NCBI GenBank assembly: GCA_001599975.1
Contig: BCIO01000003.1
Coordinates: 2,226,677-2,290,676 of the forward strand
Length of the DNA: 64,000 nucleotides
DNA from: Cystobasidiopsis lactophilus
Taxonomy: Eukaryota; Basidiomycota; Agaricostilbomycetes; Agaricostilbales; Chionosphaeraceae
Direction of reading: 5' to 3'
This document shows, in pieces, positions 1 through 64,000 of the stretch (position 1 is its first letter; each line of letters opens with the position of its first letter). A program made the position numbers and the translations under genes. The notes beneath the pieces were generated by a model. It ran no database searches and had not been told where the DNA came from. It saw only the letters and a list, made by a program, of their open reading frames with translations.

Positions 1-1114
1 CGTTTTGGCTTTGAGAAGGACGCATTTGTCTTCTTCGTCGGTATCGAGGCCTGCTCTGGCTGAAGCTCGGCCGCCAGGTAAGCTTCCGTGATCTCAGACG
101 GATCCGACGTTTCGATCTTTTTCGAGACGGCGACGCCCAAGTCGGCTACCCGAGTCAAGACGCCCTGGACGCTGCTGGAATACAGCAATCGCGCTCTGAC
201 GGGGCTGCTGGATGGGCATGAATAGACAAAGAAGGCGCTGTTGTCAAGCATACAAAAATTGTATGAAGGCGCTGCAGCGGGGATATTGAGGTTGGAGCCA
301 CTTGAGCCGAATACGACCGTTTCGGTTAGGATGTCAACGCTCTAGGATGCCAGAAGTTCAGTGCAAAATGAGATGTGATAGAGGTGCAGCCTCACCAAGC
401 TGACGAATGTCTTGGCCCCAGCCTTCAACTCTTCCACTGCCTGCGCGCCCTTTCTGTCAGAGCTACCCACAGGCAAACAGACACACGAAAACACACTTCT
501 TCGGCATCTTGTTCCCACGCCAGACCAAGGGAGCTCCCAGTGGACCATCCAGGGCCAAGTCGGCGGTCGCGGACTTCTGTTCCCTCCGCTTGCCTCACAC
601 TTGCCGCTTCCTTTTCTGCATTTGACATCGGGGCCTCTGACGCTTTCGATAACAGGTGTTTGCCGTAAGCCTCAGGAGTCAGGTCTTGCAGAGTGGTGGC
701 AAAGAAGTCATCTGTGAACGAGCTTTCGCCGAGCTGCTTGAGAAGGCCGGCCTTCGAGGACGCTGTAGTATTTTGAGTATTCAGACATTGTTGTGGAGGA
801 GCAAACGTACAATAGAGCATCTTCGACCGCACCGGCGCTGCGTCTGGAACAAACGTAACCAGGCAGCAGCCCGCGTTGTCTCCATCGAGCTTGTACAGCA
901 AATAGGCTGGCTCTTGCGGCTTCAGCTGGCCTTGCAAAAGACCGAAGTCGCTCTTCGCATCCCCGCCGCGAGCTATCGACCCGGATGCCTCCAGGCGCTC
1001 TTTGCCCGGTTCTTGGTTGATGAGCACGATAAGTGCTCGGTTTGATGAGCTTGTCGTGAGCTCATGAAACGCTTGGACCAGCTCGTCGGTAACGGAGATG
1101 CCACTGGCGGCCAT
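1..1114 (-). CDS. TWF1: Twinfilin (actin-binding ADF-H protein), C-terminal end cut by window edge
   Basis: Twinfilin binds actin monomers and caps filament ends through two ADF-homology domains. The first exon starts at the ATG at 1114 and gives an ADF-H domain with the twinfilin-type pattern of a ligand-reading strand followed by RSKMLYCTF, GESSFTDDFFATTLQDLT and PMSNAEKEAASV. A later exon near the left edge reads VYSCPSSSPVRARLLYSS and ends FSKPK, which matches the second ADF-H domain and the Lys-rich tail typical of the family. Introns lie near 340-545. The stop codon is outside the window. A longer in-frame upstream reading exists but lacks family similarity, so I chose the ATG at the conserved N-terminus. 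The family call is firm; exon borders are approximate. Confidence 0.85.
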
Positions 1115-1454
1115 CTCGGTCGATGAGGCGGACTGAGAGGCGTTTCGCTCCTCTCCTCGCGACCACCGCCACTGAACCCTGCTTCTGGTCTGGTCCCAAA
1201 ATTGCTTGCTAAAATGCTTGAGAATCGGATTGCCCGCCCAAAAGTCTCTGCAAATGGGAGGCGGTGTTCGGACTGGCCTCCTCGAATCCAGGCTGCCCTT
1301 CCTGCCTCTTGCCTCTCCCTTGGCCCATATCAACGCTCGGGCTGGTTCCCTCCCCCTTCTCCTTTCTCTCAGGCTGGATCCTGCTGCCGTACTTTCTGCT
1401 GGTTCAGACTTGCTTCTGCCCTGGCATTTCGTCTCGTTCTGAAAGAGCAGGCGA

Positions 1455-2564
1455 ATGTCCAGAGCCCCTTCGGGGAGGTCAAGATCCATGTTCAATGGAA
1501 ATCCTGGGGCTGCCGTAATGACGGCGCCTGCGTACCAAGGGCATTCGCAGGCGCCGCCGGCATATGCCTCGGTCCAGCAACCGCAACCGTCCTTCGCCAA
1601 CAACTGGAGCGCGCAGGCTCAGCCTCAAGCGTACTCGTACGCGGCACCCGCCCAGCCTTACCAAGTGAGTCCAGCCTGCCTTTCTCTATGACGCTCCCGA
1701 CTCACTTCCGCAGGTCGTCCAATCAATGCCAATGCCGATGCCACCGGCCTACGTTCAGCCGCAAGCTCCAGTTCAGTATGCCGCCTCGTACCCTCAACAG
1801 CGACAAGGCTCTGCCGACTCTACCTTTGGCTCCCTGAACTTTTCTCATCTGACGACCGCCGACACGAAGCTGCAGTTATCGACCTCGCTGGCTGCAGACC
1901 AGGGGTCGCAACAGTCGCAAATGACGGACCCTAACATGCCAAAAGAGATGCGCATGTTCATCAAAACGACGCAGGAGTTGGCCAAAATCGTAGAATGTCT
2001 GTCTTCTCATCCATTTTCGGGCGAGTCAGGGAGACTGACGCGCAGGTTAGCGAAATACCGCGGTGCGCTGGTCCATAAAAGAGGGAATGCAGAATCTGTC
2101 GCTTTCCTGATACACCGGCATTGCGAAGCACTCCGTATGATGGGCAAGGTAGGGGTTTAATTGGCGAGCCCGGCATGGCTTAACGCGCATAACAGGTGGC
2201 GGAAGAGATCATCCAAACCACCAACGGTATGCTGGAAGACGAAGCTCTGGACCTTGATGCAACGTACCAGCGGATTGGCGGCGACTACGCTGTGCTAAAA
2301 GAAGCTGTGGACTTGTATGTTGTCCACTTCTCGGCTGCCTGCACTAATCGAATGTTTTGCAGTGTGCGGAGTTTGGTGGTTGTCTTCCAGAAAGAGGCCA
2401 TCATGCTTTTCTTTCCACATTACGCCCAGCAGGCAGCACAAGCCTCTTACCAGCAAATGCAGCAGCAACAGGCGATGCAGCAGCAGCAACAACAAGCTGC
2501 ATATGCAGCCCAGCAACAACGCGGTAATCGTGGCGGCGGAGGCGGAGGCTGCACGATCAGCTAG
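1455..2564 (+). CDS. Gln-rich protein with C-terminal CaaX box (unknown function)
   Basis: I do not recognise this gene. Four exons can be joined in frame: one ends at PYQ before a GTGAGT donor, the next resumes at VVQSMPMPMP, then two more short introns follow near 2149-2196 and 2313-2363. The N-terminal third is Pro/Gln/Tyr/Ala-rich and low complexity, the middle is helical and charged (QELAKIVE, VAEEIIQTTNGML), and the tail is poly-Gln followed by a Gly run. The last four residues are CTIS, a good farnesylation-type CaaX box exposed on a flexible Gly-rich linker, as in Ydj1-type proteins. This suggests a membrane-tethered protein (inference). Translation could also start at the in-frame ATG at 1488. 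It is divergent from twinfilin, with about 340 bp between starts. Confidence 0.6.
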
Positions 2565-4266
2565 GCCCTGTTTCCTGTTCCAAATCTTCTACTGTGTTAT
2601 AGACTATATCCTTGCCAAAAATCTTGAGCCGTACACCACTTGCAAGCCATTGCTGGCGCGCCAACTCGCTTTACAAGCCAGAGGCGTTTCTTCCGCCAAC
2701 AGCGAGACCCCATCGCCTTGAGATGCCTGGAACAGCTATGAGCAGCTTCAGTCCAGACTTCGGACTCACTTCCGCTCTATCGCGAGAAACCATTTCGGAT
2801 GCAGCTTCGCCTTTGACCCTCGCGATGCTTTCCTCGCGAAGGCGGACTGAGTGGCTCTTCTAACCCTAATCATCCCAAGAGGCGGCGCCCTCTAGTGGTC
2901 TTTGTACCATGACGCTCTGGCCTCGAAACTCGTCCTCGAAGCAGCGGCAGGCAGGCGCTTGCCCTTTCACCACGGTGATGCCGGATTTGGGTTCGTTCGC
3001 GAGCCTCTGCTGGGCAGTTTCAGCGAAATTGACGGCAACCATCCTGCTCCGGGACGGACATGCTAGAACTTCGTCTGCCCAGGCCACAAGGTCGATCCGA
3101 ACAAGTTGAACCGGTCTGTGGCCAGAGTGACTCCCGCAGCAGCGCTCGCCGTCTGTGGACTGTTTCGAGGCCTTCCGTGCTGTCAGTGGTCTGGCCACGA
3201 GTCTTTGAGCAGTCTCTGCCCGTTCAGAGACCGGATGCTCCTTGATTCAATGCTCGACTTTGTGTCAGGTCTTGCCTCGACTTTTGCCCGCAAGGACCGC
3301 TCTGCTGCTCGCTTATCAAAGTCTCCCAAGCCAGATCTGCACTTTGGACCCTGGTCTTTTTACATGTCTTTCTCAGGCCAGCCTTTGTCTCGCAAGAGAC
3401 TTTGGGCGAGCTTCCTATGGCCGGAAGCAGAAAATGACATGCGAAATCTGCATCGGTCTTCTCTCATTCGAGCGCTCCAGTACAGAAGCTGTTCATTCTG
3501 TCATTCTTTCAAGCTGTTTCCTTTCCTCTCCGTACCGGCTTGGGGCTCGTTTCTTGCCAGAGTCACCATCCTAAGACATATGATGACCGACTCTGCTCCT
3601 CAAAATGGCCGAGATTCCGCTCTGCACGGCCTTCTAATGCCTTCATCGCGCTTTGCGGCTCCTTCAAAACCTCGCGGCTTGCAGACGACCCCGAAATGTC
3701 CGGGAGGGCTCCATCTGGGACTCTTGGCTCTATATCAAACTCCGTTTGATGCCAGTCTTAAAGCGCGCCTATGTGGCATCTGTTGCCTACCCGGGTCGCC
3801 CTGTGTCATAGCAGGAGCATTGTCGGATGTAGACTGAAGCTTTGCGCGATCGCTCGAGTCCGGAATAAGGTCAGAGCTGAAGAATGGAGCTCCTCAGGGA
3901 AAAGGGGTCTGATCAGCGCGTCCCGTGCTGAGGGCGTTAGTCCGGACGTGCTCGGGCTGGCCAGACCTTGCTTCATTAGAACTATGCGTTCGCGTGCTTC
4001 GCTTTGATTTTATGACTACTCGGCTTCTGCCTTAGCAACGCTTCTCCGTCTACCAATCGCTGTAGTGACTCGTGTCTTGAGTAACAGGCCCAATGGTCGG
4101 GCTCCCCGCGCTGCAGCCCTCCTGTGCTGGAGTTCGTTTTGGATCTGCGTCTCTGCCGCGAGGCGGACTGCACTTAGCGCTAAGCATGGCCTGTGCAGCT
4201 TGGGATCTCTGGCTCAGGACAACTTGGAAAATGGTCTGATGTCAATCTTCCGCTATGCCCACTCCC
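2565..4266. other. Gene-poor stretch, no supported gene
   Basis: This 1.7 kb stretch separates the CaaX gene from the 3' end of LYS2. Open frames exist on both strands (a 243-codon frame at 3106-3837 on the plus strand and a 110-codon frame at 2866-3198 on the minus strand). Neither shows a recognisable domain, splice pattern or the amino-acid texture of neighbouring genes. It must hold the two 3' untranslated regions. No clear repeats or transposon ends were seen. Confidence 0.5.
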
Positions 4267-7200
4267 CTAGTGCCCGCTCCGCCCGACCACCTTGGTCTTG
4301 GAAACATCAATGGCTGGCAAAGGCTCGCCCGATCCCTCGGGAGGTGACGGCAGGAAGCCAGTGCCAACTAGCCAAGCCATATAAAGCGCCATCAACTGGT
4401 TGTCGATCGTTACAGCAGGTGGCAAGCCGGCCTTCTTCAGTAGCGCCACGGTGTTCGAGTCATCGAGCTGCGGCCCCTTCGTGCTGGTTGGAAGATCTTC
4501 TAGGACAAAGTGGAGGAGTGGGAAGAGGGCGTTATCTGGAGAAGTCAAAACGTGGTCTTCGAGCTGCTTGCGCCACTCCAAATATTCCAATCGCCGCACG
4601 GCATAACCGTGCCGCGGAAGGGCGCCAAGGAAGTCATTGATTCGCGTGAGCGGGTTGGAGGTGATGTTGAGAACGGGCAGACCAGTGGAAGCCTGCAGCG
4701 CGGCATGGCAGGCGATGGTGGCGACGTGGTCAACGGGCACCATGTTGAAGGTGTTGTAGATGTCTGGTGAAGACCCAAGCTGGATGCAGCCTTTGATGAG
4801 CCTCCACAAGAAGTCGTCCGAGTTGGTGACCGCGTTCTGGCTGTCGCCGACAATGTACGAGGGGCGCAAGATGCCGCCCGACAGGCCTCGGCGTCCGGCC
4901 TCCATAATAAGCTTCTCGCACACCCACTTGGTTTGACCGTACCCCGCGGGCAAACCCGTCCTCGATCCCTCGAGGTCGTCTGCTTCTGAGACGCCGAGGC
5001 CGCCTTTGGCGACAATGCTCTCCGAAAGGGGGACGTAGTGGGAAGCATTTTCAAGCACCGCTGTCGTAGAGACAAAGACGAAGGCCTTGGGCTTGGTGGC
5101 ATTGGTGCAAAGCTTGAGCGCGGTGACGGTGCCCAAAACGTTGGCTGCTCGCAACTTGGCGTAAGGGTAGACCCAGTGAACCTTTCGGTGGGATTAGCGA
5201 CATCTAGTCAGGTGAACAGCAAAAACGAGACACACCAATGCGCCGTTGTGAACAACCGCGTCAACGTCGTTTGCCAGTTGATGCCAAAGGGGCGACGCAA
5301 GGCCAAAGTGCTCTTGGTCTAAGTCCCCGGCAACTGCGGAAAGGCGTTGCGACACCACCCATTGATCGGACCAAACACCTCGGTCGATTGCAGTCTGTCG
5401 CAGCCGAGCGAGGGCGTCTTTGTCGGACGAAGCGCGCACGAGGCAAATGACGCGAGCGACCTCGGGCTTTTGTAGCAGGTTTTGGAGGATGAAAGCGCCC
5501 AAAAAGCCAGTGGCACCAGTGAGAAAGACGACCTTAGGGTTGCTGCTCGGTTGGACAGCCGGGAAGCTAGCCGGTAGTTCTTGCAACAGGGCGTTCAAAT
5601 CTCTAGCGTACTCGGTCGTGGTGTCAGCAGAGTCTGCCTCGGTCGGCACGCCGTTAGAGAGCCCAAAGTCGTCTGAACCAATGCGGTCCAGTTCTGCGGC
5701 AAGCTGCTTGATGGTGGGATGGTCGAAAACGATGCCAAGCGGCGCTTTGATGGCCATGCCATTTCGGATCTCGAAGATGAGGCGAGTCGCCAAGACAGAG
5801 TGGCCGCCTAGATCGAAGAAGCTTTCGTCGACTGGGATCGGAGTGGGCGCAGTTGGGATGAGGCGTGCCCAGATCTCGCTGAGGCGTCGTTCCGTGGGGC
5901 TCAGTTCTGAGCTGTTGGCGTCTTTGGCGACCCGCGAGCTGGTGGCCGTATCGGGGAAAGGCAAAGCCGGTTTGTCAACCTTGCCATTAGGATTGAGCGG
6001 CATTTTCTTGAGCGGAACGAACACTGGAAAGCCCATGAGCGGACAATTTTAGAGGAGGTCAATAAGGACACGGACAAGACGGAATGCTGTAAGAAGGAAG
6101 CTTGGTGCGCAGATAGGTCCTGATGTCACGAATGAGGCGGTTGTGCCTCTTGACGCCGCGCATGACCTCGTCTGCCTCATCGGCGCCCGCGTCGGACTCG
6201 AGCAGCTCGTCGAGCTCCTTGCCTTGCAGTGGCACGAAGTAACTGACGAGCACTTTCTCCTCGTCCTTATCTCTTCTGACCAGAGTGACATTCTCCCGAA
6301 CAAGAGGGTGGCGAGACAGGTGGGTGTCGATCTCGCCCAGCTCGATGCGGAAGCCGCGGATTTTGATCTGGTCATCGGCTCGACCAGTGCATTCGACCTG
6401 ACCATCAGGCCCGTAGCGGCCGAGATCGCCGCTTCGGTACAGTCGGTCTCGGACGCCCTTCCAGTGCTTCGAGTAAGGTTGGTTGGCGGCGGTGATCGCA
6501 TCTGGCCACTGGATGGACGCCGAGAACCAATTGGCCAGGAACTTCTCTTTGGTGGCATCCGGAAGTTGGAGGTAGCCTTCGGCTAACCCGCCAGACCGGA
6601 CGTAGATTTCGCCCACCTCGCCCACGCCGCAAATCAAGTTCGGGTCGTTCCGGTTGACCACGAGGAGCTGGACGTCGATCATGCCCGCGCCGGCCGGCAT
6701 GATATCCTTTCGGGTGCTAAGGAAAGACGGTTGCTGCGCTCGCGGAGGGATCGGGAAGTAGGAGACAGCTCGCTGCGTTTCCGTGGTCCCGAACATGTTG
6801 ATGATGCGGACGTTCTCGGCCAGCTGCTGCAGCCGGGTGCAGTCACGCTTGGTGAGAACATCGCCCACGAAGAAGGCGTTGCGAAGGGTGGGGATGGAGC
6901 GAGTGGCCTGTGCAGACAAGAGCTGGCCCATGGCCGGCGTCAAGTGCGTGACGGTGACTTGGCTATCCGCCATCCATTCGGCCAAGCGCCCTGGTGTTCC
7001 AATATCCTCCGCCGTTGGAATGTGCAACTCGGCGCCCAAGAAGAGCGGTGTGAAGACTGCGCACTTTTCGTCAGACTTCGTTGTTGGGCAAGGCAAGGAA
7101 CAGGAAGATGAAACGTACTGTCTCTCTGGATGGGATCGTGGGCGATGCCACTGAGCATGGTGAACCGCTCCTTCTCGTCCATTTCGAACCTCTGGCCCAT

Positions 7201-8668
7201 CCATGGGAAGAAGTGGGTCAAACTGAAGTGGCGACCTCGGACACCCTTGGGAATGCCGGTACTGCCAGAGGTGAAAGACAAAGTGCCGACTGAATCTGGT
7301 CCGAGAGGCACACCGACGGGCTGAGCCGCCAAAGACTGGGCTGCGTCCAATGGATCGGAAGTGGAGCCAGCAGCCGCGCCGTGCAAGACGCCCGAGTTGT
7401 CCAGCCAAAGCGCCGGCACCTCGCACTTGATCTTGAGGTTTTCGGAAATGTGGTCGCGCACGGTGGGGGCCAGAGTGCCAGCTCTTGCCAAGATGACCAA
7501 ACCGCGAGACTGGGCGACCTGCAGATAGATGGTCTGCCTCTCCGGAGGGTAGGCTGGGTCTGTACACCGGTTTAGAAGCAGTCCAGTCATCGGAAGGAAA
7601 GAGAGCTTTACCTATCACGGAGAAGGTGGCGCCAGACTTGAGGATGCCCATCACCGAGACGACAAGGTCGACTCCTCTTGTGCTGTAGACAGTCACCACG
7701 TCCTCTCGCTCAATCCCAGACTTGATCAAATGGTGGGCCAACACATTCGAAGCCTCGTTGATCTGCTGGTAGGTGAAGGTGCGAACTTTCTGGGCCGAGC
7801 CTTCCGTTGCGGACGGATCTGCGTAGGATTCGATCAGGCAGCGGCGATCCGGGTGCTTGGCGGCGTTGGCGGCAAAGATGTCGGTGATGGCGCCCTTCCA
7901 GCCGCAAAAGTCGAGGTCGGCGGTGGGGTCTGGCAAGAGGGCAGTTTGCTCGGGCGTGATGAGGGACACCTTGCCGATTTCGAGCTGCGGGTTCTTGGAG
8001 AAGGCTTCGGTAATGGCGGAGAGCTGGGAGAGGAAGAACTGGATGCGCGTTTGAGCGAAGAGGAGCGAGTTGTAGTGGCATCTGAGAGCGAGCTTGGGGA
8101 GGAGCGCATCGTGCGAGGTGGAGGACGAGGAGGACTTCTCGACGTAGACGGTCCAGTCGGTCGTGAGGCTGGTGCTCTGCAAGAAAGTGGGCAGGGTGGC
8201 GTCCGTGGCGTCGAAGAAGCGAACCCTGAACAGCGGCCCGGTGCCGTCCTCCCTGCCCAACAGCTTGACGACCTGCTCGAACGGCATGGCGTCCGCTTGC
8301 GCCTCGGCCTCCAAGAACTGGATCTTTTGCAGCAGCGCCCAGAACGAGTCGGCCGGGTCGAGGGTGACTCGGAGCAGCAGCGGGTCGGCAGACGCATTGG
8401 ACGAGGTAGCCAGGACCAAGTCGGTGTCGCCCGTGTAGCGGTGGAGCAAGACGACAAAGGCAGAGAGCAGGATGTGGAATGGCGACGGCCGGTCGATGTC
8501 CTGCACGAGGGAGAGCCGCATCAAGGCGAGGGCCACTTGCTCGTTCAGGTTTTGGGTGACGGCGCCGTCGACCGACTTCTCCGGCAGCGGCCTGGGGTAG
8601 TCTGTCGGCAGCGCCATGGAAGGCAGGTTCGCCAGCCGCGACTGGACTTTGGCCGCCTTGTCTGCCAT
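4267..8668 (-). CDS. LYS2: L-2-aminoadipate reductase (Lys2), large subunit
   Basis: Lys2 activates alpha-aminoadipate with ATP, loads it on a phosphopantetheine arm and reduces it with NADPH to the semialdehyde in fungal lysine synthesis. Five exons join cleanly over four introns of about 50-65 nt (for example 7560-7611). In order the protein shows an N-terminal condensation-like region, an adenylation domain with TSGSTGIPKGV, AHDPIQRD, YRSGDLGRYGPDGQ and IKIRGFRIELGEI, a linker NPNGKVDKPAL, a carrier domain FFDLGGHSVLATRL with the attachment Ser, and a reductase domain with TGATGFLGAF and the catalytic YGQTK. The total is close to 1,390 residues, the usual size. The ATG at 8668 is the first true ATG. 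It needs a phosphopantetheinyl transferase (Lys5), not seen here. Confidence 0.97.
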
Positions 8669-9315
8669 GATTTGGGTGCTCGGCACAGGTCAACAAAATT
8701 TTGGCGCAGGCATGACTCGTCTCTCTCCATCTCAGTCAGCACTTGTGCCCGGATGCCATTGGCTTGCTGGAACTATGCCACGGTGATTTGTTTGGTCTGG
8801 CTCAAATACGGCTGGCCTTGCCTTCCTCGACTCTTCGCTCGATGCATTCTGTTTATTTGGCTGCCGAGCTCCCGCGTTCTTGCCCAGCCTCCCTTGCTCT
8901 TTACGCATCCGTGTGTCTTTTAGGGAATAATATGCGGTGGTTGAAGGATAAGTAGTAGTAGTGCATCGATCGATTGAGCGCTCTGGGGCTTTGAGGACAT
9001 GCAGGATGTGCTTGCTTCGCGGGCCGCGGCGTTTGCTTCTGCCAGCATACCCTCTTCGATGACGCTCCACCTCTATGCTTTACAAGCATCCCCGACCGTT
9101 CTTTGTTCGACGCCAAAGATCTGCCCTCTATCCAATTTATATGGTCAGAAAAACAACCGATCGCGTCGCTGTAGTTATCGGGGCCACAACATCTCGCGGC
9201 TTTGCCACCGAGACTTCACAAGAGTTCTGCCAGAACGTTTCTCGCTCTCTCTCAACGACCACTTGATCACAGCGCGCTCCTTTGCCTCTTACAGCCTTCC
9301 ACATTCTTTTAGAAC
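8669..9315. promoter_or_regulatory. Divergent intergenic region between LYS2 and a secreted-protein gene
   Basis: About 650 bp lie between the LYS2 start and the start at 9316 on the opposite strand, so the stretch should hold both promoters. It contains AT-rich patches (around 8925-8955 and 9130-9160), but I cannot assign a specific operator. No gene is visible. Confidence 0.5.
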
Positions 9316-10308
9316 ATGCTCGCCGTCGCTTCCCTCGCCATGCTCTTGGCCGCCGTGCCCGCTTTTGGCGCCAAGTTCACCCCAAATGCCTACGAGAAGA
9401 GCATTTACCAACCTGCTAGCGGCTATGTCAGGCTCACTCATCGGTTTTGTTGCTAAGCTCACCGGCAGAACGCGTCCTGGAACAGGTCTCGATCCCCGAC
9501 AGCCGCGATGGCTACATCAGCGTTGATCTGTACTGCAACAAGTACTACGATGCCTGCACTGCGTAGGGCTTTGCGTGTTCTCAGTTCCGATCGGGCGCTG
9601 ACGCGAGTGATCCAGCGTGACGGACAAGCTCATCAAGAAGCAAGTCGGTCTTGAAATGGACTGGTCGTGCTCGCCCGTGAGCAAGAGCGCCAAGGGAGGC
9701 GTTGAGAAGTGTGCGTGATTTTGCGAACTGCTCTGCGTTCAAAAGCTCATCGGCGGTTGACTTGGCCAGATGTCGCCTTCGCCACCTGCTCCGTCAAGGA
9801 CGACTACCTCGGCATCGAATTCGACTTCAGCAACCTCATTGCACCCAAGATCTATGACAGCAAGGTCCTCTTTCCCGCCGCGTCCTACCCTACCAACATT
9901 CCCAACCGCAAGACCTTCATCCAAGACAGCCGCCTAATGACCCAATCCATCAAACCAAAGGAGAGCAAGTCGTTCTGCAAGGACTTGAAGGCCAACTGCG
10001 TCACCGGTTGCGCTGAGGGTAAGGCTCAAGCGCCCGGTCACTTGGTCTTCGGTTGACTGATTTGCTGCCGATAGCCATTGAGGACGACTCGGGAAAGCTC
10101 ATCCACCCCCACTCCAAGTGCAGCGTCAACACCAAGAAGAGCACGGCCACCTACTACTGCTGGTGCGAGGTCAGCACTTTTGCTCTCCGTCGAAAGCCCG
10201 CTCTCTGACGTCCGATACCCGTGCCAGTCTTCCAAGCCTCTTGACACTCCTTCCCTCGACATCACCACCTACTTGAAGGACTTCTTTCCCGGCGAGTATA
10301 CCCTCTAA
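9316..10308 (+). CDS. Small secreted Cys-containing protein (unknown)
   Basis: I do not recognise this family. The start is a clear signal peptide (MLAVASLAMLLAAVPAFGA), so the protein should enter the secretory pathway. Six exons can be joined: the first ends near ASGY, then VSIPDSRDGYISVDLYC, then WSCSPVSKSAKGG, a long exon with DDYLGIEFDFSNLIAPKIYD and FCKDLKANCVTGCAE, then YYCWCE and a final exon ending FFPGEYTL. The mature protein is about 220 residues with roughly nine cysteines, several as CxC or CxxxC. There is no membrane anchor or catalytic signature. Such small Cys-containing secreted proteins can be cell-wall or effector-like proteins; nothing here proves either. Confidence 0.72.
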
Positions 10309-10526
10309 TTTGCTTCGGCCATGGGAGCGATGATATCGGGATGGCTAGACAGAGTACGGTCGCATACGCCGGGAAAGGGCTTGAGGTTTTTCTATGTACA
10401 AAGTCATCTTGTATTCGCTTTGATCCGAGCAGGAGCCACGTTTGCCACCGTCAACCGAAGCCCTTCGATCACTTCACGATCACCTCGCCTGCGAGTTTCC
10501 TGCCAACTCTTTGTCCAATCACCGCC

Positions 10527-12208
10527 ATGTCCAACTTGTTGCGCACCATAGTGTCTGGCAAGAAGAGCAGACTAAGGACGGGCGAGTTTGACCTTGATCT
10601 GGCCTACATCACGTCTCGCATCATCATCGCCGGCCTGCCCTCTTCCGGCCTTGAAAGCCTGTATCGCAACCCGAAGAGCAGTGTCAGAGCGTTTCTAGAG
10701 TCGAAGCATGGCAGAAAGTGGCATATCTTCAATTTGTGCGTGCTTTCCATGCCCGAGCGAGCAGGGCTCAGCAGGGTGTCCGTGTGACCTCATTCGCTTG
10801 TTGCTGCAAAAAGCTGCCCTCTTTACGAGAACAAATACGACGAAAGCTACTTTTACGACCAAGTATCTCGATACCCGTTCCCAGATCGTGAGTCCTATTG
10901 GTTTGCTCTGCTGTTTTTGGCACGAACTTCCGAAAGTTCATGCAAAGCATTGCAGACCACCCCCCGCCTCTAGCTTTGATACCGCTTTTCGTCGACGAGA
11001 TCACTCGTTTCATGAAGGAGAACCCAGACTCTGTTGTGTTGATACATTGCAAGGCCGGGAAAGGGCGTAGTGGCACGATGGTGAGCTCGCGACCATCGCA
11101 TAAACTGACGATATCTGACTTAGAGGCCGTTCTTGTAGACCTGCTGCTACCTTCTCAGTCTGCCAGAGCTTCCGGTTGCCGCTGGGGCGCTTTCTTCAAA
11201 GCCTGAGGGGTCCAACTTTGACCGGCAGGACGCCAAGACTTTGCTGAAGCAGATGCACAAAGAAAAGCCGCACCCTGTCACATCGGACATGAGCTCGCCT
11301 CCGTCTCGGACTGGATCCGTTGACAGTTTGAGCACAGCGGACAATGGTGATCTCAATCCGGCCGCAGTGAGCACTTCTTCGGACCATGCATGCAGTGCAT
11401 TTGCTCACAATTCGGTACCATGCCAGATGGAAATGCTGGACATAGGCGACAAACTGGCGTACATTTTTGACCTCCACACCAAGCAGCGAATGCAGCCGCG
11501 CCAGGGTGTTCGTGGCGTCTCCATCCCATCGCAGCGGCGTTTTGTGGGCTACTACAACCGTCTCCTGCAGAATCAAGATCCTCGCTCTCCCATCTCCTCT
11601 CCGAGCCGTCGCCGAGTCAGGATCCTCTCAGTGGATTTGACGCTCAACTCAAAAGGCAGCCGACTAGCGTCACTGGTCATGTCTCAAAAGTTCTCGGTGA
11701 CTTTGGCATCATACCGAACGGATGTGTACACTGGACTTCGAGAGATGGAGGCCGCGCTGAAGGAAGGGAGGCCGCGTGCCGGAAAGTTGCCCCAAGACGA
11801 GACCAGCATGTTTGAGCGTCGCTCAGGAGTCTTTTCGGAGCAGGTCAGTCAGTCTCTTCATTTGTTTGAAGTATCCACTGACCCAGATATCATAAGGCTT
11901 CGACAGGCTCAGCAACTGGTGGCAATACCCGACATTTGACGACCCTCGCCACCTCTGACCACTCAGATGATACCGACTGCATCTTTGACGCAGACCAAGA
12001 GATTCAGTTCAAGATCCTCGTTGGTCGAACAGGGACGAAACACTCCCGATTTCCAGACTTTGCCTCGCTAGGCTACGTTTGGCTCATCCCATCGTTCGAA
12101 ATCCCCGTCGACGCGAGCTGTGGCTCGTTCCAGCTCGGTCCTTCCGACATAGATTTCCGCAAGCAGCCTATAAACGGCCTCACGATAGACTACGAACTTG
12201 TACCATGA
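10527..12208 (+). CDS. PTEN-like phosphoinositide 3-phosphatase with C2 domain
   Basis: PTEN enzymes remove the 3-phosphate from PtdIns(3,4,5)P3 at membranes. The first exon, from the ATG at 10527, reads GEFDLDLAYITSRIIIAGLP, which matches the PTEN N-terminus. Later exons give YESLYR-type and YPFPDHHPPPL motifs and the P-loop HCKAGKGRSGTM, with catalytic Cys and Arg and the two PTEN-type lysines present. Splicing to TCCYLLSLPELP continues the domain. The C-terminal half holds a C2-like region, with a Ser-rich insert before it, and ends LTIDYELVP. About five introns of 50-70 nt are needed. Retention of all P-loop residues suggests an active enzyme. It lies 219 bp after the secreted-protein gene. 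Confidence 0.9.
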
Positions 12209-12308
12209 TTGCATGCTCCACATTCTTCATCGCCGACCGCCCCAATTTGCCGCCGAAGTCGCCTTTTGACCTTGTCCGTCCACAACCGAACGAGCTTTGT
12301 TCTCAAAC

Positions 12309-13403
12309 ATGCAGCACGCAGCATTCCAAGCAGGCCATGTCGCCGTCATCACTGGCAGCGCCTTCGGTGGCATCGGATACGCTTTCGCAAAGAAACTCCT
12401 CGGCTTGAAGCTCAAGGTCGTCCTGGCCGACTTCAACAAGGAGCAGCTCTCGAAGGCCGAAGATGGTGAATTTATTGCTGATCTTCCGTCTGTTGCCCGC
12501 TCAATGTAACGAACAGACTTGCTCGCCTCTGGTGTCGACAAGAGCTCCTTCCTGACCGCATTTCTGGACGTCACCAAACTGGACGATTGCAAAGCCCTTG
12601 CGGATAGCGTGTTTGAGAAGTTTGGCGGCGTCGATGTGCTCCACTTGAACGCAGGCATGGGCATTCGCGATGCTCACAAGGTTAGCCCTTCCCTCCTCTC
12701 TCTTCCAAACCATGGGCTGATCGATTGGGCAAAGCCGTGGACCAACCCTGAAATCTGGCACAAGACGCTCGATACCAATTTCTTCGGGGTCCTCAACGGG
12801 GCCCAAGCTTTCGTTGGGCGGATGTTGGAGAACCGGGGCGACAAGCCGGGTCTGGTGATAGTCACTGGCAGCAAACAGGGTATCACTGCGCCGCCTGGAA
12901 ACTCCAGCTACAATGTCTCAAAAGCCGCTGTCAGAGCTTACACCGAGCAGTTGGGGTTCGAGTGGGTTCTGGACTCTCACTAATGCCCTCCCCATCTCAT
13001 GTTGCCATCGCAGGCTGAACAAGGCCAACCCGGCGATGTCGGCGGCCCTTTTGGTCCCAGGCTTTGTTTTTACCAAGCTCACGCGGGCAGCGATTGGTGA
13101 AGACGCCAAGAAGCCGGACGGCGCCTGGACACCTGAGGAGACAGTCGACTACATGCTGAACAAGCTGTCGAAGAACGCCTTTTACATTGTTTGCCCAGAC
13201 AACGAAGTCACCGAGGGTCAGTTTCACGTTTGGGTCTAAACCTGGTGAGCCTGACAAGTTAATGCGGAACAGATATGGACCGCGGCCGCATGTCGTGGGC
13301 TTTGGACGATGTAATCATTGGTCGCCCACCTCTTTCGCGATGGCACGACGACCACAAAACAGACTTTGAGGAGCACATGAAGAAGTTCACTGGCAGCAAG
13401 TAA
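12309..13403 (+). CDS. Short-chain dehydrogenase/reductase (classical SDR)
   Basis: This is an NAD(P)-dependent oxidoreductase of the classical SDR family; the substrate cannot be told. The Rossmann glycine motif is TGSAFGGIGYAFAKK near residue 15, the NAG motif appears as LHLNAGMG, and the catalytic Ser and YNVSK (Tyr and Lys) follow in SKQGITAPPGNSSYNVSK. About four introns split the gene; removing the last one, near 13217-13272, leads to the tail FEEHMKKFTGSK. The start at 12309 lies only 101 bp after the PTEN-like stop codon, on the same strand. All catalytic residues are present, so activity is likely. It is a different subgroup from the two other dehydrogenases in this window. Confidence 0.9.
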
Positions 13404-13689
13404 AGTGGTGGCAACTTCGGACTTTGGCTTCGAGCCTGGTCGCCCGCTCTGGCATTATCGGTTTGCTCTTCGGAAGGAATGCAAGAGCTGTTAGTAGTGA
13501 CCATTGATCTCCAAGTTGTAGCCCGTGAAATCCAGCGGAACCACCTGTTGGCTCATGAGACCTCTCTCCGCACCCTGCCTGGACACCGCCTTGTCCGTCT
13601 TCGTCGACTCTGGACCAAGCCTGGCCCAAGAGGGCTATTCGTTGGTCACTAGTACAGCTGCATCGCCGACCTCGCCAGACGCCATAGCG

Positions 13690-16600
13690 ATGAGCAAGCG
13701 ACGGGGCCTCAAGAACATCTTGCGACGCGGAAAGAGCGTGCCCGCCGAGGAGCTCGAGTTGTTGGGTTGGGTTAGGCTGCGAGTGATTGCGTGCAAGGAC
13801 TTGATTGCAGTATGTCGTCTTTGGCTCTGGAATGGCTACAGACAGCGCTAACGATGCAAGCACAGAGGTCAGACAATCCGGTGCTGCTGATGTCGATCCC
13901 TCGGTCATCTTGGCTGATGCTCGCCGGCACAGGGACCGCAATGGCAAGAGCGACCCGTACTGTCGTGTCCGAATTGGCCCTCTTGTGACAGAGTCGGCCG
14001 TCGCCAGCGCTTGCCTGAACCCTTGCTGGGGTCACCCTCCGGACGGACTGGCAGTCAAGCCAGACAAAGTGCTCCCCAACGAGTTCTGCGTAGACTTCCC
14101 AGTTTATCGAGAGACTCTGTTCATCCAAAATGTAAGTCGAGCTCTCGCAGGTTGACGCCGCGCTCATGCGCATTCTCTATCATTACAGATCGAAATTGTG
14201 CTCTGGGACAAAGACAAGTTCTCCAAGAACGAGTCAGTGGTTTGCTTACGAAGAGACCAAGGGATTGCTAACGTGCCAGTAAAAACACCAGTTACATGGG
14301 TGAAGTCGCAATTGGGGTCGAGCGGTTCGTGCACACATTCCGTGGGCGCATAAAGAAGACGCTCTCAGGTCGCTTGCGTACAGCTGGTTCAACGTAGTCG
14401 AAGACGAAGACCCTCGCATCCTGTACAACGACCCCAAAAACACAGCCCACTGGCATACGCTCACCAGCACCCGAAACTCCATTCCGGCCTCAGGCTCCAT
14501 CTTGCTCAAGTTCGGCTTCATCCCCCAAGACCAGCGCTTGCCCAACAAAAAGTCTTCAGGCTCATCTGCGGCCACTGCCGGAAGCCCAAAGAAGCCGTCC
14601 GAGTCCCTCGAGACCTCAGAGCACGTGTTGAGCCGCCTAGTGCGAGAGACTATCGAAGTGCGTCTTGGCCTGACATGCTGGCGTTTGAGGCATCCCTAAC
14701 CCTAGTTGTCTCTCAGGACAAAATGCTGGGATCGCGGATGTCCAGGTTGGACAGAGTTCGGACCGCGCCTCCAACCGAAAGCGTTGGCACTTTGCGCAGC
14801 GGACAGGCTCCATCGTCCGTCCGGGATTCACCCATGCTCCACCGCAAGTATGCTGGTGACTCGAGCTCAACCGAGTCCGAGGATGAAGACGACGAGGACG
14901 ATGTGGACACCGAGTCGTCTTTCACCGACGCCGCGGAAGAGCTGGATGCGGACGAGCCTGTCGAAGAGCCCATCGCGCACATCTCGACCGATCGCCTATC
15001 AAGGATCGTCACTGCTACAACCGTTGAGCCACATGAAAAAGATTTGGCCAACCAAATGACGCCCACCTCATCGAGCGTCGGACAAGTTCCCCTTCGGCCT
15101 TTCAACCTGGAGCTGCTGGATTCCGACCTCGACCCCTCTGAAAAGACCCCGAAACCGGCAGCTGCGCCCCAGTTTTCGGAGACTTCGCCTCCCGCCTTGC
15201 TGCAGCCTCCCACTCGCCCCCCTTTGGGCGGCAGGAAGCTCTCGCTTCCCAACTTCATCAAGCGCGGCAACAGCTCTCGCTCCATCAACACTATGGCTTC
15301 TGATGCGAGTGACATGACCGAGAGCCCAACCCCCGAAGGGGCCTCCACGCCCAACAAGAAGTCGAAGAAGCGGCTGTTCTTGAAGAAAAAGCAACAGTCG
15401 ACCAGCTCCACCTCGGAAGATCCTTCGCAGAGCTCCAGCCCAGAGGCGACCAAAACCGAGCACAAGCGCAAGAAGTCCAAGAAGCGAAAAGGAGGCGATT
15501 ATCACCTGGGCAACGGCAAGCATGACATCGTTGGCATCGTCTTTCTCGAAGTCACCTCGGCGAGCGGATTGCCCCGGTGGAAGGCCGCCTCGCAAGTCAC
15601 CTTCGATATGGACCCTTTTTGCATCATCTCGTTCGGTCAAAAGGTCTTTCGAACGCGCGTCATCCGCCACTCTCTCAACCCGAACTGGAACGAGCGCCTG
15701 CTGTTCCACGTCCGAAGCCATGAAGTGGGCTTTGGCATGCAGTTCAACATTTTTGACTGGGACCGCTACTCGTCCAACGACCACGTCGCTGACGCTTCCA
15801 TGCTCGTTGGCGACCTCATGCAGAAGGCGCCCCAAGCTGGGACCGATGGCATTTACCGCTGCAACGAGCAAGGCTTTCTGGCCGACGACGATTTCAACGA
15901 GATCACCTTGCGCTGCGTCGTTCCCAAGCCTTCCGAATCCGATTCGTCCGCGTCGCCCGAGCTCAAATGCAAGGCCAAGTTCACGCCATATATCGCTTTG
16001 CGGCAACAGTTCTGGCGCCAGTACATGAAGCAGTTCGACACCGACAACAGCAAGGCCTTCTCTCAGATTGAGCTCATCGCCATGCTTGACTCGCTGGGCT
16101 CCACCCTCAACCCGGAGACTATCGATGCCTTTTTCGCCACGTTCAACAAGGAGGTCACGGACACTTTGACGTTTGATGAAGTCGTTATCTGCTTGGAGAA
16201 GGAGCTGGACAAGGACCAGCATCATAAGCGCCCTCTGCTGCCCTCGGGCGCCATGTCGCCAGCTCTAGAAGGCAACGGCGCCGCCCCTCTCAAGGACAAC
16301 GCAGGTGGCGTGGGCTTCTCGGGTTCCAACAGCTTCAGCTTGGCTCCACTAGATGCGGCCTTGGAGTCGGCGGCTGCGAAGGGCATGGCAGCTCACGACG
16401 AAGTGATGGAAACACCCTCGTCTTCTACCCAGCCTTCCGGCACCGAGTCCAGCGCCTCCAGTAGCACCAAACCCTCCAAACAGTCCAGCCTCAGGGAGTC
16501 GGAAGGGGTGGAGCGCGTCATCAACATCAAGACTTGCCCGCTTTGTCACAAGCCGCGCTTGAACCAAAAGTCCGAGGTGGACATCATCACCCACTTGGCC

Positions 16601-18019
16601 GTATGCGCAAGTCAAGATTGGGCCACCCTTTCAGTGGGTTTAGTGTGCTTTTCGTATGGGCCCATGCTGACGTCTGCGTCAGAACTTGATGGTCACCAAC
16701 TTTGTGACTTCCCAACAAGCAGTGCGTCCTCACATTTTGGTCGGTTATTCTTTATCTTACAGGTTTTGCAGCACCGCAAATGGCTTGGAAAGTTTGTCTC
16801 CCGTGTCACCAAGGGAGCTTATCAGCTCGGAGGCAAGTCTACCACCGAATCCACGCTCCACCTGACTCACAGTTTCTGCTCATGCAGCCGACAGCGGCAA
16901 CATTCTGGTCCAAGATCGACTTAGTGGGCAGCTCATCGAAGAAAAGATGCAGGTCTATGTGCGCTTGGGCATTCGCCTCGGCTACCGGGGCATGGCCAGC
17001 ACCGTCGAAGGAGCTCGAGGTGAGCTTCGGTCAGTGCGCAGAGCGTGCCGTCGGATACTGACCTCTCTCAAGTTCGACGCCTGCTCGCTTCCATGTCCGT
17101 CAAGCAAGGCGTCAAGTTCGATGCTCCGGAGTCAGCGGCCGGCATTGCCGATTTCAGTACGCTCTTCGCCCGGAAGGCTTTATCACACTGACCCTGCTTT
17201 GCAGTCGCCTTCCACAATCTGAATATGGACGAGGTCAAGGACCCACTCGGCTCCTTCAAGACCTTCAATCAGTTCTTCTATCGAAAACTAAAAGACGGCG
17301 CCCGACCGATTGCCGACCCAGACGACCCTCGCACGTTGGTCAGCGGCGCCGATTGCCGCATGATGGCTTTTCCTTCTGTTACAGAGGCAACGCGACTCTG
17401 GATCAAGGGCAAAGAGTTCACCATCTCGCGCCTGCTGGGCGAGCCTTACAAGCACCTCGCAAAGGACTACGAGAATGGGTCCTTGGCCATCTTCAGACTG
17501 GCTCCCCAAGACTATCACCGCTACCACTGCCCAGGTATGACAAGTTTCGTCGATGGGTGCCGCTTCTACTTGGCTCACTCCTTGCTCCCTAGTGGACGGC
17601 AAAGTTGGTGCGATCAAAGCCATTTCGGGGCTCTACTACACGGTGTGTACTTTGTAGAGAATGTGCAAGGCGCTCAACTGACGTGAGTACAGGTCAATCC
17701 CATGGCCATCCGCTCGACTGTTGATGTCTACGGGACCAACAAGCGCGAGGTTGTGCCCATTGACAGCAAAGTGTTCGGCAAAGTCATGTACGTCTGTATT
17801 GGCGCCATGATGGTCGGCAGTATCAATCAAACTGCCAAAGAGGGCGACGAGCTCAAGCGAGGCGACGAAATTGGCTACTTTGCGTTCGGAGGCAGCACCA
17901 TCGTCTGCCTTTTCCCTCCTGGCAAGGTCGAATTTGACGCCGACATCATTGAGAACTCTCAAGGCTGCATCGAGACTCTGGTCAGGGTCGGCATGCGCGT
18001 GGGTCAGGCAGTGGCATGA
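13690..18019 (+). CDS. PSD2: Phosphatidylserine decarboxylase with C2 domains (Psd2 type)
   Basis: The enzyme converts phosphatidylserine to phosphatidylethanolamine; C2-bearing forms act on endosome/Golgi-type membranes rather than mitochondria. Domain order: a first C2 domain split by introns ([27 protein letters not shown]), a long acidic Ser-rich linker, a second C2 domain ([40 protein letters not shown]), an EF-hand-like segment ([18 protein letters not shown]), a possible zinc site (CPLCHKP ... HLAVC), then the catalytic domain ([25 protein letters not shown]). Near the end FAFGGST is the self-cleavage site that forms the pyruvoyl group at Ser. It ends at 18019. The first exon may start upstream, at 13554; ATG 13690 is preferred because [16 protein letters not shown] begins the conserved part. 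Confidence 0.92.
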
Positions 18020-18074
18020 AGCGTTGTACTATTGCAGTTGTCGTTGTATTTGGCTTGAACACCACAGAAGTTGC

Positions 18075-19297
18075 CTAGAACCATCCGCGGGCTTTGATGT
18101 CTTCCGTGAACTCCCGCAGCATGTCTTCCTTATCTTGATAGACCATTTTGAGCACCTCCTTGGAGCGGGTCGTATCGAGCGTGAACGGAACGTCGGGGAT
18201 CTCGCGATCGACCTGCGCGATCTTCTCCTTGGGTATGATGCCTTGCTTGAGAGCCATGCCTGGGAACTCCTTCAAATCTGTGGCCAGTGTGATCAGGGAA
18301 TCTTGCCACGGTGCAGACTGTCAAAGCGGCTCACGGTATTTGCCACAAGAGACGATGAAGCGTTTTCCTCCCGCTGCAGGTGTCTGGAGCGCTCTGACGT
18401 GCGCCGCAGAGGTATCAGAGACAGAGACCCAGTTGGCGCCCATCGGAGCTGGTCCTTTGAAGATGGAATCGAAAAGGAGTTTGTTGGAGGTGTTCAGGTT
18501 TTCTGGCTTGTCGCATTCATGCATAATTCGTCCAAAAATAAACACTGGGTTGACGACAGACAGGTCGTAGGAGGGATTGTTGTCCTTGACGAAGTCCCAG
18601 GCCGCCCTTTCCGCCAAAGCCTTGGAGGCCATGTACTTGTGCATGGCTGTTGTGTTCTTGCCATCCTTTTTGACCTCTTGCACAGAAACTTCGTTCCAGT
18701 CCTTTTCGGAGTAGGCTTGGAGGGACTCAGTGCTTGCGCTGAACCTCTCATAACAACGGACGTACTTCCTGGCTTGCCCGGCGTGAAGACGGCAGCGTTC
18801 GATGAGGTGACCACGACACGCTGGATCTTGGGGTTCTTGAGCGCACTCTTGAGAATGCCAACCGTGCCTTTGACGGCAGGTCCGATGAGCTCTGGGGACA
18901 TCGTACATATTATTAGCCGCGTCCCTGCGGCTGAAGTGATAACCATTTACCTTCTGGCTCTACGGCGTCATAGTGGAACGGGCTGCTCGTGTGAATAATG
19001 GCCTGTACTCCCTGAACAGCAGTGTCAAAAGCGCCGTCGACGGTGATGTCGGCCACTTCGACGATCTCAAGCTTGTCGCCGAACATGCTGAATGTCTGCT
19101 TGACGTAGTCGCCTTTCGCCTTCGACCTCACAGTTCCCCTGACACTGTAGCCCGCCTCCAAGAGGTCTTTGACGACGTAGATGCCGAGAACTGCACCGAG
19201 CCGGAAGAACTCAGGACTGCCGCACTTCAAGCCCAGAATTTCGCTCACAGCCATTCACTCCAGAGACAAGGACCAATCCAGAAGCAGCAGCAGGCAT
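18075..19297 (-). CDS. NAD(P)-dependent extended-SDR reductase (Gre2/DFR-like)
   Basis: This belongs to the dihydroflavonol-reductase/Gre2-like extended SDR group, which reduces aldehydes and ketones with NADPH. Starting at the ATG at 19297 and removing an intron with donor GTGAGC gives VSGVNGFLGIYVVKDLLEAG, restoring the complete GxxGxxG Rossmann motif; an ATG at 19254 lies inside this intron and would lose it. Further motifs are GTVRSKAK, VVVTSSNAAVF, the catalytic YMASK, and NPVFIFGR. The last exon ends FTEDIKARGWF. Catalytic Tyr and Lys are intact. It is tail-to-tail with the decarboxylase gene, about 55 bp between stop codons. The natural substrate is unknown. Confidence 0.9.
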
Positions 19298-19531
19298 TGT
19301 GGAAACAGTAGCAGCTCAGCAAAACGAGCAGACGGTGGTGAGGAAAAGAGAGACGACATCGGAGGGGGCTATCGAACCTCATCGCCGACGCCTGCGCGAT
19401 TCCGAATTCATGGTTATGAAGGCCGATCGGCTAGAGAATTGCAGTACGATTATAAATAAGAGCGCGGGCCTAAGACAAGTGAAAGGGCGAAAGACAAAGA
19501 CAGCATGAATAGAGGCGCCACCGCGGACCCA

Positions 19532-20753
19532 TTAGTAGCCACAGAAGCCGTAACCGTTTGCACCGCCGGAGACCGTGCAAGACAGCCCGCCACAGCAGTC
19601 GGCAGCTGAGCCACAAAGAGCGTTGGCGGGCAAGCAGGTCGCGCAAGTGCCCGATGCGCCCGCATTCCTCGCCACCGCACACACTTGAGCGGCGCAACAT
19701 TGCGCTGCGCGTTGACAGTTAATATTGAATCGGCAATTGAGTGGGAAATGAAGCCTACCAGTACCATGCGTGCCAGCATAGTTGAATTGGGTGAGCGTGC
19801 ACGATGTGCCGGCCGATGGGCAAATCTCGATTGAAGTATAAGTCGTGGTCGCAGTGGTTGTCGAGATTGTGGTGAATGTGGTGGTCTGAGTGAAGGTGGT
19901 GGGAAAGGTGGTGGTGGTCTGGACGCCGTTCGCATAAGTTCGGGGCGCCCGAGATGAAAGGCTAGGGACTTACAGTGGTCGGCGACACCGAAACAGAAAG
20001 GCTAGTGCTTATTTCAGTAGTAGTGGTCTGAAGAGAACCGTGCTAAGGTCAATGCTGATGAAGCAGAAGGAAAGGGGCGGACCGTGGTGGGCGATACTGT
20101 AATGGACAGGCTGGTGGCCGTGCTGACCTCGGTGGTAGTGGTCTGAAGGCGACTCGTACTCAGGTCAATCCCGATAGATGAGAGATGAGAAACGAACCGT
20201 CGTGGGCGACACAGTGGTCTCAGTCGTCTGGAGAGAGAAACGGGAATGAGTTTGAGCTCTTCGGTGTCGCACATGGTAAGACCACAATACGCACTTGAGA
20301 AATAGATAGATCCGTGGTCGTCAGGGTGGAGGCAGAGAGCTATAAAAACGCCGCCGACCATGAGCATCCCATCCTTTTGAATCGCAGCCCCGAAATAAGC
20401 GCACCGTGACATAGCTGGTCTCGAGTGCCGTAGCGGTCGTTGTACGAAGCTGCAGTGACGTTTAAGGCCCAAGGTTGTTCCCAGGAGAAGCTGAAGCTCA
20501 CAGCGGTTTTGGTCACGGTCTTCTGCTTCGGTGGAGTTGGGGCAGGGCGCTTGAGCTGGCAGCTTTGACGCCCATCCGATGCAGTTACGCGAACATAGCC
20601 TGCGACGGTGCACCTCACGATGCAAGCTGGGTAGGGCTGGTTGAAGTTGCGCGTCTTGCAGGTTCGGATGCCTTGCGGAATTTTCTGGCTGAATGAACTG
20701 CCTTGCACACAGCCGAGCGAAATGGCGAGGAGGACCAAGAGGACGTTGAGCAT
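19532..20753 (-). CDS. Secreted Thr-rich protein with C-terminal Cys-rich domain
   Basis: The start at 20753 begins a signal peptide (MLNVLLVLLAISLGCVQG). Next come a short Cys region (PYPACIVRCTVAGYVRV), then several small exons coding for Thr/Ser/Val-rich segments (TTTTEVSTATSLS, TVSPTT, FTQTTTFTTISTTT) expected to be heavily O-glycosylated. The final exon gives a compact cysteine-rich domain containing CATCLPANALCG, DCCGGLSC and a tail YGFCGY, with the CC pair and spacing of knottin-like or Cys-rich secreted domains. A likely role is a wall or secreted stalk with a small binding head (inference). Exon joins in the Thr-rich part are approximate because two exon-intron units are near copies. 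Confidence 0.65.
19970..20170 (-). repeat. Tandem duplicated exon-intron units in the Thr-rich gene
   Basis: Two successive units of about 100 nt, at roughly 19970-20057 and 20070-20167, each contain a short exon coding a Thr-rich segment that ends in a VSPTT-type motif plus part of an intron. A third, more diverged copy of the VSPTT end lies near 20190-20225. Both exon and flanking intron sequence are similar, so whole exon-intron units were duplicated, not only the coding repeat. Confidence 0.6.
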
Positions 20754-22004
20754 TCCGAATTCTAGTTGGAGGCAATGGCAAACAAGGCGCAAAAGTAATG
20801 CTTGTCTTCAAAAAGGCTTTGTTTTGATTTGCTTTGGTCGGTTGGATATTGTGAGATGTACGAGAGCGCACGAGGCGTAGATCTGTAACAGGCATGCCCG
20901 CTGCGCGTTCAGACAACAGGTCAGCATTTTTAGGTAATGGAAGACCTTTTCGCGACGGAGCGCGCCAGCTAGCCTAGAGGACTTCCCAGCAGGTGCTAGA
21001 GCGCCACAAGACGAGCAGTTGCCAATGATCTATCAATGTCATGGCTAACACTACTCAATATATCAGTCGGAACACAGGGGGAATCGTAGATCAAAAGCAG
21101 AACTCGAGGAGTGGCACACTAAAGAAGTCTAGGCGAGGCGGCCAGATAGAACGACGCGGAACGTCTGCTACACTACTGCTACTCTGAATCCATCCAATGG
21201 TAATAATATAGCTTGGCAAGACGGCGGGAGATATGTTGAAGAGGAGGGATGTCGGGCGACTGGCACGCGTCTCTTAGGGTGGTTTTACGAGAGTAGTAGT
21301 AGCGTACGGCTCGCTCGGGAACGTTGACAACTACTAAGGCGGCGTTCGACAGAGGTTGAGCCAGCACGCCAGACGGCCTCGGTGCATGAGACGAGAAATT
21401 CAGCCGGATGCAAGGTCAGCAGGAATGCCAAGTAGCAGGGAGGCCAAACGAAGCGGGTCGGCTCCAAGCACGAACTGCACAACAATAAGCGTGAAGGCAA
21501 CGTGAACACTAACAGAGCAGAATGGTGGTCGGCAAAAGAAACGATGTCGGGGAGGGTGATCGATCTGATCGGCGACCATTGCCGACGACATCGCATTTTT
21601 CAATTCTTGACTCTGGACGACCATGTGTCAACATGTGGACACCTTCCTGTACTCTCTTGCTCTCGAGTACTGGCCGAAGTGGCCGGCCTGACTTGCCATC
21701 ACCTGCGCCACCATGCCGCTTAGATTTTTGCGTTTTCCTCCACAGCACGTTATCATGCCCAAGCTACGAGACACGAACAAGCCTATACGAGTGCGCAAGA
21801 ACTGGGCCCGCGTACAATAACGCAAGCATGGCCGCAAAAAGTGATGCCGACCCAACAAGCTTTCTCCAGAGCAAAGCTTGCCTCTATGGATTCTACGCGC
21901 GTGGTTTCGTTCTGCTTGACCGCTTGTTGGCGGACTGTGCTGCTGTTGCACACTGTATACCCCTTGACTCGAACCCAAGAAAGGGCAAGAGGCAGTGAGC
22001 GAGC
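20754..22004. promoter_or_regulatory. Long divergent intergenic region, no gene seen
   Basis: 1.25 kb separate the Thr-rich secreted gene (minus) from the DUF6533 gene (plus). Open frames here (for example 21522-21998) have no recognisable domain and no consistent splicing. The length is large for this window and would suit more complex regulation of the secreted-protein gene. I see no specific motif I would defend. Confidence 0.45.
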
Positions 22005-23350
22005 ATGAGCGGTGGCGGAGATGAGCTGCTGGACGTGGCCCTGCTTTTGCGACCTTCGCAAGTCTATCTCGCAGCGGGGGTGACATTGGTAGCCTGGGAG
22101 TACATCATCAACTTTGATGCGGGTTAGTCTTCTGGTGTGCTGTTGCAAGGTCCTGGGGGCTAAGCACCAAGCTACTCGCAGAGATCCAACTTTTCTGGCG
22201 GCGGAAATTCTCTCTGTCCACTGGCGTCTTTCTGTTCTTGAGATACTGGACGCTGCTGGTGGCCTGTTTCTATATGGCGTTAACCTTCGTTTTATGGTCG
22301 CCGGAAAGTTGTCGTTCAGCGCATTGGCTCGAGCCGTGCTTTGGCATCACCGTCCTATGTATGTCTCTCCCCTCTTTGAAGAGACCAGACGCCTTGGCTG
22401 ACGCGAGCAACCCAGTACCGGCTCAGTACCTGAGTAGGTCTAAGGCTCTGAAGTCGAACGCGACTCAAGAAGTCTTCAGTCGGTGTCAGAGCTTTCGCGC
22501 TGTGGGAGAAGAACAAATGGGTTGGAGCCTACCTGGTCTTTCTATCACTCGCAGGAGTCGTTGTCGAATGTGGGTACTTCCCTACCTGGCTCGAATTCAA
22601 ACTCATAAGTTGTGGGGGGTGCAGCCGTGGTGATCGTCCACCAGTCCTACCTGCCACTTCCGCCAGGGCTCAACATTTGCGTCGACGTGTCCACGCCGAA
22701 GAACAACCCGTACTTCTGGATCTTCTGGCTGTGCCCGGTCATCTTCGACTCGAGCGTGGTGGCGCTCACTTTTGTCTGCATCTTTCGGCTCTGGCGCACG
22801 GGCAGCGCTTTCCCCCTTTTGCTGCTCATGACCCGCGATGCGCTGCTCTACTTTGTGTCGATATTCACTCTGAACGTAATCAATTGTGCGTCAGATTACT
22901 TATGCTTCTTTGGCGGTCAGCTCACTGCCTTCGGACAGTGGCGTGGTTCACGTCGGATGCCACTATGTGAGCAGCTCCATGCTCTACTTTATAGTGAAGA
23001 TTGATCAAGAATGACGCAGCCGACCGCTCCACGCGCCGTTCACCGTCCTCTTTACCTCCATCATGGCGTGCCGCCTCTGCCTCCACCTCCGGGCTCCGGA
23101 TCTGCAAGGCAAAGGCGGGAACAACGGCAACACCTCTCACCGCCCGTCGGTCGCTCTGGTGCAAGACATCTTCTCCCGGCGAGCGTCGACCATGGCGCCC
23201 AAATCCCAAGCCGCTTCTTCCATGGCAGAGACGAACCCGCACTTCTTGTCCTACCCTTCAGCAGCGTCGACGCGCAAGATGTCAGTGCCGGATCTCAAGT
23301 CTTATTCGATAGGACCGCGGGGTTCAATAGTCGCCACCTCGTTCGTCTGA
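22005..23350 (+). CDS. Polytopic membrane protein with DUF6533 domain
   Basis: DUF6533 proteins are multi-pass membrane proteins very common in basidiomycetes, with no assigned function. After the start at 22005 the first exons give YLAAGVTLVAWEYIINFD and, after an intron, IQLFWRRKFSLSTGVFLFLR, the family's hallmark region. Further hydrophobic segments follow (LLVACFYMALTFVLW, VGAYLVFLSLAGVVV, FWIFWLCPVIFDSSVVALTF, ALLYFVSIFTLNVIN), giving about seven membrane passes. The cytosolic-looking tail is Ser-rich and ends GPRGSIVATSFV. At least six short introns are required and two exon borders (near 22395-22480 and 22890-23010) are uncertain. A transport, receptor-like or scaffold role cannot be chosen from sequence. 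Confidence 0.8.
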
Positions 23351-23542
23351 AGGAGTTGTCCAAGGACTAGCTTGCCCCCTTCGAGAGCTCTTCTGCGCGC
23401 CCATTCTTACTATAGCTTGAAGCTGGGCTTGAGCATTATGCATCATTGTATTTTATTACCACTCGTTCGTTGTATCATTTCGGCGAAAGGCCAGAAAGCG
23501 CTTTTGTTTTCTTTTGCCCACTCCGACCGTCTGCTTGGAGCC

Positions 23543-25238
23543 ATGTCGGAAGCCGCTGCCGCTAAGAAGATTGCTCGCCGGAAGGCGTGAGTGGCCGCCC
23601 ATACCTGTAGCAGAGTTCGCTTTGCTTAGCATTCCGGGGTCGTTCACAGGTTCGAGGACGTGTGGCCTGTCATCCGGACCGAGCTGCTCGACTACCTAGC
23701 GGACAATGGCTTGCCAGGCGAGGCTCAAGAGTGGTACAAGCGTGTGAGTGACTGTGCACTATAGGCCATGGCCTACAGGCGGAGTGACAGATGCCCACAG
23801 AACCTCGAGACGAACACGCCGGGCGGTTCGTGGCCCTCCATAAAATTTCAATGCCGCAAATGGGCGCTGATCCTTCATGTGGGCGTTTGGAACAGGCAAG
23901 CTGAACCGGGGCATGTCCGTCGTCGACACCGCAGAGATCCTCAAAGGCAGCGCGCTGGACGACGTCGAGTACCTCAAAGCCGCCATCCTCGGCTGGTGCA
24001 TCGAGCTGGTGCGTTACCCGTCCCCTTCGACAGCTGTAGCTCCAAGCAGCTTACGCTTCCACTGACATGCACAGCTACAAGCCTACTTCCTGGTGGCAGA
24101 CGATATCATGGACCAGTCCATCACTCGCCGGGGTCAGCCGTGCTGGTATCGAGTGGTGCGTCCAGGGTCTCTTTCCCCTTAGGTGATTGCTCCTAGCTCA
24201 CCTATTTTCTGCTCTTGGTCTCACAGGAGGGCGTGGGCAACATCGCCATCAACGACGCGTTCATGCTCGAGGGCGCCATCTACTTCCTGCTCAAGAAGCA
24301 CTTCCGCAAGCAGCCTTACTACGTCGACATCCTCGAGCTCTTCCTCGACGTTCGTCCCCTTCCGTTTTACCTTAATCTCACTGGAGATTGAGAACCAAGG
24401 GTACAACAGGTCACCTACAAGACGGAGCTAGGGCAACTCATCGACTTGATCACCGCCCCGGAAGACAGCGTCGACCTGAGCAAGTTTTCTCCTAAAAAGT
24501 GACGGTCCCTCACCCTTCATCATTGCTCTTGCGCTGATTGTCGTCGCGAACCCGTTCACAGACACCAGCAGATCGTCATCTACAAGACGGCCTTCTACTC
24601 CTTCTACCTGCCCGTCGCCTTGGCCTTGCACCTCTCTGGCGTCACCTCAGAAGCGGCCTACCAGACCGCCAACGACATCCTCATCCCCATGGGCGAGTAC
24701 TTCCAGGTGCAGGACGACTACCTGGACTGCTACGGCGACCCGGCCTTCATCGGCAAGATTGGCACCGACATCCTCGACAACAAGTGCTCGGTGAGGGCGC
24801 CTCTCCAATCAGCTCCTTCAAGTGGCTGAGATAGTTATGCCTTTCCACAGTGGAACATCAATGTGGCGCTCGCAGCCGCCACCCCTGAGCAGCGCAAGAT
24901 TCTAGATGTGCGTTCTCGTCGTCTACCTTAGAGCGCTCCTGTCTCTGATGGGCTGCGCGGCATGCACAGGACAACTACGGCAAGAAGGACTCGGAGGCCG
25001 AGGCCAAAGTCAAGGCCGTCTTCCTCGCCGTCGACATCCCCGGCAAGTACGCCAAGTACGAGGAGGAGTTCTACGCCAAGGTCACCGCCATGATCGAGAA
25101 GGTGGACGAGGCGAGCGGCGTCAAGAAGCAGGTGTTCACCGCTTTCCTCGACAAGGTCGGTCCGCTTGCCCTTTATCAGTCAACCTCCCTGCTGATTTTG
25201 GATTTCTGACTCGACAGATCTACAAGCGCACCAAATAG
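23543..25238 (+). CDS. ERG20: Farnesyl diphosphate synthase (Erg20)
   Basis: The enzyme condenses DMAPP and IPP to geranyl and then farnesyl diphosphate for sterols, dolichol and prenylation. The conserved N-terminal motif [16 protein letters not shown] appears after splicing, followed by the first Asp-rich motif [23 protein letters not shown], and the second Asp-rich motif [10 protein letters not shown] with GKIGTDI nearby. The residues just before the first Asp motif (LQAYFLVA) are bulky, as in farnesyl rather than longer-chain synthases. The end is IYKRTK, the usual fungal C-terminus. About eight introns of 50-75 nt interrupt it. Length is near 350 residues, normal for the family. A farnesylated CaaX candidate is encoded at 1.5-2.6 kb of the same window, though that is probably coincidence. 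Confidence 0.96.
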
Positions 25239-25260
25239 ACTTAAGCCAAATAGACTTAAG
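25231..25260 (+). repeat. 15-bp perfect tandem duplication across the ERG20 stop codon
   Basis: The 15-mer ccaaatagacttaag occurs twice in direct succession at 25231-25245 and 25246-25260. The first copy contains the last coding bases and the TAG stop of ERG20; the second lies in the 3' untranslated region. The protein end is unchanged. Confidence 0.95.
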
Positions 25261-25499
25261 CGACGCAAATTAGTCCTAGCATCACATCTAATCTCTCAGA
25301 GCGAGCATATCCGTTCGGCAGAAGGGGGAAGGGGCAGAGAGGTATCGTCCAGAATTCAAAAGGCTTTATCTACATCGAGGGGTTTTCGTTCAGAATGAAG
25401 GAGAAAAAAGAGAGCCACGTCGTTTTCGTTCGTTCACGGATGAAGGGGTAAAAGATGCGCGTAAAGAGAGAGCCAAATTCCAACAGAAAGTCGCTCCCG

Positions 25500-26795
25500 T
25501 CATTGCCCCAGCTTGGCTTTCAGCTCGGCCTCCTTGATCTTGGCTTCGGCCAAACGAGCCTCCAACTCGGCCAACTCGGACTTGGACCTGTCGACCTCGT
25601 CCTTCTTTCTGTTTGTGAGAGGGGCACACAGAAGTTTGAGCATTTAGTACGGCAGGGCCTGGGTGGCAAGAGAGGGCTTGCAAATTATTTACTTGAGTCC
25701 AACCGTCTGCAGGACGCTGTGTGAGTCACATGAGAGCGTGAGTGTGTAGTCACGGAGGAAGAGGAGGGAAGGGAGCCATACGAAGTCAAGAGCGAGGTGC
25801 CTTCGACTTCACGGCCGTCCACATCCTTGGCGCCACTGCAAGAAGAACAGGTCGCTTAGATGCTTCAAATCTATCAGAAGGTTCATGACTTGCTCGTTGT
25901 GCTCCTCGGCCTTCTTCTTGGCCCTGAGGGTGACAAAGGTCAGCCCACTCTTCGATGTCGCTTGCTCCGGAAACTCACTCCAAAACTCTGAGCAAAAGAG
26001 AGCAGTCAGAAGAACAACGATGTAAGACAGAAGTGGCTCACTCCTCTCCAGCGGCCTTGGACTTGGCATCGAGAATTGCTTGCTGTAGAAAGCGGTGTAC
26101 TTCATGAGCCAAAATGGCAACGGTTGTCAAGGCACCTACCCTGCGCTCTTCGTGCTCCTTCATATCACGATCCACATCCTCCTTGGTGGTGCTATTTGAA
26201 GAACAATCAGAACATGAACGCCGAGCTCAAGGCGGCAATTCTCACAGGCCGCTGCTGTGCATGACGGCGTGGTCGTGCATGGCGGCCAAAGCGGGAGCGG
26301 GAGCTTGAGCGTCAAACTTGACAGCAGAGTCGGCCGTCTCTGGGTCAAACTTGGCAGGCAAGGTGTGCTGGCGTTGAAACACGTAAGAAGGACGCTGATG
26401 ACATTGGAGCCCCTAGCCTCACCTGTCGCTGATATTCCTCCTTGCGAGCGGCAGCAGCAGCAATGTCGGCGTCGATGCCCTCCTTGGTGGTAGACCTGCA
26501 AGTGTTTCGCAAGCGACGTCAGAACTGCGCTCGGTTCGCTTTCCGCCAGAGAAAGGGCGACTTGCTGAGGGTCTGAGCCGAACATCTGCTGCTCTTCCTT
26601 GAGGCGCTGCTCCAGGTGAGGAGGCAGCACGGGAGTCTCAGTCAGGGAGTCGAGCTTGTCATCCTGGACAGCTTGCGATTCGGCGGCGCCAAGGGGAACA
26701 TTGGCTGAAGTGTCCGCAGCCTCCTCTGCCTCGTTGCTGCCAGAGCTCGAGCTCTTCTTGTGAATCTTGTCTTTGACCTTGTCGACGAGTCCCAT
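25500..26795 (-). CDS. Charged coiled-coil protein, internal TTKE repeats (unknown)
   Basis: I do not recognise the function. The start MGLVDKVKDKIHKKSSSS leads into an acidic Ser-rich region, then LPPHLEQRLKEEQQMFG, two related segments (STTKEGIDADI and TTKEDVDRDMKEHEERR), a His-containing piece (AAMHDHAVMH), AILDAKSKAAGEEVLEAKKK and a C-terminal coiled coil (ELEARLAEAKIKEAELKAKL). No membrane segment or signal peptide is present, so a soluble or peripheral protein is likely. Several introns are needed; two use GC donors (26565 and 25893) and one exon is only 9 nt (25979-25987). A shorter relative lies at 27.9-28.5 kb. ERG20 is convergent, 261 bp away. Exon borders rest on frame only. Confidence 0.65.
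25979..25987 (-). other. 9-nt microexon in the coiled-coil gene
   Basis: The exon agttttgga sits between an acceptor ...gctcag and a donor gtgagt. With it, the frame runs AAGEEVLEAKKKAEEH across three exons. There is no homologue in mind to confirm it, so support comes from splice sites and continuous charged coiled-coil sequence only. Confidence 0.5.
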
Positions 26796-27077
26796 AGTGC
26801 AAACTTGGAGGAACAGGCGCAAGCCCGTGAAACCGCCGTGCGCGTCATCGTAGGCCGGATCTCACTCATGGTTCGCGCGGCTCCTCAATGCTGCGCAATA
26901 GATCATAACCAAGAACCATGGACCCTTGCAATAATGCCAAAGGCCGGACGCTCAGCGCTTGGAGAAAGTGGAATATTGTACAATGCAAAGGTCTCGTGGC
27001 AGAAGTCGTTGAGTGGTGAGGGGGGTACAAGGATTCGATGCTGGCGTGTTGGTAGAGGGAAGAAGAAGCCGGCAAAG

Positions 27078-27661
27078 TCAAACGGATGAAGGAGGAGAGG
27101 TGGGAAAGAGGTGGCGACCGAACACGAGCGTTGCTACACCTGAGGCGGCCAGTGGCAAAAGAGGCCAAGGCCTTGGTACTGCGGTGACTGAATTGGCTTG
27201 TTTTGCTTGCTCCTGGATTGGAATGAGGTGCGTTGAGCAAGGAACGGCAAAGAGGCCAACTCACCTCTTGGCTCTTGAGGATTTCGACGAGCAAAGCAGT
27301 TTGCCCCTCTGCGATTTCAGCGGCCTTTCTGTCATAGTTGTCAAGCTGTGCGACACAAGAGTCAGATAGTGTCTAATTAACTGGTCTATTCGATTGAAGA
27401 GGGCTCACCCGTGCTGTCACCTTCTTTATCTCGCGGCCGTGCCGTGCAGACGTCGCCTGAAGCTTGACCATTTGAGCCTCGAATTGCTTCAGAAGCGCGG
27501 TCTTGTCTTCCTGTATGTTGCTCGTTAATGTGGGTCCGACAATTGGAGGTGAGATGGCCCACTCGTTGACGCTCTGTGTTCTTGCTGCGGTAGCGATCGA
27601 TTGCCTGGGTGGTGGCAATCCCGACCGCAGCAGCGAACATGACCTGCAACATAAAACTCAT
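27078..27661 (-). CDS. Coiled-coil protein with two membrane segments (unknown)
   Basis: Four exons join with all introns in the same phase: MSFMLQVMFAAAVGIATT and DRYRSKNTERQR, then EDKTALLKQFEAQMVKLQ to KKVTAR, then LDNYDRKAAEIAEGQTALL to EILKSQE, then EQAKQANSVTAVPRPWPLLP, LAASGVATLVFGRHLF and the tail PTSPPSSV. It therefore has an N-terminal hydrophobic helix, a central coiled coil, and a C-terminal hydrophobic helix. This layout is common in mitochondrial inner-membrane proteins, but location is an inference. The frame is open further upstream to an ATG at 27886, giving an Arg-rich N-terminus that could be a mitochondrial presequence. No known family was recognised. It lies between the two related coiled-coil genes on the same strand. 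Confidence 0.6.
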
Positions 27662-27896
27662 CGCCCAATTCCTGCGTTGCAACTTTGAAGCGGAGTCCTC
27701 GAAGATGGGCGGCCAGCTCACGAATTGCACTAGTGGCGCAAAGGATGTCAGGTCTGTGGATCGGAAGCAATGGGCCGCTGTAAGGACGCAGTGAAGGCGA
27801 GAAGTCAGAACACGCTCCAACGGTCGCCGAGGACAAGATTTCGCTCGAGCAGACGGCTCGCCACCAGAGCCTTGACTTGTGGTCATTGCTTCAGCT

Positions 27897-28495
27897 TCAA
27901 GGGAAGTCGGCTGTGTATATGCAGTGCAATGAAGTCAGTAAGGCCCTTACAAGACCTCGAACCGGCTTCCACAAAGGGACATGACCAATTTGCCCGTCGC
28001 CAGCCGCCTTGGATTTGGCCTCGAGGTAGACGCGCTGAAGGAGCAGACCACTTTGGGTTGGATTGCTTCTGCCTCAGACTGAGGATTCACACACCCTGCG
28101 CTCTTCGTGCAGTTTCATGTCCTCGTTCAATCGCTCCCTGGCCGCATTGACCAAGGTGGCAGGAATGCTTCCGCCACGCCAGAAGCTCAGCCACTTTCGA
28201 GCGGCGGCAAGAACCTTGGTCTGTTCCTTGGTAGAAGACCTACTGAGAGCGCGCACCAGTGAGCTCCCAAGTGCACGTCGACCAGCAAGCAAACAGAGAC
28301 TCGCAAGCTCTCGGAGTCGAACTTGGTTCGGTAGCTCTTGAAGCGTTGTTCAAGACGACGAGGGAGAGCCACAATCGTTCCAGTGCAGGAACTCGAAAAG
28401 ACTTGCTCAACCGATCCAACGTGGCTGGACATCTCGGTCTTGCCGGAAGTGGCCTTAATGTTCGTCCCCTCCTGCTGTGCTTGCGCTATCTCCAT
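27897..28495 (-). CDS. Short relative of the coiled-coil protein at 25.5-26.8 kb
   Basis: From the ATG at 28495 the first exon ends LPRRLEQRFKSYRTKFDSES, matching LPPHLEQRLKEEQQMFG of the gene at 26.8 kb. The next exon carries SSTKEQTKVLAAARKW and NEDMKLHEERR, and the third starts RVYLEAKSKAAGDG. Order, motifs and intron positions agree with the larger gene, but only one TTKE-type segment remains and the C-terminal coiled coil is missing. The first intron (28240-28304) uses a GC donor at the same place as in the relative. The stop at 27897 assumes no further intron; a GTAAGG donor near 27935 could extend the protein. It may be a diverged or decaying duplicate. Confidence 0.5.
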
Positions 28496-28670
28496 CTGAA
28501 CGCCCAACGGTGGTGGAAGCAGAAGAAGAGACCGAGTAGATGCTGAGAGGGGAGAGCACAGCAGGCACGGGCCACGGCACAGCACGAACAGAAACAGGAG
28601 GGGCGAAAGGAGAAAGTAGTGAAGTAGTGGTGGTGTCTAGGGGCCTTGCAAAGGTCATGATAAAAGTACT

Positions 28671-29733
28671 CTAGATGAGTTTGGAAACAGGGCCCTTGAG
28701 CTGGTCGTAGACGGCGTCGACGGACTGCGTGCTGTCGACCTCGATCACCCGGCCAGGCTCGAGCTTCCTGTAGTAGTCGACCACAGGCATCGAAGTCTCC
28801 ACGAAGGTGCCTGTGCGATTAGAGATGGGGGTCAGAACAGGGTAAGATCTTAAGGGAGCTTCAAACCGCACGGAAGCGCTTCTTGATGGACTCGACGTTA
28901 TCGTCGTCGCGTCCCGAGGTCTTGCCGCGTTCTAGTAGGCGGTCAAGCATGATTTCTTCTGTGCAGGTGAGGAAGAGGACGGCGGAAGATTTGCAGACCT
29001 GTTCGTTCCCAAACCATGAAGAAATGCCACCGACATTGAATAGGGAAGGAAAACGAACGGATTCGTCGAACTTGATAGCCTGGTCCATCTTGCGAGGGAA
29101 GCCATCGATGAGGTAGCGCTTCTTGCCGTGTTTGTATTCCTGTTGGGCGGACCAAGCACGAAAGCTCAGTCCATCGCCACGACGCGGTGGGAGAGAGGGG
29201 GCAACGCACAGCCGACATGGCGTTTTCGAGCAGCTTGATGGTCACTTCCATGGGCACGATGATGCCTTCGCGGATGTGGTCCTTGATCATTTGGCCATAT
29301 TGGGACCTGACATCCAGGCACGTAAGGTGGTGAGTGCCTGCCAGCTTGGCGCCTACGAAGCCTGCCAACGCACCCTTCGCGAACTTGTTCCGCGCGCAAG
29401 AGGTCTCCAGCTGTGCAGGCATCGAGACATCAAGCCAAGGCTAGCTTGGCAAAGGTAGACAAGACACGCACCGGACAAATGAACGAAGTCAAAGTCCTTG
29501 ACCAGCCGAGCGCATTGGGTGCCTTTGCCTGTTGTATCCCGTTCAATAAGCTTCCTAGACACCTCGGCATTTGATCCAAACCGAGCCTAACCTGCTCCGG
29601 GGCCGCCCAACACGAAAATCACAGTGACCTAAACAAATTCAGCAGCGCCGCATTCAGATCTCGCACTCCCGCTGGGGCGAGGGCGGCGCACCTCCTTGGA
29701 ATCAAATACAGGCGTGTCTGCGAGTTGCGCCAT
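28671..29733 (-). CDS. URA6: UMP/CMP kinase (Ura6-type nucleoside monophosphate kinase)
   Basis: The enzyme phosphorylates UMP (and CMP/AMP) with ATP in pyrimidine nucleotide synthesis. The start MAQLADTPVFDSKEVTVIFV leads to the P-loop GGPGAGKGTQC, which is split by an intron, then LVKDFDFVHLS, IREGIIVPMEVTIKLLENA, the NMP-binding IDGFPRKMDQA, LLERGKTSGRDDDNVESIKKR (lid region) and TSMPVVDYY. These match yeast Ura6 almost motif for motif. The lid is the short type. About six introns are present; the borders around 29300-29420 are not fully resolved. Its ATG at 29733 lies 6 nt after the stop of a small upstream gene on the same strand, in a good start context (gcagccATGG). Confidence 0.93.
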
Positions 29734-29739
29734 GGCTGC

Positions 29740-30014
29740 TCAGTAGTTGCGGTACTCCTTGTTGGGGATCGACCTCGAAGGCGGTTCGCTGGCCCGTTTT
29801 CTGACGACCCAGGCGAAGGCGGCGAAGGACAGGGCGAACACGGCACCGAATAGGACTGGACTGGGTGTGGTTCGAGCGCGAGGAGGAGCAGGGGGCATGC
29901 AAAGGCGTCGGAGGTGCGCGAACAAGGTTCGTGACGGTGAGTGCGCGGCGCTTGGAGGGGCAGCTCACTCTTGGTCTCAAGCGGCCTACTTGCCTTTGCG
30001 ATTGTCTGCACCAT
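29740..30014 (-). CDS. 53-residue single-pass membrane protein directly upstream of URA6
   Basis: The ATG at 30014 starts MVQTIAKASRPLETK; a GTGAGC donor and an acceptor ending ccag then join ILFGAVFALSFAAFAWVVRK and the tail ending NKEYRNY. The result has 53 residues with one strongly hydrophobic helix followed by a basic stretch. Such proteins are typical of small subunits of mitochondrial respiratory complexes, but I cannot match a family. The stop TGA ends at 29740 and the URA6 ATG is at 29733, so only 6 nt lie between them. It could be a separate gene whose transcript continues into URA6, or a translated leader of URA6. Without the inferred intron, a 61-codon frame (from 29925) also ends at the same stop. 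Confidence 0.55.
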
Positions 30015-30167
30015 TCACTGATTCTTCACCGCTCTGGACCGTGTGGTTGCTCTGGGAGTGCTAGATTGCCCACCCTAGACCGCTGCTCCTACTTGTTGTT
30101 GCGGAGTTGATCACCTTGGGTTCGGTCCTTCGCTGGTCTTGCCCTGCCAATTGCCTGCCGTCGACCA

Positions 30168-33100
30168 ATGGACTTAGCCGAAAGCCCTGGTGCTTCCAAT
30201 CCGTGGCGCTTCGTCCAGCAGGCCGCTCAAGTCGTCAAGAGCCGGAATGGCAGCGTCCTCGCTCGGGGCTTCATCCTCAAATCCGACCATTACGCTTCTG
30301 GCCGAGCGGTGGACCTTGATTTCAACCTCCAAGGTGCTCCAAACTTCAGGCCGGCGTCCCTGAATGTGAGCTGCCCGAAGCTCTTCGAAGCCTCTTCCTG
30401 ACGCCCAGAGTCCCAAAGGTGTACGCTACTGCCCAGCCCAAGGTCGGCGGCCTCCGCACCATCCTCTCCATCTTGTCTTGCTTTCCCCACGCCGCGTCTC
30501 CCCAAAAGGCCGTCTGGATCTCCACGCGAGAAGAAGTAGGTCTGAGCCAGATTTCGGACGTAGCGGCGAAATCGATCAACTCACTCTGTCGATTAACCCT
30601 TGCCTTTTGTTAGCCTCAGCTCTATATCGGCGGACGACCAGTATGTCCCCGCCCAAAAGCTTTGGCATTCACTGATTTGATGATGGCAGTACGTTCTGAG
30701 AGACTCGGAGAAGCCCTTGGACGGTCTGGCGCTCACGGACCGAGCGAAGCAACTCGAGGAGATTGAGGACCGCTTGAAGCGTGATGTTCTCAAAGAGGGC
30801 AAGAAGTGGGGTGGCGTAGTGTGAGTTTGGCCCCTTTGGGCAAGATTGAACGTGCCGCTTAAAAATAGGCGGGAGGCAGTCTGGTCCATGAAGAGCTCGA
30901 GAATGGCAGACTGGTGGCCAACTGGGTAGCTGCAGACGAAGTAAAGACGCCGCTGGAGCTGTTTGGGATGGTCAAGGCGGAAGGCTACCTGGTCGAGGTG
31001 AGCGCTTTTGAACTCGCACGTTGGCAACACTGGCTGATTACTTGGCAGTATCACCGCATTCCCATTGGCTCAACGCAAGATCCGGAAGACAATTATCTAG
31101 ACGCCTATCTCCAATTGGTGCGCAAAACTTCGACAGATGGTGAGCAGGCGTCTCCCTCAAGCCCTCCCGAGCTTTCGGTTTCTTTCTGACGCCTCCACAG
31201 CTGCACTCATCTTCAACTGCGGTAGTAAGTACTTCAGCTCAATTTGTAGCAACAATAGGCTGATTGCATTCCCCAGTGGGCTTTGTGCGAAGCACCTATG
31301 CTTCTTGTGCCGCACTGATCGTCCGAAGGGTGAGTTTGCTCAAATGCCCGCCAGTTTTGCCTTAATTGTGTGGATGTTAAGAAACAAATGATCCTGGCTG
31401 GCCAACCCGATCCTTTCCTCAGCCCGGAGAGAGCGAAGAAGCGGGCAAGCCAAAATCTTGATCTGCCCTTTGACATGGCTGATGAAGAAGGGCTCGCAGT
31501 CGATCTCCATCTCGAACCCGCACACCTTGAAGGCGCTAGATGAAGCTACAGCCCAACAGAATAGAAGCAAGGCCCTGTTACAGGTCATGGGCCTGCTCCA
31601 CAAGACGCTTCAATTTCGATCCGAAGGCGACCTCATCTCGGTTTTGGCAGCTCACCCAAAAGTGCTAGACGACCTAACGCAGGCCATCCAAGGCAACTAC
31701 GACATCATCCTTCAGCTTGTCGCCTGCCTCGAAACGGGCACGTCTTCGAAAGCCTTGGTGGATCTACTTCTGGATCACTGCGACGCCGTCATCCACCTGC
31801 GACACACCATTCTCAGGCAGCGAGTACGATATGCAAGCAATTCGATCCCGACGGACGAGAAGGCCGAGTTCTCGCGCCGTGGTCTCAAAGCTCTGGAGCG
31901 CTACTTCTTCCTGGTCGCCTTCGCCGACTTCATCGAGGGCAGCACGAAAGACTCAAATAGAAGCTTTGCGTCTTGGATCAGGGAGCGCGAGGAGGTGTTC
32001 AACATGGGCCAGAGGCTTCGCAAGGCCAAAGACTTGCGCATGTTCTCGCCCGCCCAGGATCTCTCGGTCTTGTCCCGAGCAGAAGCTGGACGATTAGCCA
32101 AGACATCTCTTTTGCTCAACAAGACAATCAACGAAGGCAACGAGCTGGTCGGGGATGAGTAAGTTGGAACGCTTTTTCCGCCCCTGCTGGCCTGACCCTC
32201 CTCCTCCCAGATGGGCAGCGATGATCGTGCTTAACCGGCGAGGCATCACCCTTCGATCAGGCACGATCTTGAAGCGAGATATATGGCCTCAAGAGATCAA
32301 GCAAAACCGGCACGCCGATAACCTCAACTTGCCTGAGCGCATACGAGGAGGTGAGCCTGCTTTGACCCTTTTGCCCGCGCGGCTGATTGCAGCCTTTGTT
32401 GGCCACAGCCATTAACTTCCGACGGATTCCTGACAGCAACCTGTTCGCCCTCAGCCAGCCCTCGGAAGCCGGCATTTCTGGTGTGCTGGAGCATGTCTGC
32501 AGCCAACACACCAACGCCACTTGGATCAATCTCAGGTGATTTCTATCTACGTCTATTTTTAAATGGCTGACAAGAAACGGTACAGAGAGGAACCTCTGGT
32601 CTACATCACGAACCACTGCTACGTTTTGAGAGAACAGAGCATGTCGCTCCGGAACCTTCGCAACTTTGCCGGCATCTCCAGCTCAAGGCTAGAGCTCATC
32701 GAAGATCGACTCAAGTCCGACATTTTGGCCGAACTCAAATCTTTTGATGGGCGTCTCTTGCTGCATGTCGAGCAAGATGACGGCTCGGTTCTCCCAGTCT
32801 GGGAGCACGCTTCGAATCACGACGTGCGTACACTGCGAGAGCTAATGGAAGAGCACGCGGCCACCAACGCGTTCAAATTTGTTCGCTTGCCACAAACGGC
32901 CGAGCGCCCGCCCGACTACGAAGACGTCAAGGACATTATCGACTTGGTGCGCCATGAAGAAGCGCTTGGCCACGACAGAGCGATCATCGTCAATTGCCAA
33001 CTTGGTTCCGGTCGAAGCACGATGGCTCTACTGGTCATCATGCTCGCCCAAAACTGGCTTCGATCGCCTCCGCACGGGGCTCTCTTCCGCCGTGGTCATG

Positions 33101-35018
33101 AGCGGCCCTACTCTTTTCAAATCATCAACAATCTCCTTCGGGTGGCCAGAAATGGACCGGAGATCAAGTCAACCGTCGATTACTTCATTGAAAAGTGCAG
33201 CGACCACATGGACCTCACGGCCTCCATCCTACAAATCAAGGCCACTGCTGAGAGTTCGCCTCCTTCAGAGCAACCAAAGCTGCTAGCAAAGGGCTTGCTC
33301 AACTTGCGCCGCTATTGGTGGCTCTGCCTGCTCATGATCTACTTCGCCGAAACGCCGGCCGACTCGAAGATCACTTTCCAGCAATTCGTTGAGGCCAGGC
33401 CCGTCTTTCGCACCCTTCAAGCCGAGTTCAACGGCGCCACCATGCATGCCCTCACCCCGTTAGGCGCCTCGCAGTCCGGCTTGGCACAGACCGACGCCAT
33501 GCAGCAGCGAATCAGCAGTCGACATGGCCGCATTCTGACCGCCCAAACAATCCTGAAGAGCGATTTTTTCAGCGGACTGCAGAAGAAGTCCTTGCCGATA
33601 CAGATCGAGGGTGCGCCCAACTACCGCCAAGTCACGCCTGCACCCAATTCAGCTTCTACCTCGCATCTCTCCGTTTTTGGTGTCGGGATGCCGACGATAG
33701 ACGGCCTCAGGCGTGCTCTTGTCCGTATGGGAGCCGATAACACTGGCAAGAGCTCGATCACTTGGACCAGCATGCGCGAAGAGCCGGTTTTGTATGCCTC
33801 AGGACGGCCGTTCGTGCTTCGACTGGTCGACGAGCCCTTCGAAAATATCGTCACAACGGGTGTCGAAGCAAAGGAAGTGGCTAAGATGGAGGCACTACTC
33901 AAGGCCGATGTGATCGCCGAGTTGGACGAAGGCGGCCAAATTCTGTTGCACGACGAGATCGACCAAGACGGTGCCTTTCAAGTGACGGGAGAATGGATGA
34001 CTGTGGATCCGGCCGAGGTTCTGACGCCGGCCGATGTCTTCCACCAACTACAGCAAGAGGGCTTCCGCGTCAACTACGAACGTGTGCCGGTCACGGACGA
34101 GCAGGCTCCTCTGCCTGGCGTCTTTGCGACTTTGGAAGAGCGCGTATTGCACGCCATCCACGCTCAATCGGACAACCTTGGCTTTGCCTTCAACTGGTGA
34201 GCTTTCACAAACTGGTGGATTCAAGCGACTGGGGAGCTGACTTGCCGCACGACAGCCAAATGGGTCGCGGGCGAACGACTACCGCCATGATTGCTGCGGC
34301 TCTTACTATTCAAGTGTTGGCGTCAGGTGGCGACATCAACGTCGTCAGTATTCCGCCTTCGCCCACCGACGAGAAGATACGGCCTCTCTCCAAAGTCTCG
34401 TGGGACTCGGAGGGCGAGAACATTTTCATCCAGGGCGAATACAAAGCCATCTTGCAGCTCGTTGGCGTGCTCTCGGTGCGTATAATTGTTTCTGGGTGAC
34501 CGCCCTCAGGCCTCATGTCGCAACAACAGAAGGGGAAGCAAGCCAAGAGACTCGCTGATCAGGCGATTGACAAGATGGAGAGGTACGCGGCCTTTCTTGT
34601 CCCAGCTGATTGCCGATCCTGAACACATGCCTTGTTGCAGCATTCAAAACCTGCGCAAGGCGATCTACGACTACAAGTGTACGTCTTTCGTATCAAATGA
34701 TCACATCTTACTGACCAATGTGCTTACAGTGCGCTACGAGGCTGCTGAAGATGGCTCCGAGAAGGAGCGCAAGCTGCTTCAGGTGGCGAGAAACTACCTT
34801 TTCCGCTACGGCCTCTTGATCGCCTTCACGGACTACCTGCTCAGCCGCTCTCCCGACATCAAGATTGGCGCGACGCAAGAGTACAGGTCGTCGTTCCCTC
34901 AATGGATGTGAGAGAGTATTTCGCTTGACATCGCGTTGAACCGCTTGCCTGAATTCGCTTGCGCAGCGCCGAGCACAAGGAAGTCGGCAGAGTCCTGTCG
35001 CGAAATGGATTTGATTGA
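30168..35018 (+). CDS. Paladin-like PTP/phytase-fold protein with three CX5R sites
   Basis: Large fungal proteins of this type carry repeated inositol-phosphatase-like (PTPlike_phytase) domains related to animal paladin. Each repeat begins with a conserved strand such as RGFILKSDHY, RRGITLRSGTILKRDIWP and RHGRILTAQTILKSDFFSGL. The loop C-x5-R is seen three times: FNCGMGFVRST after removing an intron with a perfect GTAAGT donor, VNCQLGSGRSTMALL, and NCQMGRGRTTTAM, formed across the intron after 34197. About ten introns are needed; the last exon ends GRVLSRNGFD. The estimated length is near 1,350 residues. Whether all sites are catalytic is unknown, since paladins are often considered weak or inactive enzymes. 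It is divergent from the 53-residue protein gene, 153 bp between starts. Confidence 0.88.
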
Positions 35019-35149
35019 GTCACGGACGCTGTACGCATAGAGGAGACGCATGTATTTTTAGAGGGAGGCGCGTACCGCCAGGCGTGACTCCAAGCGGAGG
35101 TTTTTGGCGGCAGCGAATTAGGTTGCTCCCATTGCACCCAGAACTCAAG

Positions 35150-36248
35150 ATGGCATATGAACCCAGCTCGTCTAAAGCAGAGAACAAAGTCAAGCGACTT
35201 CCAGACCGAGGTAGGGTCACTATCTGCTCACAAATTGCTCCAAGAGAACGTCGCCAAAATCTTGCGCGCGACCAGGCCATTACGACGAAGAGACCATCTT
35301 CTCTATTCTGGACTCTGTATGTCGACACATATGCTTCTGAACATCCCTAACAAGCGGAGATAGGGTCTGGTCGCGCATGTTACTTTCAAGCTACCTGCAG
35401 AAGATGGACTGCCTGACGAAGATGTGTGGCGCTTCTGTTCTCCAATCTGCTGGCGCTGGGCTCAGTTGATGTCCATCCAGTTCCCTGTGATCATTCCCAT
35501 GATCTTTGGCCGGAAAGACGACACGATCTACTTGCATGGCCACTTGTCTTCCCGGTTGCTGAAGACGCTCAGCGAGGAGGGCGTCAAGGCTTGCGTCGCC
35601 GTGACCACTGTTCAGGGATTGGTTGTCGCGTATAGTCGTGAGTCTCTAAGGCCTGCTGCTACCGAAGTCTGCTGATACGCCAATCTGCAGCCTTCCACAA
35701 TTCAATGAACTACAAGTCGGTGGTGGCGTTCGGCATGACCGAGTTGGTCACGGATCAGAAGGAGAAGGCTGAAGCATTGACCCTGATCACCAATCATGTG
35801 AGCTTTCCTGCGTTCCCTTATCGTGGTCTCCCCAAGCTGACGGTCAAGTCAGGTGCGTGTTCCAACCTGTCTTGTGGCTTGTCCATGGGGCTCAAAGTAA
35901 CAACAGGCATTCCACGTCAACAAGTCTGGCGCTAAGGCCGACCGCTGGGCCGATTCTCGCGAGACCTCCGAGACCGAGTACAAGTCGACTCGGGTGATCG
36001 CCCTCAAGATCGAGTCTGCCTCTGCCAAAGTTCGCACAGGTGAGTATATCCCTTCGTTGATATAGTATACGCGCTAACTGATGGCGTGTGTCGAAGGCGG
36101 GCCGCACGACGAGGACGCCGACATTGCGAACCACTCCAAGAAGATCTGGACCGGCGTCATCGAGCGCGACGAGCGGTACACCTCGTTTGCTCCCTCAGAG
36201 TACAACGACGCTCCTGTTCCTCAGTACATCCACGACATGGTGGCTTAA
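35150..36248 (+). CDS. FMN-binding split-barrel protein (pyridoxamine-oxidase-like)
   Basis: Members of this flavin-nucleotide-binding family have a pyridoxamine 5'-phosphate oxidase-like split barrel; their substrates are mostly unknown. After splicing the start reads MAYEPSSSKAENKVKRLPDR followed by GHYDEETIFSILDSGLVAHV, the typical N-terminal signature. Next come PVIIPMIFGRKDDTIYLHGH, LLKTLSEEGVKACVAVT, FHNSMNYKSVVAFG, ALTLITNHV, and the C-terminal ALKIESASAKVRTGGPHDED. These match the COG3467-like group. Seven short introns are used. The tail ends PVPQYIHDMVA. The protein is likely cytosolic and binds FMN or heme. It lies 131 bp after the paladin-like gene. Confidence 0.88.
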
Positions 36249-36458
36249 TGCTGTTGCCACCTCGGCCAAATGTAGACAACGTGGTGCTCGTTCTCGCAAA
36301 CCATAGAATTGCTTCCTGTTACTTTATACTGCACTCCTACGTCTAATAACATGCCATTCGAGCGCTTGACGGAGGTCACCATCACCCTTGAGAAATCTTG
36401 GTCTGAGCGCATCGAAGCGTGAAATTTCTTTTGCGCCCTCTTCCATCCCACTGCAAAC

Positions 36459-37304
36459 ATGTCTGCCAAGCAAGAACAGTCCTACAGTGCGTCAGAGGTC
36501 ACTAGAGCTCAATGGGCTAGAGCCGACTCAAAAGCGCACAGTCATGATCAAGCCTGACGGCGTCCAACGCGGATTGGTTGGCAAAATCATTGCCAGGGTT
36601 TGTGCTGCCCCCTACCCTCGCCTATGTGCCTGTGTGCTCATATCCGGTCTGCTGCAACGAACAGTTCGAGGACCGCGGCTTCAAGCTCGTCGCCCTCAAG
36701 CTCGTCCAGGCCTCCGTCGAGCACCTCGAGAAGCACTACGGTGACCTCAAGGAGAAGCCCTTCTTCCCCGGTCTCGTCAAGTACATGGCCAGCGGTGAGT
36801 GCTTACACCTTAACAGACACAATGTCTTCGAACCCTGAGAGCTCTCACAGGCCCCGTTGTCGCCATGGTCTGGGAAGGTGAAGCGCTGTGACCCAATTTG
36901 AGATTTGACAGGGCTCATGAATGGAATCGTGATGGCGCCACAGGCAAGGACGTCGTCAAGACTGGCCGTGTCATGCTCGGTGAGGAGCGCTCAGTCCACC
37001 AGATATCTTGAGTGGTGATCTCACAAATATCTTCCCTTGCCCGGTTTCTCACAGGCGCCACCAACCCCTTGGCCTCTGCTCCCGGCACCATCCGTGGCGA
37101 CTTCGCCATCGATGTCGGCCGCAACATCTGCCACGGCTCCGACAGCGTCGACTCTGCCCAGAAGGAAATGTGCGTTCAAAGCTGCCCGTCACTCATCTCC
37201 TTGCTCGGAACTGAGTGTGGCAGTTTCGTCGTCACAGCGCACTATGGTTCCCTGAGGGCGTCGCTCAATACAACCTCACCCTGGCTACCCAGATCTACGA
37301 GTAA
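36459..37304 (+). CDS. YNK1: Nucleoside diphosphate kinase
   Basis: NDP kinase transfers the gamma phosphate from ATP to other nucleoside diphosphates through a phosphohistidine. Spliced exons give [60 protein letters not shown], the active-site region [19 protein letters not shown] with its catalytic His, and [13 protein letters not shown]. Length is about 155 residues, the family norm. Joining the first exon (MSAKQEQSY) to [11 protein letters not shown] in frame needs an intron of only 34 nt (36487-36520). Five introns in total. The gene is complete and should be active. Confidence 0.96.
36487..36520 (+). other. 34-nt intron in the NDP kinase gene
   Basis: The donor gtgcgt at 36487 and the acceptor ctag ending at 36520 restore the frame ...[15 protein letters not shown]. 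Later acceptors before the conserved segment give the wrong phase. A possible branch sequence is cacta near 36500. Confidence 0.6.
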
Positions 37305-37574
37305 ATGCAAAGGTTTTGCTCGGTCGGAAGGGAGCTCTGGCTTTCGCGAGAGAGCGTGCATCTTTGCGCGGAACGGGAAACAGAGTTGGAGAAGAAGTCA
37401 GGACTCATTTGCAATTGATTTAAACGCGCAAAGAGGCGAGAAGACCTGTTCGGAGCGAGCTTTCGTGGACTTCGCGTTGGGCTCCAAAGTTCCTAGAACA
37501 ACGTCCCGGAGAACACATTTTGCAGCAGTGTAGAGATACTGAAGAAAGCCAAAAGCCAAATGGAGTTCTACGCT

Positions 37575-38340
37575 TTAGTGCTTGGGCTTGCTCTTGTCGA
37601 TAATGGCGCCGTCCCACAGCGCCCGCTCGGCCATCTCCTCCTCCACGCCGTCAATCAAAGGCGACAAGTAGCGCTTGTCCTGTTCGGCGAGAAATCTGAA
37701 GATGAGCCTGTGGTTGTCTCAAAAGGAGCCCATTACGAACCTGTTCAGGAGCAAGAGATGACTTGAGCTCAAGATCAAATTCTGAAGGGAAACTCGTCAC
37801 GAACCTGGTCTTTGGGCAGCCATTGGGCCTTAGGCAAATCGTGGTGCAGCATGCTCTGGTTGGACGCGACTCGGAGGCGGTAAGAGCGGTCGTAGGCCTC
37901 TTGCGCCGGCAACCTTGACAATGCCTGCTCGTTCATTGGCCGACCCGCGATCAGTTCCCGCACCTCTCCAAGCCTCAAGGGACAGCCTGAACGCACCTTC
38001 TGGACGGCAGGGGACTCCTCGATCAGAATATCGTCATATCGCAGGCCAATCTGTCAAAGAAAGCAGGCTTGTGAGCTCCTCGGAAATCTAAGGGAGCAAA
38101 CAAATGGCCGATTCTCGCTGACCTGCGCATCGGGTCAGCTGGCGACCTGGCTGGCGGTGAGAGCAACGCACCTTTCTGTAGCCGCACAGGCTGGCGTAGG
38201 AATCGGCGAGCGGCTTGAGGAACTTGTAAAGCCCCTTGTTGGAGACGACTTGCTTCGCCAGCGAGGGTCCAACCGGCCTGTGCGATGAGGCGAAGGGACT
38301 AAGACCATGGCTGATCTACTGTAGGCTCGAGCACGCACAT
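37575..38340 (-). CDS. QCR7: Cytochrome bc1 complex subunit 7 (Qcr7)
   Basis: Qcr7 is a small matrix-side subunit of respiratory complex III. Spliced exons read NKGLYKFLKPLADSYASLCG, IGLRYDDILIEESPAVQKAL, SRLPAQEAYDRSYRLRVASN and DLPKAQWLPKDQ, closely following yeast Qcr7, and the last exon gives RYLSPLIDGVEEEMAERALW and ends DKSKPKH. The only start that fits is an ATG whose AT lies at 38340-38339 and whose G is the first base after an intron (38278-38338), giving MPVGPSLAKQVVS. The join between WLPKDQ and the final exon (37680-37810) was not resolved and may hide a small exon. Divergent from TRM9, with about 190 bp between starts. Confidence 0.85.
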
Positions 38341-38532
38341 TTTGAACTTTTTAGGACGCTGCAAAAGGTCCAAGATTGCTGCCGCCGACTTGGAGGTCTG
38401 CTCAGAGCAGGTTTGAGCTTGTGGTCCCTGGCAGCTGTCAAAGACCAGCTTGTCTTCTTCTGCTCCCACCACCTTCTCCAACAATCTCACAGTAGCTCGC
38501 CAAACAGATCGCAAGGTTCAGCGAGCTGCTGA

Positions 38533-39666
38533 ATGACCCAGAGCGCCGGCGAGGACGATGCGGCTGCTTTCGAACGACAATACGTGCATGACATCTACGA
38601 CTCCATAGCCAGCCACTTCTCTGACACTCGCTACAAGGTCAGCTTGCTCCCTTCTACCCATTCTCGCCGAGATTCAAATTGTGAGGCATTGACAGCCATG
38701 GCCTCTAGTCGCTGAATTTCTGGGTCAATTGCCAACTGGCAGCCTGGGCGTGGATTCTGGCTGTGGCAATGGAAAGTACCTAGGCGCCAACTCGGTTCTT
38801 GGCGAGAAAGGCGCGAGCGGCAAGCAGCTGTTGCTTGGCTTGGACAGGTGAGGAGCGAGGCCACTTACCTGAATCAGTTCTTGTGCAAGTCTGATTGAAG
38901 AGGGTAACTCCCCCAGATCGTTTAACTTGCTGAAGATCGCCAAGGCGCGAGGGCACGAGGTCATCCAAGCGGACTGCATGGCTTTGCCCTTTCGCGACGG
39001 CGTATTCGTGAGCTCTGCGTTCTCCCTCAGCCATTCTGGCTGCCTTGCCAACTCAAGTCTCACAGGACTTTGGAATCTCTATTGCCACGATCCACCACCT
39101 CACCAGTCCCGCTCGGAGGCAGAAAGCGGTCCAGGTGGGTTTGCCTTTTCTTGAGCGATCTCTTGCAGAACGCTTAAGGCCCAGTCCAAATCTCACAGGA
39201 CCTCATCCGATGCTCTCACTCCCCTTCCAAGCTGGTCATCCAAGTCTGGGCTGCCGAGCAAAAAGACGAGTCCTCCCTAACCCGTCGCAAAGGTCCCTCC
39301 AACATCTCGCCCGCTCCCCTTCCCCACTGCTCCACCTCCGATGGCATAGTCAAGGAAGAAGGGCAGGACGTGTTCGTGCCTTGGCAGCTCCAAGCCAAAA
39401 CGCCTGAGGAAGCCAAGGAGCCGTTCCAGAGGTACTACCACCTGTTCGAGGAGGGCGAGCTGGGCAAGCTGGTTCGCTCGGCTGCTGAGGTGGCTTCGAA
39501 AGAGGGAACGGTGGAGATCGAGAAGGAGGGGTGGGAGAGAGGGAATTGGTTCGTGGTGGCCTCGACTCAAACGCCACCCAAAATGCTTTGGCCACCCCTC
39601 CCAGTCGACTCAAGGTCATGCTGCGTGTCAGCGATTTGGCGTTTTAGCGCCCCATGTTTGGTCTAG
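38533..39666 (+). CDS. TRM9: tRNA wobble-uridine carboxymethyl methyltransferase (Trm9)
   Basis: Trm9 with Trm112 methylates carboxymethyluridine at tRNA position 34 to mcm5U. The N-terminus FERQYVHDIYDSIASHFSDT joins after an intron to RYKPWPLVAEFLGQLPTGSL, then the SAM-binding GVDSGCGNGKYLG, DCMALPFRDGVFDFGISIA, TIHHLTSPARRQKAV, and QDVFVPWQLQAK. Near the end RYYHLFEEGELGKLV and GNWFVVAS match the yeast C-terminal motif. Five introns of about 50-60 nt are needed. The reading continues about 28 residues past the conserved end to a stop at 39666; an unseen intron could shorten it. Catalytic features are complete. Confidence 0.94.
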
Positions 39667-40179
39667 CGCGAGGCAAGTAGAGGCTCCCAAACAGTGGCTG
39701 CTAAAACTGACACTCAAGTCTCGCACCTCCGCTAATGCAGTTGGCAAAGACGGCTCTCAACATCTCAGAATGAAGCGCACCATCGCCTGGCCCGCCCCAT
39801 TTCTGACAGCAAGATGTGCATCTCGGGGCAGATCTGGATGCTAACGTGGCGGCATCGAGTGAGTCGCGCTGTCCCCGTTTCTGATGTCCAGAACACGTAG
39901 CTCAGATGGCCTCACAGATAGAATGTCCAGAGATCTCAAGAACTCTGCATGGTCTTACCCCTCCTAGACATCTCAAGGGCCGAGAGCGAGGACTTTGGAG
40001 AGGGTGCACCACTTCGCTCACCACTTCCAGAGAGCCTATTTGGCTGCCATCGTCCATAAATTTGACCTATTGTACAACTCAAGCAATCCACAAGCGAGGA
40101 AACTTCAATTTGAGGACTCGGTAGCCAGTTGACAGGTCTCCGAGCTTCCACCAAATCTTGACCTCCCACTTTCCTTGAA
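39667..40179. other. Intergenic region, nothing assigned
   Basis: 513 bp between TRM9 and the RWD-protein gene, both on the plus strand. It should contain the TRM9 3' end and the promoter of the next gene. A short tRNA D-arm-like string occurs near 39897 but lacks the rest of a tRNA. Confidence 0.45.
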
Positions 40180-41277
40180 ATGACAGGCAAGTGGCTAGCC
40201 TCACCTCAGTTCAACCCAGAACTAAGACAGGCGATGCCCTTGCAGACTACGCAGCGGAATGGGCGTCAGAGCTCGAGGTGGTGGCTGCCATTTTGCCAGA
40301 AGACGAATACGAAGGTTTGTCCGCTCTGCTTCCACCCAATCCATTCTCCTTGGATGCCCAGAGAGTCGCACAAACAGGCAATGACGAAGAGATCATCATC
40401 CAAGTCAAGCCTGTCGAGGCTGAGCAACTCGCGGACGGTTCGTCTCATGTCACTTCAAGATCTGTCTCCCAGTTCTCAAGCGTTGACGAGGAGGACAGTG
40501 ATCCTGGCCCTGCACATCAAGAGGACAGCAGAGTACCCTGACGAGCTGCCGGAGCTAGAACTGGAATGCACAGAGGGCGAGCTGCCGGACGACGACCTGG
40601 ACTCGCTCAAGGCCGACTTGTTGACAGAGGTGCGTTTTGGTTTGCCCTTTCATCCTTCCCCTAAGATAAACCAGTCTTCAAAAAGCACAGGCGGAAGCGA
40701 GTTTGGGGATGGCCATGGCCTACACGCTGGCGAGCTCACTGAGCGAAGCGCTCGCAAGGCTACTATTGGCCAAGGAGGAGGCTCTGGCGAAAGTCGAAGC
40801 TGATAAAGCTGCAGCGGAAGAAGAGGTGCGTTTGGCAATTCACTTTAGTACGTCGTACTCGCAACCGAAGCACTCGCACAGGCGGAGGAAGCGAGAACGC
40901 GAGGGACGGTGGTCACTGCGGATTCCTTCAACCAGTGGAAAGCCAGCTTCCTGGCCGAGGTCAAGGCGAAACGGGCGAAAGAGCAGGCCGAGTACCTCAA
41001 GACGCTGTCGGTCAAGGAGCGGGAGGAGAAGAAGAAGATTGAGCTCCGCCTAACAGGTGCGTCGACGCTCTCCACCCTCAATCCATCTTGGATTCAACTG
41101 AAGGTTGCATGCACAGGACGGCAACTGTTCGAGCAAGGCAAAGTGGACTACAACAAGGAGGACGAGCTGGAGGAGGACGCTGGGATCGTCGACTTCTCTC
41201 AGTACGCTCGCGACGGAGCGGCGGAGGAGGACGACGAGGAGGAGGACACAGGGATCGTCCTCAGCGACAGCGATTGA
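40180..41277 (+). CDS. GIR2: RWD-domain protein, Gir2/RWDD1 type
   Basis: Gir2/RWDD1 proteins bind DRG-family GTPases (Rbg2) and Gcn1 on ribosomes. The RWD domain appears as [31 protein letters not shown], then [21 protein letters not shown] long helical, Lys/Glu-rich region follows ([40 protein letters not shown]) and the end is the family's [11 protein letters not shown] plus an acidic tail with [11 protein letters not shown]. The start is the ATG at 40180; the coding MTG joins to [10 protein letters not shown] through an apparent GC-AG intron (40187-40230). About six introns in all. The acidic tail in place of a domain is normal for the family. Confidence 0.85.
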
Positions 41278-41341
41278 AATCCAATCATGGCAAAGCGAAG
41301 AGACAACTTTCGTTAGATTGCATTTCCTCCCGAAAGCCCAT

Positions 41342-42687
41342 TTATCTGGTGGACGGCGCCGCGACCGGGTCGTCCTTCTTGGCCAGCCCGTGCTTCTTGA
41401 GCAGGGCGTCAATCTCGCTCGGCTTGAGGATGTGCGCGACCGGCTTCTTGAGCTTCTCGTCGTACATGAGCGTGGCGAGCTCAACTGTGCGGCCGACCAG
41501 CGAGGCATGAGCGTCGGAAATCTCCAAAGTGAAAGGTCCCAGCACGCACCCTTTTCCGAGTCCAAAGTGGTAGAGTCCATCGTCTTGCTGAGCACCTCGA
41601 CGGCCAGCTTGAGCGCGCTGTCCAGGTCGGTGTCCTCCTTGTAGTCCTGCCTGAGCAAGCTCTGGGCCGTGCCCGAGTTGGCGCCGATGCAGCTGGCCTT
41701 CCACCCGGAGTAGTTGCCGGACGGGTCGGAGGAGTAGAGCTGGAACTGGTAGAGCGGGTCCCAGCCGGCGAAGAGGAACGAGACGCCAAAGGGCCGGAGG
41801 CCGCCGTACTGGGTGTAGCCCTGCTTCATGTCGCACACCCGCTTGACGAGCTGCTCGATCGGCATGGAGCCGTTGTAGGTGGACAGGTAGGACTGCGCCG
41901 TGTTGCGCGAGAAGTTGATGAGCGAGTTGGCGTCGGCCGTGATGCCTGCGACCGCCGCCAAAGTGTTGCTGTGCGTCAAGAGATGCGGTTGATGAGCCTT
42001 TGAAATCTCATAGGGCAGGAGGCGCAACGCACTCGTTCACGGTGAAGATCTTCTCGCGGCCCCCGCCGGCCTCCTTGTCCAGCAGCTTGGAAGTGATGCG
42101 CTTCTCGGCGGCGAGCACGATGCCGGTGCGCTTGCTGCTGCTGCCCTCGCTGGTCGACGCCTCCTCCTTCTTGTCCTCCATGGCAATGTCCTCTGCCTGA
42201 ACGCCCTCAATCACTGATGACGGGTCTGTCCTCGCTTCGGCCTGCGAAATAGATGAAGCAGTCAGCCTCCATCAAATAAGGGCTCGAGTTCGCTGTCCAC
42301 TCGCCTGCTTGATCTCTGCTGCTTCTGACTTGCCCGGCGCCAAGATGCCAATCACACAGCCAGCGTGTCTGTCATACAAGATGAAGCCAAGCAGCGGGTG
42401 AAGGACTCGGGGTTGGGCTTACGACACGGACTCCATCTGCAATGCCACGCTGTGGTGTCAGTAATGGCTCTGCACTTCAGCTCACTGTGCTGGACTTACA
42501 GCATATTCGACTTGGTACAACCGCCCCTCGGGACTGTGAGAGGCCTAAAGTATAAGCTGAAGGCCAGCTTGAGTGCGACGAGCTCCCTCACCTGAATGTT
42601 GTCTGTTCCGCGAGCATATTGAGCTCCCAGTTGCCCAGTCACGCAAGGATTGAAGCTCACTGTTCGGCTGTCGTATCTTCGCGCCAT
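41342..42687 (-). CDS. PRE9: 20S proteasome subunit alpha-4 (PSMA4/Pre9) with an internal insertion
   Basis: This alpha-ring subunit of the 20S proteasome starts [20 protein letters not shown], after joining a first exon, an 11-nt microexon and a 34-36 nt exon; VEYAMESVSHAG follows through a 14-nt microexon. Later motifs are [56 protein letters not shown] and [20 protein letters not shown], all typical of PSMA4. Between CVIGILAPG and [11 protein letters not shown] lies an extra, mostly charged and Ser-rich segment of about 45 residues (with [14 protein letters not shown] and [14 protein letters not shown]), not usual in this subunit. One intron before it (42242-42304) has a GC donor. The frame is open upstream of the start but unlike any family member there. 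Confidence 0.95.
42423..42436 (-). other. 14-nt microexon of the proteasome alpha-4 gene
   Basis: The exon atggagtccgtgtc lies between acceptor ...attgcag and donor gtaagc. It codes M-E-S-V-S(first two bases) in EYAMESVSHAG, a conserved position in alpha subunits (EYAMEAIxHAG). Confidence 0.88.
42592..42602 (-). other. 11-nt microexon of the proteasome alpha-4 gene
   Basis: The exon acaacattcag has acceptor ...ggaacag before it and donor gtgagg after it. It supplies the residues T-T-F and two bases of S in YDSRTTTFSPEGRL. Without it the strongly conserved RTxxFSPEGR motif of alpha-4 subunits would be broken and the frame lost. Confidence 0.88.
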
Positions 42688-43777
42688 GATAGAGACCCAA
42701 GTGCCGCGTGAAGTTGGACGGACGAGCGCAAAGGGCGTCGCAAGCCGGGCTTGGAGCTCGACCACGACGGCGCCAGCTTTTGGTTCTTTTGCGCGTTGAT
42801 GGATGGCTTTATAAGTACTGCCTGCCATGATGAATGACTGGATGGCTCGCCTGAGGGCGGAGTCCAGCTCCTGCGCTCCACATGTCACAATGCCCTGCGG
42901 TTCAGGTGGCGTCCAATGGGTGTTGCGTCTGCTTGCCGTTTCTATCCTGGAGCTTTATGTTCAACTTCCAACTGGTGCGCGTCGGAAGAGGGCGTGGCGG
43001 GGCTGCACACCGTCTACGACTCCCATGCGCTTTGCCCAGATTCCACGTCCTGCGCAATTGCTTTGCATCCTCTTCAGTCGCTCGGGCTCTTCCTATTGTC
43101 GCAATATATCGCTGTCTATCGGGAGAATGGGCGTCGACTCTTTGACTGACCTGCAAGGTTGTTTGCTCTCTGGTCGGGAAGCCTCAGACGGCCGACTTCT
43201 TTTGGCTTTGCGCCCGAGTTGATGCGAAGAGCTTACGTACATACAACACGAGCTTCAGTCTCTCGGACTTCTGCGGCCTTGGTCTTGGCCCCGCCAGCAC
43301 GGCCACTTCCACTGCCGTCTCGACCGTCCTCGGAAGGCGTCCTTTGTCCATCCTACTCTTGTTCCGGACCGAAGAAAGACCGCTTCTGTTCATTTTATGT
43401 TGGGGGCGCTGTCGCTTCGACGTTCCTCTTTGGGAGTGCGACGCCATACCATTTCTATCTCTCTTTCCCATACGCCCCGCGCCGCAGTGCCCTGGCCGAG
43501 TCTGAGTAAGGATATTACTTGAAATTCAAGACCATGATGGAGGTCTCCAATTGTGTGCCGTCTTGAACAGAAGGCGTTGGGTCGCCACCGCCACCGCCTC
43601 TTGGTCCTCTGTATGTTTCCAGACACTTCCTCGTTAGGGGGCCTTGGGGTTTGTCTCCTTCCGCCATCTCTTTGAAAGTTGCAATTGAATCGTGAGTCCT
43701 TCGCTCGCACGCAGTCCAGCCGGCTTCGCATTGTGGTGTTAATTCGCGAGGTTGCCAGGCATTCTACCTTCCGCAAC
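42688..43777. promoter_or_regulatory. Divergent intergenic region, no gene seen
   Basis: About 1.1 kb between the proteasome gene (minus) and a small unknown gene (plus). Several open frames exist on both strands but none has a domain, signal peptide or consistent splicing. I could not identify a proteasome-type promoter element. Confidence 0.45.
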
Positions 43778-44416
43778 ATGGACCAAAAGTACACCCACGA
43801 ATACTACGCCGATAATAAAGGCAACAGATACCTCGTTTGGAGCAACGGCGAAGTTGAGATCGAAGATGCCAGCAGTGGCCGGGGCTGGACTCCGTTGTTG
43901 TGGGAGTGCGTCTTCATTACGGCCTGCCTCCCTTGTCACCTACGCTCAATCTAGATGAAGCTTCCACCAAACGCATTTTCACCCGCACGGGGTAAGAGAC
44001 CCCATTCTCGCGGAAACTATCCGCTGCTGATCGCCCGCCCACTTTGCAGTTCCAAAAAATGAACTCCAACAACTCTCCTCGATCCCCTACCCGTATTGAG
44101 GCTGTTGCTGGCCCTGCTACGCACAGAGCAGGTGTCAGCAACGTTGAAACAGCTACAAAGCCACGCCGTATGGTATGTTTGTATCTTGTCTTCGTACTCT
44201 CAGACTCCATTCTTTATTAATCATTCTTAGACTGTCGCCGAAGCCGCCGCCGCCAAGCGATACAATAACAAGATCAGGGCTAACAGAACCAACACCGACA
44301 ACTCCCCTTTCACGCCAGAGGAAAAGGACGCTGGTGCACTCTACGGTGCCATTCGAAGGTGGAATGGCAAAAAGGGGCGACAGGAAAAGGACAAGATCCC
44401 TTATACGGGAGAGTAG
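43778..44416 (+). CDS. Small unknown protein, uncertain exon structure
   Basis: Not recognised. Two parts look coding: an exon from the ATG at 43778 (MDQKYTHEYYADNKGNRYLV, then GEVEIEDASSGRGWTPLLW) and exons from 44059 onward (MNSNNSPRSPTRIEAVAGP, then after an intron TVAEAAAAKRYNNKIRANRT, ending DKIPYTGE). The second part joins cleanly at one intron (donor gtatgt). A middle exon (EASTKRIFTRTG) can be read, but I could not join it in frame on both sides. Either an exon border is unusual, or two short genes lie here. The protein is hydrophilic, with no signal peptide or membrane helix. Confidence 0.4.
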
Positions 44417-44615
44417 TCTTGTGGCCTTGGGCGCCTGCAGTTCGGCGCGACAAGATCTACACTATGCCATCGTCCTGAAATTCCAATTTTAGAACTCGTA
44501 CAATTCCCCTGTAGACAAGACCGTGATTTGACTCTGAGATCCTCTGCAAATTTTGGGTGGCGTCACCAAGGAGTCAAGACACAATCCACATGCGGGAGAG
44601 GTTTCACGACCCAAA

Positions 44616-45594
44616 TCAGTCGTCTTCAGGGGCCATTGGGATGTCCGAAGTCGAGGCTACTGGTGCTCTAGGTGGTACGACGGCTGGCGCTTTGGGCTTG
44701 GTGGTACTGCTGCTCTTGGATGGAATCTTGACGGCCAGGCGAACTTTGATGGTGCTCTTGACCCTGGATTGATACTGCACGTCGTCTTCTGAGCTGTCAT
44801 CCTGCGAGCCCGAAACCGATTGGGATCAACAAATGGGTTGATCAAGGTAAAGGGACAGGGCCTCACGGCGTTCGGCACGGGCAGCACCTCGTCCAAGCAC
44901 ACTTCCGAGCCCGTGTACACCTCCAGCGTCGTGAGGTCGTTCGAGCAGGGCAAGTTGTCTTGTACAGCCAAGGCCAAAGTGAGGGCGGTAGGGATGGCCG
45001 CGCCCATGGCTTTAACCACCAGACTCCCGCAGCTGTGAGCGATTCGTCCATGATCAGCGTCTGGCCACGGGGCTCTGAAAGGGACGGGATTCAGGCCCAC
45101 CCTCGCTGAATGAAAGCAGACAGGCCAATCTTGAGGTAGTACGAGAAGGGCGTCTTGCGGGTGATCCACACCTCCTCCTCTTTGTCCTCTGACAAGTCCC
45201 CAATCTGAAAGCCGCCCGTGCCCTGGCCCAAGTTGACCTTTGCGCCCGACATGGTGACACCCTTCCGAGTGGACCCCTCGCTTTTGGCCAGCCTCGAGAT
45301 CTTTGGCAGGGAGAGCTTCTTGACTTTGCCGGCCAATTTGGGCCGCTTGGTGGGTTCGGGCAAGACTCTGGTGACTTGAACGGGAGCAGGGCCTTTCTCC
45401 TTGCCCTTTTTCGAAGGCCCAACAGCAGAGGGGGCGGAAGTGACGGGCTTGGTCTTGTTCTTGGCCGCTTTCCGGAACGCCTTGACAGCGGGCGCGTTCA
45501 GAGCGGAGGGCGGCTTGAACCTCTTGCGCTTCTTGGCAGCCTCCTGAGTGGTTGAGGGACCAGCATCGTCCGCCTTGCGCTTCTTGGGCGGCAT
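44616..45594 (-). CDS. Alba-domain nucleic-acid-binding protein
   Basis: Alba-fold proteins bind RNA or DNA; eukaryotic members include RNase P/MRP subunits. The N-terminus MPPKKRKADDAGPSTTQEAA is followed by a very Lys-rich stretch that should be nuclear-localising. The Alba-like core reads VWITRKTPFSYYLKIGLSAF, then across an intron IQRGCGSLVVKAMGAAIPTA, LTLALAVQDNL, and LTTLEVYTGSEVCLDEVLPV. A further intron (donor GTGAGG) joins LPVPNA to DDSSEDDVQYQSRVKST, and the tail is Ser/Pro/Lys-rich, ending PMAPEDD. I cannot choose between an RNase P/MRP-type subunit and a general chromatin or RNA binder. Divergent from ELF1 with 114 bp between starts. Confidence 0.75.
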
Positions 45595-45708
45595 GACTTT
45601 GTCGTCGGCGGCTGCTTGACAGGAAATTGTTTTGGACCCAGACGTCCGCGAGTCGACGCTCGCCAACTCTTGGTTTCACGCCCGCTTCAAAGGCCAAGGA
45701 GAGAAGAC

Positions 45709-46313
45709 AATGGGCAAGCGCAAGTCGTCCAAGAAGGTCGTCTCTCGCAAGGGCCCGCCCCCTTTGGACAAGTCGTTCCGCTGCGTCTTCTGCCAGCACC
45801 CGGGCACCGTCACCTGCAAGCTGTTCGTGGCCTGTTCTCCCTCTTATGCCATTGGTATAGACTTTTGACCAGCCAAGGACAGTGACAACAAGGCCAAGGT
45901 TGGCAGGCTGGACTGCAAGAATTGCGGCCAGTCCTTTTCCACGCACATCAACCGTGAGCGGCGTCCATTCCCTCCATAAGGCTGGTCTTATGCCGCAATC
46001 TCCCGCATCACAGACCTCACTCAGCCCATCGACGTGTTCACGGACTGGATTGACGAGTGCGAGGCCGTCAACCGAGGTGCGTTTCTCCCTTCAGATTTCA
46101 ACATTCCAGAATCTAACAGCTCGACGGCTGGGCACAGACGCGGAGCGAGCCAAGCGCCGCCGGGTGGAAGCTGGCGAGGACGAGGAGGACGAAAAGGAGG
46201 CAGAGGACGAGGACCAGCAGCAGGCCAAGCGGCGCAACCTGAACCCGGACGAGGACCGCCGCCGGCGCCGCGCCGCCTTGGACGAGGAGGAGGAGGACCT
46301 GCCCGACATCTGA
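45709..46313 (+). CDS. ELF1: Transcription elongation factor Elf1 (ELOF1)
   Basis: Elf1/ELOF1 is a small zinc-ribbon protein that travels with RNA polymerase II and assists elongation through nucleosomes and repair. From the ATG at 45709: MGKRKSSKKVVSRKGPPPLD, the first zinc half-site FRCVFCQHPGTVTCKLD, second half-site LDCKNCGQSFSTHINHL, then PIDVFTDWIDECEAVNR. All four zinc cysteines are present. Three introns (near 45818-45875, 45954-46014, 46078-46137) are removed. The C-terminal extension of about 60 residues is strongly acidic and Arg-rich (DEEDEKEAEDED, DLPDI), as in many fungal Elf1 proteins. Confidence 0.95.
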
Positions 46314-46379
46314 TTTGGTGGCCTCGCGGATTGTTTCTTTTTGCAAACTTGTATCAATACTACGGAATGGAACGGGTCA

Positions 46380-47399
46380 TCAGCCAGGCGCTCGTCGGCT
46401 CCAACTTGGTCTGTTCGCCACCGACTTATTTGAGTTTTTCGCCTTCCGCCAAGAATGAGAGAACGAACATAGTAATCGTCCACTGTGGAATCGACGGTGA
46501 AGCCTTGGTGCTCCCAGAAAGCCTTGGTGTCCGGTTGCGCCGTGTGTCTGTACGACCACGCCTGAGAGAAATCCAAATTGGATGTGAAGGTAAAAGGCAA
46601 AGCGTACACGTGGAGGTAGAGCCCGGTAATCTTCTTGGGTACTGGCGCCTGCTTCTTGGCACCCTCCTTGTCCTTGCTGTTCTTGTTGGTCGCGGGCGCG
46701 GCGGGTTTGGGGTTGAGGATGGGGTACTTGGCGTCGGCCGCGCTCGCCGGCGAGTTGGTCGACGCTTTCACCACGTTCTCCAGCTGTTCGAAGATGCCGA
46801 TCACTCATGAGAGGAAGCCTCAGATGGGGAGAGGGCATCACGAACCAGAGCGGAAGCCACGCCTTGACCTCGGTAGGGTGCCAGCACGCCCAAAGTGGCG
46901 ATGTAAAGCCGGGTGCTCGACGCCGACTCGTCTTCAAACTTGAGGGTGACGACGCCAACCGGGATGTCACTGTGAATAGTAGCTTCCATGGGATCTCTTT
47001 GAGATTTGGGAAGGGCGAAGGCTCTCACTTGTAGAATGCTGTGACACGAGTCCCAGCCTCAGCTTCACAAGCTTGATTGTAGGGATGTGCGCTCACCTAG
47101 CTTGCAGTAGTCTTCGAGCTCGGGAGAGAGGATGGTGCTGTAGAACTTGTCCGAGTAGTTGACTGTGGCCGACCGTCCTCTGAGTCTCTGCTTGTGACTG
47201 TGGTCAAGGCGCAACCCACCTGGCAAGAGGACAGAGTTCAATCGCTTGACCGTGCCGACGTTGTTCCTGTTCATCGTGCCACCAAACGCAGTCAAGACAG
47301 GCATGACAAGCAGGGGAAGAAGGCAGAGGCGAACGGTGTCAACGAGGCCAGCCCGATCTTCTTGGGGCCTTTGGTGGGCTTGGACGTGGATGTGCTCAT
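46380..47399 (-). CDS. NAA50: N-alpha-acetyltransferase 50 (Naa50-like GNAT)
   Basis: Naa50 acetylates N-terminal Met residues and associates with the NatA complex. The ATG at 47399 gives MSTSTSKPTKGPKKIGLASL; splicing with a GTTCGC donor joins LTPNNVGTVKRLNSVLLPVN, then YSDKFYSTILSPELEDYCKL, AFYNDIPVGVVTLKFED, and the acetyl-CoA site LGVLAPYRGQGVASALV. After a low-complexity Ala/Lys-rich insertion, LYLHVYA and AFWEHQGFTVDSTVDDYY complete the fold. The end is uncertain: removing an intron with a GTTCGT donor gives a stop at 46380; reading straight on would run antisense into ELF1. The start is only 47 bp from the YSH1 ATG. Confidence 0.85.
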
Positions 47400-47446
47400 G
47401 TCTTTAATAGTATCAAACAGCAGCCCCAGAAGTGAGCGAGAGGACA

Positions 47447-50400
47447 ATGGCTGAGCGGGAACAAGGTCCAAAACAGCAGGGTTGGAGCCGCTCTTCCACT
47501 CGAATAGTTCCCTTACGAGTGATGGCCGACTTGTCAATTGGGCCAGATGGCGTCGCTTTCAACGATGAGACGCTGTCCGACGAGATCCAAGTGACCATGC
47601 TGGGCGCAGGTAAACTTGTCCACTGGCATTGAACTCGCAGACCCAGAAATTTAAATGCTGCACTGTCACACCAGGCCTGGAGGTCGGCCGGAGCTGCTGC
47701 GTGATCAAGTACAAGGGCGCGACGGTCGTGTGCGACGCTGGCATCCACCCAGCCTTCTCGGGCATCCCAGCTTTGCCGTGCGTTGGGCCTTTGCCTCCCT
47801 AAACTTTTGCATGCGTTTATGAGGGGAATGAGCTGCACAGATACGTGGACGAGCTGGACTGGTCGACTGTAGATGCTGTCTTGATCACTCAGTGCGTTCA
47901 GATGCCTACTCTAGCAAGCTCAATGTGCTTGAAGGTCTTTCGAGCACAGCTTTCACGTCGACCACGCCGCTTCCCTGCCTTACATTCTTGAAAAGGTCAG
48001 TTCGCTCTTGTTTCACATACGTGTCTTAAGCGGCAGCTGGTTGACTTCGTTGCCTTGCTACTTGCGCATGTACAGACCAACTTCAAAGATGGTGGCGGCC
48101 ATGTCTACATGACCCACCCTACCAAGGACGTCTATTCGTTTCTCATGAGGGTGAGTTGGGTCATGCAATCAGATGTCGAAAGTATCTGACATTGGATTTC
48201 CTGCCTCGCAGGACTTTGTTCGAATGAGGTGAGGCAAACTTCAACTCTAGCACAATCAAGTGCTGCAATTAAAAGATTGAGCCCACAGCATCTCCTCTTC
48301 TGCTCCCAACACCACCAAGCTGTTCGACGAGGCCGAGCTGGACACCTCTTTCAAGTCGATCATCGGCGTCTCCTTCTACGAGGAAGTCTTTGTGCCCTCC
48401 CGCTCTTCTCCGCTAGACACCACCATCTCCACCACCTCTGCCGCCTCCATCAAGTTCACCTCTTACCCGGCGGGACATGTTCTGGGCGCGGCCATGTTCA
48501 TGCTCGAGATTGGGGGCGCGCGCATCCTCTACACCGGCGACTACTCGACCGAGGAAGACCGGCACCTGATCCCCGCTTCCGTCCCCAATTGGGGCCCGCC
48601 GCCGGACGTCATGGTGTGCGAGTCGACGTTCGGCGTGCAGACGCTCGAGCCTAGGGAGGAGAAGGAGTCCCGCTTCACCGCTCTCGTCCAGGCCATTCTT
48701 ACCCGCGGCGGGCGCGTGCTCATGCCCGTCTTCGCCCTCGGCCGAGCGCAAGAGCTGCTCTTGGTCTTGGACGAGTACTGGGAGGCCCACCCGGAGCTGC
48801 ACCAGTACCCGATCTACTACGTCTCGGCGCTGGCGGCCAAGTGCATGCGCGTGTACAAGACGCACACCTCGTCTTTGAACGCCAACATCCAGTCCCGCGC
48901 TGCTAAAGGCGACCACCCGTTTGACTTTGGGAGGGGCCGGCACGTCCGCGAGCTCAAGGACATTGGGCGCAAGTTTGACGACAAGACGCCTTGCGTGGTC
49001 ATGGCTTCCCCCGGCATGCTGCAGAACGGCGTGAGCAGGCAGCTGCTGGAGAAGTGGGCGGGGGATAGGAGGAACGGCTTGGTCTTGTGCGGCTACTCTG
49101 TCGAGGGCACACTGGCTAGGGTGAGTGGTGGCCCTACCTTTCATCAGATCCCTCCTTTCTGATTCTTTTGGCCATTTTGACCTCACAGAATCTTCAAGCT
49201 GAGCCGGAAGACTTCATGTCACTGGACGGCAAGAAGATCATCCGCCGCATGAGCGTCGAATACATCTCCTTTGCCGCTCACGTCGAGTAGGAGTTCTCCT
49301 CTTTCAATACCTAGAGTATGAGCTCAGGTCACTGTCGCCTACAGCTACACCCAAAATGCAAGGTTCATTGACGACGTCAAGCCTGCTCATCTCGTGCGTG
49401 GCCTTCTCTCTGTTTGTCTGGGATCGCGAAATGAACCGAGCCTGTGCACGCTCAGGTCCTCTGCCACGGCGAATACAACAACTGCCAGCGGTTAAAATCG
49501 GCTCTCAAAAAGGCCTACGCGGATCGCAAGCAAGATATCCAGATCTACGCGCCGGCCAACACGGAAACCGTCAGCGTCAAGCTACGGCGGACGCACATTG
49601 TCCGAGCCATTGGGTCGCTGGCCAAGACTCTACCCACAGAAGGCTCGACCATCTCCGGCTTGCTGGTGGCCAAAGATTCGACCTACACCCTCCTCGCCGC
49701 TTCCGACCTCCAGGAGTTCACCGGCCTCTCGACGACGGTGATCAAGCAGCAGCAGCGCATCCAGCTCAACGTCGGGTGGGATATGATCCGCCACCACCTC
49801 GAGGCCATGTACGGCGGCATCCAGGCCGGGCTTGACGAGGACGACGTGGAGACGTTCCGGGTCATGAATTGCGTGGACGTGAAGAAGAAAGACCCCAGGT
49901 TCATTACCCTCGAGTGGTGTGGATCCAGCACGACGGACACCATTGCCGATTCCGTCCTGGCGCTTCTACTCGGCGTCGACCGCAGCCCGGCCACTGTCAA
50001 AAGTGGGTTTTTCTCTTTGTCCATCTCCTCGAGCAAGTACTAATAACAAAGCGGCCAGTGACATCGCATTCCCATTCTCACAAGCACGAAGCCACCAAGC
50101 AAGCGACCGACGTCATCACCCAAGAGGCGGCCTTGGAACGGCTGGACCATCTCATCGCCTTCCTCGATGCTCATTTTGAAGACATTCAGCTCCTACCGCC
50201 GCAGCCGGTGTACAGCTCGCCGACCTCGAGCAAAAAAGATATGGACGAAGATGGCCCACCAAAGTCAACGGCGCCGACGCTCAAGGTCAAGCTTGATGAC
50301 AAGGTCGCTTTCATTCCCTTAGACACCATGGTAAGCTACCTTGCCCTTTGCCACACGAAAGGGTCTTATTGGGGCTTGCACAGATTGTTGAGAGTACGTC

Positions 50401-50521
50401 AGAAGCACTCAAGAAGCGGGTCGAGAGCGTGATCGAGATGGCCCTCGAGGTAGCAACGCCGCTCTCGGAGCTCATGCCGCGCACGGGAGAGCCTGCTCAG
50501 CCTAAGATTGTCGAAGCATAA
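47447..50521 (+). CDS. YSH1: mRNA 3'-end endonuclease CPSF73/Ysh1
   Basis: Ysh1 cleaves pre-mRNA at the poly(A) site. The metallo-beta-lactamase motifs are present: ITHFHVDHAASLPYILEKT (HxHxDH), MTHPTKDVYSFLMRDFVR, SYPAGHVLGAAMFMLE, LYTGDYSTEEDRHL. The beta-CASP domain follows with CESTFGVQ, LMPVFALGRAQELLLVLDEY, VVMASPGMLQNGVSRQLLEK and the final metal ligands around AHVDYTQNARFID and LCHGEYNN. The C-terminal half (IVRAIGSLAKTLPTEG, WDMIRHHLEAMYGGI) is also conserved. About eight introns. There are two possible starts, ATG 47447 (with an extra 25 residues) and ATG 47522 (MADLSIGPDG). The end at 50521 lies 30 bp from the convergent DUF2237 gene. Confidence 0.96.
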
Positions 50522-50551
50522 CATTGTAACACAAGATGGACTCCTGTAATT

Positions 50552-51305
50552 TTACAAACTATCTCCCGATTTCTCCACCTGGTGCGAAGGTCTGAGCTTC
50601 CTTGAAATTGAACTTTGCGGGCAAGCCGATGCACCGACCTTTGTGCTGCCCTGAGGAACGGCAAAGGCCTTGAGGTCTTCCAGCGCGATGGAATTCAAAG
50701 CCAGTTTGTTGGTGGCCTCCAAATTGACGGGTGGGACAATCTTGTCGCCAAACTCCTTCCTCGCATCAAACGCTTGCTTCCATCGGGATGCACAGAAGCA
50801 CCAGTAGCATCCAGGCTTCACAAAGTCTCGAAGGTCATTGCCACTGCTTGAACGCATCAGAGGAGATCGGCAGCACTGAAGGGAGCATGACGAACGCTTC
50901 CGCGCTGAAGTCGAGAAACTCTTGGGTGGCGAGTCCAGCAACAGCTAGCGTGGAACATGCTTCAGAGCGCCCAAGGGGGAGGAGATTTAGAGCAGGCGGC
51001 TTACTGTGTGAACCGCGATCCTAGTCGAGTTCGCCACCCGCGGTGAGCCGAGCGAGACGTCTGGCAGGTCACACAATGCTCACCTCGATACCAGACTGAT
51101 CTTAATTCCGTTCAGTATGACTACAACAAAGAGGTTGAAAGACAGAAACAGACGTTGCAATAGCCTTTCGATTTAGCATCGGTTTTGCCACCATTTGCGT
51201 TCGCAGCATGGACTCACCGTCCCTATAGAACCCTGTTACAGGGCTCAAGCTGGCGGGCTGCAAAGGTTTGCCGAACACATTCAAAGACTTGATCAGGCTG
51301 GCCAT
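50552..51305 (-). CDS. DUF2237 family protein
   Basis: DUF2237 proteins are small and uncharacterised, and best known from bacteria. Exons give SLSPVTGFYRDG, then DRGSHTAVAGLATQEFLDFS, then GNDLRDFVKPGCYWCFCASR and WKQAFDARKEFGDKIVPPVN, LEATNKLALNSIALEDLK. These match the family pattern (TGFYRDG...DxGxHTVCxxMTxEFLxFS...GDRWCLCAxRWxxA...VVLEATHxxAL). The start is the ATG at 51305. The segment that normally carries the second Cys pair between FYRDG and DRGSHT (51070-51240) could not be joined in frame, so a small exon there is unresolved. The C-terminal extension VPQGSTKVGASACPQ is not usual. Being intron-rich, it is a resident gene, whatever its origin. Confidence 0.75.
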
Positions 51306-51463
51306 TGCTGGAGTGAGAGTTCGCCCCACCCGCTCAAAGAACTCGACGTAATGACGAGTTTTCGGTGATGGTGGCTTTGGAAGTAAACGAGTCCAGAAAG
51401 GTAATCAAATACAGTCGTCTAGTGCGTAGGTCATCAGACATGGCCTCTCCACGCATCTGGAGT

Positions 51464-52590
51464 TCACCAAGGCTGCAGGGTCGCAGCACGAATGACTTTC
51501 CCGTGGTCAGCGTCCCGCTTGCCCTCGACGGCGCCAACGACCACTGCAGCTCCTTCTGCAGGGTCCCGAGCTCCCATAGCTTTCAGCTTTTCGGCTCCAA
51601 CGCTATCCAAGCCGGTAGCCAAAAAACCTGGCGAGACGTTCAGGATGATAACATTGTCGTTCTTCAAGATTCGACACCACTACTTCGATAGTAAGTTACT
51701 GAGACGATCAAACTGCGAAGAGCACGTACGTCGCGAACCATCATGTTCATGCCCTGTCGCATCAAGTGAGTACAAATGCGGGAGCCCTCAGGTCAACCAG
51801 GCCAACTCACAGTTTTGCTGGCTCTATAGGAGATGACAGACCGGCTGGAAGGCTTGGGCCAACCAGCGGGAGGGCTGACATTGATGTGAAAGTCGGGGTA
51901 CATTTCGGATTCCGTCAAGCTGGAAGTTCCCGAGGCGATGAAAAGCAAGCGAGGTCTGGTCGACTTCAGGAGCAGGGGCACCATAGCTTCGGTGAAAAGA
52001 TGGGTGCTAGTGACGTTGAGGGCGTAGGCCTTGTTCCAGGCTTCTCTTTGGGTCATCGCGCCACTAGCCACCTGCGAGTCGAAAGCGCCACCCTGTGATC
52101 ACAGCCTTTAGTATATCAATCGACTAGCGATCAGGATGACCTACAGCATTGTTGACCAGGATATCAAGACGACCCCATGTGGAAGACACGAAGTCGAAAC
52201 ACTTCTTGACTGTACTCGGCTTGATTGAGAGAAGTTCGAACGCGAGAAAGGGCTAGGTTCGACACAAGTCCACGCGTGATATGGCTGCTGACATGGTTTG
52301 CAATGGTGGACCATGGGGCGTGGGCTTGCGCCGAGCCAAAGACCGAGGGGAGCCTTCTGGCACTTACTGCTGTTGTCATCCTCGATGTCAATCTGAACGG
52401 GAGCGAGCGTAGATTGGGTGTTCGGGTTCTCTTCTTTGAGTGTGGCAATCGCAGCATTCACTTTGTCCAGAGAGCGGCCGCCAGCGAGGATGTCATACGC
52501 GGTGGCAGACTGCAGGAGCGCTTTGATGGATGCGTAGCCGAGGCCCGCGTTGGCTCCCGTCAGCAAGAGGATAGGTTTGGTAGAGGCCAT
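51464..52590 (-). CDS. Short-chain dehydrogenase/reductase (carbonyl-reductase-like)
   Basis: A classical SDR oxidoreductase of unknown substrate. From the ATG at 52590, MASTKPILLLTGANAGLGYA contains the glycine motif; DIEDDNSS, FDFVSSTWGRLDILVNNAG, WNKAYALNVTSTHLFTEAM, LLFIASGTSSLTESE and the catalytic YRASK follow. The end includes VIILNVSPGFLATGLDSVGA and a tail KVIRAATLQPW. Four to five introns are present. All catalytic residues (Asn, Ser, Tyr, Lys) are seen. It sits between DUF2237 and a ferric-reductase-type gene, all three on the minus strand 160-170 bp apart, but there is no evidence for joint function. Confidence 0.88.
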
Positions 52591-52760
52591 GATGAGGAGT
52601 TGGATGAGGCAGAAAGAGAGAGATGAGCAAGGCCTATTTGTAGACGTCGGAGGCGTCCGGCGGGGTCGCGCGCGGCGGTCGGCGATGTGTCTCGTCGGAG
52701 GTCGACGATGAGGGCAGCGAGGAAGTTGCAAGCATGAGAAGCACAAGCACGGCATAGTGA

Positions 52761-54904
52761 TCACCAATGGTGCCGCTCTGTAATTAGCTTGACTGCCCGC
52801 AGCTGCTCCGCCTTGCCCATTGCGATCCTGACGTTTAAGCTGGCAGCCGCCTTCCTAACATCTGCAACAAATGCGTCTGGCCCGCAGGCGACGATGGTGA
52901 GAATGTTGGTACCAGATGCAGCGGCCGTCGAAATGAGCTTTTGTAGCTGAGGCCGGTCGGTGGCAAATGCGAATTCGTACCCCTCTTCCTTGTCTTGGGG
53001 TCCGTCTTCAGTGACATGAGTCTGAAGAGAGTATCGAGAGGTAGATTTGTCTTGATTTGGTGGGAAAAGAGAAAGATAGCTCGACATAGCCGCGACGTGC
53101 TTGGCGGCCAGCACTACTCGAAGTGACTTGAAGGCGCTAGGCGGACCAGCCACCAGCTTGTTGGCGATGCCAGACACGAAGGTGATGCCTTGATTGAGTT
53201 TGAGTCAAGCGGAATGCAACGGTATCAAGACAAGCATGGCTTACCGGAGCCACCCGCAAGTAGAAGGATATCGGAGTCGGGATCAACCTTGATCTCTTCC
53301 CCGTAGGGACCATCGAGCCAAACGCTCGTCCTGAAGCTTCCGCTGCGTGCTTTCTTGGCCAACATCGCCGTCGTGCCTTTGCAGACTTTGGCCAGCAAGA
53401 TCAGCTCGAAGTGCTGCCCGTGCGAATGCTCCGACACATTGGCGATAGTGAAGGGGTGGGAGAATAGCGCGTGTGTGCCGGTAAGGAAACGAACGAATAC
53501 ATGCTGGCCGCAAGCCCATTCGATGCCGTTGACGGCGAGGCCGGTGATCCGGATCTTGAGGACGTGCTCGCCAGCGGGTTCGACTTCGGCGGAATACGAA
53601 GTCACGATGTTGGTCCAGATGGTCGCCCCGGCTCGGTAAAGTACGGATGCGCCATACAGAGCGAATATCGAGTAGAAGTACGCCCACTGCAAACCTGCCT
53701 TTAGGCTGCTCTCAATTGGCACAGTGTGTGGACCGCTTACGCTCGTTTGAGTATTTCCGCAGTGGATGAAGAAGAAGACGAAAAAGACAACGGCTGCCAG
53801 GCGATGCATGAACTTGAAGATCTCGTATTGCCAATTCCTGTTCATCGCCTTTAGCAGCTTACTTTGGACCGTGACCTTGAAACTCACCTCAGAGGTTTAA
53901 CGCTTGCAAAGGTGAGCCAGCCTACACAATGAATCAGTCTCATCGACGGCTGAGCAATAGACTTCGCTGACCTTGGGCAACCAATCTGTCAAACGCCATC
54001 AGGAAGACGCACACGTAAGATAAGAGTGAATAGAGACGCACGCAATGACTCCAGTCCATATATATGGGTCCGTACTCCACTCCATTTCCATCATTCCCAC
54101 TTGAACGTCAAAATAGATGAAGGGAAACTGGAGGCCAACTGAGTCCGGCTGAAATGAAGTCGCGGGTCTTTGCTCACTGTATGTAAAAGAGCAAGAATCA
54201 CTATCGGCAAAGAGAGTGAGGGATGATCCGCAAGCCGTTCTGAACGCACGCACTCGAGTAGTAGGCAATCCATCGGTGGTAAATGTTGAGCCTTTCGTGG
54301 GACACGCCGGTGGCCAGAGTCACCCAGCTCTTTTTGGCTCCCAAGAGAAAGAGCATTGGAGTCAAGCCAAGGCAGATGTAGCCCGACCTGGTGGCAAGCG
54401 GAGGGGAGAACTGCCAGTCCAAGCCTGGCCAGTAGTAAAGGCCCGGTGCAAAGGTGATCAACAAAAGGAAGAGGCCAAGGCCTCCAATTGCGAGCGCATC
54501 ACCAAGGCTCGCGGGCGACAAAGGAGGGACCCGGACGTCTTGGGCTTTAAGGAAGCGGAAGACAGCCAGCGCTTTGGTCCAGCTAGGCCTCTTCAAAAGG
54601 CTGGCGTGAAGGTCGGGTCGCCTTGTTGTGGCCAAGGAAAGAAGACGCATCAGGATGCAGAGGGACACGAAAGCGACTTGGATGTAGACCGTGGGCAGCC
54701 TGGCTATTCGGGTCAGGTCTCGTAGGGAAGGCAGTTGGAGCATCTCACGCGTAGACGAGGTCTGCGATCCACCAATTGTGCCAATGCTCGGATCGAATGC
54801 GGCATTGATCTTCAATTCCTTCACACGTTTCCCAAGGGAAAGTGTGATTCGTCGCCGTCGAGATCATCAATGCTGGAAGGCCCATCTTTGCTCGTCGTGG
54901 TCAT
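52761..54904 (-). CDS. Ferric-reductase-type flavocytochrome oxidoreductase
   Basis: This protein has the FRE/NOX layout: membrane heme domain, FAD site, NAD(P) site, probably moving electrons across the plasma membrane to metal ions or oxygen. The start at 54904 gives an acidic N-terminus (MTTTSKDGPSSIDDLDGDES); an intron leads to TSSTREMLQLPSLRDL. Membrane segments include LPTVYIQVAFVSLCILM, LGLFLLLITFAPGLYYW, YICLGLTPMLFLLGA and VVFFVFFFIHCG. Putative heme histidines lie in NIYHRWIAYY and FMHRLAAV. The FAD motif is HPFTIANV, the nucleotide site DILLLAGGSG and VACGPDAFV. It ends ITERHHW. About eight introns; exons near 53890-54200 are approximate. Iron or copper specificity cannot be told. 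Confidence 0.88.
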
Positions 54905-55447
54905 TGCAAGAGCGATCGAAAGAGAAGGTCTAGAGAGGCATTTTCGGAAGCAAATCAATCACGAGAAGAGGGCTTTAAAGTCGTTTGTTGCAACTGAGGC
55001 ATTAACGCGACCGTCGTCGTCGGGGCATTTTCTTGGCAGAATTATCGGGCGGCCTGCTGTGGCAGAGACAATTTGAGCACCTTGTGTGCGTTGACCATAC
55101 ATCGACGCTCATTTTGAAGAAACTGAGGAGTCAGGAATGAAGTTTTTGGTGGCAAATGCGAAAGAAGTGGAGGCGCACTGGGCGGCAGAGCAGCGGGGGT
55201 TCTTGGTGCTTGCTGGCGGGCGCAAAGGTCAAAACAGGTTGAAAAGGCCATAGCTCAAGGTCGAGATTGAAAGCGAGGAGCTCGAGGTCTGCGCGTCGGC
55301 TCAGAGCACCGTGAAGTTTTTCCGACGGTGGCGGGTGGCGTGGGGTCGCTGTGACAACACGACGTCAACAAGTCAGTTCACAAGGTTGTTCACTTTGTTG
55401 CAAGGACACGGGTTCTACTAGCGATTCGCAGCCATTGAGGGGTTCCT
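54905..55447. promoter_or_regulatory. Intergenic region upstream of the ferric-reductase-type gene
   Basis: 543 bp with no gene. It should hold the promoter of the ferric-reductase-type gene and the 3' end of the ubiquitin-like/RING gene. No iron-response GATA cluster that I would defend was seen. Confidence 0.4.
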
Positions 55448-58246
55448 TCAAAACTCGTCCGAGTCCACCTCTTCAAAGTCAGAGTAGACCGAAGAGCCGA
55501 CTTCGCTGAAGCTCTCATCGGACAACGAAGAGGACTTGACGCTGCTTTTGGGGCCGCCTTTCAAAGCGAGAGCGGGGGTGCTGGTCTTGGTGGACTGGGT
55601 GGAAGGCTTGGAGCTCTGGCTGCCCAGCGAAACCAGGGTGCCACTCTTGGACGACTTGACACTGCTGGTCTGGCTACCGAGCGAGGACAAGGGGGAGGTG
55701 CTGTTGGAACCTTGGATAGAGAGCTCGTCAAACCCAGAGCAGAGGCTAATGACGCCGGTGTCGGTCAACGCCAGCGGGATGATCTTGCTGGGCGCGTTGG
55801 TGGCAACGAAGGGCGCTTCGATAAAGAGATCGCGAAAGCGCGAGTTCGATCTGGTGCTGTCGGACGCGGGTTTGCCGAACCCAATGACGCTTTGAACCTG
55901 CGAGCCACACTTGCAGGTGCGAGCGGGCCTCTTCTCCAGGCAAGACGAGCAGACTGAGTGGCGACAGGGCTTGAGGACGACAGCGGCACGTCGACTGCCG
56001 CAAGAGTGGCAGAGTGGAGGATTGTCGGGGTCGAGAACCGTAGAAGAAGCAGTAGCCCTGCGCTGACGGCTAAGAATGGTGTCGATGGACTCGGTGTAAC
56101 CAAGAAGGTTGCCGGTTTGCGCGGTCGGATAATTTTTGTCGTAAAGTTTGAAGTACGGAAAGCCTTGCTGCTGGTAGAGCGATCGAGTGACCGGGCTTCT
56201 TGGTGGCAACACTCCGGTCACATTCTAAGCCAAGCTAAGCTTGAGAGCGGCCTTGGTCCGAAATCCTGCGACTTACTTCAAACTCGTCGGTGTTCAGGAT
56301 AGAAACGCAGATGCGGACACCCTTGGACACATCGTACATGGTCGGCAAGGTGTTTTTGTAGACCTTCTGTTCGATCTCGCCTCCTCGGCCAAGTCCAAGC
56401 TCGGCGTCAGCATTCACAGGCCCTCCTCCTCGAAGTCGCAAAACGAGGTGCAAGATACTGCCAGATCGAATGTTGTTGTCGCTAAGCCAGTGTTGGTCCG
56501 ACGGCTCTTGACCCGCAAAGATCAAACGTTGTTGGTCAGGAGGGATGCCTGTCGTAAGAGACCGTTGAAGTGCGCACGAAAAGGTTAACACATGATGACT
56601 ATTGACCTTCTTTGTCCTGTATGTTGGCCTTGATGGCTTCGAAGTCGTCAGAGGGATCGGCGTTCACCGCGATTACTTTTTTGGTCAGCGTCGTAACAAT
56701 CAGGTGGAAGCCAGACGGGGTGACCAGAAGGTCCAGATCGCTTTCAGGTGGGACGTTGTAAGACGCAAGAGAGTCTTTCTCGTTGAGTATTTCACCGTGC
56801 CAAATAAGGCATTGCTGGCTGGGCGAGATACCTGTTCAGAATGATCATGCAAATGCGCCTAAGAAGAGCCGGAGGAAAGGCCCGGCTGACCTTCTGTCTT
56901 GGCGATGCGAACTTTGAGCATACCAATGGTGTCCAGTGGAGTGGCCTCGACTTCGAAGGCCTTGCCAGTCGAGGTCTTGATGAACACCCTTAATTGCATG
57001 TTGAAGGTGTCGAGTTTGAGACGGGCCAGTTGTTCAAACGTGAGCTCGTTAAAGTCGAGATGCAGGGCGATGTCGAACTTCTGGCGCTTAGCGGCATACA
57101 TATGAACGGAGTAAGGCCAGCCATTTTCGTTGCGGCCGCGGTGTACTTTCGGTAGACCGCGGCTAGCAGGTATCTTGTCGAAGCCGTGAGTCTTTGTGCT
57201 GATATCTGGAAGAGCAACTCACGATGTCGAAGCAGAGGCCGCCATTTGCGTTGCCGGAAATTTGCTCCGGGACAGTGGCTCCCTTTCCGATCGCAGAGGC
57301 CACGAACTTGACGAGAGCGGATCAGTTGTATTCAGATGCAAGAATTACCAAGCATGGCGAAGCTCACTTGACCAACGACGCCAGGTTTGAGGGCAAAACC
57401 GTCCAGCCAAGGTTGAAGCGGCACGACAAGATACTGGACAAAATATGAGCTGTGTTTTTAGAATGAGAGTACAGTCCATACGTCCTGCAGCAAGTCCATT
57501 TTGGCTGAAAGCTTGTTGTAAGCACATGGACGGCGGAGGCCAATGAAAGGAGGCGCACCGCCATCCGAAAGACCAGTCAAAGCGTTGACGCCCCCGACCG
57601 AGAGCTTGACGGCGAAGTTGGCCTGAGACTCAAAGTTGATCCACATGGCTTCAGCTTGCATCATGGGCTGCAGGGAGAAGGTCAGCACTTCACACCGAAT
57701 GACATGATGTGGGCCCTTACGATGAACCAGCCGCCACGGTCAGCGATGGCTTTGGGTAGGTTTTTGGCAAATGGCTCCACGGGAAACAAAGGGAAGCTGG
57801 ACATTACCACTTACCCTGAGCGTCCGTTCAAAACACATGGAGAAACCTCCCAAGGAAAGTTCGATGCTTGTGCCAGTGCTGGAGACCTCGGGACAGGCGG
57901 CCGGCCCGCAAGAAGTCGGCAGACCATGTTGATTGATGAGCTCGCATGCCCATGCAGTCTCAAGCTGTTCGGTGTTGATCTTGAAGCTTCCATGATATTG
58001 AGGCTGGCCAGTGGTGGCCTCAAGCGACAAAGTGTTGGGATTCGAGGGAATGCAGTTGGAGTCCGGCTTCTCGTAACCGGCAAGGGCGATGGAGCTGCAC
58101 AGCTTTTGATCTTTCCATATGTCTTTTTTCTTCAAGTTGGCCGGCACTTGGACTTTGAGGGTGCCGTTGAGCTGAGTGCTGGCGGCGAGAGGTCGCAGGC
58201 CCTTCAAGGTGATGGGAACGACTTTTTCCTCGTTTTCGGTGCCCAT
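55448..58246 (-). CDS. Ubiquitin-like/RING protein, copy 1 (internal ubiquitin domain with LRLRGG)
   Basis: An uncharacterised fungal family member. From the ATG at 58246: an N-terminal region ([20 protein letters not shown]), a conserved block ([56 protein letters not shown]), a first diverged ubiquitin-like domain ([20 protein letters not shown]), then a second one containing [20 protein letters not shown] and ending [13 protein letters not shown]. Next follow [34 protein letters not shown] and YFKLYDKNY, a Cys/His cluster with RING-like spacing ([21 protein letters not shown]), and a Ser-rich acidic tail. Relative to ubiquitin, Ile44 is kept but Lys48 reads Gln and Lys63 reads Ser. About eight introns. 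It lies in tandem with copy 2. Confidence 0.8.
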
Positions 58247-58754
58247 TTCGCAAGCACTTCGTCGAGCAAGGTCAAAGAGGGCAATAGAGGAACAGGCGCA
58301 GGTCTGACAGGACCCTCGATCTAGATATCGGAGGCAAGGTCACAGGTGAGCGAGTTCAATTACGCCACAGATCTTGACAGGTCGGCGTCCACGCTCAGAT
58401 GCTAGCACCGGCAGCATCTACGTATTCCTCGACTCGTTGATGGCGTAGGCTTGAGACGCTTCAGTCGAAATCTCTCAGGGGCAGCGGGAAGCAGGCAGGA
58501 AGCGGCCGACACAGGGAGCTGCATCGAGAAGTGGGGCTTGCTCGAACCACGACGGAGCACGGAAAGTTNATGAAAAGAAGATGGCAGCAATTGGGACAGC
58601 TCAAAGTTGAAGTCGAAGAAGAGGAAGTCTAAGGCGCAAGGCTCCTGGAGCTGATCATTCTGGATCAAGCGTATGGTCCCGCTTCATCCCGTATTGTACA
58701 CAATCGTAGAGAATCGTAGGTGATTGTACATNCCGATCCGGCTGGTGGCGAAGG
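58247..58754. other. Intergenic region between the two ubiquitin-like/RING copies, with two undetermined bases
   Basis: 508 bp between the start of copy 1 and the stop of copy 2. No gene is seen. Undetermined bases (N) stand at 58569 and 58732; two more lie inside copy 2 at 58916 and 59407. Confidence 0.6.
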
Positions 58755-61239
58755 TCAAAAGTCGTGAGCGTCAATCTCTTCGAAGTCGCTCTCCTCAGTC
58801 TCGTCCGCTTCTTCGTCCTCGTCCTCCTCTTCTTCGTCCTCGTCCTCTCCTTCATCTTCGTCGCCGGACATCGAGCTATCCATCTGAGAAGGCGTCAAGC
58901 CACTGCAGAGAGGGANCACGCCACTGTCCGTCAAGACCAGAGGGATGATTTCGGAAGGTTGATAAGAAGCATCAACAGGGGCGTCGATGAAGAGGTTGGC
59001 GAAGGACTCGGCGAGGGCGTCGGATTTGACGGCGGGCTTGTTGAAACCAATCACACTCTTGATGACCACGCCACAATCGCAAGTGTATTCCGGCAAGTCC
59101 AAAACGAATTTGTTGTCGAGGCACGAACCACAGAAGGAGTGGCGGCAAGGTCTAGCGATGTGCGTGGCCATTCGGTTCTCGCAGTGGAAGCACGAGGGAG
59201 GGCTGTTACGCGCCAAAGCGGGCACTTCGACCTTGGCTTTCTTGCGCTTGCGCTCGAGGACGCCGTCCACGCTTTCGGTGAGCGAGAGCAAGTTGCCGTT
59301 CTGGGCGGCGGCGTAGTTTTCGTCATAGAGTTCGAACCAGGTGAAGCCATATTGTTCGTAAAGGCGAGGGTTGATTTGGGAAGGTGGAGCGAGGGTGCCG
59401 GTCACGNTCTGGATACAACCAAATGATATGAGATGAGGCAACTTGAGGAGATACCAAACAGACCTCGAACTCGAAGGAATTGATGATGGAGACATGGATG
59501 CGCACACCGTTGGCCACGTCGTAGTCAGTCGCTGAGGTCGAGTCACGGTAAATCTTCTGCACGATTTTGCCACCTCGGCCCACTCCCATCTCCGGCGTTG
59601 GAGCATCACCGCCGCCCCTCAAGCGCAGGACCAGATGAAGGGTCGATTCCTGGCCGATTTTGTAATATCCCAAAGTGCAGTTGTCCTTCAAGCTCGTCAG
59701 CCATGCCATCAACTTAACATCAGCAAGTGCGCGTACCTCGAGTTGTTTGGGCCCGAAGCTGAGCCTTTGCTCGTCAGGCGGAATGCCTGACAAGAGGGGC
59801 ATTTTGGCACTGCTAAAGCAGAGTAGAGGCTGCAATCTAGCACACCTTCCTTGTTCTGGATTTTCTCCTTGACATCTCCAATCAGCTCATCGGTGTACGC
59901 TTCGATGGTGATGGTCTTTCCCGTCAGCGTCTTGACGTAGAACTGCATTCTTTGATAACTGGACGTGAAGATGCTGGGGCCCAGAAGCTCGAGCTGGCCG
60001 ATGGACAAGTTCTGGACGGGAACGTCGACTTTCAAAGCGAAAGATTCGCCCTGTTTTGCGACGTAGGCGCCTCCGAGAGCCTTGGAAGTGGTTGAATGGA
60101 CAAGGTGGATCCGGCTCATGTTGTTGTTGGCGTGGGGAATCTGTCTTGCTTCGTGAGCATCTGAGAGGCGCACCAGATGCAAAGGACGAACGATATCGAA
60201 GCAGAGGCCGCCGTTGGCTTTGCCCAGAACCTGCTCGGCAATGGTGGCACCTTGGCCGAGTTCGGTGGCAACAAACTATCAAACGGTAAGGGCCCGCCAC
60301 ACACCGATCCCGCGGGGCTCACCTGCCCAACATTCCCGGGAGACATGGCAAATCCGTCAAGCCAGGGTTGCGGTGGCACAGGCATGTACTGACAGGACAT
60401 GCGTATTGGCAGCCGTTCCCAACGTGATCAGCATAGCGAGAACTCACGTCTTGCAGAGTCTTGTTTTCGGCTGCAGGTAGTTGGCTCTTTGTAAGAGATG
60501 GTAGTCAGTGGCTCTATGGCGAACTCACCTCCTTCGGCGAGTCCAGTCACGGCGTTCACTCCGCCCACGTTCAGTCGGACGGCAAACTTCTGAAAGGCCG
60601 AGCCGACACTGAAGCTTGCCCACATCGCTTCCGATTGCATCATGGGCAAGAAGTAGCCACCTCTGTCGACGATGGACTGCGGCAGGTTCTTGCGAAAGGG
60701 CTCGACGGGGTAGAGTGGGAAAGTGCCAAGGCCAGGTGGCAATTGGTGAGCCTTGCCGTCATCGGGGACCTGTGCAATGTCAGGACACGCATTATTTGAG
60801 AGCTCAAGAAGTCACGGACACGCAAAGTGCGGTGAAAGGTCAACGAGAACGACTTGTCAAAGGCGTTGATTTTGTTGCCGTCAGAAGTGATACGGGTCAC
60901 TTCCTGGAGGGCGAGCTTCTTGGCAAAGGTGGTCGTCCAGTCTTTGATGGTCTGTCCGACTTTCAGGGCAAGGGCAGGCGGTTGATAGCAGGCTTCGTCG
61001 GCGGTTTTGATGATGAGAGGCTCCAGGGTTCGGCGGGACACGTGGCCCGGCACTTGGAAGCCATTGTCAGACAAGGCCTTCTGGACGCTGCTGTCCTTCA
61101 GAACCTCGGCGAGGCGCAAGTTGGCAGGCACCTCGACCTCGAGCTCGCCGGTGGCCTCCCTGGCCTCAATGTCAGCACTGACTGGGCGCAGGTGCGTGAA
61201 CTTGATGATGCAGGTCTTGCTGGGTACGATGACGGCCAT
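58755..61239 (-). CDS. Ubiquitin-like/RING protein, copy 2 (single ubiquitin domain with LRLRGG)
   Basis: Paralogue of the neighbouring gene. Order from the ATG at 61239: N-terminal region ([20 protein letters not shown]), then [70 protein letters not shown] and [12 protein letters not shown]. One ubiquitin domain follows: [51 protein letters not shown]. After it come [51 protein letters not shown], a RING-like cluster ([24 protein letters not shown]) and a strongly acidic tail. Relative to ubiquitin, Lys48 is kept, Ile44 reads Ser and Lys63 reads Gln. The undetermined base at 58916 falls in a codon between GV and PLCSG, where copy 1 has GVISLCSG. Confidence 0.8.
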
Positions 61240-61564
61240 GGCGAGCGTCCGCTGGTCAGGTCAGCTCCTGGAGCGGTGACACAATGGTTGAGCGGCGGCA
61301 AGAGAAATTGGGGCGGTTTTGCTCAGCTTTGGGGCCTTTGCGCGCTCCTGGGAGCTTGATGTGCATCTTAAAGGTCTTATAGAGCAGCTCAGCAAGCTTG
61401 TAGGCCGCCACCGGCTTCAAAACCATGCGCGCTTCGACCTGTTTTGGTTCGCGCTCGCTTGAGCAGCTGTGACTTGCCCTCAGCCAGCGACTGACTTCAC
61501 TACCAGACACCTCTCAAAGTCACTAAGACAGTACCGCAGTTGATGCCCCAGCTGCGCCCTCGCC

Positions 61565-63432
61565 ATGTTTGCTCCGTTCAGCGTCGGCAAGGACAATTTC
61601 CAAGATGAAGACACGCCCGAGCTACGCAGGGTCCGCTCGGCGTCAATGCAGGCCAACGATGCGACTGAGCGCACCCAGCTGCTCTTGACCTTCCGGCCAA
61701 GCCCGAAGCGCGTGGACGCCGTGCTGGACTCCTTCGTGCTCAGATGGGCCGTCCTCTCCCTCTGGCCTTCAGTGATCATTTGGTTCTGGGTCGCGATTCC
61801 CTTTCCGCCGTCCAGCTCCGATTCGTCCATAGCTGCATGGGCACCCGTTGACCCTCAAGTAAGTGCCCTGGCGAGCCCTCGGCTTGAGAGATATCGGTAG
61901 CTCCTGAGCTAATCATGCGCACGCACACAGTTCCTCTTCTTCCTGCTTTGGATCTTTGGAGGCTACTTGGCCGCCGCGCTCTTGTTCATCACCGGCATCT
62001 TCAACTTGTATCGTCTGCATTGGTGGCCGGAGCGGCTGGGAGGCAAAATCTCGTACTTCGTGTTCTGGCTCGGCGCCTTGCTCGTCGCGTTTGCGCTTCA
62101 TCAGCTGGACTTGTTCGGCTCAAGGAACAGATGGAACCACAGGCAGCCAGGTGACAATGGGGAGAGCGATGTTGGACAGGATTGGGAGAGAAAAGGACTC
62201 TACACGGCGCTGGCAAGCTGCACCATGGCGTTCGTCCCGTTCTTCCGTCTTGATCTTTGTCAAGCTTGATGTATAAAGGCCCAACAGACTACCAGCGTGG
62301 GCTTGCTTCTTGAAGCTGCGGCGAGACAGGCGTCAGAGCTACCGCCATTCCATGACCGTCATGCAGAAGACGTTCTTAGAGCGCCAGCTCACCCAGCGCA
62401 TGCCGAGGTCCTACAAGCGCTTTCTTTGGTTTATGCTGTGCATCCTCATTGCGCTCTCGGCCCTCACTGCCGGGCAAATGTTCGCCTCCGTCTTCTTGGC
62501 CACCTTGCCGCACAATTCCTCGGAGGGGATCGTCTATGTGTGGACCTGGATCATGAGCGTCCAGATCTTGGCCTCATGTACGAGCTGGATCCTGGAGAAC
62601 AAGATTCGCTCAAAGGCCCTGCTCTTCATCTTCCGCGTGAGTCTCCGTTTCGCATTGCCTGCCGTAGCCGAGCCTTGGCCTAACGCCCCAACGCAGTATT
62701 ACTATTATCTGGCCTACTTCATCTTCTATCGCACACTGTTTGCCCGCTTGCGATCGCCAGACCAGTACCTCAAGATCCAGGCCATCAAGTCAGTTTCTCG
62801 CTTCGTCATATGAGTCCTCGCTCAAAATGGGACCACAGCTCCCTCTGGGTCATCATCGCCCATCCAGCTGCGTTCTCGAGGCCCGTGTGGTGGCTCATGA
62901 AGCAGGTCATCGCCTACGACAAGAGCTACGAAGACCACTGCGACTTCTTGGCTGTCTCCTTTTATCTCCGGAACGTGGCCGAGAATACGACCATCGTTTG
63001 CTTTCTGGGCTATTTGACCATCTTACGTTCGTGTTCGCCGCCATATTGTCGAGTGAAGGACCGCACTGACGAAGTCCAAACAGACTTTGGGCCGAACGTT
63101 TCGGTCTTTCCCTTCTTCGCCCTCGACCATCCTACCCAGCATGATCCGTACAACTTTCGCCTCACTTCTATCGCCACTCTGGTCATTTGGGCTTCTGAGC
63201 TGGTCTCTTCCTTCATTGCACGGCGCTTCATCGGCTGGATCCACAAGGTCAACGTCACCGAGGCGGGGCTGGAGGAGATGCGCAACTACCCAGAGCTCTT
63301 GCCCGCGTTAACGACCACCAGCGTCCATGTCATCTCGGACATCGTGAGTCTTGGTTCTCTGGGGGCAAAATCCAGGACTGACTCAATTTCCTCTCCCAGT
63401 TGCTTTTTCTCATTAGACTCAATTTCAACTAA
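61565..63432 (+). CDS. Polytopic membrane protein (unknown)
   Basis: I do not recognise the family. From the ATG at 61565 a hydrophilic N-terminus (MFAPFSVGKDNFQDEDTPEL) precedes about eight hydrophobic helices: RWAVLSLWPSVIIWFWVA, FLFFLLWIFGGYLAAALLF, YFVFWLGALLVAFALHQ, FLWFMLCILIALSALTAG, IVYVWTWIMSVQILAS, YYYYLAYFIFYRTLF, IVCFLGYLTIL and LTSIATLVIWASELVSSF. Hydrophilic loops include LERQLTQRMPRSYKRF and WWLMKQVIAYDKSYEDHCDF. The last exon is very short (LLFLIRLNFN) before a stop at 63432. About six introns; those near 62110-62290 and 63025-63090 are uncertain. No transporter signature is evident; an organelle or plasma-membrane protein of unknown role is the safest description. Confidence 0.7.
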
Positions 63433-63669
63433 TCACGTTCACAACCAAATGTACACAGAAGGGGGTCTTATGTGGGCACTTTGACAATATCATGCATTGC
63501 GATATCCGCCTCGTCTCATGGGAATGTTTTTTGCTTTGCTGTGGCGAGAAGGAACTGTGCCACTTGTAAAAAAACATGCAATTAGAGATGAACAGTTATG
63601 TTTAAATGTCCGTTGTGTCTATGTGAAATGATGTGTTGCTATAGGAGTGTCCAAGCTGCACTCGCTGCC

Positions 63670-64000
63670 TTAGCTGTCGAAATCTTCCACGACCAGGTCG
63701 ATGTTCGCCCTGCCAGGCTGGATGCGCTCGCTGACCAAGCGCCGTACCACCGTGTTGAGCGTGACTGGGCCGCAGCAAGCGACGATGAGGCCACCAGCTG
63801 AAGCCGACAAAACTTCCTCGTCCAGCAGGGTCTTCAAGTTTGGCCGGCCCGTTCGCGTCAGCTCCGCCATAGCGTGCAAATCCGATTCGTCTTGTGGTGA
63901 GACGTCAAGAGGAATTCCCGCAATGTCGTCGTAGAAGAGGTTGGCGGGGGCGTTCATCATGGTCGAGATGGTGAAACTGGAGCCATGCGGCGAGTCTGGC
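63670..64000 (-). CDS. C-terminal part of a second ferric-reductase-like oxidoreductase
   Basis: Only the last 110 or so codons are in the window; the rest lies beyond the right edge. The reading SFTISTMMNAPANLFYDDIA, ELTRTGRPNLKTLLDEEVLS, GGLIVACCGPVTLNTVVRRL and the final VEDFDS resemble the NAD(P)-binding end of FRE/NOX-type ferric reductases, in which a xCGPxxL motif follows a GRPxL segment. The frame is open to the window edge. The gene is tail-to-tail with the polytopic membrane protein gene. It is not an obvious recent copy of the oxidoreductase gene at 52.8-54.9 kb, because the C-terminal segments differ. Confidence 0.7.
   Translation of the reverse strand, partial: PDSPHGSSFTISTMMNAPANLFYDDIAGIPLDVSPQDESDLHAMAELTRTGRPNLKTLLDEEVLSASAGGLIVACCGPVTLNTVVRRLVSERIQPGRANIDLVVEDFDS

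What the first reader, a model, noticed from the sequence alone, without database searches (positions are those of the whole stretch)
55448..61239. Tandem proteins that carry ubiquitin and a RING-like cluster in one chain
Two adjacent paralogues share an unusual order: conserved fungal block (GGVNA, PWLDGFA), ubiquitin-like domain(s) with a complete LRLRGG end, linker, RING-like Cys/His cluster, acidic tail. A ubiquitin unit placed inside a larger chain together with a possible E3 module could be a self-contained modifier system. I recall fungal hypothetical proteins with the same block plus ubiquitin; I do not recall a functional description.
Basis: partly seen in the sequence, partly recalled or inferred. 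Interest (0 to 1): 0.85.

Follow-up and report, generated by a model that had tools for sequence, protein, structure and literature searches.

The report
Ubiquitin embedded in bacterial-type two-domain protein
Two neighbouring fungal genes encode versions of a widespread but apparently undescribed bacterial protein with the cell's protein tag, ubiquitin, built into its middle and a small zinc-binding domain added near its end.

Summary
Gene A (61239-58755, minus strand, 8 exons, 701 aa) and tandem paralogue gene B (58246-55448) both carry the conserved block, ubiquitin ending LRLRGG, a second conserved domain ("cd"), a C3HC4-like cluster and a Ser-rich or acidic tail. Gene B's frame is broken near 57814-57796, by mutation or assembly error.

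The block is not fungal. With cd it forms an unnamed bacterial two-domain protein; an XRE-type regulator gene adjoins it in 48 of 54 bacterial loci. In eukaryotes ubiquitin-type parts lie around the block and in the linker before cd; a RING-like domain follows cd in basidiomycetes and a few others. Ubiquitin and RING occur without each other, and the RINGs of A and B lack E2-contact and linchpin residues, so a self-contained system is not supported.

Best reading: a ubiquitin-fusion precursor that deubiquitinases could split at LRLRGG|G. Untested; proline after GG in some relatives argues against it.

Most novel: in five protist-type relatives the block sits inside ubiquitin, 270-335 residues between ubiquitin residues 53 and 54, yet a model of one superposes on ubiquitin at 0.9 A over 71 residues.

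The parts
58755..61239 (-). Gene A, 701 aa; exons 61239-60820, 60769-60529, 60470-60448, 60388-60323, 60275-59846, 59786-59737, 59685-59464, 59408-58755
   Evidence: spliced frame, 7 GT-AG introns
60910..61218 (-). Gene A N-terminal region, read as a degenerate ubiquitin-like part (inference)
   Evidence: homologous position in the model of P0123; sequence comparison of a 15-row N-terminal alignment with ubiquitin not significant, E 0.067
60186..60852 (-). Gene A conserved block (blk): [29 protein letters not shown] (spans introns)
   Evidence: 137 proteins at E<=1e-3 with residues 130-345; profile 135-279
59611..59948 (-). Gene A ubiquitin unit (aa 360-435, spans two introns), 52/76 identical to ubiquitin, Ser at position 44
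   Evidence: Pfam PF00240 E 4e-22
59611..59628 (-). Gene A LRLRGG, followed by Gly: possible deubiquitinase cleavage site
   Evidence: sequence; conservation
59268..59589 (-). Gene A cd domain ([14 protein letters not shown]...[10 protein letters not shown]), the second domain of the bacterial family (spans an intron)
   Evidence: profile 443-531
59073..59192 (-). Gene A RING-like C3HC4 cluster (aa 557-596) with last pair C-x-C
   Evidence: ligand pattern; PF00097 15.2 bits, below cut-off 21
58758..58877 (-). Gene A acidic tail (aa 662-701)
   Evidence: sequence
55448..58246 (-). Gene B; exon 1 from 58246; downstream exons 57795-57721, 57667-57559, 57504-57482, 57433-57368, 57306-57223, 57191-56891, 56831-56607, 56548-56277, 56224-55448
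   Evidence: downstream part 43.5% identical to gene A over 563 columns
57796..57814 (-). Gene B frame break: 18-base GT..AG stretch in place of the conserved motif VPDD..LPPGLG
56710..56999 (-). Gene B first ubiquitin-like unit, degenerate (31/75 to ubiquitin), ends TPSG (spans an intron)
56424..56709 (-). Gene B second ubiquitin unit (47/76 to ubiquitin), ends LRLRGG-G (spans an intron)
   Evidence: PF00240
55907..56011 (-). Gene B RING-like C3HC4 cluster with last pair C-x-C
   Evidence: PF13920 19.3 bits, below cut-off 27

Best explanation
Anatomy (shown): genes A and B are fungal members of an apparently undescribed family whose core is a bacterial two-domain protein, blk + variable linker + cd. 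In eukaryotes ubiquitin-type units were built in: one or two whole ubiquitins in the linker directly before cd, and ubiquitin-like parts on both sides of blk (the latter shown for the protist-type relatives, inferred for gene A). A RING-type domain follows cd in basidiomycetes and a few others. Mechanism (inferred, about 0.4): in the fungal members the linker ubiquitin is a processable fusion. Deubiquitinases cut at LRLRGG|G. That frees a C-terminal cd-RING product with an N-terminal Gly, and an N-terminal blk product that ends in a ubiquitin with a free diglycine, able in principle to be activated and conjugated. The system thus couples release of two ancestrally linked bacterial domains to the ubiquitin cycle. 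Role (inferred, weaker): cytosolic stress or conflict sensing rather than housekeeping, from patchy distribution, a dedicated bacterial regulator gene and single fusions to effector-type domains (OGG-like glycosylase, matrixin, DUF676 esterase, weak MLKL_N).
Against: No cleavage, conjugation or expression data. The 20-unit conservation test is biased: the eight dropped units include the tail-less ones, and 9 of 28 lack the motif. Gene A has Ser at position 44, so the hydrophobic patch is altered. P0145 and 4 of the 6 interrupted-ubiquitin relatives have Pro right after GG, which deubiquitinases cut poorly (recalled); there ubiquitin may stay uncut. Several ascomycete members keep only degenerate ubiquitin pieces. 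The effector fusions are single cases picked by eye, and MLKL_N in P0130 is below its cut-off. Strong conservation (57-81% to the query) and one copy per genome of the bacterial regulator do not look like fast-evolving defence, and no PADLOC family matched blk or cd.
Confidence: 0.5

Rival explanations
1. The ubiquitin stays uncut and serves as a fixed docking and folding domain, for example to bring the protein to ubiquitin receptors or the proteasome; LRLRGG is only a flexible linker.
For: Pro after GG in 4 of 6 interrupted types and in P0145; in the P0240 model the tail is a stretch with pLDDT under 50 between ubiquitin and cd; units are degenerate in several rows while blk and cd stay.
Against: The tail is among the best kept parts of otherwise diverged complete units; Gly follows in 16 of 19 tail-bearing linker units; the patch that receptors use (recalled) varies, Ser44 in gene A.
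Confidence: 0.35
2. One reading: a self-contained modifier, the RING acting as E3 for the ubiquitin of the same chain.
For: Both in one chain in 15 of 120 relatives; P0187 has a RING over the Pfam cut-off (35.0 of 27) and P0228 an N-terminal one by precomputed Pfam, so RING was probably gained more than once; P0187 and P0122 have a hydrophobic residue in the first ligand pair and Arg or Lys after the last ligand.
Against: Ubiquitin without RING motif 27 of 120, RING motif without ubiquitin 4 of 120; genes A and B lack the E2-contact hydrophobics and the linchpin residue (roles recalled).
Confidence: 0.15
3. Genes A and B are decaying relics: B is already broken and A is diverged.
For: Frame break in B; gene A sits on a long end branch, 0.8 against a median of 0.13.
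Against: Gene A keeps all eight exons open with GT-AG splice sites and all zinc ligands; B's nine downstream exons are open too; the window has N calls, so the break may be an assembly error.
Confidence: 0.15

Closest known systems
Ubiquitin fusion precursors (ubiquitin-ribosomal proteins, polyubiquitin; recalled)
   Same: a true ubiquitin unit followed by another protein part at LRLRGG
   Different: here ubiquitin is in the middle, after some 360 residues, between two domains that are one protein in bacteria; no ribosomal part
RING-type zinc fingers (PF00097, PF13920)
   Same: eight ligands in C3HC4 order; beta-beta-alpha elements in a relative's model
   Different: below Pfam cut-offs; last pair C-x-C; no linchpin Arg/Lys in A and B
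Bacterial blk-cd proteins with XRE-type regulator (loci L009-L062; unnamed)
   Same: blk and cd in the same order, conserved motifs
   Different: ubiquitin and RING in the eukaryotic ones; in bacteria the regulator is a neighbouring gene
Split-ubiquitin and domain-insertion constructs of the laboratory (recalled; PDB 3q3f, ubiquitin inserted into another protein, is listed)
   Same: a ubiquitin fold made from, or tolerating, separated parts
   Different: P0232, P0234, P0235, P0239 and P0240 are natural and carry blk inside ubiquitin at 53/54

Membership tests
Ubiquitin (PF00240) | profile score over the curated cut-off | tested here: met
   gene A 78.1 against 25.4 bits; gene B downstream part two stretches, 115.3 bits
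Ubiquitin (PF00240) | beta-grasp ubiquitin fold | tested here: met
Ubiquitin (conjugatable) | C-terminal diglycine freed and activated by E1 | not testable with these tools
   LRLRGG present in A and in B's second unit; cleavage and activation not tested
RING finger | eight zinc ligands in order | tested here: met
   A and B, C3HC4 with last pair C-x-C
RING finger | Pfam RING score over cut-off | tested here: not met
   best 15.2 of 21 (A), 19.3 of 27 (B)
RING-type E3 ligase | E2-contact residues and linchpin after the last ligand | tested here: not met
   A CFHC...CDCG, B CHSC...CKCG; roles of the positions recalled
RING-type E3 ligase | ligase activity | not testable with these tools
   needs biochemistry
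Bacterial blk-cd family | blk followed by cd | tested here: met
   gene A blk 135-279, cd 443-531; bacterial P0137 (Nordella) E 6e-34 to gene A's block region
Bacterial blk-cd family | upstream XRE-type gene (seen in 48 of 54 bacterial loci) | tested here: inconclusive
   none seen by eye among the ORFs; the regulator profile was not run on the window
Fungal NLR proteins | nucleotide-binding NACHT or NB-ARC domain | tested here: not met
   no such Pfam hit in gene A, the downstream part of gene B, or P0130, P0200, P0225

The most novel reading that the evidence does not exclude
Eukaryotes wrapped ubiquitin around a bacterial protein. In one protist-type group blk sits inside the ubiquitin fold, between residues 53 and 54, and the two separated parts refold into one ubiquitin: a natural interrupted ubiquitin. 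Fungal members, gene A included, keep the same nested plan with the first ubiquitin decayed and an intact second one before cd, so the bacterial two-domain protein was turned into a ubiquitin-processed sensor or effector.
Probability: 0.4. Interest if true: 0.88.

Novelty: new variant of a known kind. Interest (0 to 1): 0.72.

Why it matters
Neither blk nor cd matched a Pfam, NCBIfam, PADLOC or PHROGs family in the members scanned, nor a PDB sequence by a 40-row profile, yet the pair reaches across bacterial phyla, fungi, Pelomyxa and other protists, and probably giant viruses. It is a test case of how a bacterial module entered the ubiquitin system, and it gives a direct experiment: is embedded ubiquitin cut? 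The interrupted ubiquitin would show that this most conserved of folds tolerates a natural insertion of about 270 residues or more.

Tried and rejected
Full-length search with gene A was swamped by polyubiquitin; the C-terminal region 434-660 found nothing at E<=1e-3 among 1434 candidates, although profiles see cd in most of the 120 block relatives. Bacterial defence reading: PADLOC gave only weak hits outside blk and cd (P0144 ZorF-like E 0.023, P0165 capH E 0.018 and HTH_VI E 0.051) and none for P0137, P0158, P0180, P0237, P0123 and P0135; kept only as a weak role inference. Neighbours: after the core and the regulator, the next cluster held 12 loci (those looked at lie on the opposite strand over the regulator or core), then at most 6 loci. 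Fold of blk and cd: the PDB searches and VIA looks are filled by ubiquitin, so these folds are untested and nothing is claimed of them. In one search the top row by Z, 5jbv_B, has rmsd 10.8 and 6% identity over the same range; the other rows shown have rmsd 0.8-2.8. Sequence test that the segment before the linker ubiquitin is a ubiquitin C-part: of 22 tested, p<=0.003 only in P0127, P0135, P0192 and gene B, and in P0127 and gene B that segment belongs to an extra ubiquitin; gene A p 0.90. Profile comparison of N-terminal regions with ubiquitin: E 0.067, probability 0.8%; for the post-block alignment the strong hit comes from the extra ubiquitin of P0127 and is discarded, the other has E 0.21. 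One clade of 49 rows (47 with ubiquitin or RING, two without either added by me) is not rejected, p-AU 0.35, but the free tree splits them and has few columns. Only P0180 was used for the bacterial locus search, by exact peptide patterns, so 54 loci is a lower bound. Literature: searches listed, among the rows shown, no description of this family or of a natural interrupted ubiquitin; passages seen in PMC7159879, PMC9815663 and PMC1949818; PMC3388326 only in the listing, not read; all other papers only as listings with the start of the abstract.
Full report
Observation. On the minus strand, gene A runs from 61239 to 58755 in eight exons with seven GT-AG introns of 47-59 bases and encodes 701 aa. 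Gene B runs from 58246 to 55448; downstream of 57795 nine exons read 643 aa without a stop. The downstream part of B is 43.5% identical to A over 563 columns. In the 22.1-Mb genome the only matches at E<=0.01 to blk or cd-RING of gene A lie in these two genes. Between B's exon 1 and the rest the frame is broken: an 18-base GT...AG stretch stands where the conserved motif VPDD...LPPGLG should be. Of all single introns of 25 bases or more that would reopen the frame (34, GC donors included) none keeps FERTLR. The window has four N, two inside gene A's span, so this may be a mutation or an assembly error; I leave it as it is.

Domains. Pfam sees ubiquitin in A (363-433, E 4e-22) and a sub-threshold RING, and in B two ubiquitin stretches and a sub-threshold RING. 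Against ubiquitin, A's unit has 52/76 identities, B's first 31/75 and B's second 47/76. A has Ser at position 44. The last unit of each gene ends LRLRGG followed by Gly. The zinc cluster has all eight ligands, C-x2-C...C-x-H-x2-C-x2-C...C-x-C, in A and B.

What the block is. Residues 130-345 of gene A find 137 proteins at E<=1e-3, 120 of them listed. Profiles started from P0135 (blk), P0195 (cd) and ubiquitin, plus a motif for the RING core, run over the 120 and gene A, give: blk-cd 69; blk-ub-cd 17; blk-ub-cd-RING 14, gene A among them; ub-blk-ub-cd 5; blk-cd-RING 4; the other 12 fall in nine further patterns. Over the 120 without gene A: both ubiquitin and RING motif 15, ubiquitin alone 27, RING motif alone 4, neither 74. 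The ubiquitin count includes short degenerate pieces; P0228, whose precomputed Pfam shows an N-terminal RING, is missed by the motif. No family model matched blk or cd in the members scanned, and a 40-row profile of members without ubiquitin finds no PDB sequence up to E 10.

Bacterial context. Query P0180 gives 54 loci in genomes of many bacterial phyla. A profile of the upstream ORF, an XRE-type helix-turn-helix protein, made from 30 of these loci, finds it just upstream on the same strand in 48 of 54 (48 of 56 with two viral contigs). In 15 of 15 genomes searched this regulator subfamily occurs once at E<=1e-10, 57-81% identical to the query, and in each of the 15 that place is the one upstream of blk (hand conversion). 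In the phylum of L023 9 of 294 genomes carry blk-cd. P0165 is a fusion of regulator, blk, cd and an OGG-like DNA glycosylase (PF21790, E 1e-15); P0231 carries a matrixin domain (25.2 bits, cut-off 24); fungal P0225 a DUF676 esterase (26.6, cut-off 20.3); P0130 an MLKL_N match below cut-off (19.8 of 27). MLKL-like and SesB-like domains are found at fungal NLR N-termini (PMC9815663, passages); that DUF676 stands for the SesB-like group is recalled. I chose proteins with long extra parts by eye, so no rate is claimed.

The ubiquitin tail. Of 28 linker units (26 relatives, A and B), 19 have LR[L/M]RGG; Gly follows in 16 of those 19, Pro, Trp or Phe in three. For 20 complete units (eight dropped: truncated, tail-less, gapped or near copies) mean identity to ubiquitin is 0.66, the tail 0.93, first of 71 six-residue windows (the next is 0.92); K48 0.55, K63 0.30. 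The choice of complete units favours the tail, so this is support, not proof.

Tree. On 119 blk sequences (147 columns) 35 of 36 rows of one group (98/95) bear ubiquitin or RING, gene A among them and the fungal names; 12 further ubiquitin rows (Pelomyxa, P0135-type, interrupted types, P0187) lie outside it with a few rows that lack ubiquitin; one origin for all is not rejected (p-AU 0.35). Rooting is arbitrary.

Viruses. The P0240 model matches predicted proteins of Harvfovirus (E 4.5e-29 and 9e-28 over about 560 columns, TM-score by query length 0.59 and 0.56) and Hyperionvirus (E 4e-17). 27 loci in uncultured viral contigs encode blk and cd (25 in one frame), 12 of 27 also the regulator within the held flanks, none ubiquitin at E 1e-3; they look like the bacterial form, and whether the contigs are viral was not tested.

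Mechanism. I favour processing at LRLRGG|G in the fungal members, giving a blk-ubiquitin and a cd-RING product. Shown: the anatomy, its conservation, the sharing of the two flanking domains with bacteria. Inferred: direction of transfer, cutting, conjugation, role. An uncut docking ubiquitin is the nearest rival, and Pro after GG in several relatives favours it there. A self-contained E3-ubiquitin unit is the least supported.

Noticed in passing
54201-54824 minus strand: ORF with several membrane stretches that by eye resembles the start of a ferric-reductase-type protein; not tested.
   Followed up: no
61565-63480 plus strand: Open frames that by eye look like a multi-pass membrane protein gene next to gene A; not identified.
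   Followed up: no
58569, 58732, 58916, 59407: The only four N in the window, all within 840 bases in and just downstream of gene A, hinting at a locally poor assembly.
   Followed up: partly
L011 7078-9216: Two blk-cd genes in tandem behind one regulator gene in a Cyanobacteria-labelled genome, a bacterial parallel to the tandem pair in the window.
   Followed up: no
P0218, P0155, P0178 (C-terminal parts): Members with long extra C-terminal parts without a Pfam match over cut-off; P0155 and P0218 look by eye like a nuclease-type and a DNA-glycosylase-type domain.
   Followed up: no
P0228: Unnamed-source member with a RING near its N-terminus before blk (precomputed Pfam), perhaps an independent RING gain.
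   Followed up: no
Giant-virus predicted proteins (Harvfovirus, Hyperionvirus) with long structural matches to the family.
   Followed up: partly
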